Origin: Kalaharituber pfeilii
Taxonomy: Eukaryota; Ascomycota; Pezizomycetes; Pezizales; Pezizaceae
Reading direction: 5' to 3'
NCBI GenBank assembly: GCA_015179045.1
Contig: WHUZ01000144.1
Coordinates: 29,676 to 93,675, forward strand
DNA: 64,000 nt
Shown here one piece after another: positions 1 to 64,000 of the stretch. Position numbers and translations under genes: made by a program. The stretch's first letter is position 1; each line of letters opens with the position of its first letter. The notes beneath the pieces are model-generated. The model was given only the letters and a program-made list of their open reading frames with translations, did not search any database and was not told where the DNA came from.

Positions 1-3000
1 CACAACCTCAGGCCCATCATGCTTGACACTAGCAAGAAGGGAGATGAGGCTCCAATTCTTCCAGAGGATATTCAGGATTTAGGGTAAGTATTGACCTTGA
101 CAGTAAACGTCGGCCCCATTATGATGCTTGTAGGCAATGGCCATGAGCACCTTTGCTCCCCTAGAGGCGGCCTCCATGCAAAAAACTCGATGTCGCTAAT
201 ATTGCTATAGGCACCTTTGGAAACTCCTTGGTGAACCCGAACCGCAAAAGGCCAAACTCCAGCGCTTCGCCATCGAGTATTACATGACACCGGAGGCCGA
301 AGAGGATGACCGCAGAATTTGGGGGTATCTTGAGCTCGGGCATGGACTGATGATGGATGTTCAACGTCCAATTGTACGTACTGGTAACATCCAACCTCAT
401 CTCTAGGTCAATATATAACTTGCCATCTTGACCCATAGCTGACATGCATGCCCTTAAAACTATCTGAATGTATCAGGCTCGCTACAGGAGAGGTCTTCGT
501 GGCGATTGGCAGGACATTTCTGACTGCGTCACGCAAAAAGCTGACATTGACAGTCTCAATACCCCAATCACATTCACCAAGCATAGAACCCCCACATCTG
601 TCTTTAGCTTTACTGTCACGATAACGCATTTCGGTACAGATCAGGCCATGCTCAAAGGAACCGTGTTGGATGACGACGGAAAAATTATGCAATACCTGGA
701 TGGTTCCGCCCAGGGTGCAGCCATTGAGACCACCATTGACCAGCATACCGCTAAGATTGTGCCTCCAGCGGGGCTGAATCCCAATGCAACTCTACAAGGA
801 ATTCTGAGTATCAACCCTATGGGGTTTTATAGAATTACCGACAATCAAGGCAAATCTTCAGAAGTGTGGTGTGACCGTGCGCAGAGGAGAGGAGACGAGA
901 TCATGCATTTGGTTAGTTTTTAGCTAGTTATGCCTGTGGAGCCAAATGTGCTTAATGCACTCACGAAAATCACAGCCTAGGCTAACTAAAGTTGTTCACA
1001 TACCTAGATGATGCTACACGCAGTAAACCGGCACTCTCAAGAAGAACTTCTTCCGAATCTCCCTTCCTTGACTCCCTCCCAGCAAGAAATCTCCAAGCAG
1101 AACCCCGAGTTCCTCCGGCGCGGGGGCATCCATCTACTGGCTGAATCCCTCAAAAATACACCCGGCATGGAGTCCAGCATCGCCCGCAAGATTAAAGACA
1201 AATTCCAGTACTACATCAAGATGATGACTTCCTTAGAGCCTCCCGAAAAGGATGACCCTGTGACACTGTACGGCTGGGATCGAGAAAAGAATAAAGCGGA
1301 CTTGGAATTGCACAGAGAACAATATCATCGTGTGACCCTCTGGTGCTACGAGGCGGGGTATAAGGAAATGTGCCCCGAGTGGAGTAACTACCTTTCCGAA
1401 CCAGTGTACTGGTACCAGATGCTTGCTGTCTACCTCATTTCTCCTGGCCATATGGAGACCTGGCTTAATACCCTCAATTTAAAAGCTGATGAAAAGTCTC
1501 AATCCGGCCCCGCACAAAAGATCTTCCAATGGAGCAGCAAGTTAACGTTGCTAAAGAACGCTGCACAGGCGCAAGGCAAAGATACAAAGAACCTGAACGT
1601 GGAGGAGCTGGTCAACTATTTCAATGTGAAGGCGGTGGAGCACGTCATAATGAGCCAGAAAATTGACAATGAGTGGCTTAAACATCTGCAAGAGGTAAGC
1701 AATACTATTAATTTCCATTTGGCGATTACTTCGATAAGTCGCTTAAGAGAGGCTGATATCAAGTCGCATTTGGGAACAAAATAGACCTGGAAGAACTGGA
1801 AAGACTCCGACGCCTTCAAAAACTTGAATGAAAAGGCAAAAACGGAAGCCCAACAGCTTCAGGCTACGCTACTGTCGGAACTTACCTCCATCGCCCAAAT
1901 CGCACTTAATCCGGAGAACCGCCTCTTGGACCAATTCCATGCCTGGCGCAAAGGGAAACTGCCTCCAGGCACTAATTACCAGCATATTTCCGCTGCTGAA
2001 CTGATCAATTACCTGGAAGATCATAACCTTGACAAGTTAGGCCTGGAAAGATTGTTCGGAGAGCCAGAAAAAGTGGAAAAGAAGGGTTGGTTCCAGAAAC
2101 TTAAAGCAAAAGGGAAGAAGGGAGTCTCAATCATCCTCAAGGGAATTTTTTATCTTGGATCAATAGTTGCATTCATATATTCTGCTGCCACGGGTAGTTT
2201 GGCTAAGCTGGACCCTGCTGCAATAGTGCAATCGGTGGCGGGGGTGCTCTCCGTGGTTATTGAAGGCGCAGGGAGGCTGGCGCGGTGGGCGATTCCAAAG
2301 TTGTTATCAATGGAGACGAGGTTTGTGAGGCCATTGATGGGCTGGCTTCTGAATTTCTCCACCAAAGCAAAAACATTTGCAGGGAGGTAGGTCCTGCCAA
2401 TCGTTAGCCACCAAATGAATTTGAGCATCCGGTATACCTATATTCAACTGTGGACATCAACTGAATCTATGAATACTTTAGGGTCGTTCGAGCGGTTGCT
2501 GGAAACCTCACAAATCTTGTACGAGCAGTTTGTAAGATCCCACTTAACATACCTTACTCCTCGAGATTTGATCCTAGCTGTACACATTTCCATTTAAATA
2601 TAGAAGTACTAACATCAGGTCTACTTTCCTTGTCTCCGGCAACAGCATTCGTTGGTTGCATCGCCGGCATCGTAATGTCTTACCAAGAAATGCAGCGGAC
2701 TGCTAACGACCCCGAGAGCAAAACCGAACACACCTTGGCTACTATACAATTTTGGTTAGGTGTCGTGGAAGGCGTAGCATTGACGGGTGTGTTACTCCTT
2801 GAGATGGCAGGGTATGCCGGTACAATGGCAACGATGGTTTGCGGAATGTTGGCAAGTGGTAAGTCCAGCCCGCTATCCTGAAAACTACTGGTTATCTATA
2901 AATTTAAGATTCGTGGCTAAGCATATGAGTATCAACTTTATAGCTGTTGGAGTTATTGCGATTGTGGTTGTTCTTATCTGGATATTTGCGTTCCCCCCAG

Positions 3001-3065
3001 ATCCATTCAAGTATGTCAAGGGTTTTTTAAACGGTGAGGGAAAGGAAATGGGGGCATATGATTGA
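1..3065 (+). CDS. Multi-exon gene, 5' end outside window, unknown function, hydrophobic C-terminus
   Basis: I do not recognise the family. Eight coding exons join in frame: 1-83, 211-373, 477-911, 1008-1694, 1785-2386, 2482-2531, 2619-2858 and 2944-3065. All seven introns are GT-AG and 83-127 bases long. They give about 793 residues before a TGA at 3063. The visible protein starts with a soluble part rich in charged residues, passes through a lysine-rich stretch near 2080-2130, and ends with several hydrophobic segments (about 2137-2190, 2630-2690, 2755-2840 and 2950-2995). The last of these is a strong single-span candidate close to the C-terminus. This suggests a membrane-associated protein. 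No catalytic motif is visible. The small exon 2482-2531 and the acceptor at 2943 were chosen because they keep the frame open. It is probably an active gene: no stops or frameshifts are needed. Confidence 0.7.
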
Positions 3066-3639
3066 TAATTTTGCGCCACAACAGACTGTGGTGATAATCC
3101 CACACCGTGGCTTTCCATAGTACGCAGTTTGTTAGCTGTTAAAGTGAAGGTCTTCGATTTTTTCTTTTTCCTTTTCTTATCATTGTTCACGTGTTGCCTA
3201 CTATAAGGTTTTTGACCGCGCATATGTATTCAGGTAACAAAGTATGAACCTTCAATGGTGCAAATGAATTCTTATAAATCGCTGTGTCCCTATTCTAAAC
3301 AAAGTCCATGGCCCACCAACATACGTAGCCACAAGTGACTATAAGAATATACAGTATATATGTTCTAGCCTTGCAACGACCATTTCTTATTCACGAACTG
3401 AGAAACCTGTTACCTGTTCGTTGTTAGACTAAGTCCTGAGCGGGCTTACCTATGCCAACAACACCCATGGCTCTTATTCGCCCACTTCTGCCTGCCTACC
3501 TGACCGTCATTGGCGAAGTACTATATTAGTTATGTCTCTGACAACCTCTAATTGAGTGGTCAACTAGCTATGAATCTTAATCTGGTTATTGAAATTTGAC
3601 TACAGTTAGTGTGTGAAAGCACAGTAGTTCAGCACCGGC
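3066..3639. other. Intergenic, no gene seen
   Basis: This is 3' flank of the preceding gene. At about 3362-3420 it contains a sequence beginning GTTCTAGCCT that resembles the terminal repeats of the element at 30,459-32,562, so a degraded end of that family may lie here. Nothing else is recognised. Confidence 0.4.
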
Positions 3640-3899
3640 AGAGGGGGGGTGGAGATGAACTGGAGCTATTGGCAGAGACTGATGAAATAGGTGGACAGAT
3701 GACAGGACAGAAGGGACTCCATGAGGTGGACTGGGGAGTTTAGCTTCTGCGTCAGATTATTTTCCGTTTGATTTTTGTCTCGATAGATCCCATTCTTGAC
3801 ATGAGTTGATTGTACCTCCTTTTTGTACTTTAATTTGCACATAGACTCCCTGGGGGATGATGTATAGGAGTAATAATATATATTAAAAAAAAAAAAAAA
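3640..3899 (+). repeat. Degenerate LINE 3' end, copy 1
   Basis: The segment around 3690-3745 (GATGACAGGACAG, then GGACTCCATGAGG, then GGGGAGTTTAGCTTC) matches a segment around 11,020-11,070 with a few changes. Both run into a weak version of tail A. Here that is an AGTAAT-like sequence followed by 17 A. It appears to be the decayed 3' untranslated end of a LINE related to the tail A family. No coding sequence survives. Confidence 0.5.
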
Positions 3900-3903
3900 A
3901 ATA

Positions 3904-4048
3904 CAGTCGAACCTTCTCATATTGGATCCTGTCATATTGGATAACCTGTCTTATTGGATCAACTTTGCCGGCTCGCGCCAGTGGGGATTATTGGATATTT
4001 TGTCTTATTGGATAAACCCCGCCGGTCCCATTATGACAGGTTCGACGG
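3904..4048. mobile_element. Short pogo/Tigger-like MITE (145 bp)
   Basis: The ends are inverted: CAGTCGAACC on the left and GGTTCGACGG on the right, each flanked by TA. The interior carries about five diverged copies of a TATTGGAT-containing motif, a common subterminal pattern for such elements. It has no coding capacity. It lies directly after the poly(A) of the LINE remnant. The superfamily assignment rests on the TA duplication and terminal sequence only. Confidence 0.65.
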
Positions 4049-4783
4049 TAAAAAGATAAAAAAAAAAAAAATACTTCAGCACCTAATTCTAATCCCCTTT
4101 TCAGTGCCATGTTTTAGTCTTGCTGATAAAGAGTAAAAGAAAAAATTATGCTATCATATTTCTTTCTGATGACCACTTATGCATGCACGTGAATGGATGC
4201 CTACTTGTCTCATGTACTCAGTACTTTCAGGTGCTTGGTGCACAGCCGCAACCCCCGCTGGAGGCTCAACCCCCGTATCCCCGTTTTTTTAATACATATC
4301 GCTCCCCCATTACACCTCTCAGGGCAATATAAAAGGACACGAAAACCTAAAATACCAGAACTGTCTACCCTTGACCACGTACTTTAAGGAATATTTCCCG
4401 CCGCGTCATGGTGTTTTTATTCCCTCTAGGCCCCTTGGCCACCTCCGCCTCCATAGCTCGCACCTTCATCGACCCATTATATTACAATGAATCCAACAGG
4501 CCGTGATCAGCATTGTCCGGACTAAAACCGCCTGGACCAGCCTGGACTGGCCTGGTTGGCCTGATCCACATGAATCAGGCCAACCAGGCCGGTCCAGGCC
4601 ATTCAGGCAGGTTCAAGCCAATTAAATGAATCACTCCACAGCTATCCAAGTGAATTGAGGCCAGCGTTTACTAGATTGTTTGAGTATTTAAATGAGTAGA
4701 ATCTCCCGTATATCTAGAATTTTAAACAGCAGCGGTCTACGACTTTCGTCAAGTATGTATCACACTTTATATTCAAGTATATA

Positions 4784-5466
4784 CAGTCTACCCTTGCTAT
4801 AACGAAAACCAAAAATCTGGCACTTTTTTTTCGTTATAGCAAGGTTTCGTTATAGAATATTGTGGCAAAATAGTCATGTCCTTGGCAGCTGAATTTAGAA
4901 ACTCGAGTACCTAAGGAATTTATGGCAACAGATTTTAACTCTGTGATTTTCCTCCTTATGGAAATAACCGGAGAAGGAAAAAATCGAGAGTACAGTATTG
5001 AATAGGTACTATGTAGATGCAAAAATCAATCATGTTGTTGAAGCAAATTACCTACAAAGCCGAACCTCAGGTTAGAAAAGCAGCAACTATGCAAAAAGAA
5101 GACTGGAGCTGCAAAAACAAAAAGAAACCCTACACGCAGTTCGAAAGCATTTCACAATGAATCCGGTACAATCCAAGCACATCCTTTTTTGTAGAATTGG
5201 GCCAAAACTAACTAGAGAGTTTCTAGTTGTGCAATTGGGTGGTTCTTGATTAGTCATGCATTCCACTAGCCATTTTTCGTTATAGCAAGAAATTATTTGT
5301 ATGTAGACAGAAATAACTTTCACTCTATCTAATTTTCGTTTCGTTATTTGGTGGATTTTCGTTATAGCAGGAGGTGTTTGAGTGTGAACGGAATAATGGC
5401 TCCGTTCAATTTTCGATATAGCAAGGTTTTCGCTATAGCGAGTTTCGTTATAGCAAGGGTAGACTG
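4784..5466. mobile_element. TA-flanked MITE (683 bp), mariner/pogo-like
   Basis: The terminal inverted repeats are about 26 bases long: CAGTCTACCCTTGCTATAAC at the left, with its complement ending at 5466. Each is followed by TTCG(T/C)TATAG-type subterminal repeats. The same TTCGTTATAGCAAG motif recurs near 4830, 4846, 5277, 5357, 5413 and 5443 in both orientations. TA flanks both ends (4782-4783 and 5467-5468). No transposase is recognisable in the two short open frames inside. It inserted into the larger GGCCTG-rich element. Confidence 0.75.
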
Positions 5467-5500
5467 TATACTAAGAAATATTTTAGAGATGATGGACCTT

Positions 5501-5566
5501 TTTTTTTTTTTTTTTTTTAATATATATATCATTACTCGCATTCCGCCCTGGGAGCTATGGCGAGAT
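5501..5566 (-). mobile_element. Tail-only LINE insertion, tail A (66 bp)
   Basis: On the minus strand this reads as the tail A hairpin region followed by poly(A), seen here as 18 T. The 12-base sequence ATGATGGACCTT flanks it perfectly at 5489-5500 and 5567-5578. No other LINE sequence is present, so it is an extremely 5'-truncated insertion. Confidence 0.75.
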
Positions 5567-6938
5567 ATGATGGACCTTACAGATAATACAACAGACGGGA
5601 CTCAATTCTTTGATGATGATACCTAATACGCAACTGTCGATTACTAATAGTGGAAATATCCAGGACTATTAAAATCTAATTCACCTGGGTTAAATTCTAA
5701 AATCGCTTGAATTTACGTAAATGGCCTGGACTGGCCCTCATGGCCTGTTGGATTCATTGATAAACTATATAATTCCGTAAACCAGGACATACCCCAGGCG
5801 CCGATTACCAAGAGCAACGAAATAGCTCCTGCTCAGTTAATACCGTCACGAACGTATATCCAGAATTCCAGGTCGTCATTCACTTTTACTACTTCGCTTA
5901 CTTCCACAAATGGATCCCTTCACCATTTCGACCGGGGTTGCTGGCTTCCTCTCGTTAGCGCTTGAGCTTGTTAAGATCCTAACGAACTTTACAAGCCAGG
6001 CCAAGTCTGCCCCGAAGGTTGCTCATGCACTACTAACAGAGATTAATACACTAAGTCAGATCCTCAATCAGCTAATCTCATTTTTGAGGAAGGAGGATGT
6101 CAATGGGAATTTTCACGAGATTTCTGCAATTTGTGTCGTAATTGCGATCTGTAAGAGCAACATTGAACGTCTTCACCCAATCTTAGTTAAGTTTCAGGTG
6201 TCCGGAGGTCTCAGTGACTGCCTGAAATGGCCTTTAAAGAAGCAAGATTGCGTGGAGGTAACGCAAACATTGCATCGCTGCACTCAAACTATCGCATTTT
6301 CGCTAAGCATTGGGAATTGGTATTTTTTTCCACGACCCTCCACATTTTCATATCTATATGAATTACTAACTCGTGATAGTGAATTACTTTCCAAGACGTC
6401 GCGTGAAGTCATGACGGTCTTATCACAGCAGAAGCAGCAACTAGAGTCCATTACATCACTGTTTCCTGCTATTCCAGCTGAAATGTCCCAAATGAGCGCT
6501 ACACTTGGTGAGGCCTTGAACTTCGTTTCGACACTCGATGGCTCTCGACATGAATCAAATAAAGCTTGGTGTACAGAGCTTGCAACAGAACATGGACGGT
6601 ATGCTTAAATTTACGTTCTTCTGAGCCATATATATACTGACATAAGTACTGCTTCCTTAGTTGAGAATATCGAAAAACTCCTGTCATGGTTGTCACCACT
6701 CGAGCCGCAGAAAAGACATCAAGATATCAAATCTAGCCGCCTTGAAAACACAGGCACTTGGATCCTTGAGACTCCCCAATTTCAATCTTGGCGGGTCAGT
6801 GATGTTCAAAAGCCAAATGAATGGATTCTAGGTTGCGATGGGATGCCTGGAGCTGGGAAAACCGTCATTGCGTATGTCTATCTTTTTTTTTTTTAACACC
6901 TAACTCCGCTTATCGCTATTGTAAATCTGAAAGTTATT

Positions 6939-7017
6939 ATTATTATTATTATTATTATTATTTTTTTTTTTTTTTTTTATGTCATTAATCGCATGCCGCC
7001 CTATGGGCTATGGCGAT
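6939..7017 (-). mobile_element. LINE tail A inside an NLR intron
   Basis: Within the intron 6872-7121 a run of about 18 T is followed by the complement of tail A (ATTAATCGCATGCCGCCC, then GGGCTATGGCG). AAGTTATT occurs on both sides (6931-6938 and 7018-7025) and may be the target duplication. The adjacent (TTA)n and (TA)n runs blur the exact left edge. A second poly(T) with TTATCGCT at 6884-6917 may be another, different tail. Confidence 0.55.
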
Positions 7018-8937
7018 AAGTTATTGATATATATATATATATATATATATAAAAAGATAAGTTATTATTATGGTATTTCTGCACACACATGGCAACTCAG
7101 GCTAATTGATGTGACTTGAAGGTCTGTTGTTATTGAGAATTTATCTCTTACTGCTAAGCAACTAAAAACAGCTATTGCCTACCTCTACTGTGACTATCGA
7201 GATCAGAAGGAGCAAACTGCTGTGGATCTTGTAGGCAGCTTCATGAAGCAATTGATGCTGAAATTCATATCTTCCTCTCAACCCTTACCCGACATCGTCG
7301 TCAAGAAGTTTGAATCTGCTACAAAAGAAAGAAAAAGGTTAGAACTTGTGGATGCTATAGTTATGCTGAAAGATCTTTTACCAGAATTTGACGTCACTTT
7401 TATCTGTGTTGACGCAATTGATGAGTTGGAGGACCATACAAGGATAGACTTGCTTGCATTATTCAATGATATTTTTCAAATACAGTGCTCTAACTCTACA
7501 GCTAAACCTGGTTTCGGCATGGTACGGCTCTTCTTCACCGGCCGCCCACATGTTAAGGACGAGGTCTGTCGAGGCCTTGGGAGGCAAGTGCAATGGCTAG
7601 AGATTGTAGCGAAGGAAGATGATATCCGAAAATCTCTTATGCACAAGATTGATCGCGATCCGTCAGATGCCATGAATAGCAATCTGAAGGGGGAAGTATT
7701 AGATGTGTTACCAAAGAGATCGCAGGGAATGTATGTTTTCAATATTATGTAAATTGCGTCTGTATTAACTCTTTTGCTATCAGGTTTATGATATCTTCCA
7801 GACAGCTGCATCTAAGATTCCGTTTTGTGGTATGCATGCGGTCGCATACTTCGGAAATGAGGATATTCTGCGAGCGTTAGTACAAACTTCAAACCTGGAT
7901 TTAAGCGCCGAATGCGACTACGGTTACTCTCCACTATCATATGCTGCTATGCACGGTAATGACGCCGTAGTGCGCATGCTCCTTGAGCGAGCTGATGTCG
8001 ACAAAAATCCACGGAATACCCTGAGTGGCCAGACTCCCCTTTCACAGGCCGCTGAGAGAGGCCATGAGGATGTGGTCCGTACGCTGCTTGAGCGAGCTGA
8101 TGTTAATGTAAACGCAAAAGATACCCTTGGCCAGACTCCGCTTTCACATGCCGCTGAGGGAGGGCATGAGGGCGTAGTACGCTTGCTTCTCGAGCGAACG
8201 GATGTCGACGTGAACACACGGAATGGCATGTGTGGCCAGACTCCACTTTCACACGTCGTTGGGCGAGGCCGTGAGGGTGTAGTACGCCTGTTCCTTGAGC
8301 GTTCTGATGTGGACATTAACAAACGGGATGCCATGAGTGGTCATGCTCCGCTCTCACTAGGGTCCGCAAGAGGCAATCGGGATATTGTGCGCTTAATCCT
8401 CAAGCGAGCTGATGTCGAAGTCAACAAACAGGATGCTATCACTGGTCAGACCCCTCTTTCACACGCGGCTGCACGAGGTCATCGAGATGTCGTGCCTTTG
8501 CTTCTTAATCGAGCTGACATCAACGTAAATGCATGCGATACATGTGGCCAGACTCCACTTTCATACGCCGCTGAAGCGGGCCATGCGGATATCCTGTGTT
8601 TGCTTCTTGAGAGAGCTGATATTGATGTAGACAAAAGGTATAATGATGGTAAAACTGCGCTTTTATACACCGCTGTGGAAGGCAATGAGATAGTGGTGCG
8701 CTTCCTCCTTGAGCGAGCCAATGCCGGTGTCAACGCACAGGATACCAATGGCAGGACTCCACTTTCATTAGCCGCTGCGGAAGGGCGTGAGGCTGTAGTA
8801 GCCTTCCTCCTTAACCGATCTGATGTCGACGTAAATACAAGAGACCGGTGGAACAACACGCCAATTTCATTAGCCGCCAAGGAAGGCCATGAGGTCGTTG
8901 TACGCATGCTCCTTGAGCGAGCCAATATCGATCCAAA

Positions 8938-9869
8938 AAGGGTGGTGAATGCAGTGGCGAGGAGAAAGAGGAAAGGGGGGAATGCGAAACTGATGTGGGT
9001 CAAGGCCCACATCGGGATCACAGGGAATGAGAAGGCAGATGAGCAGGCAAAGAAGGGGACGACGAAGAAGGGGAAAGAAGTGGCCTCCGGAAGTGGGGTG
9101 CGCCAGAGAATTAAGGCATGGAGGAAGGAGAGGAGAGAAGTAGAGGGATACGGGAAGGGAAGGGTCATGGAGTGGAATAGGATAGCAGTACCCAATTCCA
9201 CTGCCTTGCGCCTAGAGAGAGGGAGTTGTGCGGTGTGGTTGAAGAGGATAGGGGCGGCTGAGTCGGATAAGTGCAGGTGCGGGGAGGTGCAAACCGGGGA
9301 GCACCTCGCTTTCCGGTGCAGTCACCAAAAGAATCGTCCAGAAGACTTTAGGATATGGAGAAGAACTGGAAAAGAACAGCGGTGAACGGGGAGGAGTGGG
9401 ATGAGTTGGAAAGGTTCTCTTCCGGGATCAGGTTTTAGAAGCGATTTTGCGATTTTCCTGATTTCCCGACCCGGGAGGGAATTCGCGCGGGGGGAGGGGG
9501 GTTAGTCAGAGTACGAGACTAGGGGGGGGGGGGGGGGGGGACGTAATGTAGTAACGAATTTTCTTTGAGCCCGTGGGGGAGTTTAGACTGGGGAGCACCT
9601 AGCTTTCTAGTGCGAAGGAGTTGAGAGAATAGGGAGACATGGAAAAGAACTGGAAGCGGACGGCGGAGAATGGGGATGAGTTGGAGAGGTTCTTTTCTGG
9701 AATCAAGCTATAGCGGCGGGGGGCGGGGGGGCGGAGAGGGGAGGTTACGCCATGTAGATAGAAACTTTCGTTTAGCCTGTCTCCGAGCTATGATATGAGG
9801 GCTTGCCCAGGGACCCTGCCATGGCTTAGCGCTGCAGCGGGGTAACGGGGTAAAAAAAAAAAAAAAAAA
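8938..9869 (+). mobile_element. 5'-truncated LINE (tail C) inserted in the ankyrin array
   Basis: A perfect 14-base target duplication, AATATCGATCCAAA, flanks the insert at 8924-8937 and 9870-9883. The insert begins inside an RNase H domain (residues VKAHIGITGNEKADE near 9000) and continues through a cysteine-rich segment (CRCGEVQTGEHLAFRC). It ends with tail C (CCCTGCCATGG, then GGGGTAACGGGG) and poly(A). Part of its 3' region is duplicated: 9293-9440 resembles 9586-9720. A run of 18 G sits at about 9523-9540. It entered in frame, so the upstream ankyrin frame reads into RNase H. Confidence 0.85.
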
Positions 9870-10939
9870 AATATCGATCCAAACTTAAGGAATGCCAATG
9901 GGAAGACTCCTCTTTCACACGCTGTTGAGTGGGGCCACGAGGATGTCATGCGCTTGCTCCTTGAGCGAGAAGATGTCGACGTAAACACACAAGATGCCAC
10001 CAATGGACGAACTCCGATTTCATATGCCTCTGAGCGATGCCATCCAGGCATATTACGCTTGCTCCTAATGCGAGCAGACGTCGATATAAACCTAGGGGAT
10101 GCCGATGGGAAGAGTCCGCTTTCACACGCCGCCGAACTTGGCCATGATGCTATAGTCCGCCTGTTCTTTGAGCGAACTGATCTAGATGTAAACTCAAGGG
10201 ATGCCGATGGGCAGACTCCACTTTCACACGCTGCTAAAAGAGGCCATGATGCTATAGTACGCTTGTTCCTAATGCGAGCAGATGTCGATATAAACTTAAG
10301 GGATGCCAAAGGGAAGACTCCACTTTCACACGCTGCTAAATGGGGCCATGATGCTACAGTACGCTTGTTCCTAATGCGAGCAGACGTCGATATAAACTTA
10401 AGGGATGCCAGAGGGAAGACTCCGCCGGTACACGCCCCATGGTGGGGGCATAGTGATATAGTGCGCTCACTTCTTGAGCGTGCTGATATTGACGTTAATG
10501 CAAAGAGCAGATATGGCAATACTGCACTTTCATATGCTACTGGGCGATGCGATAAGGATATAGTGCAGTCACTTCGTCTGAGAGCTGATGTCAACGTAAA
10601 CGATAGCATTATGGTTGAAGACTGGAAACAGCTTCCACGTGACACTCTGGGAAGTGATTCGCAACCGCATGAAGATGACGAGGCTTTCATGCTCCCAAGG
10701 GTTGAGGAGCTTATCGAGGTCGACCTCACCATAAGGGATACCGATGGCAGGGCAGATGATGACGATAGCTAGAGTTTTGTTCCATATCGCCGACGGTCCT
10801 TGCCAGTTCGCAACCCGGTTAGGCGAATGGACTGATTTTCTGAGGACACTGATCCATTCGCGAATAGGCCGGCCTGCCCGGGAATATTGCCTCAGGATAA
10901 GGACCACGAGGTACCACTATGCGCCACTGGCCAGAACTA

Positions 10940-11180
10940 TAGAGTAGGAGATGAAACAGCCTCCGGGGAGGAAGGCAAACGAACCAGATCCTTTTGCAGT
11001 GCTGATAAAATCGGTGGAAAGATGACAGGACAGGACGGACTCCATGAGGCGACCGGGGAATTTAACTTCGAGTGGAATTATTTCCTTTCTCTTGCCTTAA
11101 AATGTTCCATTTTATTATCATTTTTTGTATTTAATCTCGTCATAGCCCCCGAGGCAGTATGCGAGTTATGATACTTTAAA
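10940..11180 (+). repeat. Degenerate LINE 3' end, copy 2
   Basis: The segment matches 3640-3830 over the GATGACAGGACAG / GGACTCCATGAGG block. It ends at 11,133-11,175 in a tail A-like sequence (CTCGTCATAGCCC, GCGAGTTATGATA) with no long poly(A). It is the second copy of the same decayed LINE tail region and starts directly after the NLR stop codon. Confidence 0.5.
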
Positions 11181-12448
11181 AGAAGAATTGGAAAAGAAAG
11201 AAGAAAGACAACAAAAATCCATAGAGCAACAACGTACTATTACTGTAGATATGATTGACAAGCCAACTACTTAACCCTAGCAGAGCCCCCTTGCCACTTC
11301 CAACTAGTTGCTTACTCTTAGCGCATATGCTATAGAATAATATAGGCAATGTAATCAAGAATTTGTTGCGCTCGTAGATCACTATAAATTAATAATATAG
11401 AGTTGTATATATTGCTGTTGGCTCCGTTTCCGTAGTACATGTGTCACCGACCAGCCGAGTAGGAATTACCCCCATCAAGAGAATACAGTAAAGCCCCGAG
11501 CGCTCCGGAATAAAGGCTATGCCCCGCGCCCCACCGGATATGTTGACCAAGGTCAGGAGATAAGTCACCGCGCAAGAAAGTATGGAATGATACGTAGTTT
11601 CCTATATTGCATCCAGTTTTTGTATTTAGCACATGTCTCACAACCCCCCCTCATGTACATAAGTCCTTAAGCAACGTCTATCCTGCGACAAGCTGTGCGA
11701 ACCGCCTCTGTCGAACTTGTGATAGTGGCTTGCGACTATCGTGTACTACGGACTTTTGCAACATGTGTCCTAGCGCATGAGAAATGCGAAAGCCTGGGAT
11801 GCCTGTAACCTTTTTTTTTTAAAAAAAAAAAAACAAAGCGTAATCCCGCTTATCGCTCGGCGCGGGATGCAAGATGTCCAGGATATAGAGTTATGGCGGG
11901 CGGCTAAGCCGGATACTAGGGATCACATTGATTTTATTGACCCGCAAAGTACAGGTACCAATCTAGAGAAGAGAGGGATGGAGTTTGAGCGATAGCAGAA
12001 TGTCGAGGAGGAGGAAAAGGAAAGGATGGGTCAACTAATTTGACAGACACCGTTGACCAACGCAGACGCACTGACAGAGATGCATAACTTGAAGAGGCGA
12101 ATGAAGCTCGGAGAGATATAGCAGTGGTGTTAGGGGCTCCAAAGCACGAAGCGGATGATATGAAAACCAATTGTCCAAAATGATGAAGGATTGTATTGCG
12201 GGATATGCCTCGGGGTCTGAGAGGTAGTTAATAGCTATCGCTTGGAGTAATTCAACCATCACAAGGGGGGGGGTGGGGGGAGAGTTACGTGTACTGAGGC
12301 ATAGATATTGACGTAAGTATTTCTCAACCCATTTCTCATGCTTGCCATATGTCTTGCTGCACTCATATGTTGTTACCTAGATACAAGTTAATCCTCTTGG
12401 GTGCAATTGCACACGCACGAAACGCTTATTGAAAATGTTCATACTTTA
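11181..12448. other. Gene-free stretch
   Basis: No supported gene is seen. At 11,811-11,870 a T-run, an A-run and then GCGTAATCCCGCTTATCGCT resemble the poly(T)/TTATCGCT sequence near 6884-6917, possibly a fourth retroposon tail type. The rest is unremarkable. Confidence 0.4.
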
Positions 12449-12635
12449 GAGGGGTTTTGCAAACCCCGAACTTTTTTCAGGATTTGCAAAAAAAATACGT
12501 TGCCTTAGCAACCATGTGTTTATTATGGCAAAGTCCTGAAAAATTCCCTTCCGAAATCCGGAAAACTGACCCTTAAACTGTAAAATTCCCACAACACTCA
12601 ATTCTGAAGATATCTACATCCAATAAACGTGAAAA

Positions 12636-13600
12636 ATGAGCCAAAGCACTCCTCTATCTACTCAAGAAAATTCTATCCCAGTGCGACGTCGTGGGCGCCC
12701 ACCACGGTCCTCTCAAACCCCCACTGTCAATTCTGCTACTAGTACACCACAACCAGCATCACAATCTGTATCTGTTACCCCCCCAACAAACGTCTGGTAC
12801 CTCTCAACAAACACCCGAAACCTCATCTCGATGCCATTTAACAGATGAAGAGCGTCTTGTTCTTATGCGCCTTTGTGTCGAGCACCAGTCGGAACATGTA
12901 CAAGGACGGAAGGGTCGTTTCTGGACTAAAATCCAATTACTCTTTAAAGAAATGATGCAGAAAAGGTATCAAAGACCCCCGAGATGTAGTCTCACGACTG
13001 GTACTACAGCATGAAGTGCAAGATATTCGTGAAAGTCGAGAATCTGGTACAGCACAGCCAGATACAGAGCTTGGACAAGTAATTCATCAATGGCGAGATC
13101 ACGAAGCGGCACTCGAAAAGGAAGCTGAAGATACAAAAAAGACTACGGCACAACTTGATCGAGAAGCAAAAGAAGCTGAAATACATCGTCGCAATCTACT
13201 TCGAGGATTGAAACGCAAACAAGTTATCAATTTAGATTCTGATGCTACAGAAGAAGAAGCTCCTCAAGATACTGAAGCAGATACAGACGATGATGTAAAA
13301 ATTGCACAAAAAATCAAAAAAATCAGAAAGAGAAAAACAAAACAGAGGAGACGAGAAAACGACATCAGAAGAGAGGAGGAAATACTTCACGGATTTGGTA
13401 AACAAATCTCAGATGCGCTTACAACTCTTGCTACAAGCATGGCACCTGAGTTGAGTGAGCAGAATTCAACCGAAAAGCGCCTGAACAATCTTGAGGATCT
13501 TGTTAAAGCACAACAAAAGGCGAATGAAGAGAGAGCAGAACGTATGGAAAGATTGTTGGTATCAATTCTTACAAAATTGCCAACCAATTCAGAGAGCTAG
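12636..13600 (+). pseudogene. Harbinger accessory ORF (Myb/SANT-like DNA-binding protein), frameshifted
   Basis: In Harbinger elements a second protein with a Myb/SANT-like region helps the transposase bind DNA and enter the nucleus. The frame opens at ATG 12,636 with a serine/proline/threonine-rich N-terminus containing RRRGRPPR, an AT-hook-like motif. It shifts frame around 12,780-12,850 into a segment with LTDEERLVLMRLCVEH, as expected at the start of a SANT-like domain. It shifts again near 13,000 into a long acidic and basic coiled-coil-like C-terminus that ends at 13,600. Two frameshifts (or one frameshift and a missed intron) make it a likely pseudogene. The SANT assignment is an inference from context and residue pattern. 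Confidence 0.6.
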
Positions 13601-13728
13601 ATAATCTTGTACTGAGGGGGGTTGGCATTGAAACTTTTCACTTGTTTGACTTCCGCGAAAGCATGTATGAACATTCGTCAGTAAAATAGCAACTTGATAG
13701 TAAGCTCCTACTGGAGACAATCGAATTT

Positions 13729-14416
13729 TTAGATTTCGAGGATGTCCCAAAAATTGCCATAAAACGTTCCATCAATGAAGCCCCATACTCCTCGTATACC
13801 ACCCTCTTCCTCAATAGCTTGAGCATAGCGTTGCAGAGTAGGTATTGTCAGACGCTTGAAGTCCCAATAAAGCTTCGGAGCATATACTTCTGCTAGAAAC
13901 TCAATTGTGATATTAAAGACATGTGATTGCCATGAGCGAGAATGCTTGAATAAGGACATATTCTCCTTATATCGATTTGGTGCAGCCAGGCGGATAGAAC
14001 AAGGGCAAGAGCCTCTTCCGGAGATGGACGATATCTCGAATATTTGATATCTGATAGCGGTAGTAACTGTATCAACAGCTTGATCTCATCTTTAGTAAAT
14101 CTATTCAGTTGAGATTGCCGTAAGTTCGCCATATAGGTTAGTAACAATTCAATTTGAACTTAAGTATTCGCTTGCTCAGTCACACTTGCTCAGTTACTTA
14201 CCGAAAAAATTCGTAGCATTGTTCCTCAGAAATCAGATCCAGCTTGAATTTCTGCCCAAGTGGTACTGCTAAAGGGGCTCGATATGGGTACTTGGTCCTT
14301 CGCTCTCGCTCTTTAACTCTCCTCCGTAACCAGAGTCTCCCTATAGTCAGCCCTGTAACAGCAATAGCAGCTGCAGAACTAACAAGGATAGCTCTTTTCC
14401 TCTTGGTAATAGTCAT
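13729..14416 (-). pseudogene. Harbinger transposase, truncated after the first catalytic D
   Basis: Read on the minus strand, exon 1 begins at ATG 14,416 with a basic, hydrophobic N-terminus. It stops at a GTAAGT donor near 14,204. The next pieces give RFTKDEIKLLIQLLPL, then a segment with FKHSRSWQSHVFNITIEFL, and finally VWGFIDGTFYG near 13,760. The FIDGT motif is the first catalytic aspartate of the Harbinger DDE nuclease. About 20 codons later the frame ends and the rest of the DDE domain is missing, so it cannot be active. Small frame changes occur around 13,960. Confidence 0.75.
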
Positions 14417-14597
14417 CTTGCAAGTGCGGTGCGGTGTGTATGGGGGGTAGCATTCGCGTATCCTATCCTTTGTGGTGTACCGGTGGTAAAATTCCTGAGA
14501 TTTCAGGCTAACTTGCAAAACCTCATGCACTTTCAGGGTTGCAGCATGATTACTAATTAAGTTACCCGCAAATTTCAGGGTTCGTGCAAAATCCCTC

Positions 14598-17500
14598 TTT
14601 TGAGAACTTTCGAAGGGTTTTCAAAAACTCGCACTTTCCCGAAAAAACATGCAGTACAAAGCAGCAGCTTTACTCCTACACTTTATGATGTAAGGAAGGA
14701 AATATGGGGTCGTATCTTTGATTTTTGACATTGAAACGGGAAGGATGTATGGGGTACTAGGAAATGGTATCATAGGAGAGGGTTAACACAAAAAGTAAAT
14801 GGTAAAAAACGATGCCAACAGTCAACACCTCGTCATCAAAGAGAACGACGTACTCCTGTCCATTAGGAAGCAGTTATGGACTTCCTGAAGACGACCGGTA
14901 TAATCTCCGAGATCAGAACATTCTCTACGGACGGAGCAAAGTTGTAACAAACACACTGCGTCTGTATTCGCCTCCGGTATCGTTGTCTGTCTCGGCTCCT
15001 TCTCCGGCAAATACCTCCTCAGCCTCTTAGGATTCTCCTCGAAAAATGTGAAAACTTCCTGTTGGATCCATAGAACAATTAGCCTCTTCAAACAACAAAA
15101 TGGGAAATAGTTGGATATACCTCCACCCCTTGTCCCCGTTCCCTTCCTGCTCCCTTCCCCCTCCTCGCAACTCCCGCCCCCGTGTGCCAATCTCATACGT
15201 AGAACGGTAACCCGGATCTCCATTCCCAGGACGCTGCTCTTCCCAGCTGTGCAGCTGCAGCTTCTGAAAACTTTAATTATAACGCTTTGTATGTCATTTG
15301 TTTCGGTGATTATAGCAGTGCACAGTATAGATACCATAGGCGTTGTCCGACTGCCAGAAACCATATTAAATGTTTCATAGGTAAACAGGCGCATTCCTCG
15401 GACTCTTCACCCGACCCTTAGCAGCCCAAGCCAATGCATAACGAAACCTCGACCAACAGCACCATCCTTCCAGTCTTAAAGTTTCATTCCACATAAAACA
15501 ATAGCCACTGATGCCTATCAAACTGGAGATTCCCACTATAACAGATGTGGTAAAAGCAGAGAGGTACTGTGTCTAATTTAGCAACTGGAGCAAGACCAAA
15601 GAACAAATCAAGGCAAGATTCCAAAATTTATTGCTGCTGTCTTGCCGTTATAGATTATGAGGAGCTGAAGAGATGGCCGCGGGCGGACAGAATCCAGGAG
15701 TCCGTCAGGGGTGATAGAGCCCCTTCCCCCCCCCCCCCCCAACCCCCAACCCCCGCACCTGAAGGGCACAGGGGTGGATGAGATCCGCGGTTAACCATCC
15801 CTTGCCATAGTCCATCAGGGCTGCATGTGTCAGAAAAAAGGTCATGAACACCGTCAAAATGCCCCTATCCATTCAAACATTATTCCTGTATATGTAGTTT
15901 GCTTCGACTCTCACCATAACCCGAGCCGTAAGTAATGAAAAGATGTTCACCAAAAAAGCTTGAGATCACACATGAGCTTCTTATTCAGGGCAACGTTTGA
16001 ACCTCTCGGACTTCAAGGGGATAAATCCAGACGGTTGAACAAGGACGCTGTAAAAGTAGAGCGGCGGAGTGCGGGAATGGAGGCAGAAGTTTCAGATTCC
16101 GACATCATGTGTTGCTGGAGACCTAAAATATTGTGAGCTATTGGCGTGCAAAGAACAGTTCCATGTCGGGGTAGTGAAAATCTGTGGCGGGAAGGGTAGA
16201 AGCATGAAAGAGTGGCGTTTATAGAGTCTCGTAACCAGGAGTTTGTACTTATTTCCTTCAACAACGGTAGCCATGCTTCCTCATAGTCAATCAGGGCTGA
16301 ATATCAGCAATGAACCACAGAAAACAAAAGTCAAAAGATTTGTTGCGTTCAGCTGTGCTAGGGTATGTCGTAGCCCCTGCTACCCTGATGAAACCCACAT
16401 TTTCCTCGTCAAAGAAGTGGCTGGCTCCTTCGTCACCGAAGAGCCTGCTAATGGGGCATAAGTTAAGTAACTTCTTAGCAACGCCTCACGAGTCACGACA
16501 CCCATGAGTCTCGGCGACCGATGTATAAACCACGACAAAGCTTCAAGTTCCTGCAATTGTTACGTACCATGTTCTTCATCTGCTGGCTGCGGAAAGGAGA
16601 TGCACTTATCCGTACATAGTGCTTGGAAAGTCTGTGTGATAGTTGAGTTGCTGCGAGGAATAAAAGGAATCAAATCTGCATGATTCTATACGGGATAGAG
16701 GGCAGAGGAAGCTACTGGTTGATTACTAGGAGAGAGGGAGTATGACCTCAACTACTCTGGAGCAGCCTAGCTAGACTCTAGGCACGAGAACAGCTATTCT
16801 TGCTGGCCTTTGCAGGTAAAAAACTATCGCTGAATCTCAATAGTTTGAAAGGTTGGAGATTATAGATAGTATAGGTTAGTTAGAATTCCTAAGGCTGCTG
16901 ACGTCAATACATAAAAAAGCAAAAATTAGTGGGACCGTGTGCTGTCCACCCTCGGTCAAGGAGGATTCGGTTGTTGGTTGTCGGATTCGAACTCTCTTCC
17001 CCCGGCAGCTTGTGCCTTGCTTGCCACTCCCTAATGAGCGCCTGTCCCTCGCGGCGGGAACCCCTAAGCCAGCACACCAGCCCCACTTGTTGCATGTGCC
17101 TATGTGTCCTGGATTATGAAGTGATAGTGCTAATGACCAGCGCAGCTAGCAGCCTCACTGATCGCCTAGTAACTCGTAGCTTCATAATTTCGGTTCTGAC
17201 CCTTTCGTCAGTCTCCATCCTTCTCACAACCAGGTTATCCCACTTTTGTACTAACTGTTGTCACGATGCTCAGCAAAAGTAGAGATTCATATTTGGATGC
17301 GTCACCAATCTCGTGCCTGCACCGCCATCTACAATTGAGAGGCGAAATCGATCTAGTACAGTCTCGAACTACCTCTTGCGAGCCTCGAATGTTCCTCGAA
17401 GAAATATTCGTCAGCTGTGCTGTCAACAGGGTTGCATGAACCAGAACAAAGCAGAAACAGTGGGTCTGGATAACATCAAAGACTCATTTCGCCAAACATG

Positions 17501-18978
17501 GAGTAGGATTTTCTTTCTCATGACTTCGCTGCTTTCATTGATCTAAAAACCTAAGCCGACTGTACTTATTCAAAGGATCAACTGACTCATTGGCCTGACT
17601 ATCTAAAGTTTTTCTATTTTGCTTTAAAGATTGACACCAATTGAGACTAGACTAAAGCTGAACTCAGCAGAGAACAGACGTGAGCTAGCTCTACTTGCCG
17701 ACTCATGCTCGAGCGTTCTGACCAAAGTGAGTCTCTGTATCTGCAGCATTTACATCGGCACCAGCATCGTCTCCAACTCTATTCTCAGACCCTTGAAATA
17801 ACTTTCTCGCCACCCATGGACATCAATAAAACCCAGAAAGGTCAAGGACACATGCTAGTCTCATTGTAGGAACATGCAAAGTCGTACCGAGCCGGTTCTA
17901 ACATCTTTTTCGCAGGATAGAAAAACGAAGGTTCAGAAGTCCGACCCAAGGAGATTCAACCGGAAGAGACGAGACCAATGACGAGTTCGTTGAAAACGAT
18001 GTCTCTGCAGACAGCAATGCGGAATAGAGGCGACTATTCTAAGTAGATCCTGTGCCTGAACAAGCGGTGAATGAAGGTTTGTACTTGTATAAAATTCGAA
18101 GCAATATTTGTATTGTCCAGAAGTAGGGAAGTGAATAACCTGAATTGCTCAACATATTCGTATTCGCTTAGCGGTACTCCAATATGCGTTTTCAAACCTT
18201 CTCACCTTGATGCTAACCTTAATGCTGTAGTCAAAGCTTTCTGATATCTAGCCATCGTTCGTTGGATTTGGCTTTTGATAACCGTTATTGTTCAATACCA
18301 CTGAGGACCAATACGAAATTTAGCCTACGAGGATATTCTTTCATCTCGGGCAGAGGCACTCAGGGAAGCCCTTAGACAGTCTCCAGCCTTTGGGAGCTTG
18401 AAACAGTTTGCGTAACTTCTTTATCGTCTCGTCAGTCGAGAGCAAGGCCGAGTGCCAAGAATACATCAACCACAGTATGATAGACAGTCATCCTTAGAAA
18501 CATCGGAATAAAGTCAAGCAACCCACTTGCAGCCCGAAACGCCCCAGCCAAATTACTACGAGACTGCTCGGCTGGTAGGCTTCCGACATTGACCGCAAGT
18601 ATAAATCGTGGGACTACTGCAATCTTAACCCTGAAGCCTCGCCTAACAGCGTTCAAAAGTCAAATGAAGCGCATCAGGACTGCGCTGGTACCTGGCCCCA
18701 GCCCCGCCGACTCTATTTAAGTACACTTTCACAGGCCCCCTCTTCGGAGTCTCCTTTGCAGATCCCTGTTCCTTCGCCCTCCCGTTTCACTTTCCAAACT
18801 CCACATAGCGATACCAGATACCCACTGCGCATAGCATTTCTGCATTTATTGGAACAAATCTGCATTACGATTGCCGGATCAATTGATCTAGGTTCAGCAT
18901 CATTTCAGTTCACCATCATTACCTAAGCCATTCACGTCTTCACCGCAGACGTAAGGATATCATTTCATTTCCTTGACG
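14598..18978. other. 4.4 kb without a supported gene
   Basis: Short open frames exist here but none has an initiation context, splice pattern or motif that I trust. A C-run lies at 15,726-15,741. No tandem repeat or recognisable transposon end was seen. It may be intergenic DNA, a gene with many short exons, or old degraded transposons. Confidence 0.35.
18711..18722 (+). promoter_or_regulatory. Possible TATA-type promoter element
   Basis: CTCTATTTAAGT lies about 265 bases upstream of ATG 18,979, followed by a pyrimidine-rich stretch (18,735-18,800). The placement suits a fungal core promoter for the next gene. It is inferred from sequence only. Confidence 0.25.
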
Positions 18979-20269
18979 ATGTCTCCCCCATTTCTTTCGC
19001 AGTCACAAAATCCACCTCCGCAGCTTCACCCACCACCATCCTCGTTAACCAGTCCCACTACGCCCTTGACGCCTGTCAACCCCTCCCAGGAAAGCCTTGA
19101 CGCTTGGGGTTGCCGAATCCAACTTACGACAGACTGCCAAAGCCTCGGTTGCTGGATCTCTGTCCTCGACAAATACCCCTATTTGCAGGCCCCCGGTATC
19201 CCGAGATACTTTCTGCCTCGGACATTCTGCTTCCACACTTTACTCCCTGCACTCGTGGCTTACGTCAAGTATGCCGTCAACCCTAAGGAATATCCTCTCT
19301 CCCCCACTGTTCTGGCCACATTGGCAATCGAAGAGCCCGAGACGCCCTGGGCCCACATGCCCACTGCCCTTGGGAGGCGGTGGCTCCGATGGCTCGTCGA
19401 GAACCGGATAAGACTGCACTTGACAGCTATGGAGCCACATATAAATAACCAGGCTAACGAGCGGTGGATGGCGGTATGGTGGGAGATGGCTAGCCGTACC
19501 CTTTATATGCTGCTTGGGGATATCCAAGCCGGTATGGAGCTCGCCGACAAAGCTGAAGCTGTGGCCTGGGAGGCTGCGCAGCCGCCTATGACGCCTTTAA
19601 CTGAAGAAGTAGTGAAAAAAAGGTCTACACAAGCAAAAGGTGCAGAGATCAAGTCGGAAAACGACACGCCCAAGCCTACAGGGAAAACAGACAGGCCAAC
19701 CCCGACCAGCAAACCCGAATCCAGTCCTGGTGAGAGTTCTAGTCCGAAGTCCACCATAAGCTTCAAAGAAGCTGAAGAAGCACGGCTGTGCGAGTACCGC
19801 AGAAAAGTAAAATCCATCATCCAAGTGCGACAGTGGAACAGTGTGTGCCTGTACCGCCAGGATATTTGGCGCATGCATTGGGATCGCCGGCCGTGGAATC
19901 CGGCGGCAAGCGCCGCGGCATGGTTCAAAGGTCCACTTGCCCCGAATCCAATCCCTGGCATGCGGAAGGAGCCGAGAGGGAAGAAGATTGTGTTTCCGTT
20001 GATAAGGGTGCCATTGAAACCAAAGCTCAAGGAGTGGGAGTTGGATTTGGACGAGATGCACCAGGAGTTTTGGAGGGAGGAGAGGGGGGTGGATGCGCCG
20101 AGGGAGGAGGAGTATGTGATAGAGGGTAATTCAAATTGGGGGAGGATACCAAAGTTTGAGGAGATGCGGCATGGGGGATTGAGGCGAAATGGTACGTAAT
20201 TCTGAGTTTGGTTGGAATCTCACTTGCAGCGACTACCTAAGAGACTGAATTGCAGGACATCTCACATGA
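18979..20269 (+). CDS. Hypothetical protein, about 406 residues
   Basis: I do not recognise a family. ATG 18,979 is the first in-frame methionine codon and follows a CT-rich leader. The protein has a proline/serine-rich N-terminus (about residues 1-35) and a compact middle rich in tryptophan and leucine (about 40-200). A lysine/serine/proline-rich low-complexity linker follows (about 205-265). The C-terminal part (270-406) contains an arginine-rich stretch and WNSVCLYRQDIWRMHW. It is open to a stop at 20,197-20,199. A GT-AG intron (donor 20,192, acceptor 20,255) would instead replace the last codons and end at 20,269. No transmembrane segment is seen. With one long uninterrupted frame and no frameshift, it is likely a genuine host gene. 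Confidence 0.6.
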
Positions 20270-20794
20270 AATGCACTCGCTTGCTGAGCTTTTGATTTTT
20301 ATATTGTTGCGGTCTGTTGAAGGGCATTTAAGTAATAGGCTTGCCACAGATGTATATCTAGGATCACTAAGCTACAGAACTAAGTAGCATATAGCCATGT
20401 AGAAGCTGTGGTGCCGCACTACGCTTCATACATAGATCTCTTATTATCTGATGCTCATAGAAAATAGAAGTACTTCGACTCAGGGTAACGCTTTTCTTCC
20501 TACTTGGTTGTTTACTCGAGTACCGTACTCTACTTTATCCATGCTTATGCACCCTGACGCTTGTACCATAAGGCTGCATACACATTGCTAGTTTAGCTTC
20601 AAGCCAATTCATTACAACAGTAGGGATAACTCGGAAGTCCTTGCTCGTGTCAGCAACATGCCTTGGCAACCGCAAAACTTTCTGGTGGTGAGTCAACTGG
20701 ACTTGCTCATGACCCTTTTTCCATTGTCCTGTCCTTTTGTCCTTGCAGCTTTTTGATATTTCTCCTGTGTATGCCGGGTATACCAAGAGGAGCA
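20270..20794. other. Intergenic, no gene seen
   Basis: This is the 3' flank of the hypothetical gene up to the left end of the MULE. No motif or repeat is recognised. Confidence 0.4.
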
Positions 20795-20942
20795 CCGGAA
20801 TGTCTCCATCCAGTCAATTTTCTGACTGGATGGAAGTAGGGATAAGAGGCGCTAGCCAGATATATATTTAAAGCATCCGCTAATCTACTAGTACATACAA
20901 CCCATGTTCACACCCATGTTCACATCGTTATCCCCCACGCCA
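20795..20942 (+). repeat. Left TIR of MULE 1
   Basis: The repeat begins CCGGAATGTCTCCATCCAGT. A 10-base palindrome arm, CCATCCAGTC, is separated by 8 bases from its complement GACTGGATGG, so the end can fold into a hairpin. The sequence then runs to about 20,942 and matches the right TIR with very few differences. Confidence 0.85.
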
Positions 20943-20993
20943 CAATACAAGGATGCATGGATATTTCTAAAAATTTGAACAATGCTTCCTTCG

Positions 20994-21685
20994 GCACGCG
21001 ATCAGGAGAATGAAGGCGATAGCGAGGGGAGACCCAACACACGACGGTGCGACGAACAAGCTGAGAAAAGCATGGGAGGAGAGGGTGGGGAGGGGGGACA
21101 TAGACGTGGCGGTTATGTGGGTGAAGGCTCACGTAGGCATAGAGGGGAACGAAGAGGCAGACAGGGTGGCGGGTTGGGGGACAGCCTTGCAATATAAGGC
21201 GGAGGTGGTTACAGAGGCGGGGCAGAGACAGAAGCTCAGGAGAGAGAGAGCGGAAGAGAGGAACAGGTTAGACTTGGCGTACAGACCATTAGAAAGGCTA
21301 GGCAGGGAAGTTAGCCGACTAGCGGGGCTCCTGGGAGGGAAGGGGCTGAGGTCGTGGAGGTGGAAGATTGGGGAAGGGGATGGGCCAGAATGCAGATGGT
21401 GTGGAGAAGCTGAGGAGACGACTGACCATCTATTGGGTGAGTGTAGGGTATGGAGGAGGAGGTGGCCAGGGGGTGAAGAGCATGTGAGGAACCCTCCGAA
21501 GAGGAGGGAAGGGGAGAGAGACAGGCTAGGGACTCTTATAGAAATGTTGGGGGAGTGAGGGGGGGAGGAGGGGGGGTGAGGAGGGGATAGGTACATCTAA
21601 CTTTGTCGTATCTAACTATCACAACATCGCCATAGCCCTTAGGGCGGCAAGCGATTAAATGATATAAAAAAAAAAAAAAAAAAAA
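20994..21685 (+). mobile_element. 5'-truncated LINE A fragment (ORF2 C-terminus) in MULE 1
   Basis: A perfect 13-base target duplication, AATGCTTCCTTCG, lies at 20,981-20,993 and 21,686-21,698. The insert codes for the last part of RNase H (MWVKAHVGIEGNEEAD near 21,115) and the C-terminal cysteine motif CRWCGEAEETTDHLLGEC near 21,395. The frame stays open to TGA at 21,558. It ends with tail A and about 22 A. The sequence is clearly related to the end of ORF2 at 53,390-53,868. Confidence 0.85.
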
Positions 21686-21866
21686 AATGCTTCCTTCGCT
21701 TTCTTCACTACCTCCCTACTGCTACCGGGATTGCTTCAGCTTACACCTCATCTCATACAACCTCGGCTCATAGAACCTCGCCTCATACAACCTTGACTAA
21801 AGCCTCGCCTTACACTATCTCAGCTCCAATTATGTCTCTTCAATGTCTGTATCTCTTCTCCGTGCC

Positions 21867-23115
21867 AACAGAGACCTCCACCCGACGGCCAATAAGGAAA
21901 AGACAAAATGCCGAAGGGCAAAAACAAAGCGAGAGCCGCCCCTCCCTCTCCGCCACCTCCAAAAGCCCCCCCTCCGCCGCCATCACCACCACCGACGTCG
22001 GAAGGAGCGACGTTAAGCTGGGACAAATACTACCGGTCATGGGACGACATTCCGGTCCCTGACTGGGAAGAAACGGTCCAAGACCTGCTCGACTACAGAC
22101 GCATGATCCCGAATTTATGGGAGAATGTAGTGGCTGCACTTTGGGGAGTCGAGAAGGACACGACCCCAGTCAACGGGTCAATTCTGGCGATACGGTCCTG
22201 TGAAGACATGACGTTGAAGGTCTTCTCCGGGGACCCGAAAGACACCAGACCGAGCTGGCTTAGCCACGCAGACACACCACCACCGCCGCCACCTCAACCC
22301 TTGGGGCTCAGCCCCATTACGTGCATCCAGACAACCCCGGTGGAGGCCACCACCGAAGCATGCGGACTTAACTACTACACCCTGCTATCGGAGACACCCA
22401 CCCCCGAAACTCCCACCACCCCCACCCCAACAACCCCCGCAGGCAACACACCGGGGACGCCGCCTGCGAACAACCCAAAGAAAAGGAAAGGCAAAGCGGC
22501 ATTGACACAACCGTACCCCTTGAAGAAGAGACTTGACGATACGGAGGCCAGAAAGATCGACTCAAGCGGTGCCCCGTCATCGCACACACCAACAGCATCG
22601 GCATCAGCCTCCGCGCCCACTCCCTACCCCAGACCCACCCCGGAACGCAAGACCGCCCCCCCTCGACCCCAAAAAGCCAAATCCCTGACCCGACCATCCA
22701 CCCGCAATGCCACCACCCCCAGACCGGGCATTGTAATACACGGAATAGCCTTGAGAAAGGAACTCGGGAAAGTTCAGATGGTTGGAAACAGACAACAAAG
22801 CCATGGGAAAGACAGCAGGGATAAGATGGCTTAGAAGCAAGAAGACATTGCAAGAGGGCAAAAAGACAAGCTCGGTGGTGGTCTACCTAGAGGAAGACAA
22901 GGTAATGGACAGGGTGAGACTCGGAGGAAGATGGCTGAGGGCTTGCCGATACGAGTGGGACAGGTGAAGGAAGGAAAGACGTCCCCCGCATCGACCCACC
23001 CACAACACCAGAGAGGTCCGTGGGACTCACATGTAATGAGACAAGTAGTTAGTTTTTTATTTTTTCCTTTAATAAAAACCTCGCCATAGCCCATAGGGCG
23101 GCGCGCGAGTAATGA

Positions 23116-23147
<32 letters not shown>
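21867..23147 (+). mobile_element. ORF1-only LINE derivative, near full length (1,281 bp)
   Basis: A perfect 13-base target duplication, TCTTCTCCGTGCC, lies at 21,854-21,866 and 23,148-23,160, so both ends are defined. The insert has a 41-base leader, one ORF1-like gene (21,908-22,967), a short 3' untranslated region, tail A (CTCGCCATAGCCCATAGGGC and so on) and about 28 A. No endonuclease or reverse transcriptase is present. It must have been mobilised by another element, presumably the tail A LINE. Five related copies occur in the window. Confidence 0.85.
21908..22967 (+). CDS. ORF1-like RNA-binding protein of the ORF1-only element (one frameshift)
   Basis: LINE ORF1 proteins bind element RNA and assist retroposition. 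From ATG 21,908 the protein has a proline-rich N-terminus and a conserved block around WDDIPVPDWEETVQDLL. A long proline/threonine-rich linker contains NPKKRKGK, a likely nuclear localisation signal, followed by KKRLDD. A C-terminal domain begins GIVIHGIALRKELGK. A one-base loss near 22,772 shifts frame. The second frame restores GIRWLRSKKTLQEGKKTSSV and RVRLGGRWLRACRYEWDR to the stop at 22,965. The C-terminal domain aligns with the RRM-like region of LINE A ORF1 (about 50,040-50,280), but the CCHC zinc knuckle that follows in LINE A is absent. All copies in the window end at the same place, so the lack of the knuckle is a family trait. Confidence 0.75.
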
Positions 23148-23151
<4 letters not shown>

Positions 23152-23178
23152 CTCCGTGCCCGCGAAATCATTGCTGCT

Positions 23179-24033
23179 ATGCCGGCTGCATATTTAAAAA
23201 AGCCTGAGAAGGGTGAAAGATATGGGCTAAACCCCAGTGCTGCGAAAACCCGTTTGCAGGCTTATGCCTTTTCTCAAGGCTTCTTGATTTTGGTAGCAAG
23301 TAGCTCAGAGCAATGTGGAAGGATCCACTATAGTTTAACAGCCACTGCTGTGACCCAAAAGGAATATAAAGCTAGTGATGGTATGAGCAAGACTGACCCT
23401 GAAAAAAAGCTTTGTCAACGCCAGGCCTTGGTAAGTCAATTATAAATATATCTATTTAGTTTGAATATTAACTATTGAGGTAGCATCGACACCTTGGCTA
23501 CAAATGGGAGGTATATATATCCTTACAGAAGGTGGAAAAGACCAACAAAGGTAGTGTTCAAAAGGAATGGTTTATAGGAGTAAAGCAACTTGAGTATACC
23601 CATGAGATAGCAGAAAATCCATTTGATTATCCGGAACATTTAACATTTAACCAAGACCATGAAAAGCTTCTTACAGAAGCTCATTGTCTTAAAGAAGCTG
23701 GTGTTAGTCATACACAAGCAAATAATATCCTTCTTGTATCTATTGAGCATAAAGCCTATTACAATAATAGCAATCTATGCAAACCAGTTGCTGATAGTAT
23801 CTTACAAAATATGAATCGCATTTTTCAGTTGTTAGATAATGCAAATATACATTGTATTCCATGCTATACAATAATTCAGCAACAACTCGAACCTAAGGTC
23901 TAATGCCTAGATGCTCTTTTCTTTACATCTAACAGCCAAATTCATCGAGTAAAACGCTTTGCATTCGGTTTTATAATGGAGTTGGATACTACATTTCATA
24001 CGAATAAGCATAAGATGCCTCTTCTATCAGTTG
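23179..24033 (+). pseudogene. MULE 1 transposase, N-terminal part
   Basis: ATG 23,179 starts exon 1 (to 23,430). A GT-AG intron follows, and exon 2 runs from 23,529. Around 23,260 the segment LQAYAFSQGFLILVASSS matches the start of the DNA-binding region in the second MULE (YAFTKGFAVVTLSGS at 54,030). An in-frame TAA occurs at 23,901. Past it the same frame continues to FIMELDTTFHTNKHKMPLL, the first catalytic aspartate context of the MULE DDE nuclease, at about 23,972-24,025. The frame is then interrupted by the LINE at 24,034. Confidence 0.75.
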
Positions 24034-24965
24034 TTGGAGTCAAAGGTAGCTGCAACAGTGAGAGTCTGTGAAGTGGAGCTGCTCTCATTTGTAGATGATA
24101 TGAACTGTGTTATTCTGGATTGGGAAGGAGGAAAGGATATGAGGAGAATTGGGGAGAGAATTGCAGGAGTAGTCAGGGAGGTTGCTGAAGCTCACGATCT
24201 ACCACTGGAGACCTCAAAGGAGGAGGTCCTAGTCATGGGTAAGAAGGCCAAGAGAAGGGCAGATGTTGAGAGGTGCAAGTGGCTAGGGGTGATTTGTGAT
24301 AGCACTCTTGATTTCGACCTCCACTGGAAAAGCCGGATCGAGAAAGCCAGGAAACTCATGGGCGCGCTGTCTGGGCTAGGCAACTCTTAATGGGGTATGA
24401 GTCCTATCTCATGGAGAAAGGCTTATACAGGCATGGTAAGGGCAGTGGCCCTTTGGGGGTCCGAAATTGGGTGGAGAGGCCAGAAGCAGTGGAGAGAGGA
24501 GTTTGAGAAGTTGCAGTATCAAGCACTCCGCAAATGCACTGGTGCAGTCCGAGGGGCAGCGAGAGTAAAGGTCGAGGCCATTGCTGAAGTAGAGAGTGTA
24601 ACGACGATTCTCGATCAAGGCCAAGCAAGATATGCACTAAGATCAGTGAGGGACCCTACAGGAGTCGGAGATTTATGGCCGGAAAGCTTCACTGGAATGG
24701 TAGCCCCAGACCCAGACAGAGAGGGTGAGAGGGGGAGGGACTGGAGAGACTTTAGCTTGAATTATGCTACAGACAAAAATGATGGGTTTGAGTCAGTAGC
24801 TGGAAAGATTGCCAGCACTCTCGAGGTCAATGAGGAGGAGAGAGTGTCCTGGGGGCGAGATGTACACCTACCACAGACAGGCATTGAGGTCATTGACCTC
24901 AAGCTGTGCAAGGAAGGCGCCCCAGCCAAATGGGAAAAGGCCATCAATGAGGCTTTTTTTACTTG
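24034..24965 (+). pseudogene. LINE B reverse transcriptase fragment
   Basis: The frame starts inside the RT palm. LLSFVDDMN near 24,083-24,106 carries the FVDD form of the catalytic YxDD box. It continues with thumb-like sequence (CKWLGVICDSTLDFDLHW). An in-frame TAA at 24,388-24,390 interrupts it. The remaining frame continues with RKAYTGMVRAVALWGSE and on to WEKAINEA before the rearranged T-run. The 5' part of the LINE (endonuclease and RT fingers) is absent, consistent with 5' truncation at insertion. It differs clearly from the LINE A RT, so it is a separate lineage. Confidence 0.7.
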
Positions 24966-25080
24966 ATGGCTTGCAGTTATTCTATATTAGTTGCTGTATA
25001 GCTTTTAAAGCATGCTCAATATCAGCTATATTCTCACTATGAATAAAGTACACGCCAATAAGAAATGTAGTACCAGAGTT
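24966..25080 (-). pseudogene. Inverted piece of the MULE 1 transposase
   Basis: On the minus strand this encodes GTTFLIGVYFIHSENIADIE and then HALKAIQQL. This is the stretch expected between the first and second catalytic D of a MULE transposase. Read from 25,080 back to 24,966, it fits exactly between the frame ending at 24,033 and the plus-strand frame resuming at 26,126. Confidence 0.7.
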
Positions 25081-26060
25081 ATTTTTTTTTTTTTTTTTTA
25101 AATTCACGTAACCCCGCATACAGGCTACCAGCCTATGGCAGGGACCCATATACCCGGGCCAGGTTTGGGACAACTAACTACGGAATCTACATACACACCT
25201 TGAGCACCCAGTGCCCTCTGTCCCCCGGCCCCCGGCTACCCCAGATCGAGGCAGGCAAACCAGTACTCGACCGGGTCACCTTCCACGCCTTCTTGCTTCC
25301 AGCCTTTCTCCGCTAGGTCCTCCCAGGACTGCCAGGTGACATGTGCCCCATTTTTGTTCTTCCTCTGGGGCCGCTCCAGTTCGGTGCATCTGAACACCAC
25401 ATGCTCAGCACTCCATGCCTCACCACATGTGCATTGTACCTCCTAGCCACTGACCATCCTCCTCCACATAGCTCCGCCTTTTCCAGTCCGCAGCCATGTG
25501 TAATTTGTGAGTGCTCTCCTGCCCCACTTTACGAATTTGCCCTTCCCAAACCCTGCACGCTCCCTCTCCTCTTTTCTTTTTCGAACTAACTCTTGACGCA
25601 GCCCACCCTCAGTGGCCTGCCCATCATACCTCATGCACTTGGCCCCCTCTTTGGCCAACTCATCCGCCTTCTCATTGCCTTCTATCCCCACGTGGGCCTT
25701 GGCCCATGCCAGCTTCACTGCATCCGCCTTCCTTAGCCTCCGCCGCCTCTCTGCAATCAGCTCTATCACCCGCGCTAGGTCTGCGGTTCTTGCCTTGCCA
25801 GTTTTTCCTGCTTTCTGGACTGCACTGATAGCTGCCTAGGAGTCTGCGAGTAGTAGTACTTTTGCACTGCCATCAACTGCTTCAAGGGTACCCCTCATTT
25901 CTGAGACCTCACCGTCCCACACAGTTGCTTTTGTGCCTACCCACCGGGACCCCTCTGACTCACCTGCTACCACCTGCCTCCAGCACCATCCACCACCAAC
26001 ACCGCCTTCCTCACTGCGGCTGCCATCTGTAAAAATAGCCACTGAGTCACCCTTAGCCTC
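25081..26060 (-). pseudogene. LINE B RNase H region and tail B
   Basis: Minus-strand reading gives INEAKGDSVAIFTDGSRSEE near 26,010-26,060 (the first RNase H aspartate in TDGS), then LLLADS near 25,840. Next come AWAKAHVGIEGNEKADELAK near 25,650-25,710 and a cysteine/histidine segment near 25,400-25,450. The 3' end is tail B: CCTGCCATAGGCTGGTAGCC, then GGTTACGTGAATTT and poly(A), seen at 25,160-25,081. Internal stops are present. Confidence 0.75.
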
Positions 26061-26070
26061 ATTGATGGCC

Positions 26071-26125
26071 CTGCCTTGGCGAACAGCTGCATGCGGGGTC
26101 ACGTGAAAAAAAAAAAAAAAAAAAA
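26071..26125 (+). mobile_element. Tail-only insertion, tail C, at an inversion breakpoint
   Basis: In the present orientation this is CTGCCTTGGCGAACAGCTGC, then GGGGTCACGTGA, then 20 A. Its 16-base target duplication GGCCATCAATGAGGCT is split between 24,939-24,954 and the complement at 26,055-26,070. The A-run here and the T-run at 24,954-24,960 are the inversion breakpoints. Confidence 0.7.
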
Positions 26126-27624
26126 GTTTGTATAACTGATCAGAGACTAGCTCTATAAAGTACAATTGTAAGTATTTATTCTGAAATGAAATATCAATTA
26201 TGTACTTGGCATATGTTTCAAAATATCTAGAACTATATCTATATAGTACGTAAGAGAATATTATCTGAGGTTGCAAGTAAAGATACACTAAAGATTGTTC
26301 ATCTGTGTATTTGGACTTAGATACAGTGTATATCTTAAGAAACTTTTGAAAAAATCTTTAATAATATATAAGAAGTGTTACTACCTGTTAAACGTCAGTA
26401 TATTAATAAGTTTTAGCTTTCTAAAACATATTAAGTACTTCAAATTCATATATGCAACTATAGAAATCTTAGTTGCTATAGTATATACTACTATATAATA
26501 AGCTAAAAGTTTTCATCCTGCAATTAAAGCATTCTTAGATTCAAGGCATAATCTTGATAAAGCTATTTATTATCTAGTAAGTATTTCTTCTAATCTATAT
26601 CTAAAAAAAAAAAAAAAAAAAAAAATATTATATAAGTATAACTAACTGACTACTATATATACAAAGGTACAGTACTTCGATAAAGTCAGTGATAATACTT
26701 CATTGGCCGAGAACCGCAGTCACCTTAAGTGTCATTGGCTACTTCATCTAGATAGTACTAGTATTAGCATATTTTTACAGTTACAGAAGTATGAACTATG
26801 TATTACATTAACATATTAAAATATGAATAGCAAGCAGCATCATCTCCTACTTACTAGAACTCTGATTCTGCTAAAGATATGGAAATACTTCTTATACTAC
26901 ATGCTCGATTATTATCTAATATACTATTCTATATCAATACTTTCTGTACACATTTTTTCTTCTTGAGCAGTCTATCCCACTTTCACTTATTCATCCTTGT
27001 TGGCATCTCAACAAATCGGTATGGAATTCATATCAACACTGGACTACTATGACTCTTGACAATACTCAGCCCTCATTATCTACTCCACTTCTAACATCTA
27101 ATCTCTTACCTAACCCTCAAGGTCGATACAACTTTGTTCAGACAACATACAATCTCGAGAGTCATTTTGCAGCACAACCTGCTCATATAGCAGCACATTA
27201 AGTTCAAGAGTTTCAACAAACTGTTCAAGCATTGCAAACTTGTTGGAAAACTCCCACTTTCTTAACTATAATTTTACCTTCTCTAGAACCAAGCTTCCAG
27301 ACCCAGTTTCGAACAGCATCTGGTACTCCAACCTCACGTAACCCAAAGACAAAAGGCACTGCTCATGGGCCTACTGGTGCTGAAGTGGCTGAAGCTGAGT
27401 TAGCTAAATGGCGAGCTATCCAAGAACGTGATAATATTGCGGAAAATCATACTCAAGATGTTACCATTCTACACTCACAGCGAAAAGTGACTGAAATGCC
27501 AGAAGATCATGAAATTCAGGAGTGTGATGATAGTGCAGATAATCACACTCAGGATGTGATTGTTCTACAGTCACATAGGATAGTTCAGGAGGATACTGAA
27601 GTAGATACCCAAGTACTGGATTAG
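26126..27624 (+). pseudogene. MULE 1 transposase, C-terminal part, heavily decayed
   Basis: The frame ITDQRLAL at about 26,132-26,156 is the second catalytic aspartate context of MULE transposases. The following kilobase is AT-rich and full of stops, with a 21-base A-run at 26,604-26,624. A readable C-terminus appears from about 27,000: NFVQTTYNLESHFAAQPAH near 27,130. The open frame 27,232-27,624 contains PTGAEVAEAE, matching LTGAEMAER in the second MULE at 57,978. It ends at TAG 27,622, only nine bases before the right TIR. Confidence 0.65.
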
Positions 27625-27632
27625 GTGGTCTG

Positions 27633-27781
27633 GTGGCGTGGTGGATAACGATGTGAACATGGGTGTGAACATGGGTTGTATGTACTAGTAGATTAGCGGA
27701 TGCTTTAAATATATATCTGGCTAGCGCCTCTTATCCCTACTTCCATCCAGTCAGAAAAGTGACTGGATGGAGACATTCCGG
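27633..27781 (-). repeat. Right TIR of MULE 1
   Basis: Complement of the left TIR at 20,795-20,942, including the hairpin arms CCATCCAGTC and GACTGGATGG at about 27,742-27,770. The outer end is CATTCCGG at 27,774-27,781. Confidence 0.85.
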
Positions 27782-27821
27782 AGCAGCATATCACTGGTTA
27801 ACCACGAGAATGAGATATATT

Positions 27822-28341
27822 AGGCGGATTTTGCAAAGTCCGGTTAACACATATTTGGTTATTTTCCGGTTATTATTAATCAATGTTACTGTAGCAACGT
27901 GTTGTTTGTGGCTGAGTTAACCAAATTTCTGGCAATTTTCCGGTTATATAACCGAATAAATTCTGTTAAACACAAAGTGCGGGTAAGGACTTTACATCAA
28001 CACCAAAGTATCTTGATATATTTTACTCGCTCAAATGTCTTCCCAAACCCCTTCTCTATCACCTGCGCCTACAATTTTAGCATCCCGTGGGCGTGGTCGT
28101 GCAACATCGTCCTTACCGCAAACTCAATCTCCGGCACCTCAAACCCAGTCTCCAGCACCTTATGCGTGCGGTATGCGTGGAATATGCGTGCAGTTACGCG
28201 TGAAGAATAACCCAAAAAATAACCGCAGAAATAACCTAGGTACGTTGCAAAATCTGGGCCGTTTTTTGGTTGGGTTATCATGACTAATGGTTACCCGGAA
28301 AATAACCGAATTTCAATAACCGGACTTTGCAAAATCCGCCT
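27822..28341. mobile_element. Harbinger-type MITE (520 bp)
   Basis: Perfect inverted termini AGGCGGATTTTGCAAAGTCC at 27,822 and its complement ending at 28,341, flanked on both sides by ATT (27,819-27,821 and 28,342-28,344). Near 28,035 an open frame starts MSSQTPSLSP and contains SRGRGRATSS. This resembles the start of the Harbinger accessory ORF at 12,636 (MSQSTPLS, RRRGRPPR). The element therefore looks like an internal-deletion derivative that kept the 5' end of that gene. Confidence 0.75.
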
Positions 28342-28858
28342 ATTTCTAGCCCCTTGTGTTGGAGGTCTAGTCTTTCTCTCCTCGCTCTTGCTGCTTTGTC
28401 CTTTCTCCCCTCGGTGCTTAGAACCGGCTCGCCCTCCTCTCCTGATAAGAGCTTATATAATTTCATTTCAACCTCGCGCGGTTGGGGATTTTGGTGGAGA
28501 CGATGGGCTCTGCGGTGATAAAGGTGCTAATGGATGTGGGATGCATAGCCTTGGTGTGCAGGAATATACCTATATGTCCCAAGATGGTGAACTTTTCAAG
28601 TATGTTTGTTAAATCGTGTTGGCAAATCTATGGAGTTCATGCAGTTAGGAGCGATATGTATTCAGGCGAAGGAATCTGAGGTCGATATCGTTAAGTCTAT
28701 TGAGCGAAGAGTTGCAGGAATCGCACATATATATACATGAGTGAAGATACAAATAAACCAAAGATATAAATACTAAATATAATGCATGTTAGACATAACT
28801 GCAGAAATAACAATAATAACAAGCAACAACAAGCGCACGTTAATCATGATCTACATAG
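28342..28858. other. Intergenic, no gene seen
   Basis: No gene, repeat or terminal structure is recognised. Confidence 0.4.
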
Positions 28859-29269
28859 TTTTTTTTTTCTTTCTAATATCATTGCTCGCATGCCGCCCTA
28901 TGGGCTATGGCGAGGGCTATGGCGATTTTAAGAACATAGGGAATAAAATGAGGAGAGCGAAATAGGAAGAAGAAAAATGAAAAGGAAAAAGCCCCATCTC
29001 GTCCTTAGCATTCCATTCATCTCATAGTTCCACCAGTGGGTCCCCTTCTCCTTCGCCCTGCTCTGTGGACGTAGTAAACCCCCCAGTCCACCCGGCCATC
29101 GCCTTCTCCATTCCTGCATCTGTCCCATATATGTATCGTCGTCTCCTCCTCTGCCCCGTACCACCTGCACTCCGGTCCATCCGCCTTGCCTAGTCTATAC
29201 TTCCACGCTCGCAGGCCTTTACCGCCCATTAGGCCGGCTAGCGTCCGTACTCCATGTTCCAGCCTTGTA
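28859..29269 (-). mobile_element. 5'-truncated LINE A fragment
   Basis: The 11-base target duplication GATCTACATAG lies at 28,848-28,858 and 29,270-29,280. The minus strand encodes the ORF2 C-terminus (GGKGLRAWKYRLGKADGPEC near 29,170-29,230) with one change in the cysteine motif. Tail A and a T-rich run follow at 28,859-28,930. Confidence 0.8.
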
Positions 29270-30458
29270 GATCTACATAGTATAATAGACGTTATATAAC
29301 AACCGGGATGTGAAGGATGATCAGCAAATCAGAACTCCGTCAGGGGCACAAAAAAACATGGAGCCCCTGCTGCATGCGCGTGCGTTCCCGTTCAAGCCTC
29401 TATCTCACAGACAAGGATCATCAGATTGGAAGTTGGCGTATGAAGTATATTGTATTAACCATAGATGAATGTCCTCCTCATGAGAAACTCGTATCAGCTA
29501 GAAAAGACTCACCCACACTTGGATGACTTTGACCATGTTATCTTACACATTTCGAATGCTGCAAATAGCTGGAGGAGGCTTTCAAAAGGTGATGGATGGA
29601 TCTAGCCATGGGGAAGAAGCCGAGCTGAGATGAATAGAATTGGTCAGTTGCACGGGGCAATATGTAATATTGTCATGGCTAGTGGGAGGGTTTATTTGAT
29701 CACATATACGGAACGAGATGGTACTGGGTCATTGCACCGGCAAGATGCGATTTTTTTTTTTTTTTTTTTTTTTGAGTCACGTAATCCCGCATGCAGGCTA
29801 CCAGCCTATGGCAGGGACCCATATACCCGGGTCAGGTTAGGCAAGATGCGATGGGTGGACGAAATAACTGGATGTTGGGAGGCGAAGTTTAGGGATATTG
29901 AGGGATGCAGATATATACATTTCGCAATATATCGAAGCTTGGTTTTTCGAATTTCTCAAAATGCGAACGTTGTGGCCCAAGCGCTGGAAATACAATATCT
30001 GCACATTCGTATCATAATTTCAAACTGATAATAGATCTTGAGCAGGTTCCAAGGTCCGCTTGTGACCATTCTAGTAGGAGAAGTTGACACAATAGGACTT
30101 GGCCAATCAACAAACATCCATAACTTCAGACCCTACGGTCCAGTAAGGAAGGACTGGACCCTCAATCCTTCACTCCTAACCAGCCTCTCCATCTGTTGAA
30201 ACCTCAAAGGCACATGCGCCGCACTATATTTGCACACCCGGGCTGAATAACTAACGCGATGGGTCGATAACTAGAGGCCACGTCGCGGGAAAGCCAGGAT
30301 CCAAGTTCAGGGATGTTTCCTCGCCTTATGCACCAGCGAGAATGGAAATGAAGCTTGTTCATAAGGCTAAGACAGGTGCGATTCTTCGAAATTAAGGTTA
30401 CCGTTGAGTCATTTATATCCATGTCTATCCGATAAGTTAGAATTGATTGGGTATTCAT
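29270..30458. other. Gene-free stretch
   Basis: Apart from the tail B insertion at 29,752-29,839 nothing is recognised. Confidence 0.35.
29752..29839 (-). mobile_element. Tail-only LINE insertion, tail B (88 bp)
   Basis: Perfect 13-base duplication GGCAAGATGCGAT at 29,739-29,751 and 29,840-29,852. The insert is poly(T), then the complement of tail B (CAGGCTACCAGCCTATGGCA) plus about 30 bases of upstream sequence. It contains no coding part. Confidence 0.85.
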
Positions 30459-30592
30459 GTTCTAGCCTGTCCCCGATCATTGTTGGTTCACGAACCGACT
30501 GATTCCTGAATAATCTAGTCTAGCCACGAACATCCAGTTTAGTCAGGAACATGAATGTACCTGGAGGTACCTATATATATTTATATGCTCGC

Positions 30593-30594
<2 letters not shown>

Positions 30595-30622
<28 letters not shown>
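30595..30622 (-). mobile_element. Possible minimal tail insertion in a TIR
   Basis: A run of about 23 T followed by AATAT interrupts the left TIR relative to the right one. CTCGCTT occurs on both sides (30,588-30,594 and 30,626-30,632). It looks like an insertion of little more than poly(A). Confidence 0.4.
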
Positions 30623-30625
<3 letters not shown>

Positions 30626-31186
30626 CTCGCTTATGACCTAAGGTCATAGGAAGCTATCATAACTATCTCGGAGATAACAATGATACTATATACATCAAGA
30701 TCATCGCTCCATCTAATTAGTACAATTTCCAGTATTGCTTTTATAACAATTCTTCGAACATGTAACTTGTTGGCACATACATTTGAAACCAAGAGAAGTC
30801 CTCGGCATAGCCCACAGGGTGACATGCGAGTAATAATATTTTTTTTAAAAAAAAAAAAAAAAAAAAAACCAACAGAAGCACAAGAGCTCTGGCACTAAAC
30901 CTGAATAAGATACGATTTATTAAAATGAAGAGATTAAACATGTGGCAAAAATTTTGCCTTATTTTATATTATGACTTCCGAGGGCATATACGTAACTAAT
31001 TCTAATGAATGGTAAGGCATATGAAACTATATACTTTTAGCTTTTTAATTCTTGATCAATCATTTCACTTAGTCAAAAACTCATAGAGTGGCGTTCGGAT
31101 TAAAATTGTCGAGTTTTGAATGTGGCAAGAGATCAGGTTGAAGCTTACGTACTATGGATGCTTGGTGTTTGCCGGGATATTTTCAT

Positions 31187-31802
31187 TACTCTATGTGGCA
31201 ATACAACCACCAAAACTAGCATCCTTGGCATCAAGGCATTCCCTGTTTTTTCCATTATTGTATGTAGAATGGCAGAGGATTTCAGATATCTCCAATTTTA
31301 TTGAAATGCAAGAGAAATACCTACAGCATATCTAGTAATTTCTCTAGGATTTTTCACTAAGAGAATTATAGTTTACTGTATAGAAATTTGAAAAGTGCAG
31401 TTACAAAAATTGGTTTATAAATATTAGACTCTAGTATTTGTGCTGAGAGTACGTAGTGCTTTGTTATAGCAATATAATAATGTTGAGGGGGGCAATATAG
31501 TGGCGAGAGGGTAGTAGTAGAAACTTGCGTAGCAACGCAACAGTGGCAATGGTGCTGTGCTAGCTAGCAGTAACTAGCAGAGGTATGGAGGTACCTACAG
31601 GTAGATGTGCTGAGCGCATTGGCCCAGTCAGTTCATGAATAGACCAGTTTATTCAGGAATCAGTCGGTTCGTGAACTGACAAGGTTCCTGGCCAGGCGCG
31701 AACAGAGATATCCAAAACCCTCGGCCGTTCTAGATATATAATTGTGGAAATGACAGGGATTGCATTGATGCCAAGTATCTTAGTTTGGTGTTGGATTGCC
31801 AG
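31187..31802. repeat. Inner inverted repeat
   Basis: The sequence 31,187-31,290 pairs as an imperfect inverted repeat with 31,706-31,802 (for example ATGCCAAG with GTATTGCC/GATTGCC, and GATATC with GATATC). It probably marks a second element nested in the larger one. Confidence 0.5.
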
Positions 31803-31842
31803 AAAGGGTAGTTTAAATGCTTTTGCAAATGACAAGTATCTT

Positions 31843-31894
31843 TTTTAAAGCCCGTAACCCCACATAAAGGCTACAGACCTATGGCAATGTATGC
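31843..31894 (-). repeat. Degraded tail B remnant
   Basis: TTTTTTAAAGCCCGTAACCC followed by AAGGCTACAGACCTATGGCA is a diverged complement of tail B. No target duplication was found. Confidence 0.35.
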
Positions 31895-32589
31895 ATTTTA
31901 AGCAAGTCTTGAAGTAGCTATGTTATAAAGGAATTTTTCTGCTGTCACTTCTTGCCTGTGCTCTATTCTAATCATCTAGGTACAGGTGAGTTGCTGCTCA
32001 GCTGCAGTGTATACCAACCTCCTTCCTTTTTTTTTCCATACTTTTGGTTCCAATTTCTCAATGTCCGTATTCACAGTCCCAGCCTTACATCTTGCTATAC
32101 CTAAAGCCTAAGAACTTTAGGCAAATGCTACTCTATTGTACTATGTAGTTTTCATATACTGTATTATCTCTTAGATTGGCTATGTCTGTGATTGGGAGTT
32201 TGTGATACATGTTGAGATAAAATTTCTGTCATATCTTTTAACCTTAGGTTTAATTGATTGTATTTTAGAAGTTACATGTTCAGATCGTTGTAATAAATGA
32301 AATTCTGGTAATTGTACTAATTAGGTAGAGGGAGAGCAATGACCTTGATATATATAGTACCACTGTCACCTTATAATAGCTTACTATGACCTTAAATCAT
32401 AAGCGAGTATATAGATATATATCAGTACCTCTAGGTACATTCATGATCCTGACTATCATAGACTGGATGTTCGCAGCTAAACGGTGTTCGTCATCAACAC
32501 CACGTATTTCTCAGGAACCTAGTCGGCTCGTGAACCAACATTGTCCCTGGCCAGGCTAGAACATTCATCCCTGCCAGATGCCAATATCC

Positions 32590-33138
32590 CCACACCCGAC
32601 ACCTCCGTCACCCCAACCAACACCCCCGTTGCCGCCACTAATACAAGAAATGGCATTGTCGTACACGGGATAGCCCTCAGGAAGAACCTGGGGAACGTCC
32701 GAAAATGGTTGGAGGCCGCAAACAAAGATCTGGGACGAACAGTCAGAATTCTGTGGTTGAGAAGGAAGGATATTCTAACCGAGGAGGGAAACCTCACCAG
32801 CTCGGTCGTTGTATACGTGGAGAAGCATGTCGAGCTGGAGAGAGTCAGACTGGGGGGAAATGGTTAAGGTCTTGCCAGCACAAGTGGGATAGAGGACGGA
32901 GATAGGCCAACACTGTTTTTTCTTCTGTTTACACCTTAACACCGGGACATTCACGGACAGTGACATGATTTGAGAACTTCATTTGTTATTTCTCCTTCAC
33001 ACTGGCGGAATCAGGGATCACTACCTAAACGTTTGAGGTTTTGTTTTTTTCTCACTCTCCTTTTATTTCTTATGTAACTAAATCGCCACAGCCCTTAGGG
33101 CGGCATGCGATCAATGATATTAAAAAAAATAAAAAAAA
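32590..33138 (+). mobile_element. ORF1-only LINE derivative, 5'-truncated
   Basis: The flanks AGATGCCAATATCC (32,576-32,589) and AGATGCCAGTATCC (33,139-33,152) form a target duplication with one mismatch. The insert encodes the C-terminal ORF1 domain (GIVVHGIALRKNLGN near 32,655). It has the same stop position as other copies after one frame change, then a 3' untranslated region and tail A with an interrupted A-run. The open frame reaching back to 32,541 starts in the flank. Confidence 0.8.
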
Positions 33139-33291
33139 AGATGCCAGTATCCGGTATGCGGGTTACGCGACCTCCGAAAAAAAGATTTCGTACAGTAACT
33201 GCCGCTGGAGGAAGAACTAGTCTAGTACGCTCTGTGCAGCTTGAAGCTCGTTAATTCCCTACAATTGGTCAATTACCCATGTCCGGAACGC

Positions 33292-33756
33292 CCATGTCGC
33301 TACAGGCCTCTCAAACGACTCGGCGGGATACCTCGCCATAGCCCAAAGGGCGGCACGCCAGTAATGATTTTTAAAAAAAAAAAAAAAAACGGCGGGATGA
33401 CGGCGGCGCTGGCGGGATTGCTGGGGGGCAAGGGCCTCAGAGCCTGGAAGTTCAGAATCAACAGGGCGGAATGCCCGGAGTGCCGGGTTTGGAGACGGCA
33501 ATGGCCAGGGGGGCAGGCGGCGGTGAGAGACCCCCCGGAGACGAACGAGCAAGGGAAGGACCCGTTGGCGGACATGTTGGCGTGGGCAAGGGGGGAGATC
33601 TAACGTTTACTTCTTTACTTCTCATTGGATACTCATCCCGGATCGTTAATTCTCCTTACTGTTATTTCACACTCTCAATTTCCATTTTCTCTCCTATGTA
33701 ACTTCGCCATAGCCCATAGAGCAGCCTGCGAGTAATGGTATTAAAAAAAAAAAAAA
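33292..33756 (+). mobile_element. 5'-truncated LINE A fragment
   Basis: Encodes the ORF2 C-terminus (YRPLKRLGG, then ALAGLLGGKGLRAWKFRI and WRRQWPGG) to TAA near 33,601, then tail A and 14 A. The segment ATGTCCGGAA near 33,278-33,287 and ATGTCCTGAA after the A-run may be a diverged duplication. It is interrupted by a 60-base tail insertion. The cysteine motif of the C-terminus is shortened. Confidence 0.65.
33330..33389 (+). mobile_element. Tail-only LINE insertion, tail A (60 bp), in a LINE
   Basis: CGGCGGGAT flanks the insert (33,321-33,329 and 33,390-33,398). The insert is ACCTCGCCATAGCCC and the rest of tail A with 17 A. Removing it restores the LINE ORF2 frame across the site. Confidence 0.8.
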
Positions 33757-33782
33757 ACGCATATGTCCTGAATGTTTACAGA

Positions 33783-34256
33783 AGTTACACTAACACTATG
33801 ACCGAGGCTGGGGGCCCTGGTGCGCACTTCGGAAGACATGAAGGGAAAGGGCTTAAGAGAATGGAGACACAGAACCGGGCAGGAGGACAGCCCGGAATGC
33901 CAATGCTGCGGGATGGAGGAGGAGACGGCTGAACACATCTAGACGAGATGCGAGGTGTGGAGGAGGAGGAGGTGGTGGCCAGGGGGGCGGGACGCAATCA
34001 GGCCACCGCCAGACGGGAGGGAACACGAACAGGACCTGCTGGTGGACCTGATGAGATGGGTAGAAAGATGAGGCCTAGGGAGGCGTACACGTTCATAGCA
34101 ATTGTCTTATTATATCGTTGCCTAGGGGCTTGGTATGAGACTATATCGTTGCTTGGTTTCAGTTTGGTTTTATTTGATCTATTTTAATTTCCTTATCTCC
34201 TATGTAATTATCTCGTCGTCCCCCCCGTGGTGGTATACGAGTAATGACATTGAAAA
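33783..34256 (+). mobile_element. 5'-truncated LINE A fragment, diverged
   Basis: Translations in two frames give KGKGLREWRHRTGQEDSPEC and CCGMEEETAEHI, followed by an in-frame TAG and WPGGRDAI. This is the ORF2 C-terminal zinc-binding region. It ends with a variant tail A (ATCTCGTCG, then CGAGTAATGACATTG) and an AATA-rich run at 34,257-34,290. The left edge is uncertain. Confidence 0.6.
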
Positions 34257-35271
34257 GATAATAATAATAATAATAGAAAATAAAAATAAAAAATCCAACA
34301 CTATGCGGTTACGAGACTAGCTATCGGGGCTCCTGCAATTTCTATGCCTTCTCCAAGCCTTCTCGATAGTGAAGACTTCTTGTGCTCCATTCCGCTGCCC
34401 CAGGCAAGACCTGCAGTTCCCATCGCTACCGTCACTTCTTTAATATATCACCAGCCGTTGCTATGCATTCTTAGGCGCTTTCTAGCCTATGCATTCTTAG
34501 GCGCTTTCTAGCCTTACACGATTTACAATTGTTTTATGTCACGGATGTAGTCAATGACGGAAAGAAAATAGATATACAGAGGTGATCAATCTCGTTATTC
34601 CTTCACAATTGGAAAATTAATAGATAAGGTGAACGCTGTACACCCCTAGAAAGCCTAACTCCCTGGTCTCATAACTACTACTTTACAACTAGTCAAGTAG
34701 TTTAGGAGAGGAAAATGCTCTAACCAACGCGGGATGTTGATATTGTGCAGAATCGAAGAAGAAATGCGCATTTGAACCTAGGGCTATTGGCCTCGGCCTC
34801 ACTAAGCTTTCGATATCAACTCTGAGCAATGTGATGATGAGGATGTTTTCCCTGTGCCGCTGGTGACCGGAGAAGAATCAGTCAAGTCGGGGAACAACAT
34901 TGAGGATCTTCTAAACACAGTTCTAGCACTTCTAATATATTAGCGGCATGCAAGTCTTACTTTGCAACTCTATAGTCATTTGCTGAATGGCTTACCCCTA
35001 AATCTTGCTATCCCCAATAACACTATGCTCATTTGACTGTATGGTGCTGTTAACTCTTTGACGTCGAATCGTCTGAGAAAATCTGCACAGCATGACAAGA
35101 ATTTGGTGGAGTTCCACTTCACCGCCTTCTCTACTAGTTTCTAGGCTCCGAAGATGGGCAGCAGCACTCACTTTGAAGCGGTGAGAAAAGCCTAGCTAAA
35201 GTTTGCCTTTACAAAATCACGTTCCAGCTACGCTTAGCCGCCCTGAGGCCACACTATATCAGACGTATGAT
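34257..35271. other. Gene-free stretch
   Basis: An (AATA)n-like simple repeat starts it, and ATTCTTAGGCGCTTTCTAGC occurs twice in tandem near 34,467-34,513. No gene is recognised. Confidence 0.35.
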
Positions 35272-35865
35272 TTTTTTATTTTTTTTATATCATTACTCGC
35301 ATGCCGCCCTAAGGGCTGTGGCGAGGATAGGTACATAGGAGAGTAAGGAAAATATGAACAACCCCGCCTCTTCCTCCGCCTTGGAATTCCAAATGAATCT
35401 CACCGCCTCGCCCACTCCAACATCGCACCAGCGGATCTCTGCCCTCCTCCTTCGTCTTCGGGGTTCTCTTACCGCCTCCTGGCCCCCGGCCACCTCTGCC
35501 CCCAGACTCTGCATTCTCTCCAGATATGTTCTCTCATCTCTTACCCTTCTCCGCACTATCGGCACTCAGGACTCTCCACCTTGCCTACTCTGAACTTCCA
35601 GGCCCGAAGGCCCTTTCCCCCAGAAGCCCCGCCAGCATGGCTGTCAGTCCCCCTAATCACTGTAGTGGTCTATAATTCAGTCTCTACCTATCTCTTTGCC
35701 CTGCCATGGCGAACAGCTGCAAGAGGGGTAACGTGACAACAAAAAAAAAAAAAAGAAAAAAAACCTATCTCTTTCTTCCGCTCGTCGCGCTCTCGCCTCC
35801 ATGCGTATCCCGGTTTCCCTGATCACTTCCTTCCGGTAGGGGCATGTGATTTTAAGGAGATAGTA
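35272..35865 (-). mobile_element. 5'-truncated LINE A fragment
   Basis: The minus strand carries tail A with interrupted poly(A) (35,272-35,330). It then encodes the ORF2 C-terminus with frameshifts (LTAMLAGLLG near 35,620-35,650). Beyond a nested tail C insertion comes GIRMEARARRAEERDR near 35,770-35,820, equivalent to the segment after RNase H in the intact LINE. The last bases run to about 35,865. Confidence 0.65.
35698..35762 (+). mobile_element. Tail-only insertion, tail C (65 bp), in a LINE
   Basis: A 12-base duplication ACCTATCTCTTT lies at 35,686-35,697 and 35,763-35,774. The insert is CCCTGCCATGGCGAACAGCT, then GGGGTAACGTGA and an A-rich end. It is in opposite orientation to the host LINE fragment. 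Confidence 0.85.
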
Positions 35866-35889
35866 ATGCCAATCACATGAAACGGCTTT

Positions 35890-36037
35890 AGCCGGGGATG
35901 GAGGGTACTAGGTACTCGAGGTGTGTATGTAGAGTTTGTCGTTAGTTGCTTCTAACCTGGCCCGCGTATATGGTCCCTGCCATAGGCTGGTAGCCTGTAT
36001 GCGAGGTTACGTGATATAAAAAAAAAAAAAAAAAAAT
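35890..36037 (+). mobile_element. Short LINE insertion, tail B (148 bp)
   Basis: A 12-base duplication TGAAACGGCTTT lies at 35,878-35,889 and 36,038-36,049. The insert holds about 70 bases of 3' untranslated sequence, then tail B (CCTGCCATAGGCTGGTAGCC, GGTTACGTGATAT) and 19 A. Confidence 0.85.
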
Positions 36038-36127
36038 TGAAACGGCTTTCGGAAGATTTCGATATCGCTTATATCGTTACTACGAACGTCGAAAACCTTC
36101 AATATAAATCTCCACCATTTCCCTTCA

Positions 36128-37009
36128 ATGTTTCAGCACAGCAATTACAACGGCCGCAAACTTCCAAAGACCGCAAACTTCCAAAGACCGCAAACTTCCA
36201 AAGACCGCAAACTTCCAAAGACCGCAAACTTCCAGTACTGTCACTACTCTCTACTTTCACCCCAATTTAAAGATTTTACAGTTACAATCACCTCCAGTCG
36301 CAAGGTAATCCCTACAGCCATATATTACACGGCCTTCTTTTGGGTTACAGATGCTAATGTTATCAAAGTGTTGAAGGCTTCGTACCCGAACCCTACAATG
36401 CTCGCTCAAAGATTGGAAGTTGAATACCTTCGCTTCTTTGAATCTATCCACGATGTGATAGTACAAGTGCTAGGCCCTAGCCAGTACTTCACTACTTCCA
36501 ACACATCTCTACTTCAGTTGTGTCCCATTTCCTCTGCTGCTGAGTCCCAAGAAGCAAAAGCAAGGCTCTATCAGCGTTATCAGTACCTTGCATACCAACA
36601 CCCCTCTGAAACCCTTGGACTCGTTCATGATGTCACCAAATATTACAATACATACCAGGATAAACCACACGACCGCACTGCTCCCATGGATTTGGTTTAC
36701 AGGTGCAGCGTTCTCATCCCGTTCCTAGCGCTGGCTCATGAAGAAGGCATCCGGGATTTGAGAGTTGCTGAGGATACTCTACCTCGAACAATTGCAGCAG
36801 GCCCCGCTTTACATGAGGCGATGTCGAATCGAATGGAGATCAAGCTACAGGCGGTGAGGGATATGATTGCCACATTTGAGAGACTATCTCTAGTTCAAGC
36901 GAGACCTGGACAAGAACAATGCAAGCTCGATACTGAACGAAGATGGTTCGAGGACATTGAACTTTTGGCCGCCGATTTTGAGCTCAGAATTTTGGTGTGG
37001 GACGATTAG
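36128..37009 (+). CDS. Hypothetical protein, 293 residues
   Basis: I do not recognise a family. The frame is open from ATG 36,128 to TAG 37,007. The first ~35 codons are an 18-base tandem repeat. The body (residues 60-293) is a mixed, folded-looking sequence with helical stretches such as RLEVEYLRFFESIHDVIVQV and a C-terminal ERRWFEDIELLAADFELRIL. Codon use and the lack of stops suggest a real gene. The repeat-coded start may instead be an untranslated leader, with the true start downstream or in another exon. It begins 78 bases after a tail B insertion, so an upstream exon could have been displaced. Confidence 0.5.
   Translation: MFQHSNYNGRKLPKTANFQRPQTSKDRKLPKTANFQYCHYSLLSPQFKDFTVTITSSRKVIPTAIYYTAFFWVTDANVIKVLKASYPNPTMLAQRLEVEYLRFFESIHDVIVQVLGPSQYFTTSNTSLLQLCPISSAAESQEAKARLYQRYQYLAYQHPSETLGLVHDVTKYYNTYQDKPHDRTAPMDLVYRCSVLIPFLALAHEEGIRDLRVAEDTLPRTIAAGPALHEAMSNRMEIKLQAVRDMIATFERLSLVQARPGQEQCKLDTERRWFEDIELLAADFELRILVWDD
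36152..36237 (+). repeat. Tandem repeat, 18-base unit, about 4.7 copies
   Basis: The unit CGCAAACTTCCAAAGAC(C) is repeated almost without change. In the frame of the downstream ORF it reads RKLPKTANFQRPQTSKD and similar. Confidence 0.85.
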
Positions 37010-37399
37010 TCCAAAAGAAGAATGTACTGACATCTATTTTGTGTTCTTCATGTGTTTGTGGCTTACCACTTTTGCGACCACTACTTTTCTTACCTCATGT
37101 CGTCAGTTTTTAATTTCATGTCACATGTACCTTAGCCCGTCACGGAATTAGACTTTGGAATCAATCAATGGACGTTGGAATAACCAAATTTATTTTGCAT
37201 GTGCTGATCTCACGTGACCGTGGTTGGTAAACTCTAGGACGTACCAGAAACCTGGAGCCCCTGTATTAATACATTACCGCTTTGAGTAATCCGCTGATGT
37301 GGAATTAGCTAAAAAGCTCTCTCCGATTATTCTAATAGCGTCGCGCCCTCTGCCCCTTTCCCCTCGCCTTAGTAACGCAGGCACTTCTTGCTCTCCGCC
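37010..37399. other. Intergenic, no gene seen
   Basis: 3' flank of the hypothetical gene; nothing recognised. Confidence 0.4.
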
Positions 37400-37444
37400 T
37401 CGGCATGCGAGTAATGACATTAAAAAAAAAAAAAAAAAAAATTA
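37400..37444 (+). mobile_element. Minimal LINE tail insertion, tail A (45 bp)
   Basis: CTCTCCGCC flanks the insert at 37,391-37,399 and 37,445-37,453. Only the last part of tail A is present (TCGGCATGCGAGTAATGACA, then TT and about 19 A). The 5' arm of the hairpin is missing. Confidence 0.75.
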
Positions 37445-40400
37445 CTCTCCGCCCCGGGCGTCAATCGTTTCACTCAATTCGAATTAATGCCTTTATTTAT
37501 ATTTACCACTCCTGTCTCGTCGCCGTGTCTTGCTATTCTGCGCTCAGATTATGCAAATGCATCAATTGGTACATCCGCCACGACATACCCCGCTTGCTGG
37601 AGCTGTCCAAATCGTCAGCAGGTTTTTCCGTTCTCTTCATGTAAAGCATAGGCACTGTCTCATGCAACCCCAGTTGGTCGCTAACAGTTGTCGCTTAAAT
37701 AGTGATTTACCCAGATCCTGGCAAAGTGGGGACATGGCTATGCCAAGTGCTTGGCTATGCACCAAAGACGTTTATAATGATCAGACACTTCTGCTGTGTC
37801 AGCGTTACGCGGGGTTGAATTTTGGACGATGCACGTTGTCAGAATGAGGCTCAATCTATGTGACTCAGACCTCATGTCCTCAGACCTCAAGAATCGCTTC
37901 GCCACGTGCACAACTCAGGCACATAAACGGACAACTATCGCAGCATGTAGAATGCCCCGCCTTAGGTTCAGTTCTGAGGTATACACGCTGTGCTTGAGAT
38001 CCATTCTGTATCTAAAGCCGGGTCGCTGTAGGTACAGATCGCGACAATGGACGGAGGTAACATCCTGTGGCGCGGGTACCTGAACTTTACTCAGCAATAA
38101 ATCGTACTCCAGTTTGAGGTTAGGCCCAGAAACCGAATTAAAGGTGCTTGCGACGGTTTTTTTTTGCAGCGTTTTGTCTACACGGTGCAGAAATCTACAC
38201 GTAGAGTTCGTGGTAGCCTCGGACCAGTTCGTGGAGGATCGCCGTCGTTACCGCCTTTAATTCATAAGCAATCGCCAGTAAGATAACACACGTACGCGAC
38301 AAGGCATTCCAGGGCCCGGATTATGGGGATAGCAAATTAAAGTTTCTGGGATACTCACACATGTGTTCACAAGACTCGTCATGTGCTTTCATAACCCTAA
38401 TTCTTGGTCATCAAGATGCATATTGGAGTGGTAGATCGAATTGCGGTTATCCCAGTCACTTTAGTCACACAATACAAATCCTGCCGACGCTCAATTGCGC
38501 CACTGTACAGAAGATTTATACCAGTTTTTTTGTCAATTAATAAACACTCTAACGAATTATTGATCTTTGCCTGCTTGTGCCACATAGGCGACAACTATAT
38601 AGGGTTCTCGATAATTCGCTGACATGACATTTCCTTTCATAATCCATTGATTATTGGTTGAATATTGATACATAGGTAGTTCCTTTGAGGAAGCAAACAA
38701 GAGCTCAAGTTGATGAGCTAGCGCATACGACTCCCCGTAGGGAGTCAGCGTTCGCGAACAATTTCCACCTCAAGGAGCTTGGATACATCCCTCACTCTCA
38801 TAGTACATACGTGAGATCCAATTGTCCTCGCCAGATCCGGCCTGCTGCCTGTTAAGGGAGACCCCGCTCTCCTGGATTGGACTACTATATGCCTACTGAC
38901 TGCGATGCATGATATTCCAACACTACTTTCTCAATGACTTGCGTTGCTGACAACCTAAACTAGCCAGGAAAGGTGTAGAGCTTGTACGAGTGCTACAACA
39001 TTGTGACTTAGTGCCGAGGCTTGCAATGGACAATTTCCGCTAATTTCCAAGCGGAAAATCCCCGGCATGAGGCTCTGCGATTATATTGAGCCAGACTACA
39101 GCCAGATTAAAATCGACAAATCATTGCTGTTGAGATATCGAGAATACAATTCTATTATGAGGAAATATGAGTAGCCACACTATGGATCACAATCAAATCT
39201 TTTCCATCTTTGAGGAAGCTTATGACAAGATAATCAATCAACGTACAAGGTTTCACATTTATCTATCAGAAGTTGATACGAACGGTCGGGCGACTAAGCC
39301 GTGGTTGACGGTATTTTGATTGAAATCCTAGCTGTTAAATCACGATGCTTAGTCACTCCCTGTTCCCAAATTGAGTCTCGCAATTTGAGTATTTGAGTAT
39401 CAGGCTATAAGCCAAAGCGCACGTGATAGAAAGTCATACTCCCGTGCAACCTTTGAACGGCGGCGCGGTATTACCGTACTCACAAAGGACGATGCAAATA
39501 GCTGGCTGTCAGAACTTAAGGTTGCATGGCTGCGGCGAGAGCTCCGGGGTTAGCCAGGGGTGCATATCTTTTGTCCGTAATGGGGAGAGCGGTTACCCAC
39601 GTCAGCGCAGTGATATCGATAACAGAGCTTGCGATGCGCAGACTGATTGGTGCATAATTTACTCAATGCATGGATTCTCAGTGCGGCGTTATGCCGCGAA
39701 AATGGCAATGGGACTTTGATTCAGGGTGCCACGTGTTATGCCGATGTATATTCGATCGGAAGCATCCGATCCCGCATTGCATTTCAATTTGCTGACAGTG
39801 GCTGAGCAGACGGTTTGCCAAAGCTATTGTGTCATCTTAACTACACCCGTTTTTTTTCCCCTCTTTGTTCAGTAACTTGCTTTTATGCAGCCGTACAGGA
39901 CTTTGCAACGGCGGCTACACTGGTTACATTACGCTACCCGATCCTGGGAGCCTCGGTACACACATATGTTAAATTGGAACTCCCCCCCGCCACCTTCAAT
40001 TCGGGATTTATTAAGCCATGCGAGAGATTACTACGTTTTGCATTGATCCTTTTGAGATTGCGGAAGGAACAAAAATTCATGCTGTAGGTTGTGGAAAGTA
40101 ATTGAGGGAAATTGAGGGGGGTGGTGTACGGAGTCGAATGACAATTCCTCACTACGTACGACATTCATGCCTGCCTGTGCGTCCGAACCTTGTGGGTGCA
40201 TAAGAGGAGAATGGATCACGGTTTATTGAATTTTTGATTTCAGAGATGACATCACATTGAACGGTTCTGTAACAGATTGATGATACGAATATCTATTCCG
40301 CTTTGAGATGCGGCTCAACCTGCGCTTAGATCCTGGTAATCACCTTGAACTACACCCTCCCCCGCTTTATAATTCGTTTCTCGCAGACCGGCGAACTTTT

Positions 40401-40787
40401 CAGTGGTTGCGCAACCGCGAGGCGTGTATTTTTAGAGAAAACCAATATACAGTAATTTTTTCTCTGCATGTGTTCCATGTGAACCTTCTTTCCATGAAAC
40501 GAGGGTTGAAAGGATGGGAACCGTATTTGGCAGTCATGGCACGATTTTTCTGATGGCTTACGCAGATGTATGTATAGGCAGAGAGGCTTAGAAAAGGTGG
40601 GAGGGTTGACGAGTAGGGCCGGAGATGGTTCCGAATGACGTTAGAACTTGAGGTTTAGAAAGGAATGAAATACGGACTGATACAATCTACAAATATACTA
40701 TGTACTAATTTCTAGAGTACGTGTCCAGACGCACGAGCGTTGGGAGTGTGGAGTAGATACTCTATGATAGATAGTGGAACAAAACCA
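37445..40787. other. 3.3 kb without a supported gene
   Basis: Only short open frames without motifs were found. A tRNA-like stretch lies at 38,692-38,770. No transposon ends were identified. Confidence 0.35.
38692..38770 (+). other. tRNA-like sequence, possible SINE head or decayed tRNA
   Basis: AGCTCAAGTTGATGAGCTAG, then CGCATACGACTC, resembles a tRNA A-box region. GCGTTCGCGAAC about 30 bases on resembles a weak B box. GACTCCC and GGGAGTC form a 7-base stem between them. A full cloverleaf with a proper acceptor stem was not found, so it is not called a tRNA gene. Confidence 0.25.
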
Positions 40788-41476
40788 CAGTAACCTCTCG
40801 ATACAAGCATATCATCGGGCGGTCAGGGTATATGCTTATAACGAATTTATTCTTATATCAAAAGATGAATAAGCGCGGCCATAAATACATGAAATTTACT
40901 AGGTACGAGGTATAGGTCGTGACATAAACTCTGTTACTTGTGATTGCTTGCTATGCAGGCATCCCTCTGCCAGTTGTGCCCCTTCAATCTAACGTTTCTC
41001 ACTGGTGAAAAGAAACTCAAGAGTATCACTAAGAGGTCCATCCAAGGAGGTTGCTTGTAGTTTGTGGAGTTTGTGAAAGCTCCGAGCGCGATTAAACCTT
41101 GCTCATGGGAATCGGGATACCAATGGAGGTGGGACTGGCTCGGAAGGTGGGTCGCTTTCTGGTGCAGGTATATGCTTTGAAGTAGAGGTATAGACATAAT
41201 TATAGAGTCAGAAAAGAATCCCACTTATATCTACTCTCACAAGGTGACTATGTTTTGCTATACAATACTCTACGTAGGATGCACTGGGGTTGAAGATGCT
41301 AAGAGGGGTAATCTTATCGATAAGACTTCCTGGTTGAGCTTAGAGTCTTGCTATTATAAGCATAAGAATATTCTTATAACAAATATACGCTTATTTTGTA
41401 TGAGGGCGGTCGGGGTACATGCTTTTATATTCGAACATATGCTTATATCGGACATGCTTGTACCGAGAGTATACTG
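40788..41476. mobile_element. TA-flanked MITE (689 bp)
   Basis: The left end CAGTAACCTCTCGATACAAG and the complement of CAGTATACTCTCGGTACAAG at 41,476 form imperfect inverted termini. TA follows the right end; the left flank is CA, probably a mutated TA. ATGCTTATA/TATAAGCAT motifs repeat in the subterminal regions. The structure and size match the unrelated-sequence MITE at 4784-5466. No transposase is seen. Confidence 0.7.
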
Positions 41477-42499
41477 TACGTATACTTCGTTGTATGTAAC
41501 CATAGCCTTGCCTGAAGTGCTCGGGACTTGATAGAGGTGTTTCTTCTCTTTATATGTTATCTTTGTATCTCAAACACCAGTTGTAGCTACTTAGCTACAA
41601 TCCACATATATAACTAGGAGACGTGTGGAATATACAGGTTAAATATAGTAGTAGTAGTAGGAGAAAAAGCTCTATATCAGAGGTTTGTTTTTGAAGTTTT
41701 AGGTTTCCGAACGTTACATGAATGGAAGGGTAGGTATAGTAAGATGATTAGATTTTATATAGCCTCATACTTCTTCCCCGGGGGCCTGGGTTGGTACTGT
41801 GGGAATCTTGGCACCTGAGATGCAACGGTGGGTGACGGCCTGGGGTAGGAGACTACCAAAGATGGAAGGGGGTACCAGAAGGTTACGGGTATTTCTTGAG
41901 GGAGAGGAGAGGGCCTCCTCCGATCATCATCATCATCATCGTGGATGCTCACAGTATAACTGGGTCATTATTCTGTTCAGTCTTACAGTTGTTTCGTCGT
42001 GCTCTTGACATATAGTACACCGGTGTGATGACGGCTCAACAGCATCCACTGTTTCGCACGGGTACCGGTATCTAGAGCTGGCGGAACGAAGCCTCAAGGG
42101 CGGCCTCAATAATCAAATGTCAAGAAAAGAGTCTTCAATTGTCTTGTCTGTGCGTGTCCATATCTGGCCATGTCTGTATATATCCGCGTATGTCTGTCCG
42201 TTGCTGCTTTCTTGCCTGCTTCCACAGTCCTATCTACATACAATTTATAGACCACCTTCGCCTCCCAACTGAGCCTATACATACATATCTCGCTTCTTAA
42301 TCATAATTTTCTTCCCATGTGTCATCATGTGGCCCTACCGCTGAGTACCGCTCCGGCCCGCGTATGGCCTTATTCTTTCCATCGGTACCGTGGTTACCAC
42401 CACACCGGTCTTCGTCTTGCGTCCTGACCTCTAGTCCTTTTACCATTTTGTGTTCTTGTTCCCCTTCGTTTAACTTTCCTCGTTGATCCCTCCCACAAC
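41477..42499. other. Gene-free stretch
   Basis: Contains (AGT)n at about 41,648-41,661 and (ATC)n at about 41,924-41,940. No gene is recognised. Confidence 0.4.
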
Positions 42500-43633
42500 T
42501 TGGCGGTACTAGGAAGACAGGGGATCTGTCTGGTGAGAGAAAAGTCAAAGGCCAGGAAGTCTAATTCTGGACCAAGGCTGGACTCGATTCGTCGGAAAAG
42601 CGAGCCTATTATTGGGTGGAATAATAAGCTCGAGCAAGCTGTTCATACTCGAGACCAGAGGAGTGAGCGGTTCAAGGTGGCTTCAGCAGAAGTTACAGTT
42701 ACTGCCAAAAGTAAGGGCGGGGCCCTTTTAGCGGATTTAGAAGGGAGTCTATTCGGAACCAAGATACCCTTCCTATTGATAACTGCAAAGGACTATCCTA
42801 TTAGAGTACAAAGTCCTGCACGGCCTGCCGTGGTTACCTCCAGCTCGTCAGAAGACACTGTGAAGTTAAGTGCATGTTCAAGCCCCGAGGACGTAAGTCC
42901 TATTCAGAATCCGATCTTGAGTAACTCAGCTCAAGAAAGTACCAGAACTATAAGGGAAACAATTCCGGAATTACCCCTTCCAGCTCAATCAAGAATGGAT
43001 CGGGGCATCTTTAATATAATACGGCCTGAGAAATTTTCTGGGGGGCGGACTGGTCCATCTATTTCTCAGTTTAGAGACATGCTCGAGTTGTACTTCCCAC
43101 AACTAGAGACCTCTTTCCCAATGGCTGCAGCAAGGAACACAGCAAAGATTATGTTCCTACAGAGTTTTCTTGCTGGTGAGGCCCAAGAGTGGTGGCAGGG
43201 TCTTGCAGCTGAGCAAAGAACATCTTATGAGGAGATAATGACTGCTATGGCAGCAGAATTTCCCGATCAACCTATTTCTAAAGCATACGAGGTTGCCAAA
43301 GCACAGGAGATAATGACTGTTATGGCAGCAGAATCTCCCGATCAACCTATTTCTAAAGCACACGAGGTTGCCAAAGCACTGAATGAGGCAGCTACATTGC
43401 AGCAGGGAAGAGATGGCACTAAGCAATATGTGGATCGGGTCAGAAAATTGAGAACGACGTTGGGGACCACTTTCGATAGTATGCTAGCCCAGCAGTTTGT
43501 AAATGGAATTACAGACAGAGCATTGAAAACTGGAATGCATCTCCAGTTGACAGCACCGTATGCATTGAGAGATGTTATCATTCTCTTTCAGAAGGGGTCA
43601 GTAGCAGCAGAGATGGAGGCACAAGTATCTTGA
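42500..43633 (+). CDS. Solo Gag-like protein (Ty3/Gypsy-type capsid region)
   Basis: LTR-retrotransposon Gag proteins form the particle capsid. The frame is open from 42,500, but the first ATG is at 42,995 (MDRGIFNIIRPEKFSGG). The 5' part may therefore belong to an upstream exon or start at a non-ATG codon. The region with FRDMLELYF, KIMFLQSFLAGEAQEWWQGL and KQYVDRVRKL, then MLAQQFVNGI is the typical Gag capsid pattern. A 69-base segment is duplicated in tandem and in frame (MTAMAAEFPDQPISKA near 43,241 and MTVMAAESPDQPISKA near 43,316). No protease, RT, integrase or LTR was seen nearby. It could be a domesticated gag or an isolated remnant. It has no stops over 377 codons. Confidence 0.6.
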   Translation: MAVLGRQGICLVREKSKARKSNSGPRLDSIRRKSEPIIGWNNKLEQAVHTRDQRSERFKVASAEVTVTAKSKGGALLADLEGSLFGTKIPFLLITAKDYPIRVQSPARPAVVTSSSSEDTVKLSACSSPEDVSPIQNPILSNSAQESTRTIRETIPELPLPAQSRMDRGIFNIIRPEKFSGGRTGPSISQFRDMLELYFPQLETSFPMAAARNTAKIMFLQSFLAGEAQEWWQGLAAEQRTSYEEIMTAMAAEFPDQPISKAYEVAKAQEIMTVMAAESPDQPISKAHEVAKALNEAATLQQGRDGTKQYVDRVRKLRTTLGTTFDSMLAQQFVNGITDRALKTGMHLQLTAPYALRDVIILFQKGSVAAEMEAQVS

Positions 43634-44277
43634 GGTGCAGAGGGTACATGCTTAAATTTGTTTTCTTATGCGTTTTATGGAAAAAATCACAATCATGCAC
43701 TTGGGGGTAGGGGGGGATATACGATACCACTAAATAGCAAAAGTATAGTATGGCTTTTATTCATTTTTTGGGGGGGTGTTGAGGGGACTAACGCAGCGGA
43801 GAGAAAGAAAGTTCGATAAAAAAGGATCATCTCCTTCACAAATTGAGATGCAGCAAAGTCCGTGACCCCTCTAACTTCTATATATACTTGAATAAAATGC
43901 AATCTATGCATGCGCGAGGCGAGGCGAAGGGGGAAAGAAATATTACCCTGAACCGTTCACGATCCACCTACTACCCATATCCTGACCCCCCGAAGTGACA
44001 ATGCCACCCCAAGAACGAGGATGCCTGGAAAAGCCACCATTCACCGAGACATGTACTTAAGTTCCGAAGTACTCTGTATATAAAGCTCGCAAAGCTAAGA
44101 AAGATGGTAAGCGCAAAACAATCTCAAGATTCCTGGAAGAGTTCAAGCGACTTCATTCCTTGTAGGTGTCCAGCACTACCTTAGACTGCCCTCGCAGCAC
44201 ACCCAAATTCGAGCATGAACCTCCATGTACGTGGAAATCTGAAGTTTCACTCGCTATATACTTACCTACCTACATGT
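43634..44277. other. Intergenic, no gene seen
   Basis: 3' flank of the gag-like ORF; nothing recognised. Confidence 0.4.
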
Positions 44278-44338
44278 CAAATTCGCCATAGCCCATAGGG
44301 CGGCATGCGAGTACTGATATAAAAAAAAAAAAAAAAAA
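44278..44338 (+). mobile_element. LINE tail A with poly(A), directly before LINE copy 2
   Basis: ATTCGCCATAGCCCATAGGG and the rest of tail A end in 18 A at 44,338. LINE ORF1 sequence starts in the next base. No target duplication was found. It may be a tail-only insertion or the 3' end of a lost element in a head-to-tail array. Confidence 0.6.
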
Positions 44339-45427
44339 CTGCCAACCACAACCTAAGGGCAGGCAGACGCCGCCAACGGCGGGAGAGAGCAGCCACATAG
44401 ACCAGCCGCGGACCAGCGGAGACGAGCTCAACCCCAACAGCACCGGAGAAGACTACGGCACCCACACACAAGTCATACGCGGTGGCAGCTGCGGAGCGAG
44501 GACCAACGCAGACCATTAGAGTGACAACGGACCGGCAACCAGAGGTCAAGAACGGGGGGGGAGCGACGGCGGGGGTAACAACAACGGGCTCTGGCAGGCG
44601 AGGGTATACAACGCAGTGAACTGGAAGAGCCTAGGCGAGAATGCGACCAGCAAAGACGTGAAAAAACACGCCGAGAGCATGAGAGAATGAGTGAACAGAG
44701 CACTAGGCCCCAGAGGCGCCTTGCCGGATCAGGTTTGTGGTGCTGGTCCCCGCGTTCCCGAAGGAAAGGATCTTGCTGATGGAAAACACCCCAAAAAAAA
44801 GGGCATCAGGCACCTGGAACAGCTGGAGGCAGCCGTCTGAGAGGGCCACCAACATATCAGAGTCGATTGGGACCTCAGGCTTGTGGAACTCGTAATGTTC
44901 GATCTGAGCGATCGGGAGTCCTTAGAAAGGCTGGAGAAAGATCTCAGGATAGACAACCCCAGAGCTCTGGCAGTGGCAGGAAGAACCATTCGAAGACTAA
45001 CGGACGGCCAGGTCACGGTCAAGAAGAGCCACAGAGCGGTGTCAGTCTTTGCTTCAGTCAACGTGGTAGAGATCTTGAAAGACGGGCTGGCAATCAAAGG
45101 CGGCAAGATTAAAATGCACCTGAGGGAGGACCTGGGGAGAGAGAATACAAGGAAGGCCAGGAGGTATAGATACACTGCACCAGATGGCTACTGCAGGCAT
45201 TTCCTGCTAAGGCAGGTGATAGAGTGGGTCCTGAGGCAGAGGAACCTACCGGAATGGCTGAGAAGCTCACCGCGACGGAAGGACTGTACCGAGCCGCGCA
45301 CATTAAACAAGGGATTCAAGAAGACCTGCCAGTGCTGCAGGAGAATAGGGGAATATCACCCGGACTGCGGCAGGGCACACCGAGGACCCCAGGAGGCACC
45401 AGTGGGTGGGCCACCCGCATGCTAAGG
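44339..45427 (+). pseudogene. LINE A copy 2 ORF1, C-terminal part
   Basis: Stops and shifts lie before 44,880. From 44,883 to 45,425 the frame is open and covers the RRM-like region (RESLERLEKDLRIDNPRALA). Next come RYRYTAPDGYCRHFLLRQVI and a CCHC knuckle CQCCRRIGEYHPDC near 45,330-45,375. Because this copy needs no shift between the RRM-like region and the knuckle, it shows that the frameshift in the long LINE at about 50,305 is a mutation. Its stop overlaps the start of ORF2. Confidence 0.65.
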
Positions 45428-47000
45428 ATCGCATACCAGAACGTGGGAGGGTCGATCCTGAGCACGGATCTGGCCCTACAGGAGGCGGCGGATGGGAAGG
45501 TAGATATTTAATTCATAGAGAAGAACTGGAAGGCACCGGGGGGGACTATATCCACCTAGCGTACGCCACTGTGTACACACCCAAGGAGGGGAGAAAAGTG
45601 GCGGCCTACGTGAGAAAGGACAGACTGGACTAGGTAAAAGTAGCCGGATAGGACGGGCACATCACAGTAGAATTGATGGGAGAAATGTGACCGGGGTATA
45701 CTAGAACAGGGAGGCAAACGTGCAGGAAGAACTAGAGGAGATCGGCCTGGTAGACCTGATCATAGGGGACTGCAATAGCCACCATAGGGACTGGTCAGAC
45801 AAGCAGGACCAAAGGGGAAGAATACTAAAGGATAAGCTGGAAAGCCAGAGACTCACTCAACAAGTGCATTGGAGAACCACAACTTGGGCTTGGCAGGTTG
45901 ACGGATGCACGAGAACTGCACTGTTAGACCTGGTCTTCGCCAGAACCGGACAATGGAAAGAAACAGAGATGACGTGGATAGCGAGCTCAGATCATGCGAT
46001 GATAAAGGGCTCACTGAGCACAACCAGGGCCAGCAGAAATAGAATCATCAAGGTCACGGATTGGGACAGGTGGGAAGACTACATAGAAACATGGGGGGAT
46101 ATACCGCTAGCAGAGGGCGTGGACGGCTACAAGATGCTTCTTGACCTAAATGAACAGTTCTCCAAGCCAGCCCAGATCACTGACCGATCCAAACGGTGGT
46201 TTGACAAAGAAGTCAAGGTAGCCAGGCGAATGGTCAAGAGGATCCACCGAAGAGACAGCGGCGTCTCGGTGGGGGGGCAAAACAAGAGCCAGAAGAATTT
46301 CTTACGGAGATCATCAGGGACAAAGAAGAAGGAAGAGTTTCTGGAGGAGGAAAGGATTGAATCGCCGTGGGACGTCTTCAGACTGGCGAGGGACCCCTTG
46401 TGACAGAGAGAGCTAATGGGCATCCCAGGGACAGATCAGGAGATAGCAGATGCCGTCATAAACCAACTTCATTACGGCAGAGCAGGCCCTCCCTAGGGTG
46501 ATACAAAGACCACCGGGGATCCTGCTGGAAAGAAAAAGAGCGAGAAGAGCCATTGACAAAGGCTTGAGCGCGACGAAGTCAAGGTTAGCTCTAGGTCCCG
46601 ACGGGGTATAGTACGGCCTCGTGAAGCTCCTGAAAGGCACCTCGTTATGGGAGGCGGTTAGGGAGAGGATCATAGACGACTTCGCCAGGGGCTTCGAGAC
46701 CATGATGATACTGAAAAAAGGAAAAGACAGACACGAGATTGGGAGTTGGTGGCCAATAACCCTTCTCAACACGGTGGCCAAACTGGGTCAAAAAGTGGTG
46801 GCCGACATCGCACAAACGAAGGACGCCCTGTTCCAGGATCAACAGCTAGAGGGCAGACCACACCGGGGGGGAAGACTTGCAGTGACAAGTGCTCAAGGAA
46901 GTAAGAGACCGACTGAACAGAAAAGAATGGGTAGCTCTGGCCGGCGACGATGTCAAATCCGCATTCAACTTCCTAAGGAGGGACAGAGTCGTCACACAGG
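45420..47000 (+). pseudogene. LINE A copy 2 ORF2, endonuclease and partial RT
   Basis: ATG 45,420 begins LRIAYQNVGGSILSTDLALQ, the endonuclease start. Several stops follow (45,509, 45,634 and others). An open block at 45,720-46,403 holds IIGDCNSHHRDW and SSDHAMIKG, both endonuclease active-site motifs. RT motifs such as LGPDGV and WPITLLNTVAKLGQKV follow. Decayed. Confidence 0.7.
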
Positions 47001-47452
47001 TCCGAGGAGTCACACACCTCTACAACCTCCTCGGGCCACGTCCAAGATCACGTGACCGAGCCCGTATCTCGACCCACAGGACAGCTAGCGACAAGCGGAC
47101 AACGACAGACGACGCCCCTCGGCCCGAAGGTCGCGGGGACCTCTAAAAATCTACCAAAAACGAACATTTAGACACCTTCCCCAAAGAAACAGCCATCAAC
47201 GCTCTGGGAACGCCCCCCAGAACCTCCACCAACCCCCCAACCCACCTTCAGCTCGTACAGTCGCCTTGACGGCGGGGGCACCCCGAGACCCCATCAGCGG
47301 CCTCCCCACCACTACGAAAATACGCAACCCAGATAAGGACAGTATTTGCCACCCACTATTCGCCACTCACATCCACTAGCTACACACACCCCTTGCCACC
47401 CAAACGCCACCCAACATACTAAGACCAGTAGCGTACAACCCACCAGCCACCG

Positions 47453-50400
47453 ATGGCTCCAGCCACGAAAGCCACAAGAGGCCGAACCAACAGCCGGGCC
47501 GACCCTCTTCGGCAAGCCAAAAGCGCCACACGGACGGCAAAGCGCCGCCCAAGGGTAAATAACATAGAGTTTTATATGGTGAAGGACTGGAAGGCGCATG
47601 AAGACATGACATTTATCGCCGAAGACCAGCAATGGACCCTTCATAAGTTTGCTGACATTATCCAACACACCAGAAAGGGAGAACCGGAAAAGGCAGAAAG
47701 AATGGAAAATGCAACCACCCTAGCGGTGGGGCGAGGCGTATTCGCAGACGAGGAGGACATTGAGGTCCCTGTTAGGACAATAACTATCGACGACATACAG
47801 GCAGGCAGGGTTCTGACCCAGCAAATAATTGAGTTCATCGAAAGAAGCAAGGCCATGGACTCCCGCCCACCCGAAGACCAGATGGAGGAGACAATTGTAG
47901 TAAAGCCACCCGCCCCTAATACCTACGACAAGATGGAAGAAATGATCATGGTGAGACCACCAGAATTAAGAACTACGATTCCGGCGACATATGACAATGA
48001 GTCAGAGGTCCCGGATTCACAGGAGGAACCTGCATCCACAAGCAAGACCACGTCCCTCCCCCTATACAAGGACCCAGACTTTAGTGACAATGAAGGGTAC
48101 ACCCCGGTGCCTCACGCCGGAGCACACATGCCCATTAAAGATGATGACACACAAAGCGAGTCATCAGACGACACAGTAATATATATACCGGCAACTTCCA
48201 GCACTCGGCCACCAACTCCGGACAGACCCCGAACCCCGGACATGGATGAGAGTGCCTATGAGGAGCAATTCATGCTGGATACAGCAATAGCCGCAGCGAG
48301 GCAGGCACGCTCCTGGGAAACCAAGATGACTCAGGGCCGTATGAAACAAGAGACTGCCAGATATATGGGAGCTTCAGCAGCAGAAGCCCTACGGGGACTA
48401 GAGAAACGATTCGGACTAGGCAGGTGGGAAAGAGAAGTGGATAATGACCTTAAAAGATGGACGAGGGATATGGCTGATAAATACTGGGCCTGGAGGAACG
48501 AGCAAGCAGCAGGAACGGATAGTATCCATACTGACATAAGCCGGGAACTAGAAGAGGCACAACAAGACCTAAAACAGCACACGAGAGTGTGCTTAGAAAC
48601 ACACCACGAGGGCATTCGCCACTTCATGCTCAACCAGATGGCAGTCGAAAGAAAGAAAATCAAGGACGAAATACTATACGAGATATTCAACCGAGACACC
48701 CTCAGAGAGCGGGACGACAGTTGGGTGAGGATTATCCTAGACGCCTTACAATACCACAGCAATATCCTGGATGACCTAAGAAGAAGACTCGGGGTAGTCA
48801 CGCCAGGCAGAATCGAAATGGAACCAGAACTCACACTGACACATACAACAAACTGGAATGACCTTACCTCAGGAGCAAACACGCCCGAATTGACAGCAAC
48901 GGCCACACCCTTGGAGACAAAGACGCCTACATTAATTGACCTCAGCACGCCTAGCGCATCACCCATGCCAAATAACAAACTAACTACTGAAGAAGGAGGG
49001 GACCAAATGGACAGAACTTATACAAACGTGAAACTTGAGGATAGCAGGCACGCGGTCAGGCTCAAGACAATACCATCGCCCCTCACAGGAATGATACGAA
49101 GGCCGGTAGGAAAGAGAAGCTCCTCGGTACCTGCCCGGAAGACTACAGAAGAAGGAGGAGATAGTATGGATTATGAGCTCACCAATACGAACCTCAAAGA
49201 CAGCAAGCACGCAATCGAAATTGACAGAGACATAGCCATGCGAGACAACACAGACATGTCGAGTACCATACACATGTCCAACAGCATACCAACAAACTCA
49301 AGCCCGGCGCAAGAACCTGTGATAAAGTCTACAACTACAGTACAGCTTCCTAAGACATCACGAGGTGGATCCAAGCCCCAAGGAGATGGACGAAAGGGAG
49401 CAGCTACCAATAGAATAGCTAGAAATAATACTAACAAAACAGCCACCAGTGAGGGTGCTCCTACCACTGAGAAACTGGACAACAAGAAGGGGGCCGAGAC
49501 GAGAGGCACAAGTAGTACTCCCAACATACCGACACATAAAGGAGAGAAAAGCAAGGAGAGGACACCAGAGAATGAGACAAAACGCTCCCAATCCACTGAG
49601 AAAAGGAAATCATATGCTACGGCAGTAAAAGAAGCCAAACTCACAAGAGAAGACAAACCCCAAGCAGGAACCCCAACTCAGAGACAAGAGGAAAAGCGGA
49701 CACTACTCAAGGGGCCAGCACAGAAGGGTGAGGAAGAAGTAATACCCAAGGAGAAACTGTGGCAGGCGAGAGTCTTTGGGGCGCAAAACTGGCAGAGTAT
49801 TAGTGAGGATCCAAGATCACACTCAGTGTTCGAGCACAAAAAGGCCATGAGAGACAGGATCAATCGAAACCTAGGAACGGAAGCAGAGTACCAAGTGAGA
49901 TTCGTTGCCCTGGACCCAGAATACCCCCACGAAAGAATCTTAATCATGGCAGATACTCAGTATAAGAAAGGACTTAGGTCTCTAGGCCCCCTAGAGAAAG
50001 CAACATGCAATGGACACCAACATCTAAAAGTCGACTGGGATCACAGAATGGTTGAGCTAGTAACTTTCAACATAGGAACCAATGAGGCTCCGAGCAGGGT
50101 GGAGAGAGAATTGAGAGCTGACAATCCAGGAGTATTGGCCAATAGATCAGTACGCAGATTAACTAACAAACAGGTTCCAACACAAGGAAACAAGGCACTA
50201 TCCATTTTTGTGACTGATGGAGTAGTCGAGACCCTAAAATCAGGCTTACTCTTCAGAGGTGATAGAATAAAAGCTATACCTAAGACAGGATCTAGGAAAG
50301 GAGACCTCGAATAAAGCCAGAAGATATAGGTACACTGCTCCAGATGGATACTGCCGACATTTCGTAGTGGGACAGGTAATCGAGTGGCTCCCCAGACAAC

Positions 50401-50603
50401 GCAACCTTCCAGAACATCTGAAGAGCTCACCAGCAAGGCGAGACTACGAAGACCCAGTCGACCTCAATGAAACTCCATTTGCAAAGTCATGCCAGGCTTG
50501 TCGAAAGAAAGGCGGACACGAGGAAGGGTGTGAACGAGCGAGAGCAGCACAGGAGAAAGCGACCCCATATAGGGCACCAGGGTATCGACAAATAAGACTA
50601 TGA
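47453..50603 (+). CDS. LINE A ORF1 protein (RNA-binding, RRM-like and CCHC), one frameshift
   Basis: ORF1 proteins coat LINE RNA. From ATG 47,453 the frame is open for 953 codons to a stop at 50,312. The N-terminal and middle parts are charged, with acidic/threonine-rich linkers (about 47,850-48,250 and 48,800-49,600) and a helical block (about 48,400-48,800). The C-terminus has a folded domain (LWQARVFGAQNWQSI near 49,760) followed by an RRM-like region (ELVTFNIGTN to ALSIFVTDGVVETLKSGLLF, 50,040-50,260). A +1 change near 50,305 leads to RRYRYTAPDGYCRHF and the knuckle CQACRKKGGHEEGC at 50,490-50,531, ending at TGA 50,601. LINE copy 2 is continuous here, so this is a mutation and not programmed frameshifting. 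Confidence 0.8.
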
Positions 50604-53600
50604 TTAAGGTCGCATACCAGAACGTTGGCAGGTCAATACTGGGGACGGACCTAGCCCTACAGGAAGCAGCAGACAAGAAAATAGATATACTTTTTATAGG
50701 GGAATGCTGGAGAGCACCAAGGGGAGGAACTACATTTCATCCAAGCTATACGAACGTACATTCTCCTATAAAAAGCGGAGCAATAACAGCCTACGTAAGG
50801 AAGGACAGAATAATGAGCATGAAAATAGACGGCAAAGCCAACCACATCACAGTACAATTAGACGACCGAATGATTACTGGAGTGTACTGGAACAGAGACA
50901 CCGATATTGAGAAGGAATTGGAAGAGATAGGAGTAACGGATATGGTAATAGGGGACTGCAACAGCCATCACTATGACTGGTCTCCGAAACAAGATACTAG
51001 AGGCATACTATTAAAAGACACCCTCCAAGCACGAGGACTACTCCAACAGATAGATAGAAATACTATCACATGGACACGGACAATCAATGGACAGATAAGA
51101 ACGGCACTCTTGGACCTGGTATTCGCAAGGCCCAGGGAATGGAAAACAACAAAGACAACATGGATTTCTGGTACAGACCATGTGATGATTATCGGAACAT
51201 TGGATACCAGAAAGAAGACAGAGGCCAAAACCATCAAAGTAACAGACTGGGACAAATGGGAAGAATTTGTTGATAAATATGGCAACAGAAAACTAGCCGA
51301 AGGTATTGATGGGTATGAACTACTATGTGAATTAAGCCAAAAGTTTACAAAAGATGCATACATCACCAGACGCACGAAACGATGGTTCGACAAGGAGGTA
51401 AAAGAGGCACGACAAATGACCAGAACCATTCTAAAGAGCGGGGCTAGCCACACAGAGAAAACAAGAGCGAGAAGACTACTTAGGGAGATAATAAGAGATA
51501 AGAAGAAGGAATACTGGGAAGGCTTCTTAGAAGAGGACAGAATCACCTCACCATGGGATATTTTCAGGCTAGCAAGAGACCCTTTCCGCCAAAGAGACCT
51601 CATGGGGATACCAGGCTCAGACGAGGAGATAGCTAAGGTATTGATTGAGCGCAACTTCATATCACAAGGACAAGAAACTACGACCACTACTATCAGACCA
51701 ACAGGACTCACCGTCGAAAAAGATCAAGCCAGGATGATGATAGAAAAGGCACTAACAAAAGCTAAACCAAGATCAGCACCGGGACCCGATGGCATACAAT
51801 ATGGCTTACTGAAGCTTCTGAAGGGTACGACTCTATGGACTGCTGTAAGAGAGAGAATTGTAGAGTATATAAACGGTGACTACGACTTTGCCAGAGGCTT
51901 TGAGGTGGTTATGATACTCAAGAAAGGGAAACCCAGAGATCAGGTAGGGAGTTGGAGACCCATAACGCTTCTGAACACAGTAGCGAAGCTAGGTCAAAAA
52001 GTCATCGCAGACCTGCTACAAAGAAAAGACGACCTTTTCAGAGACACTCAGCTTGGAGGAAGACGCCATCGAGGTGCAGAGGATCTACAGCGACAAGTGC
52101 TGAAGGAGACAGAGAAGAGGCTACAGAAGAAAGAATGGGTAGCCCTAGTAGGAGACGATATCAAGTCAGCTTTTAACTTTCTTCGAAGGGACAAGGTGGT
52201 TGCTCGAATAAGACAAACAGACCATAACCTAGCGAGCTTTGTAGAAGCTTTTATGATGCCGACCAACTACAACATGACATGGGATGGCAAAAGGAGAGCT
52301 ACAGGGAGGATGACAGATGGTACACCGCAAGGATCTCCACTATCCCGGTACTATTCCTGATAGGTGTAGCACCTGTGGCAGAGAAGGTAGACCAACACAA
52401 CTTCACCAGGTCATATGTCGATGATTTCCACAGTGTAATCTCACATCCGTCACTCCTAAAACTCAGACAAGCCATAAAGATACACAGGGCAAAAATCACC
52501 GAAACAGCAGCAGAGCATGGATTCGAACTTGACCCAAACAAGTCCGAGACACTAATAATTGGGGTAAAAGGCCCTGACTATAGGCTAACCGGATTGACGG
52601 TAGATTGGGAGCTAAAATTTACTCGACATCATAAGAAGAGACTACTTCTCGGGAAGGCAGCATGGGGAGTGGCATCGAGACTAACTCGCCTCACACCAGG
52701 CAAGAAACGACAGATATATACAAGCATCGCACGCACAATCGCCACATGGGGATGCTGGGCATGGCAGGACTACTCAAGACAGTCTCCACCAGCAACCAAG
52801 ATCAAAGACATAGAAAAATGGCAATACACAGTAGCACAGAAGATTACTGCAGCCCCGTGGGGTACCAGGCGAGACGTAGTCGAAGGAATAGCCAACCTAG
52901 AATCAGCCCAAACATTCCTAGAAGGAGAACGCCAGAGGGTAGAAGCCAGGGCCCTACGGTTCCACGATGAGATAATTCAAAACAGGGATAATGAGTGCAG
53001 GTACCTACGGGGGTCTCTCTCACACAACAACCCCCTACCACTAGCCATCCTACCAGCACTACCTGCGGACGCAGACAAGCTCGAGTTCGAGAATGCCATA
53101 GCCAATGCCGAGGACGAGGGGTGGAACTCCGTCTACACTGACGGGAGCAGGATAGATTACAAGACAGGTCTAGGCACCTACGCAAAAGACACCTCTACTT
53201 CCACATACCTAGGGGAACAGACTACTGTCAATGATGCAGAACTCATTGCCATGAGCGAAGCATTACGCAATCAAGCTGGGGAACTCCTGATCATAACCGA
53301 CTCTAAGGTATCGATATCCAAGCTCCTAAAGATCGCCCAGGGAGAGCCCACCCACAAAGGACCGGCAAAACTGGTTAGAGACGCCTGGAAAGCGAGAACA
53401 GACCGAGGTGACTGGGACGTTGCAGTGATGTGGGTCAAGTCCCATATAGGAGTCAAAGGGAACACCGAAGCAGACACAGCTGCGAAAATAGGCACATGCC
53501 TCCCCTACCAAGATGAAACCATAACAGAAGATGGGATACGACAAACCTCGAGACATCAGCGCGCCACAGAGAGAAACCGGCTAGGGCTCAGCTACCGTCC

Positions 53601-53868
53601 CTTGACAAGACTTGGAAGTCGACACATAGCCACACTAGCAGGAATACTGGGCGGCAAGTTACTACGGAAATGGCAGTACGAAATCGGGAAAGCAGACAGC
53701 CCAGAATGTCGATGGTGTGGGGAGGAGGAGGAGACTACTGAACATGTGCTCACTAGGTGCAGGACATGGAAACGAAAGTGGCCAGGAGGCATGCAAGACT
53801 TGGTCACTCCTCCGAAGAGCAAGGACACAGACCCACTTAGAGACATCTTGGAGTGGGCAGGGGCATAG
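50600..53868 (+). CDS. LINE A ORF2: endonuclease, reverse transcriptase, RNase H (one frameshift)
   Basis: The protein nicks the target, primes reverse transcription there and copies the LINE RNA. ATG 50,600 overlaps the ORF1 stop (ATGA), which points to termination-reinitiation. Endonuclease motifs are QNVG, GECW, GDCNSHH and TDHVMI (50,610-51,190). RT motifs are APGPDGI (51,777), WRPITLLN (51,954), DDIKSAFN (52,155), GTPQGSPLS (52,318) and SYVDDF (52,411-52,428), the catalytic pair. One base is missing in TATCCCGG near 52,344 and moves the frame to that of 52,279-53,868. RNase H motifs are YTDGS (53,134), DAELIAM, ITDS and SHIGVKGNTEAD (53,439). The C-terminus carries CRWCGEEEETTEHVLTRC (53,707-53,760). 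It ends at TAG 53,866. Confidence 0.85.
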
Positions 53869-53932
53869 GAGACACACAGGATCTTTTCTTATTCCTTTTC
53901 TTCTACCTTCATATGTATCTAATCTCATGTAA

Positions 53933-54000
53933 CTAATCTCGCCATAGCCCCCAGGGCGGCACGCGAGTAATGATATAAAAAAAAAAAAAAAAAAAAAAAA
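53933..54000 (+). other. Reference copy of tail A
   Basis: CTCGCC, then ATAGCCCCCAGGGCGGC, then ACGCGAG can fold with an outer CTCGC/GCGAG stem and an inner GCC/GGC plus CCC/GGG stem. TAATGATAT and 24 A follow. The same structure with compensatory or neutral changes ends all LINE A fragments and all ORF1-only elements in the window. Confidence 0.75.
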
Positions 54001-55747
54001 TATGGCTTTAGATAGACTCCAGGACTATGCATTTACTAAAGGCTTCGCTGTGGTGACTTTAAGTGGGTCTGAAAAGAAAGGTCGTATACGCTATGGATGT
54101 GTACATCATGGCAAGCCCCGAGATACTAGAAAACTAGATGCAGAGAATTCTGAAGGTATGTCAATATATTTTAATTAAGACTTATGTACTAATATATATA
54201 TAGTACAGCGCAGACGCCAGACCAACACACAAGCCAAAGAATGTCTATGGGCAATATCTATCAATTTGCGAGTAGATATAGATAGTGGAACAGATACTTG
54301 GGTGCTTGCGACATCAGACAAAATCCATACTCACCCTTTGGCACCAAAATTCGTTAATATATATCCAGCATAAACGTCGCAATACTGATTATCAGCAAGC
54401 AGTAGGAGATGCTACACAGCATAGGCGAGCAGGATTGAGTTACAATATGTCCTTACACCTTCGCACAGAAGAAGGAATGCAGTTGAATCCTAAAGCATAC
54501 TATAACAGCCGTCGTAGCAGTAAAATTCCTATTACTGCTGAGGAAAGAATAGATCGGATGTTAAGAGAATTAACAACAGCTGGTTTTCATACACGATCTC
54601 GATGGAGTGACAAGACAAATGCAGATGGTACAATCATTGCACAACAGCTAGAGCAAATCTTTTTCATCAATGGTGATCAAATCAGACTAGGACGGCGATT
54701 CATTGCAGACTTTCTTATGGAATGTGATGCGACATTCAGTAATAATCTCCTTCGAATGCCCTTAGCTAATATCGTTGTATTACCAATACGAACCGCACCT
54801 TTTCCTTAGCTTTCAGCTTTATTCGATCTGAAAGTGCTGAGAATTTCGATTTTATCTTCCATTGTCTTGATGAATTAGTGTTTCCTGATGATATTCCTCG
54901 TCCTAAGCACGTACTTAGTGATCAAGCAAAAGGGTTTATCAAAGCACTCGCAGACCAATGGCCAAATGTTCATCACCAATTATGCGAATGGCATACGGTA
55001 CAGAATATTAAGAAGAGATTATCAGAACGTGGGTATACTAAGCAGCAGCAAGACCGTCTCCAACGTCTGATTTGGATGTATGTTCATTGTGAAGATCTTG
55101 ATAAACTTAGTCAAGTACGTCAAGATCTTTATTTTGAATTACAGCCAGAAGAGCGAGACTATATGGAGCAAAACTGGCGACTCAAGGAGACTCAGGTATG
55201 TACTACATTTTTCTAACTATCATAAGCTCTTACTGATATGTAATTTAGGTGCTACGTAGCTATACTCGATATTACGCCAATCTTGGAGCATATTCTACTC
55301 AACGCAATGAAGGTCACCATGTTGTTGTAAAACAATTTTTGAATCCACAGATCACCCTAGAACAAGCTACATTACGTCTTGCGAGCACCTAAAAACAAGC
55401 AACCAGACGACTGGATGAGGAGGAAGCTGAATCTAGAACGAAGGTACCACGATTCCTAGACACTTCGATTTTTACACACCTTATTGGACGAATTACCATC
55501 ACAGCTATCAATCTCGTCAAAATTGAGTGGGAGGCTGCCAAAGATTGCGATAATACTGAAATTTGTACTTGTACTATAATTTCACAGTAATGGACTACCT
55601 TGCAGACATCGCTTCATTAGTCTAGATCTCGTGAGCACCAGGACACCCATTCCAATTCAGCTCCTGCATCCTCGTTGGCAGATTGATGAGCATACCACTT
55701 TACACGGTTCTTGGATAATGCCTACTACCCTCGATGAACAGTGTTTT

Positions 55748-55885
55748 CCAACGGGCCGGCCAGGCCAGGCCAAGGGTTATGGCCTGGGCCGGTCCAGGCC
55801 GCCTGAATGTTTCAGGCCGGTCCAGGCCGTCCAGGCGGGCCCAGGCCTGTCCAGGCCGGTCCAGGCCATTCAGGCCAGTCCAGAA
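55748..55885. repeat. GGCCTG/CAGGCC array, left end of hAT
   Basis: About a dozen CAGGCC or GGCCTG units in both orientations, often as CCGGTCCAGGCC. They can form many alternative hairpins. Confidence 0.8.
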
Positions 55886-55919
55886 CAAAGAGTGAAATAA
55901 TGTCGCTATATACATGAGA

Positions 55920-56290
55920 GAATAAAAGATAGTGAATGAATACACGCGGTATCTGAAAGAATAATAGGTGGCGAAATAAATACACCTGGAAAGAATGGGA
56001 GATGGTGAAATAAACTCATGCGATATTTGACCTCAATCGGAGAGAAGAATAGACTGCGAAATAAATACACATAGAAAGAATAATAGTTGTAAATAAATGG
56101 ACGCGATATGTGACCTAAATTTGAAAAAGTAATAGCTGGGCGAAATGAACACACGCGGGAAAGAATAATAGGTGGTGAATAAATACGCGCGATACGTGAC
56201 CTCAATTTGAAAGACTAATAGGTGGGCAAAATAAATACACGTGGAAAGAATAATAGGTGGTGAGATGAATAGCCGGGTATGTGACCGCAG
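55920..56290. repeat. Degenerate tandem repeat inside hAT
   Basis: About seven to eight diverged units containing AAAGAATAATAGGTGG and GAAATAAATACACG. Some units add a block with CGATATGTGACCTCAAT, giving a mixed unit length of roughly 35-80 bases. Confidence 0.65.
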
Positions 56291-56418
56291 TCCTACGCGT
56301 GGATATTTGTCGGGTTTAAATACTAAAAAAGTATACCTAAATGGTCTGACCAGCCTGAACCGTCTGAACGGCCTGAAATAGCATCAACCAATCAGTAACT
56401 GCATTTTGGCCTTTGATC

Positions 56419-56872
56419 TTTTTTTTTTTTTTTTTTTTTTTTTTTTATTTCATTACTCGCATGCCGCCCAACGGGCTGTGGCGAGGTTTATATTTAAAAC
56501 GAAAGAAAAGAAGTCAAGATCTCTAACTCCTAACTACATGTGGTACCCGCGGACTCTTCACTATCGCGGGTGGCGCCCGGTACAATCCCCTACTTCCGTC
56601 CCCTCTCCGGCTCATACCGGACCGACTTCAGCCATCGCCCACTCAGTCTCACCTTGTCAACCTCCATGTCCTTGCCCAGATAAACCACCACTGAACTCGT
56701 CTTCTTGCCCTCCCCTTCCAAAATCGTCTTCCTCCTCAGCCAGCGAATACCGGTTATCCTTTCCCAAATCCCGGTTCGCGGCCTCCAGCCACGCCTTCAC
56801 CTTACCTAAATCCTTCCGCAAGGCGATTCCATGTATGACGATGCCGTGTTTACCTCTGGTGGTGGCATCGGG
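56419..56872 (-). mobile_element. ORF1-only LINE derivative, 5'-truncated, in hAT
   Basis: The 13-base duplication TTGGCCTTTGATC lies at 56,406-56,418 and 56,873-56,885. The minus strand encodes HGIVIHGIALRKDLGKV (about 56,800-56,850) and, after frameshifts, the remaining C-terminal domain. Tail A and poly(A) follow, seen as a 28-base T-run at 56,419-56,446. Confidence 0.85.
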
Positions 56873-57386
56873 TTGGCCTTTGATCATCGAGATCAGCGCC
56901 TTTGATCATCGAGAATCAGCATATATCCCTGAAATCATGACAACCAATTAGCAGCCGAAGCACTGCCTTGGCCACATATCTATAATTTTAGACCATATAA
57001 TGTACGTAATAGTTAACTGAATTGAGCAATTTCCATTATGATAGCTAGCAATAGGTGATCTTGCGACTGTGCGTATACATGTAAGATGGTCATGATAACC
57101 CTTAAATAGTTTTACAGAGTGTAGGTACTATAGGTGCGAAACTGAGAGGATGGAATTGAGAAGATATGGACTGCGAAAAGTGGAAGGAGAATGTAGTGCA
57201 CTCTGCTATGGCAGGATGTGTGAGTTAGATTCAGCGGGTGCCTACCTCTACATAGATGATTAGAATGAGAACACAGAACGCAGTTAAAACAGACAGCAAA
57301 ATGAACTGAAATCTCTAGTAAAATAATTCCCTTACTGTAACACACAGGCTCAAACTGGTGATGCTATTGAGTATTTACGTGAGTAT

Positions 57387-57414
57387 TTTTTTTTTTTATA
57401 TATCATTAATCGCT
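57387..57414 (-). mobile_element. 28-base LINE tail insertion
   Basis: A perfect 12-base duplication, TTACGTGAGTAT, lies at 57,375-57,386 and 57,415-57,426. The insert is 11 T, then ATATATCATTAATCGCT: only poly(A) and the last ~15 bases of tail A. It sits inside the hAT right end. Confidence 0.8.
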
Positions 57415-57417
57415 TTA

Positions 57418-57640
57418 CGTGAGTATGGCCTGAATCGGCCTGAATGGCCTGAACCGGCCTGAATGGCCTGAACCGGCCTGAATGGCCTGAATCGGCCTGC
57501 ATGTTTCAGGCCGGTCCAGGCCGGTCCAGGCCGGTCCAGGCCATCAGAAGCTCCGCCGGGGCCGCCCCAGGCGGTTTCAGGCCTGCCAAGCCAGGCCGCC
57601 GATCAGACCAGGCCAGGCGGCCTAATCGGCGGCCTGGCCG
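57418..57640. repeat. GGCCTG/CAGGCC array, right end of hAT
   Basis: Regular 18-21-base repeats (GGCCTGAATGGCCTGAACC) are followed by the opposite-orientation series CCGGTCCAGG and CAGGCGG. Same family as at 55,748 and 63,590. Confidence 0.8.
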
Positions 57641-58087
57641 GTTGGGAACATTGTCGATGAATGTGGAATCACCACCGGTACCGGTGCAACTTCAAGTTCT
57701 CTAGACCCAGTAGCACTGCAACCACATGACCACTATGAGCAGAATGGGCATACTATGCTCCTACGGGCACTCCATGATATAGAGTTCATTCATTCAGAAC
57801 TGCAAGGAGAGGCTGCTGAGATTTTTGCCAAACGAGTTCAAGATATTAGTATTGCTCTAAAACGCGAAATCACTGATCATTCCACAGTACCAACAGTACC
57901 TCGTCACTTTGCACCAGTCGCATCTTCCAGCACATTGCCCCAACGTAAAAATAAAGGAAAAGCAGCTGGTCGTACCTTAACAGGAGCTGAAATGGCAGAA
58001 AGGCAGCGAAAGCGGGCTCGGGCAGAGTGTGTGGAACATAATGAGACTCAAGACTGTATCACTGTATCTTCTACTACATCAGTATGA

Positions 58088-58504
58088 TGTATCATTCTGT
58101 ATTGCGCACAATCATGTATTTAGGTACTTCGCTTTTTAATGAATTCTCGCTAGTTGCCACACCAAGACAGTGAGCTCAGCCGCACCATATGCAAGACGGG
58201 ACAGTCCGTTATGCAACCTTCGGGACAGTCAGGACAGTCAGGACAGTCCAAAAGGACTGTCCGGAGACATCCCGTTCTCATACAAATGGTTTCTATGGGA
58301 ATATGAATATTGTGAATAATTTCACAACCATCACAGGTATTACCTAACTACGTTGTTCATAGTTTCCGACTGAGTGATGCTATTGAATGTGAGTGTCTGG
58401 GTTTTTTTTATGAATTGATTGCAGGTGTAGCATGCAGAATTCCAGGGTGGTGACATTTGTATGGAGATCCCATACAAATAAATGCCAACCCTTCCAACGT
58501 AAAT
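58088..58504. other. Flank of MULE 2, no gene seen
   Basis: Contains a local cluster of GGACAGTC repeats with their inverse (58,200-58,265). It could be part of a terminal structure, but no partner was found. Confidence 0.35.
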
Positions 58505-59249
58505 TTTTTTTTTTTTATTTCATTACTCGCGTGCCGCCCTATGGGCTATGGCGAGGTATATATTTCAAGGAAAAAATAAATCATAACTAAATACAAGTAG
58601 TGCCCGCGATGATTATGTGTATTGCGGGTGTCCATACAAAGGGACCTCCTTCACTTCCGCCTTCTGTCCGGTTCGTATGTGCTAATCCTCAACCATTTCC
58701 CGCCCAGTCTCACCTTCTCCGCGCTTGCCCCTCCCTCTAGGTACACCACGACTGAACTTGTCTTTTTTCCCTCCTCCAACAACAGCGTCTTCTTTCTCAA
58801 CCATCTAATTCCAATCGTCTTTCCCAGCTCCGGGTTCCCTTCTTCCAGCCATCGTCTGATCCTCCCCAGATCTTTTCTGAGGGCGATCCCGTGGACAACA
58901 ACGCCGTATTTCGAGGTGGTGGCGTCGGGGTTCGCTGGCTGGGTGGGGTGCTTGTGGTTCTTCCCGGTGGGAATCTTGGAAGGGGTTGTCATCTTGGTCG
59001 GAGTGTCTTGGGGACCTCGGAGGTCTTGGGAGGCTCGGGGTTCGGGTTCGGGTATCGGGTTTTGGTGAGGAGGTTTTGGCCGACGAGGGGACCGTGTCCG
59101 TTGTGATGTTGTCGGCAACCGGGGGCGCGTGGCTATCTTCTTAGCCTCCGCATCGTCAAGTCTTCTTTTGATGGCGTATGGCTTCTCCCGTGTCTTCTTG
59201 CCTTTCCTTTTTCTTGTCTCGGACTTGACAGGGACTGCTCGCGCCTCGC
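58505..59249 (-). mobile_element. ORF1-only LINE derivative, 5'-truncated (745 bp)
   Basis: The 13-base duplication TTCCAACGTAAAT lies at 58,492-58,504 and 59,250-59,262. Reading the minus strand gives the ORF1 linker, the C-terminal domain, a 3' untranslated region, tail A and 13-14 A. Confidence 0.85.
58651..59249 (-). CDS. ORF1-like protein fragment with intact C-terminal domain
   Basis: The open frame has no ATG inside the element. A methionine at 59,274 lies in the flank, so it is a fusion by chance. It carries RKRKGKKTREKPYAIKRRLD, a proline-rich linker and the conserved domain GVVVHGIALRKDLGRIRRWL, ending GGKWLRISTYEPDRRRK before the stop at 58,651. This is the best-preserved C-terminal domain of the ORF1-only family in the window: no frameshift is needed. 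Confidence 0.7.
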
Positions 59250-59262
59250 TTCCAACGTAAAT

Positions 59263-59949
59263 GCGACAAGCCATAATCCCTTTGCACCCACAATTTTTGA
59301 TGAAGAAAAAGTGCTAGATAGCAAGAATTACACTTTGTCTAATAGCTACACAAGGTGCATTCACAAATGCTGTTGTGGTTGTTGAAATATTGACTGCGAA
59401 AGTTGCGCAATTTTGGTGGTAAATGTGTCCGGGAAAGTGGTGAACTACAGTATGCTTCAGAATGAGTTCTTTTAACAGGTATGGCAGGCCCTCTCAACAG
59501 CACGATATACTACAAAATGAGCTCTTTAAATAGGTATGGCAGGCCCTCTCGACATGTAAGGGCGATGCTGGGATCAGTAGGCGAAGGCACGATCGCGGGT
59601 GCTACGAGACAGCAGGGACAGAGAGGGACAAGGTAGAAGAGAGAATGAGCGTACGTTGACCAGTGGAGACTACATACAGGCGGGTAGGAGAGGAGGTATA
59701 TATAGACAAGAGAGAGTGAACAGAAGTAGCAGGTACGAGTATTGCATGAACTTGGACATGACGACATAGAAGAAGACAGATGGAGATAGAAACATACATG
59801 ACGACATAGAAGAGTGCTTGTAGAATGCTGTAGAATGATGTGGATGATGTAGAGCTATGGCGGCGGTTCGAGAGCATTCTATGGTTCGGGTCGATCACTG
59901 CATGGTTGTTACCAAGAACTAATCCCTGTTATTTCCTATTGCGGCATGA
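59263..59949. other. Intergenic with two minisatellite units
   Basis: Two units of the 55-57-base repeat described at 59,950 lie at about 59,453-59,560. Otherwise nothing is recognised. Confidence 0.4.
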
Positions 59950-60255
59950 CACGACAGCACGCGATTTGCTACAGAATGACCTCTATTGACAGTATGACAG
60001 GCCCTCTCCACGACACGCGATGTGCTACAGAATAACCTATTCAGAGGTATGGCAGGTCCCACTCGGCAGCGCGATGTGCTACAGAATGACCTCTATTGAC
60101 AAGTATGGCAGGCCCTCTCCACGACACGCGATATGCTACAGAATGACCGATTCAGAGGTATGGCAGGTCCCACTCGGCAGCGCGATGTGCTACAGAATGA
60201 CCTCTATTGACAGGTATGGCATGTCGCACTCGGAAGCGCGATATGCTACGAGAGC
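59950..60255 (+). repeat. Minisatellite, 55-57-base unit in two alternating types
   Basis: About five units share GCTACAGAATGACC and GGTATGGCAGG. One type has CTATTGACA and CTCTCCACGACACGCGAT. The other has ATTCAGAGGTATGG and CCCACTCGGCAGCGCGAT. They alternate, giving a higher-order unit of about 111 bases. An open frame through it (60,020-60,415) encodes a repetitive peptide and is not regarded as a gene. Confidence 0.75.
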
Positions 60256-60535
60256 TTTTATAATGTATTTACTATTACAGATTCACTGTAACCGTAGGGC
60301 GGGCGGGCGGTGGATGTGCATGCAGTATACGCATATGCGACGTAGGCGATATGCGGCAGCCAGGCGCCAGCGTCACAGTCATGAAATGTGCTATATGAGC
60401 TACGCAGAGGACTAGCGAGTATCACTGGTCAAGTGTCTTTTTGGCCTGGTAGACGGTAAGTCTCTGCATTTACTACTATCCGTTATATTTGCCATGTGCA
60501 AAATGGTTTATTTTATACATATATAAGGAGCCCAT

Positions 60536-61745
60536 TTTTTTTTTTTTTTTTATATCATTACTCGCATGCCGCCCTATGGGCTATGGCGAGGTATTTATTA
60601 AAGAAAAGAAAAAGAAAAGAAGTAACTGTAACTAAATACATGTGGTACCGCGATACTCGTACATGATGTGGGTGGAGTGCAGGGGCCAGCGTGTCTATCA
60701 TCTCTCCGACTCGTACCGGCATGCCTTCAACCGCTTCCCTCCCAAACGCACACTCTCAGTTTGGACCTCTTTTTCCAGGTATACCACGGCTGAGCTCGTC
60801 TTCTTCCCTTCCTCCAGCAGCAGCGTCTTGTGTCTCAGCCATCTAATCCCAGTGGTCTTGCCGATGTCCTTGTTTGCCTCCTCCAGCCATCTGCGGACTT
60901 TCCCCAAGTTCTTTCTCAGGGCGATTCCGTGAATGACTGTGCCTATTTTCCTCGTGGCGGTGGGGGAGCTTGTCTTGGTGCTAGGTGTGGCTTTCCTGGG
61001 TTTCGGGGGGGCACGTTTCGGGGGGTGGGTGTTGGGTAGTGTCATCGGGGGCGGGGAGGCTTGATGACGGTGTAGCGGTTGAGGCAATCTTCTTTGCCTC
61101 CATGTCCGTAAGCGCCCGCTTAATGGCGTATGCGGCTTGGTTGGACGGCATTTTGCCTTTGCGCTTTCTTGTGGGTGTGGTGGGTGTAGTTTCCATTGGC
61201 TCCGACTGAGTGCACGTGATCGGCTGAACCCCATCGTCGTTGGCGGTGGTGGCGATAGTGGCGGTGGTGGTGGTGGTTCCACTGGCTCCGACTGAACGCT
61301 CGTGATGGGGCTGAACCCCAGCGTCGGTAGCGGTGGTGGTGGTGGTGATGGCAGGTGGAGGGAGCGGGGCTGGCCTGATCTTCCGCGGAAATCTCTACCC
61401 TGCTCCATGTGTCGTCTAGGAAGCGTACTGTTAGAACCGACCCCTTCGTTGGGTTTTTTGTACCCAGATCGTGGTCCTGGTAGTTCCCCCATAACGACCC
61501 GACGATGGTGCCTAGGTCGAGTTCTAGTCCTTCTCTCAATTGTCCCCAGAACGGTATCTCGTCGGGGTGAAATTCTCTCCTCGGGTTTCTAGGCATCTTA
61601 TTGGGTGTTGGCGTCGTCTTCGGTGTCTCCTATTGGTTCTTGGCCCGGGGTTGGTGTGGGAGATGTATTGGCAATGGAGGTGGCAACGAGGTGTTGAGCT
61701 GAAGATTCCTCGCGATTTTGCCCCTCGGGGGAAAACCGCTTCCTG
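60536..61745 (-). mobile_element. ORF1-only LINE derivative, near full length
   Basis: On the minus strand a 5' leader starts near 61,745 (TTTTCCCCCGAGG) and ATG 61,596 begins ORF1. The C-terminal domain ends at 60,698, then tail A and poly(A) at 60,536-60,590. Its leader matches the leader of the neighbouring copy (about 62,385-62,277), so the start at about 61,745 is well supported. No target duplication was identified. Confidence 0.7.
60698..61596 (-). pseudogene. ORF1 of the ORF1-only element, frameshifted
   Basis: From ATG 61,596 it encodes FHPDEIPFWGQLREGLELDL, matching the conserved N-terminal block of the copy at 21,908 (WDDIPVPDWEETVQDLL). A proline-rich linker with KRKGKMPSNQ follows in a second frame. 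The C-terminal domain (GTVIHGIALRKNLGKVRRWL to CRYESER) lies in a third. At least two frameshifts. Confidence 0.7.
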
Positions 61746-62276
61746 GCGGCGGGGGAGGTGGGGTCGCGCTCGGAGGCTCCTCTGCGCGGGTGGTGCTCCC
61801 GTGGCTGTGGGGTCGACCGAGGAGGACGACGTGATCTTTCTGGCTCCTCATCGCTGAGTTGGCGCTTAATCTCATATGGTTGGTTGGGAGCTGGGGGTTT
61901 TTCCCTTCCTCTTCTTCGTTCGAGTAGGGGTGGTGTTGCCGACCGTGCGTGGCGTCGGTGGCGGTGGTGGCGGTGGTGGCGCCGGCGGTGATGGTGGTGG
62001 TGGGGCCAGTTTGTCGCTTGGCCAAACCCAGCTGCCTGACTCCCACTGGGGCCTTTCTTCTCTCGGACCCCCAAATACGCACTCTGGGTCGTCTGGGTCG
62101 TCCCCGCACTCGAAGTAGATAAATGTCCCTTTTCCGGTTTCGCTCATCTCGTGCTTCAAGTAGGCCGTGATGGCCCTTTTTTTTTTTTTTTTTATTTCAC
62201 GTGACCCCGCTTGTAGCTGTTCGCCATGGCAGGGCGCCGTGATGGCCCTCGCGACCGTCCTGAATGCCTCGCCCAT
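61746..62276 (-). pseudogene. ORF1 N-terminal half, interrupted by a tail insertion
   Basis: From ATG 62,276: MGEAFRTVARAITA, then 58 inserted bases, then AYLKHEMSETGKGTFIYFEC and DDPDDPECVFGGPREERPQW. The proline-rich linker follows. Frame changes occur around 61,875. It reads through the junction into the leader of the next copy and stops at 61,598. Confidence 0.6.
62178..62235 (-). mobile_element. Tail-only insertion, tail C (58 bp), in an ORF1-only element
   Basis: A perfect 14-base duplication, GCCGTGATGGCCCT, lies at 62,164-62,177 and 62,236-62,249. The insert is poly(T), then the complement of tail C (ATTTCACGTGACCCCGCTTG, TAGCTGTTCGCCATGGCAGG). Confidence 0.9.
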
Positions 62277-62385
62277 GGCTGCTTCCTATTTGGTCTTGGC
62301 GTGCGGGGGTGTGGGTGGCAACGGAGGTGTTAAGCTGAAGAAATCCTCAGAATTTCACCCCGGGGGAAACCTGTGAATCGTGGTA

Positions 62386-63579
62386 TTTGAGGATGTAAAT
62401 TAGACCAAAAGACTCAGCGCGCTGAGGGCTTTCGATCTATGTATGTTTCGCTGGGGGGAACGTTGTGGTTGCGAAGTCGCTTCCAAACGCTCATCCTGTT
62501 GTGGTTGTTGTCGGTCGAGATGGATAACGACTCTGTGTTTGAATACCCCGTTCATATGTTGACGGCGGTCAACTTGGGCGACATCAAGGTCCGGCAGATG
62601 GATTTCTTCAGCAGATGTCACAACCACCAGAAGCGTAGTCTCATACCACCAGAAAGCGCAACTGATGCCCACCCCGCCGGTTCGGTATTGCAGGTTGTAT
62701 GAAAGCCCGATGCAGGTTAGCTTTGGAATGGGAAAACTATCCATCAACACTCGGTTCCTGAAACACCTGCACCAACTCAGCATGTCCATAAATGACGGAG
62801 GTCTGTAGTATGTACTGTTGTAGAATCTCGTGCCTGAGAATAGGAGACATTTCCGGTACAGATTTCCCGCTTCTTTGATGAATCATAAGCGGTTTTCGGT
62901 AATGTGAAGGAGACATTCAACTCAATTTAGGGTTTGAATCACACCGTGCTTGAAAAGAGGCAGCAGTACTTAGATTGATGACGAATTCGCCGAATGGTTG
63001 TGTGTACATCATGAGCATAAGGAGTAATAGGTGACGTAGCCATCTCACAAATCATGAACAAAGAACCAAATGTTGCACCCCCCTGCACTTCACACTCCTA
63101 CAGCCCCGGAGCCTCCTCTCTTGTATTTGCTACCCGTTCCCTCCTTTCCCTCACAACCTATATTCAACTCCTTAGGCAAATGTACATTGCAATTGATATC
63201 AAATTAAAATAGTTTGATAAGCGTTAAGACCATCTGCTTGAAGGCAGTTCCGGGCGTCGTCTCGATGGCTTTAGGGTATACTGATCTACTGTATCACCCT
63301 GAAAGATAATGAAGGTGAACAGGAGCAGATAAATGAAGGCAAGACCGGTTCCATCGGTGGTTTCTGACGGAGAACGCATATCAGTTAGAGTAATCGTACA
63401 GTTGGTGCGTAGCACACCTACCCGCCGCGTGATTTATCTCTACCTCTCCTTCGACGAACTCCATGATGCCTGCGTCTATGATTTTTCGATGTCAGTTCGT
63501 ATGATAGGTACACTTGTTGAGTCCATTGCAAGGACCTAACTAACCTTCTGTTTCTAGCTCTTGAGTTGCCAGGAGGAGT
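62386..63579. other. Gene-free stretch
   Basis: Open frames on both strands around 62,400-62,790 and 63,224-63,540 show no motif and no clear start context. Nothing is recognised. Confidence 0.35.
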
Positions 63580-64000
63580 CAGTGTTCCCAACCGGCCTGG
63601 CTTGGCAGGCCTGAAAACAGCCCAGGCCGCCCAGGCCGCCCAGGCCGGTCCAGGCCGTCCAGGCCATTCAGGCCGTTCAAGCAATTTCAGGGGCAGGAGG
63701 GCTGGTTACGAGGCTATTTCAGGGGCCACCTTCAGGTTACTTGGACACGGATTTAATATGAACCTTTCAATATTTTCGGATAACTATCTAGACTTTTTTT
63801 TGTTGAGCAGCGCTTTTCGCAGGTATTCAGGTAAAGTAATTTTTTTTTGTATCGCTTGACTATTATACTAATTTCTTATTAGTATTGCAAGGAGACAGAC
63901 ATTCCAACCACCGGTACTGGCGATGATGATTCCTTTAGTATTCTCCTATTCTTCACCTCCATAATGCAGTTCAAGTTTTGACCTTGCATCGACCGATTCC
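63580..64000 (+). mobile_element. Left end of a further hAT element, continues past the window
   Basis: CAGTGTTCCCAACCGGCCTG at 63,580 matches the hAT terminus at 57,653 (complement). A GGCCTG/CAGGCC array follows to about 63,680. The other end is not in the window. Confidence 0.65.

Follow-up and report, generated by a model that had tools for sequence, protein, structure and literature searches.

Six copies of a short element in the genome of Kalaharituber pfeilii, a desert truffle (PMC7550596), raise the question of how an element with a single gene moves and where that gene comes from. The copies lie in a stretch of 64,000 bases, here called the window (contig C51, positions 29,676-93,675), of a genome of 78.0 Mb in 360 contigs; contigs carry C numbers and loci L numbers. 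In the initial annotation the copies were described as an ORF1-only family ending in the tail of a nearby LINE, LINE A. This description stood in essence, whereas the element model drawn from the first copy and the limit given for the sixth had to be revised. Our analysis indicates that the family, HAL-1, is probably a non-autonomous non-LTR retrotransposon that codes only for an ORF1-type RNA-binding protein and is mobilised in trans by LINEs sharing its tail. In mammals, HAL1 (half-L1) codes for ORF1p alone, without an ORF2, and is described as having several origins (PMC5753468).

The HAL-1 element and its copies in the window

All six copies have the C-terminal domain in common, and tail A followed by poly(A) is present in each of the five that reach a 3′ end, as had been annotated. 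Copy 1 (21,867-23,147, plus strand) is flanked by the target duplication TCTTCTCCGTGCC (left 21,854-21,866, right 23,148-23,160; found in the sequence and by script) and carries its tail A hairpin at 23,080-23,109, as seen in the sequence and by folding. It had been taken for the whole element, with a 41-base leader and a whole gene. Comparison with the genome showed instead that it is 5′-truncated, lacking about 240 bases of the 5′ UTR, and its ORF of 308 amino acids (21,908-22,834), when compared with intact ORFs, leaves the frame in the RRM region. The copy measures 1,281 bases, compared to 1,515 in its 96% identical relative L002. Copy 2 (32,590-33,139, plus strand) is strongly 5′-truncated, with tail A at 33,084.

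The other four copies are on the minus strand. Copies 3 (56,419-56,872) and 4 (58,504-59,246) are both 5′-truncated and end in tail A; copy 4 retains an intact RRM frame as part of a 207-amino-acid ORF (58,651-59,274). In copy 5 (60,535-61,745) the beginning of the 5′ UTR is missing, whereas the RRM frame (ORF 60,698-61,492) is intact and tail A is present. The four target duplications reported earlier were found again, those of copies 1, 3 and 4 by script and that of copy 2 by eye, with one mismatch; for copy 5 the script found none. Copy 6 (61,746-62,511) has the 5′ UTR from its conserved start, which lies at 62,511 and not at the annotated limit of 62,385, and is without a 3′ end. Copies 5 and 6 abut (60,535-62,511), so that a copy without its 3′ end is joined to one without the first part of its 5′ UTR, and this junction perhaps arose from template switching during insertion.

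Within copy 6, 59 bases consisting of tail B and poly(A) are inserted on the minus strand (62,177-62,235; tail B match at 62,232), as read from the sequence. Since the insertion has its own 13-base target duplication, tail B was inserted alone at this site. Short tail B matches followed by poly(A) occur in the window at 26,071 (plus), 35,701 (plus) and 62,232 (minus). LINE A is on the plus strand, with an ORF1 of 953 amino acids (47,453-50,314), a CCHC motif in the next frame before 50,603, and an ORF2 (50,600-53,868) that codes for endonuclease, RT and RNase H and is split into two overlapping frames in the window copy. The distance between ORF1 and the start of ORF2 is 286 bases, and a tail A hairpin follows the element at 53,938-53,967. 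Elsewhere in the window (5,910-10,772) there are ORFs with ankyrin-like repeats, recognised by eye, one of which (7,832-9,385) seems to enter LINE RNase H-like sequence near its end.

Full-length HAL-1 elements in other parts of the genome, bounded by target duplications, are 1.37-1.58 kb long. They consist of a conserved 5′ UTR, one ORF with a C-terminal RRM-like domain, about 110 bases, the tail A hairpin and poly(A), start about 250-290 bases upstream of the ATG and are flanked by target duplications of about 11-14 bases. The common 5′ end together with target duplications was found in L002, L012, L013, L023 and L030, and also in 11 of the 20 loci L081-L100, which had been picked for long open frames. 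The C-terminal domain is predicted to be RRM-like and is conserved in 54 intact ORFs from the examined loci and the window, some of which are identical. The stop codon lies three residues past the domain core in 49 of these and at the end of the core in the other five. None of the 54 contains a CCHC-like motif, in agreement with the earlier statement that the knuckle is missing from all copies; the same pattern finds two motifs in the ORF1 of another LINE (L102) and one in the frame after the LINE A ORF1. A Pfam search gave no match for any of three HAL ORFs tested. In the 5′ UTR, a 42-base region is ungapped in 38 of 41 distinct UTRs and has no compensatory cells, and no structured hairpin is claimed for it. 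A 5′ UTR common to HAL-1 and LINE A was considered and rejected, the two sharing only a 24-base match (E 0.094).

A hairpin tail in HAL-1 and in LINEs

When searching the 78-Mb genome for tail A with up to three mismatches, 6,993 matches were found, compared to none for the reversed control. We classified 188 tails from the examined loci and the window, with a few RRMs paired with two nearby tails: 91 follow a HAL-1 RRM at a median distance of 108 bases, 24 follow a LINE RNase H at a median of 85 bases, and 73 follow neither. Tail A comes after the RRM in all 20 loci L081-L100. Among 29 classified index tails, which come from thirty tail loci representing the first zero-mismatch matches by contig order and are a non-random sample, six follow a HAL-1 RRM, six an RNase H and 17 neither. 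Upstream of the hairpin, the HAL-1 and LINE tails have little in common as judged by eye.

The hairpin itself covaries. In 104 distinct 31-base versions of tail A, nine pairs form two stems and 96% are paired. The stems contain 39 compensatory cells (26 in the outermost pair, nine in the loop-closing pair), compared to a maximum of 18 in 1,000 shuffles, which ignore the relatedness of the copies; 13 of the 188 tails were dropped for indels or more than seven mismatches. In addition, the tail of HAL-1, that of LINE A and the LINE tail at 21,628 adopt similar folds, for which the z-scores are modest (-2.1 to -1.5).

A mechanism consistent with this arrangement would be that the endonuclease and RT of LINEs ending in tail A, namely LINE A and its relatives, act in trans to reverse transcribe HAL-1 RNA and insert the product, and that these enzymes recognise the hairpin common to HAL-1 and its helper. 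The HAL-1 protein may bind its own RNA, preferentially in cis, and form a particle with it, and we propose that the ORF was kept because the protein does so. The earlier suggestion that HAL-1 uses the enzymes of LINE A specifically gains from the common covarying tail; it is still a matter of inference, as LINEs other than LINE A also end in tail A.

Like SINEs that have the tail of a stringent-type LINE, HAL-1 is short and has nothing but the 3′ hairpin tail in common with LINEs of its genome; unlike such SINEs, it contains a conserved gene for a protein, on which purifying selection acts. Like mammalian HAL1, it codes for an ORF1-type protein alone, and no ORF2 was found in the copies examined. 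In contrast to HAL1, which is derived from L1, HAL-1 could not be traced to LINE A, which is presumed to be its helper. Two further differences from HAL1 are the structured tail that HAL-1 has in common with this presumed helper and the existence of a sister family whose tail is a different one. HAL-1 appears to work like HAL1 with a common tail of the SINE type.

HAL-2, tail B and the kinship of the RRM domains

On contig C32, an insertion in reverse orientation, which contains a HAL-like RRM and a different tail, splits a LINE ORF1 (L101). A genome search, in which 149 of 2,280 candidates were scored, revealed a second large ORF1-only family, HAL-2, in which open frames of 319, 322 and 374 codons form blocks of equal score. 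Tail B has 2,724 matches in the genome and its HAL-2 form 362, compared to none in the control of either search. Among the first 100 of the 362 HAL-2 tails, 45 sit 121-313 bases behind a HAL-2 match, a pairing that used 71 of the 150-odd HAL-2 matches listed. By analogy, HAL-2 would do with tail B and another LINE what is proposed for HAL-1.

The LINEs found in the genome include LINE A, family 2 on C32 and family 3 on C337 and C15, where C15 and C337 were placed in one family because of their similar distance to LINE A (35-36%) and not by direct comparison. The LINE on C15 has an endonuclease 35% identical to that of LINE A and an open frame of 1,315 codons. By frame arithmetic, about 95 bases separate its stop from a sequence resembling tail B, which poly(A) follows; the HAL-2 tail resembles this one without being the same. 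Tail A, the tail of HAL-1, is thus found behind LINE A and its relatives, and a tail-B-like end behind the C15 LINE. The LINE ORF1s have RRM-like and CCHC regions; HAL-1 is without CCHC, and both HAL-1 and HAL-2 are without ORF2.

Profile comparison with hhalign aligned the RRMs of HAL-1 and HAL-2 over 78 columns with 54% identity (E 7e-26). The LINE ORF1s entered this comparison as single sequences. HAL-1 matched the family-3 ORF1 (L102) with 21% identity over 76 columns (E 0.0066, probability 5.8%), and HAL-2 gave E values of 0.42 and 0.47 with the ORF1s of LINE A and family 3, respectively. Two family-3-like ORF1s recovered each other at 97.9% in the same comparison. A derivation of HAL-1 from LINE A by deletion was rejected, no RRM relation being detected (E 0.14 over 43 columns). 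Among the sequences compared, which include few LINE ORF1s, HAL-1 and HAL-2 therefore appear as mutual nearest relatives despite their different tails. In the initial annotation the family was seen as an old lineage, independent of LINE A, with a retained coding sequence of its own, and a nearest RRM relative in HAL-2 rather than in one of the few LINE ORF1s compared supports and extends this view.

Judged from sequence comparison, the two families could with even plausibility be branches of one old ORF1-only lineage, apart from the present LINE ORF1s, in which the RRM was kept, the N-terminal modules were swapped and the tail was exchanged between A and B. The kinship of the RRMs together with the different tails is the main support for at least one switch of partner between LINE helpers, with few LINE ORF1s behind it, and such a switch is in our view an evenly balanced proposal. 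A possible, somewhat doubtful alternative is that no partner was switched and that HAL-1 and HAL-2 each arose separately from an extinct or unsampled LINE with a HAL-type ORF1, keeping the parental tail. In mammals, L1 gave rise to ORF1-only elements more than once (PMC5753468), the LINE ORF1s compared here are a handful of single sequences, and a SYAAV-like stretch before the HAL-2 RRM resembles those of LINE ORF1s by eye, all of which would suit separate origins. The 54% identity between the two RRMs argues against them, as neither family matches the LINE A ORF1 and the family-3 ORF1 is matched by HAL-1 alone, and weakly.

If a single lineage with partner switch is the right reading, its elements would be the equivalent of SINEs with a protein gene, persisting through changes of LINE helper, and an ORF1-type protein could long be the sole gene of a retrotransposon lineage. 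It would then become possible to test a standing question, namely which role such a protein plays for the RNA encoding it if another element supplies the enzymes. A genome that houses two branches, each with a tail of its own, would provide a natural experiment on RNA recognition by LINEs and on partner change by their parasites. Searches of the open-access literature on fungal or ORF1-only non-autonomous LINEs and on fungal LINE-SINE tail pairs found no such fungal family; a non-autonomous element encoding a peptide is described from Blumeria (PMC6022598). Protein searches, which need common five-residue words, returned no HAL relatives outside K. pfeilii (26 of 26, 22 of 22 and 7 of 7 matches came from this species).

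Search for an ORF2, selection and recent movement

Could HAL-1 copies be recurrent deletion products of an autonomous LINE with the same ORF1, in which the ORF was selected? Mammalian HAL1s did arise several times from L1 (PMC5753468), and our HAL-1 copy numbers are lower bounds, with 40 of 1,627 and 150 of 2,363 candidates scored, so that a rare ORF2-bearing copy could escape. The initial annotation had called for a search for an ORF2 downstream of the HAL-1 ORF1. No same-strand endonuclease was found within 4 kb downstream when the 150 RRM matches listed (of 151) were crossed with the 150 endonuclease matches listed (of 156), the query being the endonuclease of LINE A, which very divergent ones may escape. 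Two same-strand pairs lie 4.3 and 4.8 kb apart (L017 and L035), both with the tail right after the RRM. Likewise, 12 further 5′ UTR loci had no endonuclease match within about 2.1 kb; 11 of them had a same-strand HAL protein match, in some cases short or interrupted, and L073 only a reversed one. The HAL-1 subfamilies, moreover, have the 5′ UTR in common, and their 3′ UTRs, which are alike in length, run straight into the tail; the three LINE families with a seen ORF1 carry other ORF1s. A recurrent origin by deletion is therefore unlikely.

RNase H pieces lie downstream in four of the 12 UTR loci, after the HAL tail in L069, L071 and L072 and after a short HAL match in L076. In the copies L069, L071 and L072, each on a different contig, the downstream DNA is the same for more than 1 kb and includes the LINE RNase H pieces, which indicates that a larger unit was duplicated. 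Among the subfamilies, L084 and L086 are 92% identical in the RRM and 11% in the N-terminal module (protein columns), and L084 and L023 are 57% identical in both.

The RRM of HAL-1 is under purifying selection. For 47 distinct intact domains, dN/dS (Nei-Gojobori) was 0.21 at dS 0.02-0.4 and fell to 0.11 at dS 1.5-3; sampling intact domains lowers the value, and 480 of 1,081 pairs with saturated dS were dropped. Even so, the domain is far from the ratio near 1 that the initial annotation had named as the mark of LINE debris. Changes at the three codon positions numbered 206/155/469 on internal and 208/160/406 on terminal branches (70 copies, 14 of them stop-bearing; RRM matches under about 73 residues were dropped). 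For whole ORFs, dN/dS ranged from 0.24 to 0.38 in five comparisons across subfamilies and from 0.33 to 1.33 in nine very young pairs with few changes, a tenth being undefined (three non-synonymous changes and no synonymous one). This pattern fits source copies under selection and inserted copies that drift.

These values bear on the reading in which the ORF is dispensable, so that the elements behave as large SINEs and the protein has no purpose in movement. A shared tail can be enough to account for mobilisation by LINEs of the stringent type (PMC4176376), and many copies are 5′-truncated. Given the low dN/dS of the RRM, the excess of third-position changes on internal branches too, and young full-length copies with intact ORFs, we consider this very unlikely. 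Hardly credible is a domesticated gene family spread as retrocopies, for which the numerous, LINE ORF1-derived EKA genes of powdery mildews are the model (PMC4641428), since HAL-1 occurs at many sites as a complete mobile unit, flanked by target duplications and provided with a tail, and EKA proteins are reported to be without the C-terminal nucleic-acid-binding half (PMC4641428) whereas the RRM is the most conserved part of HAL-1.

In Blumeria, truncated LINE ORF1s became effectors, the EKA family with AVRk1 and AVRa10 (PMC4641428). Very numerous ORF1-derived or ORF1-like frames in a fungal genome are common to EKA and HAL-1. In the EKA effectors the truncation comes ahead of the nucleic-acid-binding domain; HAL-1, in contrast, is mobile as a unit and has retained its RRM. 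The many ORF1-like frames had first suggested a link to the EKA effectors of mildews; the host proved to be a desert truffle, and the protein searches, which depend on common five-residue words, gave no link between HAL and EKA effectors and returned K. pfeilii proteins alone.

Groups of nearly identical HAL-1 copies (98-99.7%) in different flanks show that the family moved recently. Over 1,429 bases, identity among L091-L094 is 98.8-99.7%, and their flanks differ; L091, L092 and L093 have clear target duplications of their own, and none was trusted in L094. L082, L089 and L090 are 98.1-98.8% identical and L086 and L087 99.5%, each copy with its own duplication. The LINE A ORF2 is young as well, with at least 23 endonuclease matches at 98-100% identity, one of them that of the window, and seven within open frames of 1,098 codons. 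An identical stretch of 3,621 bases is present on two contigs (L009, C51:86,829-90,449; L010, C61:69,077-72,697), with LINE A matches at nearly equal offset, and represents either a segmental duplication or an uncollapsed allele. Three K. pfeilii database proteins (P0005, P0018 and P0036) have a HAL RRM as the C-terminus of otherwise unrelated or LINE-like sequence, and these are either insertions into genes or fusions in the gene models.
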